Shown here in pieces: positions 1 to 25,921 of a DNA stretch of 25,921 nucleotides. Where the stretch lies: positions 1-25,921 of IMG/VR virus record IMGVR_UViG_3300047322_000660; one strand, written 5' to 3'. The stretch comes from a virus. Below the pieces are notes generated by a model. That model did no database searches, was not told the origin of the DNA, and was given only the letters and a program-made list of their open reading frames with translations. Each line of letters opens with the position of its first letter. Within the stretch, counting starts at the first letter, position 1. Both the position numbers and the translations under genes were made by a program.

Positions 1-480
1 GGTTGAGTACGCACGGCCCTTAGAGAACGCCAGCAGCGTGCGGATCCGCACCGGGCGCTGCAGCGGGTAGACCGCCGGGCCTGCGGTGGGGTTCCGGACG
101 GGCGCGCCCGCATTAGAATAGGTGCGGCCGGCTCGCGGCTGAAGCTGTGGCAGCCTGGCACGTACCGGCTGCTCGAGTGGGTAGACCGGAGGCCCGCGTA
201 CTGGGTTGATGATGCGGCTGCCGGGTGACGACTGAATGCGACCCGACCTGAACTGCACCGGTGGCAGGATGAACCTGACCGGGCTCGTCTTCTGCCTGAA
301 GACGGGACCTGCAGTGGGATTGCGGACCGGTGCGCCGGGATTTGAGTAGCAGCGCCCACGTATTGGCAGCTGGTGCGGAGACGATACGGGGTGACGCAGT
401 GGGTAGAAGGGTGGCCCTGAACTGACAGGAGGGACGAACGGCGCCCGGAATGCCGGTGTTGAGTATGTCCGGCCTCGCGG
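1..480 (-). repeat. Degenerate Pro/Val/Arg protein repeat in the fibre-like gene
   Basis: Reading the minus strand, the motif R-x-YSN-x-GAPVRNPTAGP appears near 360-300 and again near 132-78. Partial copies lie near 475 (GRTYSTPAFRAPF) and at the left edge (GRAYST). Between them, PVYPL or PFYPL followed by PVR or PVS recurs. The spacing of the two full copies is about 230 nt, so the unit is near 75 residues and imperfect. The array continues past the window edge, so the copy number is unknown. Confidence 0.7.
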
Positions 481-1209
481 GCCGTTCTGCGGGATTGGTG
501 CCTGCGAGAAGCTGTCAGTGACGACAACTGACCAGATGATGATGACCTGGCCCGCAGCACCAGTACCACCAGCGTGGTTGATGGCGCCGCCGGAGCCGCC
601 ACCAGAGCCAGCCGACCCTGGCACCGTGCCATTGATGCCAACTACGAGAGCGCCGCCACCTGTAGCGCCTGCCGCACCACCACTGCCAGTATAGGCAGCT
701 AGAGCGGCGCCTGCCGTGCCGCCCGCACCAGCACCGGTAGAGGCACCTGTGCCACCACCGCCACCCGCACCAGCGGAGCCACCTCCACCAGCCCCGCCAA
801 CTGATGCGTTGGTGACGCCGGTGCCGCCAGGACCACCAGCGAATGTGATTGAGTTGGTGCCAGTCGTGCCGCCGGCTGCACCTGCCTGGCCAGCTGACGA
901 TGATCCTGCATTGGCAGTGACGGTTGTCGTCCCACCGGTGACGGTGGTGTTCGTCCCAGTGCCGCCGGTCCCGATGGTGATGGTGAGAGTGGTGCCCGGC
1001 TTGACGCCAGCCAGCGCCAGCTCGCCAGCGAAGGCGCCACCACCACCACCGCCACCTGAGTGAGCGCCGTGAGCCGAGACGCCACCACTGCCGCCTTCAC
1101 CCCAGGCGAGGACAACAGGCGGCCCCGCTAGGTTGGCCGGCGCAATCCAGGTGCCAGAGACACTGAATGTCTGCTGGAAGACCTGGGTTTGCGTCCATCG
1201 CGTACTCAA
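1..1209 (-). CDS. Glycine-rich tail-fibre-like protein with C-terminal Pro/Val/Arg repeats (C-terminus outside window)
   Basis: The reading frame is open from a TTG at 1209 to base 1, giving 403 codons with no stop, so the C-terminus lies beyond the window. An AAGG sits 7 nt before the TTG, and an in-frame TAA at 1221-1219 rules out a longer start. After about 40 residues of ordinary sequence (FSVSGTWIAPANLAG) comes a glycine-rich stretch of roughly 170 residues with runs such as SGGGGGGGAFAGELALAG. The last 165 or so residues are a Pro/Val/Arg-rich region that repeats GAPVRNPTAGP and PVYPLQ-type units. Glycine-rich domains of this kind occur in phage tail fibres and minor tail proteins. The repeats resemble a pattern I associate with actinophage structural proteins, but that is from memory. 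The strong Gly and Pro bias makes the other frames look open, and those were ignored. Confidence 0.8.
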   Translation of the reverse strand, partial: MSTRWTQTQVFQQTFSVSGTWIAPANLAGPPVVLAWGEGGSGGVSAHGAHSGGGGGGGAFAGELALAGVKPGTTLTITIGTGGTGTNTTVTGGTTTVTANAGSSSAGQAGAAGGTTGTNSITFAGGPGGTGVTNASVGGAGGGGSAGAGGGGGTGASTGAGAGGTAGAALAAYTGSGGAAGATGGGALVVGINGTVPGSAGSGGGSGGAINHAGGTGAAGQVIIIWSVVVTDSFSQAPIPQNGPRGRTYSTPAFRAPFVPPVSSGPPFYPLRHPVSSPHQLPIRGRCYSNPGAPVRNPTAGPVFRQKTSPVRFILPPVQFRSGRIQSSPGSRIINPVRGPPVYPLEQPVRARLPQLQPRAGRTYSNAGAPVRNPTAGPAVYPLQRPVRIRTLLAFSKGRAYST

Positions 1210-1230
1210 GATGCCGCCTTAGCACGGCAC

Positions 1231-1260
1231 GGGGGTGAGCCAGCCACGTGACTCACCCCC
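1231..1260. terminator. Hairpin between two minus-strand virion genes
   Basis: A perfect 9-bp inverted repeat (GGGGGTGAG / CTCACCCCC, 1231-1239 with 1252-1260) encloses a 12-nt loop. It lies downstream of the 1322-1852 gene and just before the fibre gene. No U-run follows on either strand, so it may be a weak terminator, a processing site or an attenuator that lowers expression of the fibre gene. Confidence 0.4.
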
Positions 1261-1321
1261 GGTATTCTCGTGCTTTAAGGGCAGGCAGGCCTCCGGCCGC
1301 ACTTACCAGTGCGTGATAAGG

Positions 1322-1852
1322 TTACTCGCTGATCACGAGGCCGGGCATGAGGCCCACCGCGCTGATTGAGCCAGCGGAGCCGAGCTCGTACGTCACCGCG
1401 ACGAGGGTACCCGGGCCAGGGCCTGCGTTGATCTCGAAGCCGGGAGTGAACCACTCGCCCCAGTTCGCGCCGGCGGTGGCCGGGGTGGTCTGCTCCCACA
1501 GGACGGCTCCTGAGGTCGCGTAGGTGCCGGTGCCGCTGCCGTTCGCAGTCGAGAACAGCCACGTCGACGTCGCTGTCGTGGTGGACTGGCCAATGGCCGC
1601 CACCGTCGCGGTACCGACGAACAACCCGCTGTTGGTGCCCGACACTCGGCGAAGCCGCCAGGTGATGGTCCCATTCGACGGGTAGCTCGCGCTGGATCCG
1701 CTGATGGTAGCGACGCGGATCGCGGAGATGTTGAATTCTGATGTGCTGCCACCAACGAGGATTGCGTACTCAGTGCCGACGACGCCACCGGTGCCGACTC
1801 CGATACCGGTTACTGAGTTCACATCAACGTTGTAGACCCGGCCGATAGCCAT
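1322..1852 (-). CDS. Probable phage virion protein
   Basis: A 176-aa protein starting at ATG 1852, with GGGAG about 7 nt upstream. It is rich in Gly, Ser, Thr and Val with few charged residues, and reads as a beta-strand protein (for example ATISGSSASYPSNGTITWRL and LWEQTTPATAGANWGEWF). It has no signal peptide, membrane segment or cysteine. Composition and position directly before a glycine-rich fibre gene suggest a head-decoration, head-fibre or tail-surface protein. I do not recognise a named family. It is probably cotranscribed with the glycosyltransferase gene upstream, 39 nt away. Confidence 0.75.
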   Translation of the reverse strand: MAIGRVYNVDVNSVTGIGVGTGGVVGTEYAILVGGSTSEFNISAIRVATISGSSASYPSNGTITWRLRRVSGTNSGLFVGTATVAAIGQSTTTATSTWLFSTANGSGTGTYATSGAVLWEQTTPATAGANWGEWFTPGFEINAGPGPGTLVAVTYELGSAGSISAVGLMPGLVISE

Positions 1853-1891
1853 GCCTAACTCCCTTTTTCTTCCGGTATCCCGGTGTTTTCC

Positions 1892-2599
1892 TCAGGCTGG
1901 CTGCAGCCTGCGGTTTGTCAGCGCCAAGATGGACCTGATGTCATCCGCCATCTGGCTCTCACGCCAAGCCTTGTACGCAGCCTTATCAGCTGCGTATTTC
2001 TCTGATGCTCCTGCGTAGGTGGCGTCCCCGGGCACCTGGCCACTTGCCGCATTGACGTGGTCGACGGCGACCGCGCGGAGGTGCCTGATCCGTCCCGTGC
2101 CGCGGCCGAGGTTGTCCCAGACGTTGTCCACGTAGTAGTGCTCCAGGCTAGGCAGGCACATCCAGCCCAGCTCCTGGACGATGTCGCTGGACATCACCAC
2201 CGCTTCGGGAATGTCCTCACGGACGCCATCCCAGGGGTAGGTGAAGCCGGTGCCGCCCATGTCCTCGATGCCGCGGCACAGCGCCTTGTCGAACCCGCGT
2301 GTTCGCGGGACGTGATCGTCACCGAAGCTGGCGAGGTACTTGTAGTTGCCCGCCTCTTGGACGGCAACCTTGTTCGTCCAGGCAGCCAGCCCCAGGCGGG
2401 CGTCGATGTCTAGAACGTCGCCAGGCTGCCCCGCCTTGTGGATTACGTGCTGGTACTGGCCGACCTCAGGGTCGTCATTATCGACCGCAGCATATACGTG
2501 CGTCTCGAGCCTCTTCAGCTCGTGAATTGAGTCGAGAAGCCGAGCCAGGTTCTTCGGCCGCCCACGGGTGGGGGTGATGATCAGCAAGTCGCCCGTCAT
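1892..2599 (-). CDS. GT-A fold (GT2-like) glycosyltransferase
   Basis: A 235-aa protein. The start ATG at 2599 has AAGGA 5 nt upstream. The N-terminus LLIITPTRGRPKNLARLLDS (residues 5-24) is the usual first strand and nucleotide-binding loop of GT-A glycosyltransferases. AVDNDDPE (38-45) fits the second strand. FGDDH (92-96) is the DxD-like metal and sugar-nucleotide site, and HYYVDNVW further on is consistent with an acceptor-side acidic motif. It should move a sugar from a nucleotide sugar to an acceptor; donor and acceptor cannot be read from sequence. It is the last enzyme of a run containing a second glycosyltransferase and two methyltransferases, directly before virion genes, which suggests modification of a virion protein or another surface glycan. 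There is no membrane segment, so it is cytosolic. Confidence 0.85.
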   Translation of the reverse strand: MTGDLLIITPTRGRPKNLARLLDSIHELKRLETHVYAAVDNDDPEVGQYQHVIHKAGQPGDVLDIDARLGLAAWTNKVAVQEAGNYKYLASFGDDHVPRTRGFDKALCRGIEDMGGTGFTYPWDGVREDIPEAVVMSSDIVQELGWMCLPSLEHYYVDNVWDNLGRGTGRIRHLRAVAVDHVNAASGQVPGDATYAGASEKYAADKAAYKAWRESQMADDIRSILALTNRRLQPA

Positions 2600-2720
2600 G
2601 TCTATCCTTCACTGGTATCTCACGCCGGACCCAGGCTCGCAGGTATATCTCCCGGTGCCGTGGGTTATCCCAGTCAAGCTCACCTGTCTCGATGAGCTGC
2701 GTCAGTTTCTCGCTCAGCAC
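2478..2720 (-). CDS. Small ORF between methyltransferase and glycosyltransferase, possibly frameshifted
   Basis: The GTG at 2720 overlaps the stop of the upstream methyltransferase (GTGCTGA), with AGGTG upstream. The first 42 or so residues (for example LTQLIETGELDWDNPRH and REIYLRAWVRREI) look like genuine protein. From about base 2599 onward the frame overlaps the glycosyltransferase gene by 122 nt and becomes shadow-like sequence rich in Ala, Arg and His. Either this is a short real gene with a long overlap, or an indel has separated a small gene from its proper stop. I do not recognise its function. The region 2600-2713 would otherwise be a gap of 114 nt in a packed operon, which supports something being encoded here. 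Confidence 0.4.
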   Translation of the reverse strand: MLSEKLTQLIETGELDWDNPRHREIYLRAWVRREIPVKDRHDGRLADHHPHPWAAEEPGSASRLNSRAEEARDARICCGR

Positions 2721-3322
2721 TGCATGACACCTAGCCCGTACGTGCCTGCGACGTTCACCCACTTACGGCCTGTCTCCTGGCAGTATTCATCCAGCGCCTG
2801 GCGCACCGGTGGGATGCCCTTCGGCGGGGTATAGCCGGGCCAGGAGAGAAGGTCGGTGTCGTGGAACAGCGCCACCCCACCGGGAACCACTCGAGGCACG
2901 TAGGCGTGAAGCTCCGCCTTGACGTGCTCATACTCGTGGTTGCTGTCCACGAAGAGGATGCCGACCTCACCGGGCAGCTTCGCCTGCGTCTCCGCTGCCA
3001 GGTCGTCACCCTGGACGAACGTCCACCGCTTGATGTCCTTCCACGGCTTCATCCCGTCTGGGTACCTGAGGACGTCGTCGATGTCAGCCGACCAGACGTG
3101 GCCGCCTGACTCCTTAGCGCCCGCCAGGAAGGCGAGTGTGGAGTTGCCGCGCCGCGCGCCTAGCTCCAAGACGCGCACGCTGGGGCGTGACCGCGCCTGC
3201 TCGTAGAATATAGGCAGGTACTCCTGGATGTCACTCCACCGCGAGAGCCTGTCGAGGTAGCCGTCGTAGACGGTGGTGACGACCTTCTCCAAGTCTGAGC
3301 TGTACCGCAAAGCCAGCGCCAC
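2714..3322 (-). CDS. Class I SAM-dependent methyltransferase (Methyltransf_24-like)
   Basis: A 202-aa protein. The GTG start at 3322 shares its first base with the stop of the upstream gene (TAGTG), so translation is probably coupled. RVLELGARRGNSTLAFL (about residues 50-66) is motif I, the glycine-rich SAM loop. VWSADID (about 76-82) carries the acidic residue that binds the SAM ribose. FVQGDD and GILFVDSNHEYEHV follow, and PGGVALFHDTD closes the Rossmann core. The VDSNHEYEHV and LFHDTD pattern is typical of the Methyltransf_24 family, including sugar and antibiotic O-methyltransferases and cephalosporin-hydroxylase-like proteins. In this cluster the likely substrate is a sugar or glycosylated product, but that is inferred from neighbours only. 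Confidence 0.85.
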   Translation of the reverse strand: MALALRYSSDLEKVVTTVYDGYLDRLSRWSDIQEYLPIFYEQARSRPSVRVLELGARRGNSTLAFLAGAKESGGHVWSADIDDVLRYPDGMKPWKDIKRWTFVQGDDLAAETQAKLPGEVGILFVDSNHEYEHVKAELHAYVPRVVPGGVALFHDTDLLSWPGYTPPKGIPPVRQALDEYCQETGRKWVNVAGTYGLGVMQC

Positions 3323-4074
3323 TACTTACCTGGCCACGGGCCGTAGAAAACTTGGCGATGCCGGTCTTTGTACTCCTGCTCGGCTAGCTCATCGCACTCA
3401 GCGTCTGTCGCCTTGATAGCGTGGAAGACGCTGCGGTTGCCTTCATACAGCCGAGTGACATTTTTCACCTCAGCGAATCCCGTCGTCATCAGCATCGCTG
3501 CCACAGCTGACGGGTTTGGGCTCCACCAAGTGGTGGGATCGTTGTTGACTTCACCCCCGGGATGGAACACAGCTGCAGGCCGGAGATCACGCATCGTCTG
3601 AGTGTCGATGACCGTATCGACGATAGCAAGGCCGCCCGGTTTCGTCATCGAAGCGACCTTCTCAATCGCCAGCAGCGGGTGCTTGAGATGATACAAGACA
3701 CCGAGAAACAGCACCACATCGAATCTGCCTGCATGCGGGTCGAGATCGTAGACGCTGACTTCCAGTGGCTCGACTTTCGACCCGAGTTGATCTCTGGCGA
3801 AGTCGAACGCTGATCTGCCTGATGTCTCCCACACATCAGAGGCGACGACTCGCTCAGCACCACGCTTCTCACACTCGAACGAGTAGAACCCGTCCCAGCA
3901 GCCGATGTCAAGCACAGACAAGCCCGTCAAATTGTCCGGGATCATCATAACGGAGAGTGCAGCGCCCTTGCCGTTGATACTCGGTGTGAAGATACCAGGC
4001 CGGAGCTCAATCGAGTGCCACCAGAAAAGCTTACCTGCCGCTTCTTGCAACTCTTCGTCTGTCATGTCAGACAA
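3322..4074 (-). CDS. CmoB-like SAM-dependent methyltransferase (DUF1698 type)
   Basis: A 250-aa protein. The TTG at 4074 is preferred because GGAG lies 7 nt upstream; the in-frame ATG at 4065 would have a spacing of 16. FWWHSIELRPGIFTPSINGK near residue 18 resembles the WxHxIELxPGxxTPG signature of the CmoB/DUF1698 group. SVLDIGCWDGFYSFECEKRG follows as SAM motif I, then VVASDVW, DVVLFLGVLYHLKHP and a KPGG loop. CmoB itself carboxymethylates tRNA wobble uridine, but short relatives in phage and capsule clusters act on other substrates, often sugars. This protein lacks the long N-terminal domain of true CmoB. It overlaps the tiny ORF upstream by 8 nt and the next methyltransferase by 1 nt. Confidence 0.82.
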   Translation of the reverse strand: MSDMTDEELQEAAGKLFWWHSIELRPGIFTPSINGKGAALSVMMIPDNLTGLSVLDIGCWDGFYSFECEKRGAERVVASDVWETSGRSAFDFARDQLGSKVEPLEVSVYDLDPHAGRFDVVLFLGVLYHLKHPLLAIEKVASMTKPGGLAIVDTVIDTQTMRDLRPAAVFHPGGEVNNDPTTWWSPNPSAVAAMLMTTGFAEVKNVTRLYEGNRSVFHAIKATDAECDELAEQEYKDRHRQVFYGPWPGK

Positions 4075-4135
4075 AGACGATCTCCATCGAGTAGTCGCCT
4101 ACTTTTTCGCGAATTGCATTGGCAAGGTTGCTCAC
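4067..4135 (-). CDS. Tiny 22-residue ORF bridging two enzyme genes
   Basis: The GTG at 4135 overlaps the glycosyltransferase stop by 4 nt (GTGA), and its TGA at 4069-4067 overlaps the TTG start of the methyltransferase by 8 nt. The peptide contains NLANAIREKVGDYSMEIVFV. It exactly fills an otherwise unexplained 57-nt gap between two genes in a tightly coupled operon. It may be a real micropeptide, a leader that couples translation of the two enzymes, or the broken N-terminus of the methyltransferase. No independent ribosome site is evident beyond the end of the preceding gene. Confidence 0.4.
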   Translation of the reverse strand: MSNLANAIREKVGDYSMEIVFV

Positions 4136-5274
4136 TTGATTCTCTCTTCTAGTTCAGCCATGCACGGCTTCCAGAACTGCGTGAAGATGCGGTCGGCGTC
4201 GAACAGCAAGCCGAAGTCGCGAGCCTGCTTGGCCGGCATCTCACCGTTCTCACGGGCCTGCCAGGCGGCTTCATACGCCTGCTCGATGTCACTGACGTCG
4301 GGCCTGACCCACCAGGCACCGTTCCCATTCGACCAGAACGGCGTCCCCGACACCAGCCAGCCGGTGCCGCAAAGCTCTCGCATTGATGAGCCGCTCGTCG
4401 TCACCACGGGGATGCCGCATGCCTGAGCCTCGATCAGTGGGAGGCCGAAGCCCTCAGCGTACGAGCACAAGGACAGGATGTCGAGGCCGCGGTACCAGGT
4501 GGCTAGCTGCTCGCGTGAGATCGCGCCGGTATCGTAAAGGTACTGGTCAGGGAATGCCAGCGCGTGCGTGATCCCCATCCGGGCCGCCATGCCCATGAGG
4601 TTCAGGCCGGGGTTGGCGACAGGCACCGTGTGAAGTGACAGGACGCTATCCGGGTGCCGGGCGTGAAACTGGCTGAACGCCTGCATCTGCTCCGCGAGCC
4701 CCTTGCGATGCGGGTCGCGGTTCATCGCGCAGATCCCGACGACGAAGGTATCGTCACCGTTGATCTCCGGCACCGTATCACGGTACGGCTGCCTGTCGCC
4801 AGGCGAGAACACCGCGGTGTCGACACCGTGCGGCACGAAGAGGGGGTCAGCTCCCTCAGCCCTGATCACCTTCTGGCCGTGCTGGCTCATCGCGATGGGA
4901 ATGCCCTGGCCCTCGCGCAACACGGTGACATCCGCCTCACCGAGAGGTGCGCAGTCGACCGGGAACCAGTGAGCGACGTTGACCTGCGCTAGTGCCTTCG
5001 CCGACTTCAGCAGGCCGAAGACGTCACACAAGGTGATCATCAGGTCGGCCTGGTGAAATTCATAGTTCTGGATGATCACGTCATTGCCGGCGGGGTCACG
5101 CACCGACGGCAGGACGGGGAAGCCCTCCCACTCAAGGATCGAGCCACCGAAGCTGTATGGTGCCGCGATGACGACTTCGTGCCCCAGGCTGGCTATCCGT
5201 GGGACGAACAGCGCCGTCTGGACACCGTAGCCGGACCCGTTCCAGGGGGCATTTGAATGCCAGATGATCTTAAT
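4132..5274 (-). CDS. GT4-like (GT-B fold) glycosyltransferase, apparent ATT start
   Basis: A 380-aa protein if translation starts at ATT 5274. The first residues then read I-KIIWHSNAPWNGSGYGVQT, which matches the normal GT-B N-terminus where a Met would stand. An in-frame TGA at 5283-5281 excludes a longer protein. The next GTG, at 5103, would remove the whole glycine-rich donor loop. GGAAGG lies 11 nt upstream of the ATT. Later motifs include LFVPHGVDTAVFSPGD, VGICAMNRDPHRKG and the retaining-GT signature EGFGLPLIEAQACGIPVVTT with its E-x7-E pair. The protein likely moves a sugar from a nucleotide sugar to a protein or glycan. It heads the glycosyl/methyl-transfer operon. Confidence 0.87.
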   Translation of the reverse strand: MKIIWHSNAPWNGSGYGVQTALFVPRIASLGHEVVIAAPYSFGGSILEWEGFPVLPSVRDPAGNDVIIQNYEFHQADLMITLCDVFGLLKSAKALAQVNVAHWFPVDCAPLGEADVTVLREGQGIPIAMSQHGQKVIRAEGADPLFVPHGVDTAVFSPGDRQPYRDTVPEINGDDTFVVGICAMNRDPHRKGLAEQMQAFSQFHARHPDSVLSLHTVPVANPGLNLMGMAARMGITHALAFPDQYLYDTGAISREQLATWYRGLDILSLCSYAEGFGLPLIEAQACGIPVVTTSGSSMRELCGTGWLVSGTPFWSNGNGAWWVRPDVSDIEQAYEAAWQARENGEMPAKQARDFGLLFDADRIFTQFWKPCMAELEERIK

Positions 5275-5295
5275 AGGTTCTCACGCCTTCCAAGA

Positions 5296-5439
5296 TTACG
5301 ACTCGCCGCCGAGCTCTTCATCTTCTTCGCCGTCTTCATCACCGAAGACGTACGTCGGCTCGACACCGGCTTGCTTCTGGATCTCCTGGACCTGCTCTTT
5401 GGTCATCAGCGTCTCGTCGTCATTGAGGAATCGCGCCAC
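5296..5439 (-). CDS. Small acidic protein
   Basis: A 47-aa protein from GTG 5439 to TAA at 5298-5296. The GTG shares a base with the stop of the upstream gene (TAGTG), the same junction seen at 3322. The N-terminal half looks helical (ETLMTKEQVQEIQKQAGVEP) and the C-terminal third is very acidic (GDEDGEEDEELGGES). An internal ATG begins MTKEQVQ. The acidic tail could be DNA-mimic-like or an interaction tail, but no function is recognised. It ends 21 nt before the apparent ATT start of the glycosyltransferase. Confidence 0.65.
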   Translation of the reverse strand: MARFLNDDETLMTKEQVQEIQKQAGVEPTYVFGDEDGEEDEELGGES

Positions 5440-5678
5440 TACTCACCTGCCTCTTCATACGCATCTTCCGGCCAGACGATCTCACTCTCGTCCCACTTCC
5501 CATCGGGCCAGTACCAGACCTTGAGCAGCGTCCCGTCGGCGTGCCACTCCGCCCGCCTCACTCGGCGGCAGGCACGCAGGTGCACCCCACCGCAGTGGAT
5601 GCAGGCCTCTCGCCCCTGGACGTTCCCCTCCAGGATCATCCTGGCGTCGTGACGCTGCTGCGGGGTCAGGTCGGCCAC
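5439..5678 (-). CDS. Small Cys-containing protein, unknown
   Basis: A 79-aa protein starting at GTG 5678, with GGAGG 6 nt upstream. The middle contains CIHCGGVHLRAC, a CxxC plus later Cys and His residues that could bind zinc. The C-terminal half is rich in Trp and acidic residues (WYWPDGKWDESEIVWPED). It is the first minus-strand gene left of the divergent control region at 5679-5754. Small proteins of this make-up are common in actinophages, but I cannot name a function. Confidence 0.7.
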   Translation of the reverse strand: MADLTPQQRHDARMILEGNVQGREACIHCGGVHLRACRRVRRAEWHADGTLLKVWYWPDGKWDESEIVWPEDAYEEAGE

Positions 5679-5690
5679 AGGCTGCCTCCG

Positions 5691-5738
5691 GGAATAAGTG
5701 TTTACACCGCTCAGTTATACGAGGTGAAGGGAAGCTGA
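5691..5738 (+). promoter_or_regulatory. Promoter of plus-strand cassette 1
   Basis: The -10 is TATACG at 5716-5721, inside CAGTTATACGAGGTGAAGGGAA. GGAATAAG at 5691-5698 lies at the -35 position. The same GGAATA to -10 spacing (25 nt start to start) and the same CAGTTATAC-x-AGGTGAAGGGAA string occur at 10843-10885, so this is a repeated promoter. The leader is purine-rich (AAGGGAAGGGAA) and ends in the ribosome site of the 5755 gene. The minus-strand promoter for the gene starting at 5678 must lie in the same 76 nt, but I cannot place it confidently. Confidence 0.6.
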
Positions 5739-5754
5739 AGGGAAGGGAACGGAC

Positions 5755-6495
5755 GTGCCAACCACACGACAGCTGGCGATGGAACTCAGCGACTACGCCG
5801 GCAACCACTACGGCAGCGGCAACGGCTGGGAGATCATCTATGGGATGAGCCTGGCTGAGATCGAGACGGTGATCGCCGGCGCGACGAGCTTGCAGGCCGC
5901 ATACCGGAAGGCGCGGCAGCACATCAGGGTTGTCCAGGGCGACGTGCCCCCGCCGCGTAACCCGAGTGAGCCGGGTGCAGAACGCGTCATCAAGATGACC
6001 ACCGCTGAGTACCAGCGGCGGCTGGCTCCCCCGCCTGACTACTCACAGGGCAGGATCAAGTGCTGGGAGCTGGTGGTCGAGGCGTTCGGCGTGATGGGCG
6101 TCCGCACCGGCAAGGGTGAGTACGACGCACCCATCATGCAGCACATCAAGAATGCCGGCTACAGCGTCGAGAAGCTGCCGCAGAAGGACCTGGCACCGGC
6201 GGGCATCACCCCGACACTGGCGGTCTTCATGGCCGCTCACACGAAGGGTGACTGGGTCGTCATGACTCACGGGCACTGCATGGCCATCCGCGACGGCGTC
6301 ATCCACGACACGTGCCGGAGCACGTCCGTCAAGAAGCGGGTGATCGGGGCCTACCGCATCCAGTCCACGAAGCTGACCCCGGTCACCAGCTGCGGCCAGT
6401 GCCCCGACCCCATCGTGTTCGGCGGCCACTGGGCTGGCGGCGGGTATGAAGACCGGCGGCCGTGCCCGCACTACCGGCGGCAGCCGGCAGCCTGA
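5755..6495 (+). CDS. Papain-like cysteine-peptidase-fold protein (tentative)
   Basis: A 246-aa protein starting with GTG after a GGGAACGGAC leader. The N-terminal 60 residues look helical (TTRQLAMELSDYAGNHYGSG onward). From about residue 98 there is IKCWELVVEAFGV, then DWVVMTHGHCMAIRDGVIHD around residue 165. A Cys on a helix followed by His in a GHxMAIxDGVxxDT strand context is the arrangement of papain-like folds, including C39- and NlpC-like proteins. The GHCMAI-DG-IHDT block resembles conserved phage proteins of this type. A C-terminal tail holds CGQCPD and a second Cys/His set. It is alone on the plus strand, with its own promoter and a terminator at 6505, inside a minus-strand virion region. 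The catalytic role is inferred, not shown. Confidence 0.7.
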   Translation: MPTTRQLAMELSDYAGNHYGSGNGWEIIYGMSLAEIETVIAGATSLQAAYRKARQHIRVVQGDVPPPRNPSEPGAERVIKMTTAEYQRRLAPPPDYSQGRIKCWELVVEAFGVMGVRTGKGEYDAPIMQHIKNAGYSVEKLPQKDLAPAGITPTLAVFMAAHTKGDWVVMTHGHCMAIRDGVIHDTCRSTSVKKRVIGAYRIQSTKLTPVTSCGQCPDPIVFGGHWAGGGYEDRRPCPHYRRQPAA

Positions 6496-6502
6496 ACGAG
6501 AA

Positions 6503-6530
6503 GGGGGAGCCTCAGCCGAGGCTCCCTTTT
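6503..6530. terminator. Rho-independent terminator between convergent genes
   Basis: A perfect 9-bp GC-rich stem (GGGAGCCTC at 6505-6513, GAGGCTCCC at 6518-6526) with a 4-nt loop AGCC is followed by TTTT on the plus strand. It ends the 5755-6495 transcript. The converging 928-aa gene stops at 6532, so the same hairpin may also stop the opposite transcript, although the U-run there is poor. Confidence 0.88.
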
Positions 6531-6531
6531 C

Positions 6532-9318
6532 TCATGCCTGCCTGTCTCCCACCGTGGATGTGTACCGGCTCGCATTCATCGCCATCATCGTCGCGATGCG
6601 GTTTGCCCTGATCTGCTGCTTGGCGAGCTCATATTCGTCATCAATCGACTTACGCCCCGTCCTGCTCTGCCCGGGTACCGCCATGACGTGGCCCGACCCG
6701 ACAGGAGCAAGACCCGGTGGCATGTTCACCACGGCCGCGAACTCACGCGCTGAATCCGGCGACTGTGGTGACCCTGTCACCCGAGCTGAAGAATGCGGAT
6801 GTGGCGCCTCTCTAACTGGAGGCTTGGAACCGGTGAAGCTGTCCCTGGCGCCCTCCGCCGCACGAGCCAGGCTGTGCCGGCCGGCCGCATGCAGCAGGAA
6901 TGCGGCGTTGTCCATGTGATCCTTGGCAGTGCTGAAGCGGCCCTCTTGAGCCGCCGTCCTCGCTCGGTCGATGGCGTTAGCCGCTTCTGTGCTGTGGTTA
7001 GCGGCAAGCCCTCCCAGCTCATTCAGTGACCGGTCGTGCTCGACCGTACCCGCGTTGCCGACGTGAACCCACCCGTGGGTATAGCCGTGCGGTCCTGCCT
7101 TCTCGAGCTCGCCTTGTATCCGCCTGGTGAAGATGTCCTGCTTGGCGTCATCATACGAGCCGAAGAAGCTGTCATGCGACATGGTGATACCTGCTGACTT
7201 GAGAGATGGAGGCAGCTCCACACCTGGGAACTTGCGCTGAGCGATTTCTCTGAGCCGCTGGCGGATGCTCTCAGGGTCAGCGGCGTGGTGAGCCAGGCTT
7301 GCTGCTCGTCCCAGGTCTTTGGGGGTGATGATGGGGTAGCTGCGGTGAGGCCCGGCGAAGTCCTCGTCTGGCAGTGAGTCACGGATTGAGCTGCCACGCT
7401 TTGAGCCGCGGCGGCCCTCAATCTCATCTCGGATCGCCTGGTGAGAGCGAGAAACCTGGCCATCCTTGCCGAGTGCCTTGGCCCGGCGCTGGAACTCCTC
7501 GTCGGTCTTCTCTAGCTCCTTGTCGCTGAGTGACCGTGCTAGCGACCGGCGCTCCTTCATGGTGCTGATCATGTTGAGCTTGTCGGCGGCGTGGCCAACT
7601 GGCTTCGCCTTGCTGCCCGTCCGGATCCGGCGTGCCTTCGACTTAGCCTGCGCATTGGTCAGGTTACCATGAGCGACCGCACGGTGCAGCTGCGCCATCT
7701 GCTTGTGATAGGCGATGGCTTCATCACTGCTGCTGGCGTTCGCCGCCTGACGGTGAAGTCGTGCCGCCTCCTTGTGACCGGCCACCGACGAGGCACTGCC
7801 ACCACGATGAGCCAGGACGTTGTCGGTGACCTTCTCTGCCTTGTCCTCGGCGGCTTCATCCTTGCCGACACCAACGTAGATCCAGCCATGAACGTAGCCG
7901 TGCGGGCCGGCTTTCTCCAGATCCGGTTCAGAATCCTTGCCGACCGCGGCCACTCGCGTAGACCGCCTTCTCGCTAGCTCTGCCTCAAGCTCCGCATCAT
8001 TGAGCTCCTCCAGTGTCTTGCTCCGGTTGAGTCCCATGCCGGCTTCAACCTCAGCATCACTTGGAGTCGTGGGGACGCCAAGGCCCTGCTCAAGCTCACG
8101 GATGTGCGCGGCGTCGGAGTGAACTCGCTTCGCCTGGTCCATCCGAGCGATCTGGCGTTCAAGGCCGGTCTTGACCGTCTCGAAGTTCCGGTACTTTTTC
8201 TTGTCGTAAGATGTGCGAAGAGCCGCATTGCGCCACGCACTGTAAGCCTCCTGAAGACGCGCCTTCGCCTCAGTAAGGTTCCCCTTCCGGACCTCATCCG
8301 AGGCGACAGCGATCTCGTTAGCGGTGTCGTGGTCAAAGTAGCTGCCGTCGTGCGTCATCACGTCTCGCGACATGTTCAGGAGCGCATCTGCGTGCCGAGC
8401 AGATCCTAGCTCCTTGTCGTTGACGTCCCACTCGCCTGAATCTAGCTTGCTGTCAGACGACAGCGTGTAATGCTCTCCGTCGATCTTGCTCGTGCGGCCT
8501 TCATCATTGAGGTCACCCTCTTGGTGACGCCTGACCCACTCATCCATGAACCGCACTCGGATGTCGTGTGGGATGTAGGCGTTGTTGGCAGACCTAAGCA
8601 GGTGATGCGTCGGCATCGACCGCGGGTCGATGCTGGCGGCTCCACTGTTGCCGTGGTAGGAAGGCGGCCCTGTGAACGGCTCACTATCCTTATACCAGCG
8701 GCCACGGCGATCACGCAGCTCTAGTGGGTTGAACCGCTTATCAACCTTCTTCGCCGCTGCCAGCCGGTGCCGTCGTGCGAGCTCTTCCTCAAGCTCAGCA
8801 TCTGACATCTCCGACACCAGCCGAGAGTCGTTGACACCCATGCTGTCTCGAATCTCTTGGTCGCTCAGCAGCGGTGGCAAGCTGAGCTGATCCTCTAGGT
8901 CTTGCGTATGAGCCAGGCTGCCGAGCTTACTGATGTGATCGTCCAGAGCTTCTTGAGCTTTTTCCCACCCCTGCTTAGTCTCATGAGGGATGGTTTTCTT
9001 ATTTCCTAGCTCGTGCTGGTAGCTGATGTAATCCTGCTGACGCCGTATTTCTTCTTTAAGCAAGTCACGGGCTTCTTCTAGCTTGCTCTTGGCGTGACGG
9101 AAGTCACCGGCAACTACTGCATTAGCTGCCTCGGTGACGGGAGCCGGCACCGAGTCACTAGCTCTGCTAAGCTTCTGGTTCTTGATGCCGTCAGCCAGGC
9201 TGTGAAGCGCGTCTGCATGATCTTGAGTTCCCGGCGCACCGTGGAAGACCCAGCCATGAGTGAACCCGTGTGGGCCAGCCTTGATGATCTCGCCTGACTC
9301 GGGGACGCCGAGGATCAC
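6532..9318 (-). CDS. Large modular protein with three GPHG-HGW repeats, downstream of TerL
   Basis: A 928-aa protein from GTG 9318, overlapping the TerL stop by 4 nt (GTGA). Three copies of KAGPHG(F/Y)xHGW(V/I) occur: at residues 13-24, in the middle (bases about 7875-7920) and near the C-terminus (about 7060-7110). The first and third are followed by helical segments with ANA-x8-AK-x3-EEA-like patterns. DAELEEELARR-type endings occur near 8020 and 8800. The rest is charged and probably coiled or helical, with no membrane segment or clear enzyme motif. Its place right after terminase is where portal or head-morphogenesis genes usually lie, yet I see no portal signature. It could be an internal virion or head-associated protein carrying modules, or a scaffold. 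HGW motifs of this kind occur in actinophage head-region proteins as far as I recall. Confidence 0.8.
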   Translation of the reverse strand: MILGVPESGEIIKAGPHGFTHGWVFHGAPGTQDHADALHSLADGIKNQKLSRASDSVPAPVTEAANAVVAGDFRHAKSKLEEARDLLKEEIRRQQDYISYQHELGNKKTIPHETKQGWEKAQEALDDHISKLGSLAHTQDLEDQLSLPPLLSDQEIRDSMGVNDSRLVSEMSDAELEEELARRHRLAAAKKVDKRFNPLELRDRRGRWYKDSEPFTGPPSYHGNSGAASIDPRSMPTHHLLRSANNAYIPHDIRVRFMDEWVRRHQEGDLNDEGRTSKIDGEHYTLSSDSKLDSGEWDVNDKELGSARHADALLNMSRDVMTHDGSYFDHDTANEIAVASDEVRKGNLTEAKARLQEAYSAWRNAALRTSYDKKKYRNFETVKTGLERQIARMDQAKRVHSDAAHIRELEQGLGVPTTPSDAEVEAGMGLNRSKTLEELNDAELEAELARRRSTRVAAVGKDSEPDLEKAGPHGYVHGWIYVGVGKDEAAEDKAEKVTDNVLAHRGGSASSVAGHKEAARLHRQAANASSSDEAIAYHKQMAQLHRAVAHGNLTNAQAKSKARRIRTGSKAKPVGHAADKLNMISTMKERRSLARSLSDKELEKTDEEFQRRAKALGKDGQVSRSHQAIRDEIEGRRGSKRGSSIRDSLPDEDFAGPHRSYPIITPKDLGRAASLAHHAADPESIRQRLREIAQRKFPGVELPPSLKSAGITMSHDSFFGSYDDAKQDIFTRRIQGELEKAGPHGYTHGWVHVGNAGTVEHDRSLNELGGLAANHSTEAANAIDRARTAAQEGRFSTAKDHMDNAAFLLHAAGRHSLARAAEGARDSFTGSKPPVREAPHPHSSARVTGSPQSPDSAREFAAVVNMPPGLAPVGSGHVMAVPGQSRTGRKSIDDEYELAKQQIRANRIATMMAMNASRYTSTVGDRQA

Positions 9319-10823
9319 ACCGTCTCCAGTTCCTGGTCGAGGCCGAGCGGCATCCGGCAGCTGGGGCAGGCCAGCCGCGGCTGGCCGTTCTCCGTGGCGA
9401 GGAAGACATTGCCGCAGTTCTCGCAACGGGTGACGCCGTAAGCGTCCAGGAAGCTAGCGGTAATAAGGTCGCGGAGGTCGGTGCAGGCCCAGACGCAGGC
9501 GTCAAGCCGGTCCGGCGACACCGGGTCCATCGGCGTCCACTGGCAGAGCTCGTCTTCCAGGTACGGGAACACACCAGCATGGTGGATACGCCGCTGCTCA
9601 TAGAGGCTGGAGATCGGCTCAGCTCGAGTGTGCTTGCCTCTGGTGGCGCGCACCGCTCTGAACGGGACGTTCTGGTCGACGGTGTGCAGCAGCGTCCCGA
9701 TGTAGTCACCGCCATTGTTCACCTCAGCGACGACGCGGTCAGCCTTGAACTCGTGGTAGGCCTCGACGATCCTGGACATGACCTCTTTGGGTGTGCCTCG
9801 CATCGTGAAGTCAGCGAGGATGTAGCCGTGCCCGGTCCGCGCCGCGCCGGCGACGACGATGCCGGTCTGCGCACTGGACTCACCATCGGTGACGGCGGGG
9901 TCAACCCCGATGACGACGCGAACAAGATCTGGGACGCCGTTTGGTGCGATACGAGTCTCTTCAATCCAGTCACGGCGCCACAGCGCTGCGTCATTGTCCT
10001 CGAGAAGCTCAGCGTCCAGCTCCTGGCGGCCCAGCCTGGTACCCAGCAGCGGGGCGATGACGTTCACCTTGTACGACTCAGACAGGTTGCTGAGGTTGTC
10101 GACCGTCCGGCCACGGGTGATGATCGTCGTCTCACGCTGCATCAGGCCAGCTCGAGCCGGGTCGGGATCGATGACCTTCAGCAGTGGGACGGGCCGCGGG
10201 GTCGTCGCCACCACAATCTGCGTCCTGTAGTCATCATCCCAGTAGGACTTCTTCGGGAGCCGAGTGGCGATCGTCAGGTTCGACCACGTGGTGTCCGTGA
10301 CCGTCCCCTTGAAGGCGTCGTTCCAGAAGCAGCTCTCGTCGCCCCAGGCGAAGTTGAACTGCGGGCCTCTAAGCCGCCATGGCTTCTCCGACGTGAAGGT
10401 CTTGAACCTGCTGCCGTTATCCAGGTACAGCTCACCCATCGACCGGTTCCAGGCACCGTCTTCACTGCCACCGCGAAGCTCTTCCTTGCGGAAGCACGTC
10501 AGCAGCCCGGAGTCACCCTCCACCATGGTGTCTCGCGCGTCACCAATCGTCCTCGCCACCAGGGCGATACGTGCGCCGGGATACCGGCGCGCCTTCTCCG
10601 CCGACCACTCCGCCGCGGTACGTGACTTGCCCCAGCCTCGGCCTGCCAGGATGAGCCAGACGAACCAGTTGCCATCTGGCGGCAGCTGCTCAGGCCGGGC
10701 GATGTCAGCCCAGCGCCGGTGGCCGAGGTTCTTCTCATCCGACTCGATCTGCCTGAGCTCGTCCTTCAGCTCCTTGAGGCGCTTCAGCCGCTCGAGCTTG
10801 AGCTCCACTACGGTGTCAGCCAT
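9315..10823 (-). CDS. terL: Terminase large subunit with C-terminal zinc ribbon
   Basis: A 502-aa protein. Of GTG 10829, ATG 10826 and ATG 10823, the last is chosen because GGAGG stands 5 nt before it. A coiled N-terminus (residues 7-31) precedes the ATPase: Walker A AGRGWGKS at 60-67 and Walker B NFAWGDE with Asp-Glu at 162-163. The RNase H-like nuclease shows VIGVDPAVTDG, then VVAEVNNGGD, then PDRLDACVWA, supplying the usual three acidic positions. It packages DNA into proheads using ATP and cuts concatemers. Unusually, the C-terminus ends in a zinc ribbon, CENCGNVF...LACPSC. It starts beside a divergent promoter region. The TerS-like gene lies about 1.2 kb away across a plus-strand cassette. 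Confidence 0.96.
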   Translation of the reverse strand: MADTVVELKLERLKRLKELKDELRQIESDEKNLGHRRWADIARPEQLPPDGNWFVWLILAGRGWGKSRTAAEWSAEKARRYPGARIALVARTIGDARDTMVEGDSGLLTCFRKEELRGGSEDGAWNRSMGELYLDNGSRFKTFTSEKPWRLRGPQFNFAWGDESCFWNDAFKGTVTDTTWSNLTIATRLPKKSYWDDDYRTQIVVATTPRPVPLLKVIDPDPARAGLMQRETTIITRGRTVDNLSNLSESYKVNVIAPLLGTRLGRQELDAELLEDNDAALWRRDWIEETRIAPNGVPDLVRVVIGVDPAVTDGESSAQTGIVVAGAARTGHGYILADFTMRGTPKEVMSRIVEAYHEFKADRVVAEVNNGGDYIGTLLHTVDQNVPFRAVRATRGKHTRAEPISSLYEQRRIHHAGVFPYLEDELCQWTPMDPVSPDRLDACVWACTDLRDLITASFLDAYGVTRCENCGNVFLATENGQPRLACPSCRMPLGLDQELETV

Positions 10824-10842
10824 CATCACCTCCAGAGCGGGC

Positions 10843-10890
10843 GGAATACGAGAGCGTGCATCGCAGTTATACTAGGTGAAGGGAAAAACC
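10843..10890 (+). promoter_or_regulatory. Promoter of plus-strand cassette 2
   Basis: The -10 is TATACT at 10868-10873 in CAGTTATACTAGGTGAAGGGAA. GGAATACG at 10843-10850 lies at the -35 position, with the same layout as 5691-5730. The leader repeats GAAGGGAA twice, and the second copy serves as the ribosome site for the gene at 10906. It lies in the 82-nt divergent gap in front of terL. Confidence 0.65.
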
Positions 10891-10905
10891 TAGAAGGGAA
10901 ACCTG

Positions 10906-11136
10906 ATGACCACAAGTGAAGTCGTCGTCACCTACCAGCGCACATACAAGCTCAGCTGTGAATCCGAAGACAGCGCCTACGAGATCGCGCACATACTGAA
11001 GAAGAACCCAGAAGTGCTTGAGGTCTCAGTCAAGAACAGCCTCGGTGAGTGGTTCGACCTGACTGACAGCGGAGATGTGTCGTTGTCCAGCCCGGAGGCC
11101 GCCACTCGCTACGAGCAGGCGGAGAAGCGGTCATGA
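10906..11136 (+). CDS. Small protein, unknown (cassette 2, gene 1)
   Basis: A 76-aa protein. The ATG has AAGGG 7 nt upstream. It alternates strand and helix: VVVTYQRTYKLSCES, a helix AYEIAHILKKNPEVLE, then VSVKNSLGEWFDLTD. This is a compact alpha/beta pattern without membrane segment or metal site. Its stop overlaps the next start (ATGA), so the two are translated together. No family recognised. Confidence 0.75.
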   Translation: MTTSEVVVTYQRTYKLSCESEDSAYEIAHILKKNPEVLEVSVKNSLGEWFDLTDSGDVSLSSPEAATRYEQAEKRS

Positions 11137-11594
11137 ACTTCAGCGGAGACGGGTACGTCACTTGCTCACAAGGGCATGACCACTGGGGCCGCTATCAATC
11201 ACGCACTGTGACGGCAAGCACACCGGCCTCGTCTTCCGGCGAGGCTACCAGAAGGGAGAAAGAAGACGTGCCAATGATCCTCCGCTGGGATAAGCCGAAG
11301 AAGAAGATGTCTCGGCAGCAGTGGGAAAGCATCTCAGCCGACAGCGCCCCACCCGGCGTCTACACCCCGAACATGAGTGATGAAGACGCCGCCACCTGGC
11401 GCGCTAAGAAGTTCGGCGGCCTTAACTCACGAGTGGAGATCCGCGTTCTCAAGGGCAGCCAGGTGCTCATCATCGTGAGGCCTGATGGAAGCGTCCGCAT
11501 CTCGATGAACGGGCCGGCTGAGCTCAGTGAGACTGACTGGGCTGACTTCAAGTCAGCCGTGCAGGAGGCTCAGGCGGTGCTGAGGGAGAGCTGA
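11133..11594 (+). CDS. Unknown protein with NUDIX-header-like N-terminus (cassette 2, gene 2)
   Basis: The frame is open for 153 residues from ATG 11133, which overlaps the previous stop by 4 nt and has GGAG 8 nt upstream. A second start is plausible: GTG 11268, preceded by GGGAG, which would give 108 aa beginning VPMILRWDKPKKKMSRQQWE. The first 45 residues begin GDGYVTCSQGHDHWGRY, recalling the zinc-binding header seen before many actinobacterial NUDIX domains. They then become low complexity (TASTPASSSGEATRREKED). The main body has RVEIRVLKGSQVLIIVRPDG and a C-terminal helix. There may be two genes, or a fused remnant of one. No enzyme motif is visible. Confidence 0.65.
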   Translation: MNFSGDGYVTCSQGHDHWGRYQSRTVTASTPASSSGEATRREKEDVPMILRWDKPKKKMSRQQWESISADSAPPGVYTPNMSDEDAATWRAKKFGGLNSRVEIRVLKGSQVLIIVRPDGSVRISMNGPAELSETDWADFKSAVQEAQAVLRES

Positions 11595-11771
11595 ATGTAC
11601 GCAAGGTGGCGGAGGCGGTATCTGCTGTACGTGACTAGGAACGGCCAGCACCTGTGGGAGGGCCCGTTCACTAGCCAGCGGCGAGCCAAGTCTCGGCTCA
11701 AGATGCTCCTGGACGCTAACGACCCGGTTATCATCAGCCCGGGAGTGACCATCAGCTGGCCGCCGAAATAA
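11595..11771 (+). CDS. Small basic protein (cassette 2, gene 3)
   Basis: A 58-aa protein from ATG 11595, immediately after the previous TGA, with GGGAG 6 nt upstream. The sequence is basic (YARWRRRYLLYVTRNGQHLW, then SQRRAKSRLKMLLDAND), followed by VIISPGVTISWPPK. It has a strand-helix-strand outline similar to small actinophage proteins of unknown role. Confidence 0.65.
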   Translation: MYARWRRRYLLYVTRNGQHLWEGPFTSQRRAKSRLKMLLDANDPVIISPGVTISWPPK

Positions 11772-11785
11772 TCTCAGCCTCTTCT

Positions 11786-11829
11786 CAGTTCTACCTAGTA
11801 GAAGGGAACACCAGAGGGGAAGAGGAAAG
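11786..11829 (+). promoter_or_regulatory. Weak promoter-like leader before the 48-aa gene
   Basis: CAGTTCTACC at 11786-11795 aligns with CAGTTATACT of the cassette promoters, so TCTACC at 11790-11795 would be a weak -10. It is followed by AGAAGGGAACACC and GAGGGGAAGAGGAAAG, the same purine-rich leader type. No clear -35 is seen. Confidence 0.35.
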
Positions 11830-11976
11830 ATGGTCACGCTGAAGGTCACGTACAAGCCCGGCCACTCGCGGTGGGTGAACGACCGGACTCGCATCTACGA
11901 GTTCACCAGCCAGGAGGCCGCGGACTTGTTCGCTGACGACTACTGGGACGACATCGAGTCGGTCGAGACGGCCTAA
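11830..11976 (+). CDS. Small protein (cassette 2, gene 4)
   Basis: A 48-aa protein from ATG 11830, with GAGG 4 nt upstream, to TAA 11974-11976. It reads VTLKVTYKPGHSRWVND, then YEFTSQEAADLFADDYWDDI: two strands and an acidic helix, loosely like the 10906 gene product. Its stop codon overlaps the stop codon of the convergent TerS-like gene (TAA on plus, TAG on minus, sharing two bases). Confidence 0.65.
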   Translation: MVTLKVTYKPGHSRWVNDRTRIYEFTSQEAADLFADDYWDDIESVETA

Positions 11977-12488
11977 GCCTCACGTGCCCGGCGGACCTCG
12001 TCCTCCAGGCGAGAGATCTCGGAATCCACCGAGTCGACGGTGAAAACTTCAGAACGAGTCGGAGCGTCGGTGCCCATCATCTTGGCCCGGCGCTCCTTGA
12101 TGCGAAGGATGCGGTCGGTGCACTCGAGGATGAACCGGTCGTCAGCTAGCGGCTCGTCGGTATCGGGATCACGCATCACCCGGCCATTTGAGACAAGCAC
12201 GTGGCGCGACTTCATCTCGCGCCAGACGGTGGCCTCAAGCTCGTCGAGGCCGGCCAGCTCAATCAGCCGGTGTTCCTCAGCTGCGAACCTGGCTGTGATC
12301 AGGAGCGCCCGCTTGATGGCCGCCGCAGCCCGCCTGGTGTCATCACCCATGTTGAGCCGCAGGCAGATGTCCTCCAGGCTCCAGCCCAGGGCTCGGAGCC
12401 GCATGGCCTCATTGTCACGGTCACGGCTCTTAGACGTCAGGGTGTCGCGACGCGGCAGCGGCAGGAGGTCGTCGTCTGAGTACGTCAT
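11973..12488 (-). CDS. HTH protein, probable terminase small subunit
   Basis: A 171-aa protein. ATG 12488 is chosen because GGAGG lies 8 nt upstream; the longer frame to 12527 lacks such a site and crosses the terminator hairpin. Residues 27-66 (NEAMRLRALGWSLEDICLRL, then a second helix with RRAAAAIKRAL) form a helix-turn-helix. The centre is helical (ELAGLDELEATVWREM). RFILECTDRILRIKERRAKM followed by GTDAP is the kind of C-terminal helix seen in phage small terminases. Such proteins recognise packaging sites and stimulate TerL. The gene is separated from terL by plus-strand cassette 2, which is unusual. It could instead be a transcriptional regulator. Confidence 0.68.
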   Translation of the reverse strand: MTYSDDDLLPLPRRDTLTSKSRDRDNEAMRLRALGWSLEDICLRLNMGDDTRRAAAAIKRALLITARFAAEEHRLIELAGLDELEATVWREMKSRHVLVSNGRVMRDPDTDEPLADDRFILECTDRILRIKERRAKMMGTDAPTRSEVFTVDSVDSEISRLEDEVRRAREA

Positions 12489-12513
12489 GATAGGTACCTC
12501 CCTTTGAAACAGG

Positions 12514-12559
12514 AAAAGCCAGGCCACCCGGACGGCGTGAGGAGCCCGGGTGGCCTGGC
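12514..12559 (-). terminator. Rho-independent terminator of the lysin gene
   Basis: A perfect 14-bp inverted repeat (12518-12531 with 12546-12559, GCCAGGCCACCCGG and its complement) has a 14-nt loop. On the minus strand TTTT follows directly (12517-12514). It lies 17 nt past the lysin stop and before the TerS-like gene, so it separates the two transcripts. Confidence 0.92.
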
Positions 12560-12575
12560 GCGCTGTGTGTGGCCG

Positions 12576-13250
12576 TTAAGCTCGGCATACCCACGGTGAG
12601 AAGTTGTAGCCGGCTCCCCTGTACTTGGCTACTGCCATCCTGGCATTGGTCCAGGGGTCGAAGGGATTGCCGGGGAATGGGACGCCGAGGATCTGCCAGA
12701 GGCCCGATGCACCCGACCGGTTGTAAGCCCGTGGGTTGCCGCCTGACTCACACTCGGCGATCGTCGCCGCGGCCCATTTGACGCCTGATGGGCCGTCTGC
12801 CGCGACCCACAGGGCCTCGAGGCCGCTGAAGCTGTAGATGCCGGCGTGAATGATGGCACCGCCGGTGTGCCGTGTCACCGCACTGGTGGTCACTACCCGG
12901 ACGGGCGGCTTGTAGCCGGCTTCCGTCCTGAGTGCGATCCGCTCACCAGCTGTGATGCTGTCCGGGTTGCCGCCGAGGATGTGGCGGTTGGCCCAGTAAA
13001 GGCCTTCCCATCTGAGGTGGTACTTGGCCGCGATCTTACTGAGGGTGTCGCCGTGCCTGATGATGTAGAAGGCCGGCCTAGCCTGGTAACTAGCCAGGAC
13101 GAGCTTGTCGTAGCTGATGAGTGAGAATCCCGGGCGAGCGACGGTGCCAGCCGCCGCGGGCACCGCCGAGGGTCTTGCCACCAGCGTGGTGATGGACATG
13201 ATAAGGATAGCCAGTGCTGAGAAGGCCGTACTGATGTACCTGCGACGCAC
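12576..13250 (-). CDS. Secreted LysM plus lysozyme-like (transglycosylase) lysin
   Basis: A 224-aa protein. GTG 13250 has GGAG 6 nt upstream. MRRRYISTAFSALAILIMSI is a basic N-terminus followed by a hydrophobic signal or anchor segment up to about residue 25. A LysM domain covers about 61-107 (YIIRHGDTLSKIAAKYHLRW, then ITAGERIAL) and should bind peptidoglycan. Residues 160-224 resemble a lysozyme or transglycosylase domain: TIAECESGGNPRAYN with candidate catalytic Glu168, then SGASGLWQI and a C-terminal NFSPWVC. It could be the endolysin, exported by a signal-arrest type N-terminus, or a virion or host-wall hydrolase. No separate holin is obvious, although several small membrane proteins lie nearby. 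A strong terminator follows. Confidence 0.87.
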   Translation of the reverse strand: MRRRYISTAFSALAILIMSITTLVARPSAVPAAAGTVARPGFSLISYDKLVLASYQARPAFYIIRHGDTLSKIAAKYHLRWEGLYWANRHILGGNPDSITAGERIALRTEAGYKPPVRVVTTSAVTRHTGGAIIHAGIYSFSGLEALWVAADGPSGVKWAAATIAECESGGNPRAYNRSGASGLWQILGVPFPGNPFDPWTNARMAVAKYRGAGYNFSPWVCRA

Positions 13251-13264
13251 AAGTATCTCCGAGG

Positions 13265-13405
13265 TCAGGCTCTGCCACTCACCTGAGTGCGAGCCAGCTT
13301 CCGCCTCTTGCGCTTGCCTCCTGCGAAACTACGGCCGGTGGCTTGAAGCGCACGGCGCTTGGCAGCTGGCAGGGCAGGCAGATGAGACACCTCGTCTACT
13401 GGCAT
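13265..13405 (-). CDS. Possible small basic protein upstream of the lysin
   Basis: A 46-aa frame from ATG 13405, ending 14 nt before the lysin start. It is helical and strongly basic (PAAKRRALQATGRSF, GGKRKRRKLARTQ). No ribosome site precedes the ATG, and a perfect TATAAT lies only 1 nt upstream, so transcription from that box would begin inside the gene. The frame extends upstream to 13525 without a better start. It may be noncoding leader of the lysin transcript. Confidence 0.33.
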   Translation of the reverse strand: MPVDEVSHLPALPAAKRRALQATGRSFAGGKRKRRKLARTQVSGRA

Positions 13406-13406
13406 A

Positions 13407-13434
13407 ATTATAAAATCACACCAGTGTGCTAGTG
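13407..13434 (-). promoter_or_regulatory. Promoter-like TATAAT upstream of the lysin
   Basis: On the minus strand a consensus TATAAT (13412-13407) stands just after CACACTGGTGTG, a 5-bp inverted repeat with a 2-nt centre that may bind a regulator. TGGACA lies 20 nt upstream of the -10, a long spacing. It could drive the lysin gene with a leader of about 150 nt. Confidence 0.45.
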
Positions 13435-13504
13435 TCCATCTCCTGCTCGCCAGCAGTTGGATGACCATAACAGCTCTGTTACTTAGTTGTCCGCAGTTCA
13501 GCCG

Positions 13505-13626
13505 AAACTTATGAGCAGCAGGCACTTATGTGGTATGATTTTTATGAGCAGCGCTGCTCTGTCCGGTGTCGGTGGAGCAGTGCCGCTCGCCAAGGGAACG
13601 ATAGGATTAGGAAGAAGCCTCAGCAC
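13505..13626 (+). promoter_or_regulatory. Control region before the plus-strand cassette 3
   Basis: This gene-free stretch contains TATGAT at 13534-13539 as a -10 candidate and a perfect 14-bp palindrome GAGCAGCGCTGCTC at 13546-13559 just downstream. TTATGAGCAGC occurs twice (near 13509 and 13542). The palindrome sits where RNA polymerase would start, so it may be an operator. CAAGGGAACGATAGG follows as the purine leader. The divergent lysin promoter lies about 100 nt to the left. Confidence 0.45.
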
Positions 13627-13791
13627 ATGATGACCATCAGGATCGAGATTGAGGTCGATCCCGAGGCTGACGACCCCCCGTACCTCTTCGCCACGGCTGA
13701 TGAGGACACGCTTCACAGTTACTACTGCTTCGCTCAGCGTCTCCTGAGCACGAAGAAGATCATCCTGCTGCCCCCGATCCAGCCTTTCTGA
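13627..13791 (+). CDS. Small protein, unknown (cassette 3, gene 1)
   Basis: A 54-aa protein from ATG 13627, with ATG 13630 as an alternative. The frame is open back to 13528, but that part is basic, Cys-containing shadow-like sequence covering the palindrome. TIRIEIEVDPEADDPPYLFA is a clean strand with an acidic loop, followed by DTLHSYYCFAQRLLSTKK. The AGGA upstream is 14 nt away, which is a weak ribosome site. It is followed 4 nt later by the membrane protein gene. Confidence 0.5.
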   Translation: MMTIRIEIEVDPEADDPPYLFATADEDTLHSYYCFAQRLLSTKKIILLPPIQPF

Positions 13792-13795
13792 GGAC

Positions 13796-14533
13796 ATGAC
13801 TAACACCACACCGGAAAAGAGTACTGCCTCCAGCAAGAAAGAAGGGTTCGCCTCTCACTTCCCGGCCATCCTCGCCGCGGCCTTCGGCGCGCTGCTCGTC
13901 AGCATCCTCAGCAGCTACCTCGGCAAAGCCGGCACCATCATCGGCTTGGTGACCGGCAGCATGCTCTCCGGCTCCGTCACCTGGTGGACGGAACGCGGCA
14001 TCCGCAAGTCGGCGGCCATCGCCAAGGCGAAGCGAGATGCCATCCGCCGGAAGGGACGGCCGCTCAGCGTTGAAGAGACAGCCATCATCGAGAACATCGC
14101 CGCATTCAAAGAGAACCGGCGTGGTATCGGCTGGCGGCGGATCAGCATCTTGTCCGCATTGGCGCTGGTCTTGTCTGTCACCGCCGTCACCGCTGTGGAA
14201 GCGGTCTCCGGTAAGACACTGCACGGCCTTCTCACTAGCACCAACGACAAGGGGTTCAGCGTCGGCCGAGACTACACCCCATCACCTGCGGTAACGAAGA
14301 CCGTGACGGAGATCCCAAGCGCCACTCGCACTGTGGTGATCCCGCCAACCAGCAGCTCGCCGGCTGCCTCACCTGATGCGTCACCTGATGCGTCACCTGA
14401 TGCGACGCCGTCATCGCCGGTGCCCGTCACCAGCGATCCAGCCGTCTCCGAGTCGGCTACGGTGACAGGGTCTCCAGCGGCTCCACTGCCTCAAGCGACG
14501 CCGGCTGAAACGACAACGACGACGGTTCCATAG
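13796..14533 (+). CDS. Membrane protein with Ser/Pro/Thr-rich tail (cassette 3, gene 2)
   Basis: A 245-aa protein. The ATG follows GAGG closely. A hydrophobic region of about residues 22-62 (PAILAAAFGALLVSILSSYL, then GTIIGLVTGSML) forms a membrane hairpin. A basic cytoplasmic loop with a helix follows (KAKRDAIRRKGRPLS). A third segment near residues 117-136 (ISILSALALVLSVTAVTAVE) leads to a tail rich in Ser, Pro, Thr and Ala with SPDA repeats, likely outside the membrane. The N-terminal pattern resembles actinobacterial membrane proteins of unknown function. It may act in superinfection exclusion or lysis control, as moron genes often do, but nothing proves it. Its 3' end overlaps the convergent gene 14457-14804 by 77 nt. 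Confidence 0.78.
   Translation: MTNTTPEKSTASSKKEGFASHFPAILAAAFGALLVSILSSYLGKAGTIIGLVTGSMLSGSVTWWTERGIRKSAAIAKAKRDAIRRKGRPLSVEETAIIENIAAFKENRRGIGWRRISILSALALVLSVTAVTAVEAVSGKTLHGLLTSTNDKGFSVGRDYTPSPAVTKTVTEIPSATRTVVIPPTSSSPAASPDASPDASPDATPSSPVPVTSDPAVSESATVTGSPAAPLPQATPAETTTTTVP
14369..14404 (+). repeat. Three tandem 12-bp units coding SPDA repeats
   Basis: TCACCTGATGCG occurs three times in a row without a mismatch inside the membrane protein gene, giving Ser-Pro-Asp-Ala three times. It is in frame, so copy-number change would alter tail length without a frameshift. Confidence 0.9.
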
Positions 14534-14804
14534 AACTGTCGCCTGACAGGTCTGAGACAGCCTCATAAGCCTTGATCAAGTCAATGGCTGCGTATACCCG
14601 GACGTACCTGCCGCCCTTCCTAGAAGGGCCATGGCGCTTGCCAGCGGGCTGGATGCCAGCCAGCCGGATGAGGCTGCGGATCTGCTCAGGCTTGAGGCCG
14701 CCACCTAGCAGCATCGCCGCATCTCGCGTAGACCAGTAAGAGGGGTCGTCCTGGCTGATGACTGCCAGCCCAGCCGACGTCCAGCCTCGCTTCACTTCAG
14801 TCAA
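14457..14804 (-). CDS. Winged-helix or MerR-like DNA-binding protein
   Basis: A 115-aa protein from TTG 14804, overlapping the previous stop by 8 nt, with GAGAG 9 nt upstream. YWSTRDAAMLLGGGLKPEQI near residue 23 followed by RSLIRLAGIQPAGKRHG is an HTH of the excisionase or MerR-like kind. A basic loop (SRKGGRYVRVYAAIDLIKAY) forms the wing-like part. The tail is Ser- and Glu-rich. It could regulate phage transcription. It is the last gene of a long minus-strand run, and its 3' end lies inside the convergent membrane protein gene. Confidence 0.65.
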   Translation of the reverse strand: MTEVKRGWTSAGLAVISQDDPSYWSTRDAAMLLGGGLKPEQIRSLIRLAGIQPAGKRHGPSRKGGRYVRVYAAIDLIKAYEAVSDLSGDSSMEPSSLSFQPASLEAVEPLETLSP

Positions 14805-15171
14805 AGCCGATTTCTCTCATGATGAGGATGCTGACGTGACCCGTCGTCGAGCCGGAGCCGGCGTCAGTCACTGCACCTGCCAACGTCATAAGTGGTCCTG
14901 ATACATCAGTGCGGAAGCTGATGTCAATCGTACCGTCTGCCAGCTGCCAGCCCGCATGACTGAGTGCGGTTAGCAGGTTCTCCAGCTGGATGAGAAGGAA
15001 CTTGCGTACTCGCTGAGGTGACATGTCACTGATGATGCTGGCAGTCAGCCCGTCGAGCGGCTTCAAGGTGCCGCTGATGCGATACCAGTACCGCTTCCGC
15101 TCCACGTCTTCAACGACGATGTACTCGCCGGCAATCCAGCGGATGCCGGCTTCAGCTGACCGGAGGTCCAC
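14797..15171 (-). CDS. Unknown phage protein
   Basis: A 124-aa protein from GTG 15171 (GGAGG 10 nt upstream), overlapping the previous ORF by 20 nt. It has strand-rich parts (GEYIVVEDVERKRYWYRISG), a helix (PQRVRKFLLIQLENLLTALS) and later strands (GTIDISFRTDVSG, GHVSILIM). No known motif. Translation of the HTH gene downstream is coupled through an 8-nt overlap. Confidence 0.68.
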   Translation of the reverse strand: MDLRSAEAGIRWIAGEYIVVEDVERKRYWYRISGTLKPLDGLTASIISDMSPQRVRKFLLIQLENLLTALSHAGWQLADGTIDISFRTDVSGPLMTLAGAVTDAGSGSTTGHVSILIMREIGFD

Positions 15172-15271
15172 TTAGCCGGTACCTCCACAAACGTGGCTCA
15201 GGCTGAGGCCCAAACGGCACCTCTACAGGTACTGGAGCGATGGGGACCATCTCCGCAAAGGGATCTACCAC
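15152..15271 (-). CDS. Small proline-rich ORF
   Basis: A 39-aa frame from GTG 15271, overlapping the previous stop (GTGGTAG). It reads PFAEMVPIAPVPVEVPFGPQ then PRLWRYRLSGPPVS. Position in a chain of overlapping small genes favours a real gene. The ribosome site is poor, and proline richness could be a composition artefact. Function unknown. Confidence 0.4.
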   Translation of the reverse strand: MVDPFAEMVPIAPVPVEVPFGPQPEPRLWRYRLSGPPVS

Positions 15272-15387
15272 CCCTTGAACATCGCTGTCCCCATCCACAG
15301 GACCGCCCCCATGAAGGCTGCCGTCCCTACTATCGCCACACTGCCTATCAGGCAGAGGATGAACGCCCATACTGGCAGTGTAATCAT
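15265..15387 (-). CDS. Small membrane protein
   Basis: A 40-aa protein whose ATG 15387 directly abuts the upstream stop. ITLPVWAFILCLIGSVAIVG runs into a second hydrophobic stretch (AAFMGAVLWMG), so nearly the whole protein is one or two membrane helices, ending TAMFKGW. Its partner upstream is also a membrane protein. Holin-like size and make-up are possible, but the lysin lies about 2 kb away. Confidence 0.6.
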   Translation of the reverse strand: MITLPVWAFILCLIGSVAIVGTAAFMGAVLWMGTAMFKGW

Positions 15388-15549
15388 CTACGGCAGCGCC
15401 ACTGCCACTACGAGGCACAGGAATCCCGTAGGCGGTACCCAGTCTGGGATCGAGAACCCAGTCGCGACCACCGACATGAACCACAGCGCACCGAACACAA
15501 TCGCCGCGATGATCAAAATCCACCTAAGCAAGCTTCGGTCGAGTGCCAC
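15388..15549 (-). CDS. Small membrane protein
   Basis: A 53-aa protein from GTG 15549, with AAGGAG 5 nt upstream, a strong ribosome site. Two hydrophobic segments are evident: RWILIIAAIVFGALWFMSVV and the C-terminal GFLCLVVAVALP, separated by GFSIPDWVPP. It is followed without a gap by a second small membrane protein gene, so the pair is probably made in fixed ratio. Confidence 0.68.
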   Translation of the reverse strand: MALDRSLLRWILIIAAIVFGALWFMSVVATGFSIPDWVPPTGFLCLVVAVALP

Positions 15550-15551
15550 GG

Positions 15552-15872
15552 CTACTCCTTTCTCACTTCTGCTTCCTTCGCCTCAGCTGAGCACTGCCAG
15601 CCACATGCGGCGTATCCCGCGATATCAAGCCAGCTGTCTCTGCTGTCAGGCGACCAGGTAAGACGGCTAAGCTTAAGCAGGATGAGGATGACCGACACAT
15701 CATGAGGGCGAAGCTCACGCCCACCGGGACCGGAGTAACCGAGCACACTGGCCATTCTCGCCATCTGCTCGAAGTTCTGGCTAGGTGGCCCGTACAAGTT
15801 GTTGCGATCCTGTGTGATGGCGGCCTTCGCCTCATCTAGGATCTCAGCGCGAGCCGCGAACTTGTCGGTCAC
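15552..15872 (-). CDS. DUF6378-like phage protein
   Basis: A 106-aa protein from GTG 15872, chosen because GAGG lies 5 nt upstream. The frame extends to 15938, but that part overlaps the upstream gene. ILDEAKAAITQDRNNLYGPP with QNFEQMARMASVLGY, then PHDVSVILILLKLSRL, and DSRDSWLDIAGYAACGWQC, match the DUF6378 pattern (ITxDRxxxYGxP ... DVxxxLxxLKxxR ... D...D.AGYA) common in phages. The function of the family is not established; the conserved acidic and Arg residues suggest a small helical enzyme-like fold. Confidence 0.85.
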   Translation of the reverse strand: MTDKFAARAEILDEAKAAITQDRNNLYGPPSQNFEQMARMASVLGYSGPGGRELRPHDVSVILILLKLSRLTWSPDSRDSWLDIAGYAACGWQCSAEAKEAEVRKE

Positions 15873-15879
15873 TCGCACC

Positions 15880-16245
15880 TCACTCAAAGATGATCGTTGT
15901 GCCGTACTCCGGGTGCCCATGCACTCGGTAGAAGTCATCCCAGCTCTGCCAGATGGATACGCTCCGGTACTGCGTCAGCCACCTGATTGCGACTGTGCCA
16001 TCACTGAAGATTATTCCCTCATAATCAGGCTCTGAACCAGAGTTGGTAATCCCCTTCTCCGCGTACTCAGCCGGTGGCTGTGGCCGGTAGCCCTTGAACA
16101 GCCGGCCGCGGACCGGGCTGGAGTCACCACCGTCTGAGCACCCGCAGGCGCCTCCGCAGCAGCCTCTCTGCTCCGACAACTCGATGACTTGCCGAGCCTC
16201 CTCGTCAGTGATGTCCCAGCCACCCTTGATGTTACGCTCCGCCAT
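15880..16245 (-). CDS. Unknown protein with Cys-rich insert
   Basis: A 121-aa protein from ATG 16245, overlapping the previous gene by 14 nt. The N-terminal third has a short helix (DEEARQVIELSEQRG) followed by CCGGACGC, a dense Cys cluster. The second half is strand-rich and aromatic (GIIFSDGTVAIRWLTQYRSV, then SWDDFYRVHGHPEYGT). The latter part could be a small binding domain. No family recognised. Confidence 0.68.
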   Translation of the reverse strand: MAERNIKGGWDITDEEARQVIELSEQRGCCGGACGCSDGGDSSPVRGRLFKGYRPQPPAEYAEKGITNSGSEPDYEGIIFSDGTVAIRWLTQYRSVSIWQSWDDFYRVHGHPEYGTTIIFE

Positions 16246-16423
16246 CCTTCATCCTCTCCAGTGCGTGCTCAAGGCACACCGAGTTGCCATTAATAAGGTA
16301 GTAGGCATGCGGAGCCGGGTCACCATACGTCCCACCCGGCACCGGCAGGCCACCAGCGTGGTCTACTGCCTTCAGGCAGTCAACACAGCGAAGAGGCCAG
16401 CCGGTTCCAGGAAGGCCCCACAT
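16232..16423 (-). CDS. Small Cys/His protein
   Basis: A 63-aa protein. ATG 16423 overlaps the previous stop (TAATG). CVDCLKAVDHAGG, then NSVCLEHALERMKDG, give CxxC plus CxxH, a likely zinc-binding small protein. The spacing and tight overlaps show it belongs to the same minus-strand operon. Confidence 0.65.
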   Translation of the reverse strand: MWGLPGTGWPLRCVDCLKAVDHAGGLPVPGGTYGDPAPHAYYLINGNSVCLEHALERMKDGGA

Positions 16424-16683
16424 TACTTGCGGATGAAGTCAGACTCCGAGATGCCCTTGGCGTACGCCGCCAGGCAGGCCCATGAGCAGAGATGAGGCCG
16501 CTTCTTCTCATACTGAGCTGGCGAGTCACTGCTGGTGAAGACGGGACCCAAGCCACTGACCGTCAGCCAGCCAGTGGGTGCGTTGGACGACCCGTAGAAA
16601 AGGCCACCGCTGTCATCACCGTTGATGGTCTCTTCCTTGTTGCAGTTTGTGCATGTGTAGACGTATCTGACCGTCATGCTCAT
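16423..16683 (-). CDS. Zinc-ribbon-like small protein
   Basis: An 86-aa protein from ATG 16683, with GGGAGG 4 nt upstream. The same frame runs to GTG 16752, which overlaps the previous stop by 4 nt (GTGA) and would add 23 residues containing three Cys; both starts are possible. MTVRYVYTCTNCNKEETING holds a first CxxC. LCSWACLAAYAKG near the C-terminus holds a second Cys pair. This is the usual layout of a two-part zinc ribbon. Role unknown. Confidence 0.7.
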   Translation of the reverse strand: MSMTVRYVYTCTNCNKEETINGDDSGGLFYGSSNAPTGWLTVSGLGPVFTSSDSPAQYEKKRPHLCSWACLAAYAKGISESDFIRK

Positions 16684-16748
16684 GCTGCCTCCCTTAGCGA
16701 TAACTGCACAACTCGCGTGACCGCAACTGCCGAAAACATCGCATTGAG

Positions 16749-17390
16749 TCACGCCGCCTCTTCAACCGGCACTCCCACGATGTTATCCTGCCACACTAGC
16801 TCAAACTGGCAGGTGAAGCTGCTGTACTCCATTACTGCTCTCGGCTTCCGCTTCTCCTCATCGAGGCAGTCAGGAGTGATGCAGATGATGAAGCCGCGCA
16901 GCGGGAACATCCGCAGCGTCTTATGCTTGCAGAAGGGGCAGGTAGGCTCACTCTTGCCGGGAAGGCGCGGCAGCCGCTGAGGGAACTCCAGCTCACCCAT
17001 GGTGATCTTAGCCTGACGAAGCCAGCGGTCTAGCTCATTCACCACGTCACAGACGGCGGCGTCACTGGCCGTCTCAGCCAATGACGCCGCCGCCTCTAGA
17101 GCTAGCCTGGTATTACTGTCGCTGCCACCACGCCTCCTGACCGGAAGCTCAGCGATGACCCTGAGTCGCACCTCGATATCTCGAGCGAGCTGGTGAAGGC
17201 TCATGACTGCGAACGCCACCGCTGAGTTCCACGGTGGCTGAGAGTGGCTCACCTTGCCGGTGAACCCGTCGTCTCGCCTAACCGACTTGACTGCGATGAC
17301 GGCTTCCAGCTTGCCAGCCGTCTTAAGGCACTCCACCGACGTGTCAGCAAGGCGCTGCCGCGGTGAGCTCGGGTCTTTGCGGCCTGTCAC
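16749..17390 (-). CDS. Helical protein with C-terminal zinc ribbon, leaderless start
   Basis: A 213-aa protein from GTG 17390. No ribosome site precedes it; instead TATACT ends 7 nt upstream, so transcription should start at or next to the GTG. The N-terminal two thirds are helical (SAVAFAVMSLHQLARDIEVR and LALEAAASLAETASDAAVCD). The C-terminal part has PTCPFCKHKTLRMFPLRGFI followed by CITPDC, a zinc ribbon with two Cys pairs. Such domains in phages often bind nucleic acid or RNA polymerase, but the partner is unknown. Confidence 0.78.
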   Translation of the reverse strand: MTGRKDPSSPRQRLADTSVECLKTAGKLEAVIAVKSVRRDDGFTGKVSHSQPPWNSAVAFAVMSLHQLARDIEVRLRVIAELPVRRRGGSDSNTRLALEAAASLAETASDAAVCDVVNELDRWLRQAKITMGELEFPQRLPRLPGKSEPTCPFCKHKTLRMFPLRGFIICITPDCLDEEKRKPRAVMEYSSFTCQFELVWQDNIVGVPVEEAA

Positions 17391-17397
17391 ATAATGA

Positions 17398-17403
17398 AGT
17401 ATA
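17398..17403 (-). promoter_or_regulatory. -10 box of a leaderless transcript
   Basis: TATACT on the minus strand (17403-17398) is followed by TCATTAT and then the GTG start at 17390, the usual -10 to +1 distance. No good -35 is present. Leaderless transcripts are common in actinobacteria. Confidence 0.55.
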
Positions 17404-17409
17404 CCACAG

Positions 17410-17841
17410 CTAGTACCTGATCACCCGGCAGCTGAATCCCTTAGTACGGGTATCTTCCGGCTTCACCAGTGGCTCGCCTGAGAAGGTCTTCCAGCCTCGC
17501 AGAAGCCTGACAGGCTCACCTCTCCGAGCGATCGCGCAGGCGTACATCTGGCGAGGTGGCGTCATCCGCACCATCGTCTGAGCGATCTGGATCTCCTCCG
17601 ACTCACTGTCGTCAAGCTCACTGACTGCCTCATCAGAAAGATGCACAGCCAGGTCAGCCATCATGTACCACGCTCTCAGCGTCGACCTGGCCCACAATGC
17701 GATGATGATCCCGATGAGTGCGAACAGCACGATGTCGACAGCGGTCAGGCTAGAGCCGAAGATAAGGCCACAGCAGGTAAGTGACAGCCAGATGGGTATT
17801 ACCTGCACCACGAAGAGTGCGATGACCTGGTTTCTCGTCAT
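17410..17841 (-). CDS. Membrane protein with cytosolic C-terminal domain
   Basis: A 143-aa protein. ATG 17841 overlaps the previous stop (ATGA), which decides the start against GTG 17865. Two membrane helices lie at about 6-28 (VIALFVVQVIPIWLSLTCCG) and 33-53 (AVDIVLFALIGIIIALWA). A soluble part follows with an acidic helix (SDEAVSELDDSESEEIQIAQ) and a Cys- and Arg-containing end. It pairs with the membrane protein gene directly upstream. Confidence 0.73.
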   Translation of the reverse strand: MTRNQVIALFVVQVIPIWLSLTCCGLIFGSSLTAVDIVLFALIGIIIALWARSTLRAWYMMADLAVHLSDEAVSELDDSESEEIQIAQTMVRMTPPRQMYACAIARRGEPVRLLRGWKTFSGEPLVKPEDTRTKGFSCRVIRY

Positions 17842-18239
17842 GCTGGTACCGGCGATGGCAGCCACTCTCCCGGCTTAGGCAGGTGGTCACCCGCCTCTCT
17901 CATCTTCTTCAGCATCTTGGCTTTAGCCGCCTTCGCCTTGTCACCAAGCAGCTTCTTGATCTTCTTCTTGGTCTTGGGAGGCCCTTTCCACCCCCAGAGG
18001 ATAAGGATAAGGACGACCCAGCCACCAGTGGCGCAGGCGTCGGCGAAGTCACGCATGAGCAGGTAGCAGACGGCCTGGATGATGTCACCTGCGATGATGA
18101 GAAGATACCCAAGCGACATGATGAGGTCGTCATTTTCACTCAGGCCGTGCCGCCACTTCGTGAAAATGGTGTACCAGATCAGCCCACAGCCAGCCCAGCC
18201 AATGGGATACGCCACCAGTGTGAGGATGCTAGACGCCAC
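17838..18239 (-). CDS. Membrane protein with basic coiled tail
   Basis: A 133-aa protein from GTG 18239, overlapping the dCMP deaminase stop by 11 nt. Three hydrophobic segments (ILTLVAYPIGWAGCGLIWYT, IMSLGYLLIIAGDIIQAVCY, TGGWVVLILILWGW) are followed by a strongly basic helix (KTKKKIKKLLGDKAKAAKAK). The layout suggests a membrane anchor with a cytosolic basic arm that could contact DNA, RNA or acidic lipids. Function not recognised. Confidence 0.73.
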   Translation of the reverse strand: MASSILTLVAYPIGWAGCGLIWYTIFTKWRHGLSENDDLIMSLGYLLIIAGDIIQAVCYLLMRDFADACATGGWVVLILILWGWKGPPKTKKKIKKLLGDKAKAAKAKMLKKMREAGDHLPKPGEWLPSPVPA

Positions 18240-18729
18240 GAGGCGTCACCTCCTCCCAGTGGATGCCGCAGAGGTCGAACATCTCCTTTGCCTGCTCGGG
18301 GTTGCGGTACGAGCCATACGGAGACGCGTACCACACGGCCTGGACCACTCCCGTGTTGCAGATCATCTTGGTGCAGGAGTAGCACGGCACGCTAGAGATA
18401 TAAAAGGTACCGCCCGGCATCCGCGTGGAGTCCGCCTTGGCGATGCAGTTGATCTCCGCGTGGACGGACGGGCAGTCGGTGTACCCGGGCTCACGGTCGG
18501 GCGGGTCCTTGAAGGCACGTGGGCAATAGGCGATGCAGCCGACTTGCTCAAGCTCTTCCGGCCTAGCCATCCGCTGCAAGCTGAAGCCGGTTGGCGGCCC
18601 GGCATACCCGGTCTGCACAATCCGCTGGCTGGTGTCGACTGCCACCGCACCCGCACCTGAGGCACACCACGACCTCGCCGACATGATGACGGCTAGCTGC
18701 AGCCACGTCTCATCCCAGGTCGGCCTCAT
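18229..18729 (-). CDS. dCMP deaminase (cytidine/deoxycytidylate deaminase family)
   Basis: A 166-aa protein that converts dCMP to dUMP, the substrate of thymidylate synthase; zinc-dependent and cytosolic. GAVAVDTSQRIVQTGYAGPP (28-46) is the N-terminal deaminase block. Residues H90, A91, E92 (SVHAEINCI) give the zinc ligand and proton-shuttling Glu. PCYSC (115-119) gives the two Cys ligands. C65, C69 and C86 between these blocks recall the extra zinc site of some phage dCMP deaminases. Length fits the family. ThyX is encoded at 24291 on the other strand, so the phage supplies two consecutive steps to dTMP. It overlaps the membrane protein gene downstream by 11 nt. Confidence 0.93.
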   Translation of the reverse strand: MRPTWDETWLQLAVIMSARSWCASGAGAVAVDTSQRIVQTGYAGPPTGFSLQRMARPEELEQVGCIAYCPRAFKDPPDREPGYTDCPSVHAEINCIAKADSTRMPGGTFYISSVPCYSCTKMICNTGVVQAVWYASPYGSYRNPEQAKEMFDLCGIHWEEVTPRGV

Positions 18730-18735
18730 GGCACG

Positions 18736-19086
18736 TCAGTTCTGAGAGAAGCTGCTAGGTCCATCGATTACCTCGACCGTCATGGGGATGCCCAGCTTTG
18801 ACGCCATGTTGTTGAGCTCGACGAGTACATGCTGGATCATCTGGTGAGGCTGGTCGAAGCCGGCGAAGGCGGCGCCGACCTCCTCACCGACGCCGAGGTC
18901 AGTGTCACCGGGGCTCAGCTGCATGACGAAGACGACGGCCCTGATGTTCGTCTTCTTATCAGTCTCGAGGCTGAACCCGAGATCATTGTAGATGCGGTTG
19001 ATGGCATCCGACGCGACTCGCGTCAGCTTGGTTTTGGGGTCCTCATAAAACCCCGGCTCGATGTCTCTGGAATTTTCGTCCTTCAC
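18736..19086 (-). CDS. Unknown cytosolic protein
   Basis: A 116-aa protein. GTG 19086 is chosen because GGGAAG stands close upstream and a -10 lies at 19115-19110. The open frame to 19230 runs into the neighbouring gene. The protein has a helix (LTRVASDAINRIYNDLG), strands with NIRAVVFVMQLSPGD, and a helical end (QMIQHVLVELNNMASKLGI) before MTVEVIDGPSSF. It reads as a small alpha/beta protein. No family recognised. It sits 6 nt before the dCMP deaminase gene and is likely cotranscribed with it. Confidence 0.68.
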   Translation of the reverse strand: MKDENSRDIEPGFYEDPKTKLTRVASDAINRIYNDLGFSLETDKKTNIRAVVFVMQLSPGDTDLGVGEEVGAAFAGFDQPHQMIQHVLVELNNMASKLGIPMTVEVIDGPSSFSQN

Positions 19087-19115
19087 GTCTTCCCTTCCCT
19101 TGCCAAGCGAGTTTA
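19086..19115 (-). promoter_or_regulatory. Promoter and purine leader for the dCMP deaminase unit
   Basis: TAAACT on the minus strand (19115-19110) is followed by CGCTTGGC and AAGGGAAGGGAAGAC, the same -10 plus purine-leader arrangement as the plus-strand units. The GTG of the next gene follows at once. GACTGA at the -35 position is poor. Confidence 0.5.
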
Positions 19116-19132
19116 CCGGGCTTCCTAGCCTA

Positions 19133-19522
19133 TCAGTCGTCAGCGGCGTCATCCCCGTACACCCGGCTGACCGTCGCCGCGGCATAGCTGCTGCTCGTCC
19201 TGACGAACTGGCGCTTCCAGTCCCAGTCATCCATGACGTATGACTGGAAGTCGTACTCCGACAACGTGAAGTAGTCGCGAGTGTGCATCTCCACCATGGC
19301 GATGATGCGGTCGTAATCCTTGGTGTGGTCCTGCGGCATCGCCAGTGAGATTTTGATGTCCGGCAGCCGGCCTGCCTTCAGCGCGGCAGTCTTCTCCTCG
19401 AGCCGAGCCAGGGCCTCAACGCGCCAGCCCTCCAGCGCCGCATCGAAGACGGTGCGGTGATTCTCTCGGTTCTCCCTGAGCTTAGTGAGCAGCTCAGCCT
19501 TGTTGACGGTGATCTCTTGCAT
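19133..19522 (-). CDS. Conserved-looking helical phage protein
   Basis: A 129-aa protein from ATG 19522, with AGAGG 7 nt upstream; GTG 19525 is an alternative. The start shares a base with the upstream stop (TGATG). It opens QEITVNKAELLTKLRENREN, a pattern I associate with a small protein widespread in actinophages, where a helix-rich domain (TVFDAALEGWRVEALARLEE) is followed by PQDHTKDYDRIIAMVEMHTR and an acidic aromatic stretch (MDDWDWKRQF). Function unknown; the family idea is from memory. Confidence 0.75.
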   Translation of the reverse strand: MQEITVNKAELLTKLRENRENHRTVFDAALEGWRVEALARLEEKTAALKAGRLPDIKISLAMPQDHTKDYDRIIAMVEMHTRDYFTLSEYDFQSYVMDDWDWKRQFVRTSSSYAAATVSRVYGDDAADD

Positions 19523-19845
19523 CACGGTTCCTCTCCGAACCTGATGGGCTTGACGACACCCGTCTCAGCCCAGGTCTTGTAGACATCCGGCATGTTCTCA
19601 AGGATGGCAGCCCTGATCTCGTCGTCCGCCATCGCACACCCGGCGCAGATCTTGATGCTGCCACGCATCCTGATGATATCCGGCATCTCCTGTGCGGCAT
19701 CAAACCAGACGAGGCAGCCACACCAGGCGCAAGGAGCCTTCTCGGACGTCTTGACAACGGCGTAGTGTGGCATGCCAACCGGCGCGCAGAACCGCAGCGC
19801 CGGCCTGCTGTCCTCAGCTAGAGCGGCCCACTCACTTTTACCCAC
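19522..19845 (-). CDS. Zinc-finger-like small protein
   Basis: A 107-aa protein from GTG 19845, overlapping the previous gene by 8 nt. APCAWCGCLVWFDAAQEMPD gives CxxCxC, and KICAGCAMADDEI gives a second CxxC, so a treble-clef or zinc ribbon is likely. The C-terminus is acidic and helical (EIRAAILENMPDVYKTW). Function unknown. Confidence 0.7.
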   Translation of the reverse strand: MGKSEWAALAEDSRPALRFCAPVGMPHYAVVKTSEKAPCAWCGCLVWFDAAQEMPDIIRMRGSIKICAGCAMADDEIRAAILENMPDVYKTWAETGVVKPIRFGEEP

Positions 19846-20161
19846 TGCAGTCTTGCTCCTCTCGCTCTTGCTGCTCTAGCTCAGCTATCTCGCCGATCAG
19901 CCACGACATCCTGACATGCCGGTGCGCTCGTTTGAATGCGGCCCACCACGATATCGCGGACCCCGACTCACCACACCGGCACTCCCACCACCAGCGGTGC
20001 CTAGGTCGGTACACTCTCGCCTTGCATATCTCTGCGCCCAGTGGGCTTCCTGGTGGCTGCTCCACGTGATGCACCAGGCGGATCCGGTTGCCGTGATACC
20101 AGCTCCTGATCCGCTCACCTGATCCCATCAGAGCCTTGACAGTCATCACTTTCCCATCCAT
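19838..20161 (-). CDS. Unknown Trp/Arg-rich small protein
   Basis: A 107-aa protein from ATG 20161, the middle of three overlapping ATGs in ATGGATGGATGG; AGGA lies 7 nt upstream. RHRWWWECRCGESGSAISWW is a short CxC-containing aromatic stretch. It is followed by a His/Arg segment (FKRAHRHVRMS) and an acidic helix (EIAELEQQEREEQD). It is the first gene of the long minus-strand run. Confidence 0.65.
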   Translation of the reverse strand: MDGKVMTVKALMGSGERIRSWYHGNRIRLVHHVEQPPGSPLGAEICKARVYRPRHRWWWECRCGESGSAISWWAAFKRAHRHVRMSWLIGEIAELEQQEREEQDCSG

Positions 20162-20180
20162 CCATCTGTCCTGCCCTGAC

Positions 20181-20186
20181 TATATA
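20181..20186 (-). promoter_or_regulatory. Possible -10 of the minus-strand run
   Basis: TATATA (within TTATATAGTC on the minus strand) stands 19 nt before the ATG at 20161, with GTCAGGGCAGGA between. No -35 is evident. It lies back to back with the plus-strand promoter at 20224. Confidence 0.4.
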
Positions 20187-20223
20187 ACAGTCACTGCCCC
20201 TGGTGGCCTCGATCACGCATGTG

Positions 20224-20252
20224 TTTACAAACGGCCGTGGGTGTGGTAGATT
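20224..20252 (+). promoter_or_regulatory. Sigma-70-type promoter TTTACA-N17-TAGATT
   Basis: TTTACA at 20224-20229 and TAGATT at 20247-20252 are separated by exactly 17 nt, within GTGTTTACA. A purine leader AAAGGGAAGGGAAGGGAGG follows. The same design recurs at 21458. Confidence 0.75.
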
Positions 20253-20289
20253 TCAGAGAAAGGGAAGGGAAGGGAGGCTAGGATCAGCC

Positions 20290-20550
20290 ATGAGAATTCC
20301 TGTCACCGACAGGCGGCTGGAACGCTTCGATGCGTATCTCAGCCGGCGGCCGGTCGGCTTCATCGGCTTCGTGCTCATCGTCTTCGGCATCTTGACAGCT
20401 GTGTCGCCTCAGCACCAGTACGTGGTCAGTACCGTCTTCCTCAGCGCTGGCGGTGCCATCGAGGTGACCGTCATCTCAGCCGAGCTGCTGCTCAGCTCAC
20501 GCCGGAAACGAAGGGAACGAGAGAATGAGACTGAAGCCATCGGAGTCTGA
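20290..20550 (+). CDS. Small two-helix membrane protein
   Basis: An 86-aa protein from ATG 20290, with AGGA 6 nt upstream; the longer frame to 20203 covers the promoter and is rejected. Two hydrophobic segments (VGFIGFVLIVFGILTAVSP and VVSTVFLSAGGAIEVTVISA) are followed by a basic end (SSRRKRRERENETEAIGV). It overlaps the next membrane protein gene by 26 nt. Confidence 0.72.
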   Translation: MRIPVTDRRLERFDAYLSRRPVGFIGFVLIVFGILTAVSPQHQYVVSTVFLSAGGAIEVTVISAELLLSSRRKRRERENETEAIGV

Positions 20551-20884
20551 GCTCAACAAGCTGACCGATAACCTGGCTCAGCGTCAGGTACTTAAGGCGT
20601 TTTGCGCCGTGCTAGGCCCCGTCTTGATGGGAAGCGGCCTCGGCCAGCTGTTTCACAGCAACTACGTCACAAGTGCAGTGCTCATCACGATCTCACTGCC
20701 GTTCATCTCAGTCACGGTGGTGTCGGCGCTGCTCAACAGGCGCCTGCGTCACAAGCTAGAGCTGATACGCCAGCAAGTCGGCCGCCTGGCAGCCACCGTC
20801 ACCGTTCACCAGGTAGTATCCAAGCTGCAGCTCGATGCGAGCTGCACCGCATCCCTGGAAGGAGGCAGTGATGACAGCAGCTGA
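20525..20884 (+). CDS. Membrane protein, likely partner of the preceding gene
   Basis: A 119-aa protein. It starts with a helix (LNKLTDNLAQRQVLKAF), then two membrane segments (AVLGPVLMGSGLGQLF and SAVLITISLPFISVTVVSAL). A basic helix follows (NRRLRHKLELIRQQVGRLAA) with a short polar tail. The overlap with the upstream membrane gene implies joint translation. Function unknown. Confidence 0.7.
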   Translation: MRLKPSESELNKLTDNLAQRQVLKAFCAVLGPVLMGSGLGQLFHSNYVTSAVLITISLPFISVTVVSALLNRRLRHKLELIRQQVGRLAATVTVHQVVSKLQLDASCTASLEGGSDDSS

Positions 20885-21452
20885 GCCATACGGCGAGCTG
20901 GTGGAGATGCTCAAGCTCGACCTGGAGGCACGAGGTGACATCTGGGACGAGGCACCATGCCTGAGCTTCCTGTACGAGGCTGACGATGGCTGGCGCATCT
21001 CCAAGATCAACCTGCCTGACTACATCTGGCACCCGAACCCGGCGGCGTCTCTCAGCCTCATGGCAGATGGAGTCGGGAGTGCCATGAGCCAGTCGGAGGG
21101 CCTTCTCGGCATCACACGCCGGATCCGTCCCACTGAGTGGCGAGGGATCGCCTTCTTCTCCGAGTCATGGATGGTCGAGCAGGCGAAGTCACCCGACGAG
21201 GAGGCCGACCCCGTCTTCATGGCGATGGCTGAGGCGCGGATGCTGCACCAGCACCCCGCTCGTGAGGAGATCCGCGCCTGGTGGGCGGCGCTCGCCGACG
21301 GCACCGCCATCTCCATCGCGCTGAAGCGTGCCAGCGGCGAGACTCACTCCAGTGTGTGGGCACCTGGAGCCGGTGACAAGGAGAAACCCAAGTACCTGGG
21401 CCGGATCCCACGATCGCTGCAGCAGCTCACGAGTGTGATGTCTCAGCCTTAG
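20871..21452 (+). CDS. Unknown soluble protein
   Basis: A 193-aa protein from ATG 20871, with GGAGG 5 nt upstream; ATG 20835 is in frame but lacks this site. It overlaps the previous gene by 14 nt. The pattern WDEAPCLSFLYEADDGWRIS, IRPTEWRGIAFFSESWMVEQ and a final half with AREEIRAWWAALADGTAISI looks like a conserved alpha/beta protein seen in actinobacteria and their phages, as far as I recall. No catalytic motif, membrane segment or metal site is evident. Confidence 0.75.
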   Translation: MTAAEPYGELVEMLKLDLEARGDIWDEAPCLSFLYEADDGWRISKINLPDYIWHPNPAASLSLMADGVGSAMSQSEGLLGITRRIRPTEWRGIAFFSESWMVEQAKSPDEEADPVFMAMAEARMLHQHPAREEIRAWWAALADGTAISIALKRASGETHSSVWAPGAGDKEKPKYLGRIPRSLQQLTSVMSQP

Positions 21453-21457
21453 AGGTG

Positions 21458-21486
21458 TTTACAATGAGCACTCTAGCTGGTAGGAT
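21458..21486 (+). promoter_or_regulatory. Sigma-70-type promoter TTTACA-N17-TAGGAT
   Basis: TTTACA at 21458-21463 and TAGGAT at 21481-21486 have a 17-nt spacer and lie in GTGTTTACAA, as at 20221. A purine leader AAGGAAGAGAAGGGAGAAGG precedes the lipoprotein start at 21514. Confidence 0.78.
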
Positions 21487-21513
21487 CACCTCAAGGAAGA
21501 GAAGGGAGAAGGA

Positions 21514-22323
21514 ATGAGAGGACAGCGCACCACGGCTGCACTAGCCGGTGGCGCCTTCATCACACTGGCACTGGCAGGCTGCGGCGCCAGCCACTTGAAC
21601 TACATCAAGCCGGGTGACCCCGTCATCGCCGCCTGCCAGCAGCCGGCGGTTGCGAACCTGGACGACAGCGTCCAGGCCATCGACAATGCGAATAACAACT
21701 CCGGCGGCATCAGCGGCAACGGCACCGGCCAGATGATGAGTGACGCGCAGGTAAAAGACCTGAAGGCAGGTGCCATCAGCCTGGCTCAGATCGCCGTCAA
21801 GGTGCGAGCTGGGCATCCCGGCTTCGCCGACAGCCTGCTCAATGAAGCACAGCAGTTCTCAGTAGCCGCCGCCAGCCCCACCGGCCTGACGACGAACACC
21901 GTTGCCATCGCGACGGACAAGTACCAGTCACAGATCGACAAGAGCTGCGCCTCCTTCACCGTGGGCACTCCGCCACCGCCCGGCAAGGCCGGTCCCGGTG
22001 CGGACTGGTCCTTGGTCTTTGAGATCATCATCGGTTACTGCGTCATGATCTTCGTCACCAGCTACCTGATCGCGGTCGGCGAGCGCGCCAAGCCGAAGAA
22101 CCGGCGCATGGAGCCGTACGAGATCTTCTGGCTCAGCACCGTGTGGTGGGTGGCCTTGCTTATCCGCGCCGGTGTGATCTGGGGCCAGCTGATCGAGACG
22201 GCCACCAAGACTCCCGACGAGAAAAAGGAAGAGCGCATGAACGCGCTTGCCGCCGAGAACAGGAAGCTAGAAACTCGGCTGGCTGAGGCCAACGCCGAGA
22301 TCGCCAAGTCACTAGAGCCGTGA
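21514..22323 (+). CDS. Lipoprotein with two membrane helices and coiled-coil tail
   Basis: A 269-aa protein. A basic start followed by GGAFITLALAGC is a lipoprotein signal peptide with lipobox LALAGC, lipidated Cys23. The exported part (about 24-165) is helical and Gln/Asn/Ala-rich, with a Pro-rich linker (GTPPPPGKAGPG). Two membrane segments follow (SLVFEIIIGYCVMIFVTSYL and FWLSTVWWVALLIRAGVIWG). Next comes a charged coiled coil (ERMNALAAENRKLETRLAEA) that should be cytosolic. A lipid-anchored outer domain joined to a transmembrane hairpin could monitor or block the cell surface, as in superinfection exclusion. That role is inference. It has its own promoter. Confidence 0.83.
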   Translation: MRGQRTTAALAGGAFITLALAGCGASHLNYIKPGDPVIAACQQPAVANLDDSVQAIDNANNNSGGISGNGTGQMMSDAQVKDLKAGAISLAQIAVKVRAGHPGFADSLLNEAQQFSVAAASPTGLTTNTVAIATDKYQSQIDKSCASFTVGTPPPPGKAGPGADWSLVFEIIIGYCVMIFVTSYLIAVGERAKPKNRRMEPYEIFWLSTVWWVALLIRAGVIWGQLIETATKTPDEKKEERMNALAAENRKLETRLAEANAEIAKSLEP

Positions 22324-22324
22324 C

Positions 22325-22474
22325 ATGAGGCCGTGCAAGAAGTGCAGTGGCGTCGCTTACCACTTCCTCACCTGCCCGCTGCTGAACCTGCGGCCCGGCT
22401 GGCGAGACCGCATAAATACCTGGACGGAAGGAGACACCGAGGATGACGGTGAACTCGGGCCAGCCGATGCCTGA
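22325..22474 (+). CDS. Small zinc-finger-like protein
   Basis: A 49-aa protein from ATG 22325, one base after the lipoprotein stop, to TGA 22472-22474. PCKKCSGVAYHFLTCPLLNL shows CxxC followed by His and Cys, a plausible zinc knuckle. An acidic tail (TEGDTEDDGELGPADA) follows. It overlaps the next gene by 32 nt. The lack of a good ribosome site suggests coupled translation. Confidence 0.6.
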   Translation: MRPCKKCSGVAYHFLTCPLLNLRPGWRDRINTWTEGDTEDDGELGPADA

Positions 22475-22754
22475 GCAGCTCAAGGGATCAGCTAGACGTC
22501 AGTTCGGCCACCTGCTCGATACTGAACTCAGCCAGGAGGAGCTGGAGTTCCTCAACCAGAACGGTGACGTGATCTTCAAGGTCTTCCACGTGCTGGTCAA
22601 CGGCATGAAGGACCTGTGCCCCTCCTGCATCGAGCTCATGGGCCTGATGACGGAAAAGGAGGATCTGGACGATGACGAGGTCAGGCGTTACCTAACCGAC
22701 TGCGAGTGCGGTCAGGCTAGTGACGTGCTCGGCATCGCTGAGGCGCCGCTGTGA
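22443..22754 (+). CDS. Small helical protein with Cys pairs
   Basis: A 103-aa protein with GGAAGGAG shortly upstream of ATG 22443. It has GHLLDTELSQEELEFLNQNG, then CPSC (LCPSCIELMG) and an acidic helix before DCECGQASDV, giving a second Cys pair. It could be a small zinc-binding helical protein. The stop overlaps the next start (GTGA). Confidence 0.68.
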   Translation: MTVNSGQPMPEQLKGSARRQFGHLLDTELSQEELEFLNQNGDVIFKVFHVLVNGMKDLCPSCIELMGLMTEKEDLDDDEVRRYLTDCECGQASDVLGIAEAPL

Positions 22755-23227
22755 CTGAGGTGAAGGTGCCGGTCTTCACCGACATGATCATCCCGTTCAG
22801 CAAGGTCGCACCAGGTGACCAGCTGCTGCACAACGACGTCTTCGTCCTCGTTGAGCTGGTGAAAACCACAGACGGCCAGCCGTGGGGTGACGGCATCTAC
22901 ACACGCGTCGACGTCGATTACCGCACCGATGATGGCCACCGCTACAGCTTCGACCGGCGTGATGACACCTTGTGCGCCGTGAGGCGGCAAGTCATCAGCC
23001 CGCTGACCTACGATGGGCTGCGGTCAATGATCGCCGAGGGCACGCACACCGCCTTCAGGAAGGCGACTGACCACGCACTCGCCATGCCCATCCACCGCCT
23101 TATTGGAGAACTCCCACCGGCGGAGTGGTCCAATGTGGTGGAGTTCGTCACCGACCCGATCTGGGGTGCGATGGTACTGGGCGTGGACCCGGGCAGCTTC
23201 GCGAGATCGCGTCACGCCAGTTCATGA
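22751..23227 (+). CDS. Unknown protein
   Basis: A 158-aa protein from GTG 22751, overlapping the previous stop by 4 nt, with GAGG 7 nt upstream. The first half is strand-rich (KVAPGDQLLHNDVFVLVELV and YTRVDVDYRTDDGHRYSFDR), like a small beta-barrel or nucleic-acid-binding domain. The second half is helical (RSMIAEGTHTAFRKATDHAL). No recognised motif. Confidence 0.68.
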   Translation: MTEVKVPVFTDMIIPFSKVAPGDQLLHNDVFVLVELVKTTDGQPWGDGIYTRVDVDYRTDDGHRYSFDRRDDTLCAVRRQVISPLTYDGLRSMIAEGTHTAFRKATDHALAMPIHRLIGELPPAEWSNVVEFVTDPIWGAMVLGVDPGSFARSRHASS

Positions 23228-23252
23228 CTTAAGGGGCGACCTGCCCCAAGGG

Positions 23253-23282
23253 CCTGCAATTGTGGTATCATTCAGTTGCAGG
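23253..23282 (+). promoter_or_regulatory. Promoter of the SPFH gene flanked by an inverted repeat
   Basis: TATCAT at 23266-23271 is the -10 candidate. It lies in the centre of an imperfect 10-bp inverted repeat, CCTGCAATTG at 23253-23262 and CAGTTGCAGG at 23273-23282 (9 of 10 match). The purine leader GGGAAGGGAA follows. A repressor bound to the repeat would cover the -10. A short GGGGC/GCCCC hairpin at 23233-23247 precedes it and may end the previous transcript. Confidence 0.55.
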
Positions 23283-23316
23283 GAAGGGAAATCAACGGAA
23301 AGGATGTGAGAGCTAC

Positions 23317-24213
23317 TTGGGACTTATCGTACTCTGGGTCCTCATTGGCCTGGTGTTCCTCGGCGGTGTCATCGGCGCCTTCGTGTCTCAGGACTACAAG
23401 TTCGTCGGCGTCATCATCGCGGTTGTCGCCTTGGTCTGCGAGGTGCTGGCCATCGTCTTCGGGCTGATGACCTCCATTGGGTCCTCGGACATCGGGGTCG
23501 TCACCTCGTTTGGGAAGCCCGCGGGAGACCTCGGGCCCGGCGTGCACTTCTTGTCGCCAACGGCGAACGTCACCGTCTGGGACGGGTCGATCCAGAAGAT
23601 CAACTACGGCCGTGACAACTGCCTGCAGGTGAAGATCGGTGGCGGCCAGAACGCGTGCATCACGCTCACGTTCACCTACCGTGTCAAGGGCAGCGCGGTG
23701 GACAACCTGTTCATCCACTACCGCACGCAAGACAACGTCAATGACCTGCTGGTGACACGTGAGCTGGATCAGGCCATCAACACCAAGCTGCAGGACTACT
23801 CACCGATCGACGAGGTCGCGAAGGGCTCGAAGAACCCCACCTCCATGGTGCCGTTCATCCAGCCCATCATCCAGCAGATGCAGAACGACATCGGCGGTGA
23901 CATCGACATCAACAGCCAGTCGCTGGTGATGCCCTACGTCACCTTCGATGACGCGACCACGAACCGCCTGAACGCGTACCAGACGCAGAAGGTGGATACC
24001 CTGATCGCCCAGGAGGCCGAGGTCACCTCGGTCGCTCAGGCGAAGGCGCTGGAGAACCTGCAGAACAGCACGGCGAAGGACCCGAACGCGATTGCGGACT
24101 GGTGCTTCACCAACATCATGGCACCCGTCGTCAAGGCGGGCGGCAACCCGGCAGGCATCCAGTGCTGGCCGGGCGGCAGCTCCCCGAACGTCGTCATCAA
24201 CCCCGGGAAGTAG
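23317..24213 (+). CDS. SPFH/band-7 (stomatin-prohibitin-like) membrane protein
   Basis: A 298-aa protein if translated from TTG 23317 (MGLIVLWVLIGLVFLGG...). The frame opens earlier at 23260, but that part overlaps the promoter. Two membrane segments lie at about 2-23 and 30-51. The SPFH domain begins at about residue 55: IGVVTSFGKPAGDLGPGVHF, then a strand-rich part with ITLTFTYRVKGSAVDNLF and NDLLVTRELDQAINTKLQDY. A helical region with QKVDTLIAQEAEVTSVAQAK follows, typical of the coiled part of stomatins. Family members form oligomeric rings in membranes and often partner with FtsH-type proteases. In a phage it may modify the host membrane or protect phage products from proteolysis. A terminator follows directly. 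Confidence 0.88.
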   Translation: MGLIVLWVLIGLVFLGGVIGAFVSQDYKFVGVIIAVVALVCEVLAIVFGLMTSIGSSDIGVVTSFGKPAGDLGPGVHFLSPTANVTVWDGSIQKINYGRDNCLQVKIGGGQNACITLTFTYRVKGSAVDNLFIHYRTQDNVNDLLVTRELDQAINTKLQDYSPIDEVAKGSKNPTSMVPFIQPIIQQMQNDIGGDIDINSQSLVMPYVTFDDATTNRLNAYQTQKVDTLIAQEAEVTSVAQAKALENLQNSTAKDPNAIADWCFTNIMAPVVKAGGNPAGIQCWPGGSSPNVVINPGK

Positions 24214-24226
24214 CCATCGCGTAACG

Positions 24227-24268
24227 AGAGGCCGGGAGCCGTCAGGTTCCCGGCCTCTTCCACTTTCT
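24227..24268 (+). terminator. Rho-independent terminator after the SPFH gene
   Basis: An 11-bp stem AGAGGCCGGGA (24227-24237) pairs with TCCCGGCCTCT (24248-24258) around a 10-nt loop, followed by a pyrimidine-rich TCCACTTTCTC. It lies 14 nt past the SPFH stop and before thyX, so thyX needs readthrough or its own promoter, which I cannot see in the short gap. Confidence 0.85.
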
Positions 24269-24290
24269 CACTGCAGTAGAGAGGATGCTC

Positions 24291-25070
24291 GTGATTCAGG
24301 TCAGCCCCGTCGTCTACCTGGTAGCCAGCCCCATGGTCGACTATGACATGCTAGCCGCCTACATGGATGACGTTGGCGGTGCCGACTGGATCAGGCACCG
24401 CGGCGGCAGAGACGCGCAGGATCTCGTGGAGGCAGCCGGCCGGACCTGCTACCGCAGCTGGGCACCGGGCCTCAACCCCAACGTGAGCAAGGTCCGCTCA
24501 GACCAGGATGACTACCTCGAGAATGTGCTGGCTCAGTACCATGGCTCCGTCCTCGAGCACGCGAACTTCACCTTCATCTTCCACCAGGTCAGCCGAGTCT
24601 TCACTCACGAGCTGGTCCGCCACCGGGCTGGGACCGCCGTGTCGCAGGAGTCGATGCGCTTCGTCCGCCTGACTGAGATCCCCTTCTGGTTCCCTGAGTG
24701 GGCTCAGGAAGACAAGGAGCTCATGGGCCGGGCCCTGGTCATGCTAACTCAGATGGAGGAGTTCCAGCAGTGGATGTCCGAGCACTTCAAGCTGGATGAG
24801 CCGGGAACCAGCTTCCACGAGAAGAAGCTGAAGACCAGCTTCATGCGCCGGTTCGCTCCCGAGGGCGTCGCCAGCGATATCATGTGGACCGCCAACATCA
24901 GGACACTGCGCCACGTCATCGAGTCACGGACCGCCACCGGGGCCGAGGAGGAGATCCGCAAGGTCTTCGGCATGGTCGCCGGGATCATGAAAGAGGAGGC
25001 ACCTGCTCTGTTCGGTGACTACGCGGTCAATGACGACGGCCAGTGGGTCCCAGCCTGGCGGAAGGTCTGA
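24291..25070 (+). CDS. thyX: Flavin-dependent thymidylate synthase
   Basis: Methylates dUMP to dTMP using methylenetetrahydrofolate, with FAD and NADPH; homotetrameric in known cases. The signature is LVRHRAGTAVSQESMRFVRL at about residues 108-127. It has the RHR of the ThyX motif, but the following Ser is one residue later than in the usual RHR-X7-S; the SQES form is one I recall from other phage-type ThyX. HGSVLEHANFTFIFHQVSRV and AGRTCYRSW are also typical. GTG 24291 is preferred because GAGG lies 6 nt upstream; ATG 24285 is directly next to that site. The length of 259 aa is normal. It works with the dCMP deaminase at 18229. Confidence 0.95.
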   Translation: MIQVSPVVYLVASPMVDYDMLAAYMDDVGGADWIRHRGGRDAQDLVEAAGRTCYRSWAPGLNPNVSKVRSDQDDYLENVLAQYHGSVLEHANFTFIFHQVSRVFTHELVRHRAGTAVSQESMRFVRLTEIPFWFPEWAQEDKELMGRALVMLTQMEEFQQWMSEHFKLDEPGTSFHEKKLKTSFMRRFAPEGVASDIMWTANIRTLRHVIESRTATGAEEEIRKVFGMVAGIMKEEAPALFGDYAVNDDGQWVPAWRKV

Positions 25071-25071
25071 C

Positions 25072-25245
25072 GTGGCACAGAAGCGACGCAGAGTTGACCG
25101 GATGCCACGTAGCCGTCGTCCGAGGCGACGTGACTCCGTGGGCCGGACATACCCGAGGGGGTGCCGGCGCGTGACTGGTTACGTAGTCGTGGTATCCACC
25201 ATATTCATCATCCGAGCACTGCACAAAATCCTGCGGTACAATTAA
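25072..25245 (+). CDS. Small basic single-pass membrane protein
   Basis: A 57-aa protein from GTG 25072, just after the thyX stop, with GGAAGG 6 nt upstream. An Arg-rich N-terminus (QKRRRVDRMPRSRRPRRRDS) precedes one membrane segment (VTGYVVVVSTIFIIRAL) and a short KILRYN end. By the positive-inside rule the Arg-rich part is cytosolic, where it could bind nucleic acid or membrane lipids. Function unknown. Confidence 0.6.
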   Translation: MAQKRRRVDRMPRSRRPRRRDSVGRTYPRGCRRVTGYVVVVSTIFIIRALHKILRYN

Positions 25246-25266
25246 GCCAGTAGGGAAGGAGAGGAT
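25237..25266 (+). promoter_or_regulatory. Possible promoter and leader for the last units
   Basis: TACAAT at 25237-25242 overlaps the end of the preceding gene and is followed by TAAGCCAGTAGGGAAGGAGAGG, the purine-rich leader seen at the other plus-strand promoters. No clear -35. Confidence 0.45.
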
Positions 25267-25650
25267 TTGGCTGAGCTTGAGGTGCCAGAGCTGGTCGTGT
25301 CGTTCGCCAAGCGCGGCCACTGGCTATATCATGAGGTGACTGCCAGCTGCGGCACGAAGCTAGGTGCCTGGCAGTATGGCGACTTCGACTGGTGGCTGCG
25401 GCAGCGCAAGACCGCTGATGGCCTGCTCCGCTGGTGTGGGTATTGCTACCGGCCACCGTACAGGTGGTGGCACCTGCACACGACAGCCCCGGAGACGTGG
25501 GATATCAGCAAGCCCAGGGCTTGGTATGAATTCCGCGGCTGGCCTGCTGAGAAGGGGATGTGCACGCACCGGCGGCTGCTGAAGAACGCGATGCCACTGG
25601 CTGAGAAGGCGATGACCGAGTACGTTCTCAAGGCGCTGGCAAACATCTGA
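25267..25650 (+). CDS. Unknown Trp-rich protein
   Basis: A 127-aa protein from TTG 25267, with AAGGAGAGG just upstream. The sequence is aromatic (GHWLYHEVTASCGTKLGAWQ, FDWWLRQRKTADGLLRWCGY, YRPPYRWWHLHTTAPETWDI). CGYC sits centrally and a single Cys lies at GMCTHRRL, so zinc binding is possible. A C-terminal helix follows (AMPLAEKAMTEYVLKAL). No family recognised. Confidence 0.7.
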   Translation: MAELEVPELVVSFAKRGHWLYHEVTASCGTKLGAWQYGDFDWWLRQRKTADGLLRWCGYCYRPPYRWWHLHTTAPETWDISKPRAWYEFRGWPAEKGMCTHRRLLKNAMPLAEKAMTEYVLKALANI

Positions 25651-25670
25651 CAAAAAGGAGGCAGAAGGAA

Positions 25671-25921
25671 ATGCAAGTCAAGGTGATAAGCCCCGGCCGC
25701 GGTTTCACAGCCGGCGTCATCATCAGCAGCAAGCTGGTGCCCGTCTATGAGCCGAGTCCCGGAGACTACTGGGTCGCCGGGGTCGCCGGCGCCAGGTTCG
25801 CCATCGAGGTAGACAACCTCGGCAGCCGCGCCGAGGTCCTGTGCAGCATCGACGGCCGCAACACACTGAAGGATGAGGAAGCCAGCTGGGACACGAACCA
25901 GGGCCTCGTCATCCCCGCCTA
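25671..25921 (+). CDS. Partial phage protein, possibly structural or head-associated
   Basis: ATG 25671 follows AAGGAGGCAGAAGGAA. The frame is open for 83 codons to the window edge, so the C-terminus is missing. VDNLGSRAEVLCSIDGRNTL with DEEASWDTNQGLVIPAY resembles a conserved phage domain (N-x-x-x-R-x-EV-x-x-S-x-DG-x-x-x-L ... GLVIPAY) that I recall from several unrelated tailed phages, of uncertain structural role. The strand-rich start (KVISPGRGFTAGVIISSKLV) fits a beta protein. Confidence 0.7.
   Translation, partial: MQVKVISPGRGFTAGVIISSKLVPVYEPSPGDYWVAGVAGARFAIEVDNLGSRAEVLCSIDGRNTLKDEEASWDTNQGLVIPA

Follow-up and report, generated by a model that had tools for sequence, protein, structure and literature searches.

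In phage T4, the capsid targeting sequences of the internal head proteins (IPI-III, Alt) are peptides of 10-19 residues that mark these proteins for packaging; the peptides contain a site for the prohead protease, gp21, and the targeted proteins, which include an ADP-ribosyltransferase, are injected (PMC9026906). In SPN3US, the protease gp245 processes many head and ejected proteins at a shared motif, AXE, the propeptides being single, N-terminal (C-terminal in the case of the protease itself) and up to about 130 aa long, with Glu at P1 (PMC7411985). MuF polymorphic toxins (PMC5576092) and polyvalent proteins (PMC5512222), in which MuF or portal domains are fused to ART, NUDIX, or other effectors, are encoded in the packaging gene block and are thought to be injected; neither of these two texts, when searched for linker and motif terms, mentions the linear tag described below.

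The window, i.e. the whole 25,921-nt stretch of viral DNA analyzed here, encodes a 928-aa protein directly downstream of the gene for the terminase large subunit (TerL), the GTG start codon overlapping the TerL stop codon by 4 nt. A preliminary description of the sequence had reported this overlap correctly, but had missed that the genes lie on the minus strand. The relevant features are as follows.

9315-10829, minus strand: TerL, the upstream gene (Terminase_6C 4e-13, Terminase_6N 1e-10, phrog_979 6e-31).
6532-9318, minus strand: the 928-aa ORF, GTG start and TGA stop, with four tags and helical segments.
9238-9288, minus strand: tag A copy 1, IIKA-GPHGFTHGW-VFHG, positions -4 to +12, residues 11-27 (limits from the 131-copy profile).
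8770-9231, minus strand: helical repeat domain copy 1, residues about 30-183 (homology to copy 2, E 7e-16).
8695-8745, minus strand: tag B (residues 192-208), including the element upstream of it, VDKR-FNPLELRDRRGRW.
7966-8406, minus strand: helical repeat domain copy 2, residues about 305-451 (homology to copy 1).
7870-7920, minus strand: tag A copy 2 (residues 467-483), LEKA-GPHGYVHGW-IYVG, modeled as disordered.
7417-7581, minus strand: conserved helical unit LSDKELEKTDEEFQRRAKALGKDGQVSRSHQAIRDEI, common to many tagged proteins.
7192-7416, minus strand: DFAGPHRSYPI segment (residues about 635-709), which is also found in head maturation proteases, in their C-terminal half.
7057-7107, minus strand: tag A copy 3 (residues 738-754), LEKA-GPHGYTHGW-VHVG, modeled as disordered.

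Exact copies of GPHG[YF]xHGW are present at 9250-9276, 7882-7908 and 7069-7095, with none arising in 100 dinucleotide shuffles, and KAGPHG starts at residue 13, leaving 12 residues ahead of the first copy; the three modules and the N-terminal placement given in the preliminary description are thus confirmed. The protein also has one copy of a second type of tag, tag B (FNPxExRDxxGRW), the overall order being tag A, helical repeat, tag B, homologous helical repeat, tag A, helical unit with the DFAGPHRSYPI segment, tag A, and a helical end. The repeats following tag A copy 1 and tag B are homologous (31% identity over 155 aa, E 7e-16), such that two different tags precede homologous domains in one protein; the beginning of the first repeat also matches residues 113-190 of L076 (E 5.6e-15). 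By analogy with other tagged proteins, the helical repeats and segments of the 928-aa protein may be its "cargo". In the head maturation protease of Alicyclobacillus phage MMB025, the gene for which precedes that for the major head protein, part of the C-terminal half matches the DFAGPHRSYPI segment (E 5e-9), which is also matched in large head-block proteins of relatives. The DFAGPHRSYPI unit is present in crAss-like phages as well, and a short stretch of the model that includes it shows a resemblance (E 0.57, 53 aligned positions) to a Marseillevirus 2-cysteine adaptor protein.

With respect to the identity of the protein, no family match was found in Pfam, NCBIfam, or PHROGs, no portal match was returned by these or by a genome search with PF04860, and a full-length search of viral contigs gave no match, in agreement with the earlier view that portal features are lacking. 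Portal (PF04860), MuF (PF04233), and head protease (phrog_21715) matches are absent from the 25.9-kb record, which is itself a fragment and also lacks capsid genes, and no recognized effector domain was detectable in the window. The location of the gene directly after that for TerL might suggest a highly diverged portal; however, the modeled residues 430-800 have no fold match to any portal, and relatives possess a true portal in addition to tagged proteins. With neither a profile nor a fold match, we have rejected this proposal, which we consider very improbable. The term "portal position", used in the preliminary description, is misleading. In the record with the closest TerL a real portal follows TerL and itself carries the module together with an ART-like C terminus; in another record, G016, a separate three-module protein is encoded just upstream of the portal gene.

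Other genes in the window include two for glycosyltransferases and two for methyltransferases, clustered beside the head gene (1892-5103, minus strand), with a cytidylyltransferase-like and a glycosyltransferase-like gene being in a similar place in record G037. There are also genes for a protein with LysM and SLT transglycosylase domains (12576-13250), a deoxycytidylate deaminase-type protein (18229-18729; PF00383, 1e-12), an SPFH/Band 7 family protein (23260-24213; PF01145, 4e-11), found here in a phage contig, and a ThyX-type thymidylate synthase (24285-25070; PF02511, 4e-39). The end of TerL (9315-9426) has a Cys4 zinc-ribbon-like tail (CENC...CPSC), for which the Pfam zinc-ribbon matches are weak.

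Tag A is a linear motif of 17 residues, with the consensus [ILV]-x-[K or L]-[VA]-G-P-x-G-[YF]-x-H-G-W-[IV]-x-V-G. In a profile built from 131 distinct copies, conservation extends from -4 to +12, with none beyond, although the invariance of positions 0-8 is by construction because these were fixed by the search pattern, the flanks (-4 to -1 and +9 to +12) being free. A pattern scan of IMG/VR yielded at least 119 stretches; among the matches listed, the copies form 79 groups after merging of same-contig loci and obvious duplicates, near-identical contigs being grouped manually on the basis of their names and of protein identity. A rescan restricted by codon contributed only one further contig, implying that the strict tag A family comprises about 80 IMG/VR contigs. 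Within each of 50 records the copies lie on a single strand, with a maximum of 13 in a 95.7-kb record, and the reversed pattern, used as a control, gave 0 matches in 50 records. The 145 copies are encoded by 140 distinct 27-mers, with third codon positions near-free and the DNA differing even within one genome; selection thus acts on the protein. That a given cargo is found linked through the tag to more than one carrier could be taken to suggest a recombination linker, acting at the DNA level to promote shuffling of cargo domains, but the DNA is not conserved, and this possibility, to which we attach scarcely any weight, is largely refuted by the codon divergence.

In 84,980 bacterial and archaeal genomes, the tag A pattern has 40 matches, only one of which, in a prophage-like contig of a Mycobacterium MAG, has the full context, and the other 39 look like chance. 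Short tblastn queries, which are weak because the motif is short, returned no tag A in cultured phages, and the six commonest variants were not found as strings in the literature searched. Relatives of the terminases and proteases occur mostly, among others, in actinobacterial phages, and actinobacterial hosts are therefore likely. The head genes of the cultured Microbacterium phage A3Wally (L290) lack tag A; its gp87 contains LTA[AS] five times (0.18 expected, at most three in 300 shuffles) and its gp84 and gp85 contain it once each, near the N terminus; LTA[AS] may be a cultured-phage analog of the tag.

AlphaFold models give pLDDT values below about 55 for tag A, both where it precedes an SH3-like domain and in the 928-aa protein, in which the domain flanked by copies 2 and 3 is predicted with confidence. 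A disordered tag beside confident folds argues for a linear motif rather than a fold and, on these models, GPxG[YF]xHGW is the core of a linear tag with no folded domain.

The first copy of tag A lies at most 60 aa from the N terminus in 38 of 90 complete proteins (13.6 being expected for uniform placement), and in 0 of 90 does the last copy lie within 80 aa of the C terminus. In the multi-domain proteins scanned, portal (PF04860) and MuF (PF04233) domains precede the first tag, and ART, Arr, PI3/4-kinase-like, and zeta-toxin domains come after a tag; NUDIX domains come after MuF and either before or after a tag, an SH3-like domain is also found C-terminal to tag A, and some copies precede the head protease itself. 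Among 30 ART or zeta matches in 50 records, 12 have tag A within 700 nt upstream, the rest having none that close. In the 18 records for which a portal and a protease could both be identified, the portal-protease interval extended by 5 kb on either side holds 66 of 67 copies (28.6 expected by length). Tag A thus appears to be a portable element that precedes effector-type domains in the predicted head-gene proteins of some 80 uncultivated phages. The proposal of a repeated binding or targeting module in the preliminary description is supported insofar as many phages confine the module to the head-gene block, ahead of effector-type domains; that the products are packaged and injected is our interpretation. 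One tagged head-block protein (L097:3347-7240) has an internal match to an intein splicing domain (PF14890, 5e-10).

The tag is further characterized by the residue at position -2, which is K/R throughout one set of genomes and L/F/M throughout the other, a difference resembling that between the P1 preferences of trypsin-like and chymotrypsin-like proteases. Within-genome agreement at this position is 0.944, as compared with 0.415 on shuffling, and in 0 of 2000 shuffles was the observed value reached. The rule extends to tag B and to tag C (AW[ML]HExRxxxGxW, defined after the data were seen), which have no obvious sequence in common with tag A or with one another: an element, [ILV]xK or [ILV][DE]L, sits 0-4 residues upstream of both and tracks the genome type (8:0 versus 0:25, P=7e-8), with no exception among the 33 scorable sites, a further 15 in typed genomes being unscorable. 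At independent tag B sites from other phages, K is present in the preceding three residues in 53 of 94 cases (9.3 expected). The form [FY][ND]PxxPRDxxGRWT is very common in many kinds of phage protein (L170-L284), and usually has K or R among the three preceding residues.

The K and L sets are separate phage lineages. The phrog_21715 protease matches 22 records, all K/R-type, with no match in any L-type record, and the portal, major capsid protein, and protease-like gene of L-type records differ from those of the K/R type, one L-type portal belonging to phrog_113 and one L-type major capsid protein to phrog_1650. There are, however, 86 homologous cargo pairs that cross the two types, each member having the residue of its own genome, as in L012 and L100, which are 55% identical over the 200 aa directly after the tag and have IELV in one case and LVKV in the other. 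Ancestry explains part of the signal at -2, but not its spread over three types of tag and shared cargo. This is pertinent to the proposal that the tag is a neutral or structural inter-domain spacer, duplicated inside each lineage with no reader in trans. Such a spacer would be consistent with disordered copies between domains and with the different lineages of the two sets, but would not be expected to keep G, P, H, and W while synonymous sites are saturated, nor to have the residue of its genome when the cargo is homologous, nor to share a rule at -2 with unrelated tags; we consider it unlikely.

These sequence comparisons give good support to a head factor that acts in trans and reads position -2. 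The correlation with the head gene set suggests that the reader may be the maturation protease, cutting after -2, with the products, by analogy, being packaged and injected. We propose that the 17-residue tag, which stands at the N-terminal border of cargo domains encoded in the head-gene block, is recognized in trans by a protein of the head, the head maturation protease being the likeliest candidate. Cutting after -2, i.e. after K/R in one set of phages and L/F/M in the other, would free the cargo from portal, MuF, or protease carriers, or would trim a short N-terminal leader; the conserved tag would stay on the released cargo, which would be packaged and then injected with the DNA. The 928-aa protein would accordingly be composed of four cassettes, i.e. 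tag A with a helical repeat, tag B with a helical repeat, tag A with a helical and FAGPHRSYPI unit, and tag A with a helical segment. We give about an even chance to this overall explanation, in which a processing site of the head protease (P1 being K or L) is fused to a retained tag marking packaged, injected cargo. The parts of it that the sequences themselves show are the motif with its limits, the pre-cargo position, the confinement to the head block, the disorder in models, and a genome-wide rule at -2 that depends on neither cargo nor tag type.

Two observations run counter to cleavage: the downstream half of the tag is conserved beyond the usual need of a protease site and, because N-terminal copies can start 3-10 residues from the initiator, the putative cut would remove very little there. 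It may instead be that the tag serves for docking or packaging without being cut, the 17-residue motif binding a head component (portal, scaffold, protease, or capsid lining) with -2 contacting a lineage-specific pocket. The strong conservation downstream of -2, the copies near the N terminus of stand-alone genes, the disorder of the motif, and its confinement to the head block are all consistent with docking. On the other hand, carriers such as portal fusions would need no internal docking tag, and the occurrence of one shared K or L element, 0-4 residues ahead of tags as dissimilar as A, B, and C, is more readily explained by a cut site than by a single pocket; overall, we view docking alone as less likely than not. 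With cleavage by the head protease as the preferred reading, tags A, B, and C may together constitute a "cut-and-tag" code, sharing an upstream residue set by the head machinery of each phage, with a shared cassette changing only that residue per lineage; we put this forward tentatively, as falling appreciably short of an even chance.

If correct, the proposal implies that a short tag may identify packaged, and probably injected, proteins of uncultured phages by sequence alone, and may predict processing sites and products. It would further yield a small peptide with which proteins could be loaded into phage heads, and would reveal how effector domains pass from one head assembly system to another, unrelated one.

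Compared with the MuF polymorphic toxins and polyvalent proteins, the 928-aa protein itself differs in having no MuF, portal, or enzyme domain, whereas other tag carriers, e.g. L007 and L022, are fusions of MuF or portal with effector domains. The likeness to T4 would lie in a short peptide shared by different, putatively packaged proteins, with up to 13 sites per genome in head-block genes. However, the T4 sequence precedes the cut and is removed, whereas the conserved part of tag A follows the putative cut; the region upstream of -4 is not conserved and sometimes comprises only a few residues, such that there is no conserved peptide to be removed on the N-terminal side. Tag A also differs from the T4 peptides in lying between domains, in occurring many times per genome, and in having no sequence similarity to them. 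As in SPN3US, different head proteins of one phage share a motif that would be set by its own protease, although the putative P1 here is K/R or L/F/M, rather than E, and is followed by a conserved tag. In comparison with prohead protease substrates overall, the tags combine putative cleavage sites with a genome-wide rule at position -2 that holds in three types of tag and is paired with the head gene set.
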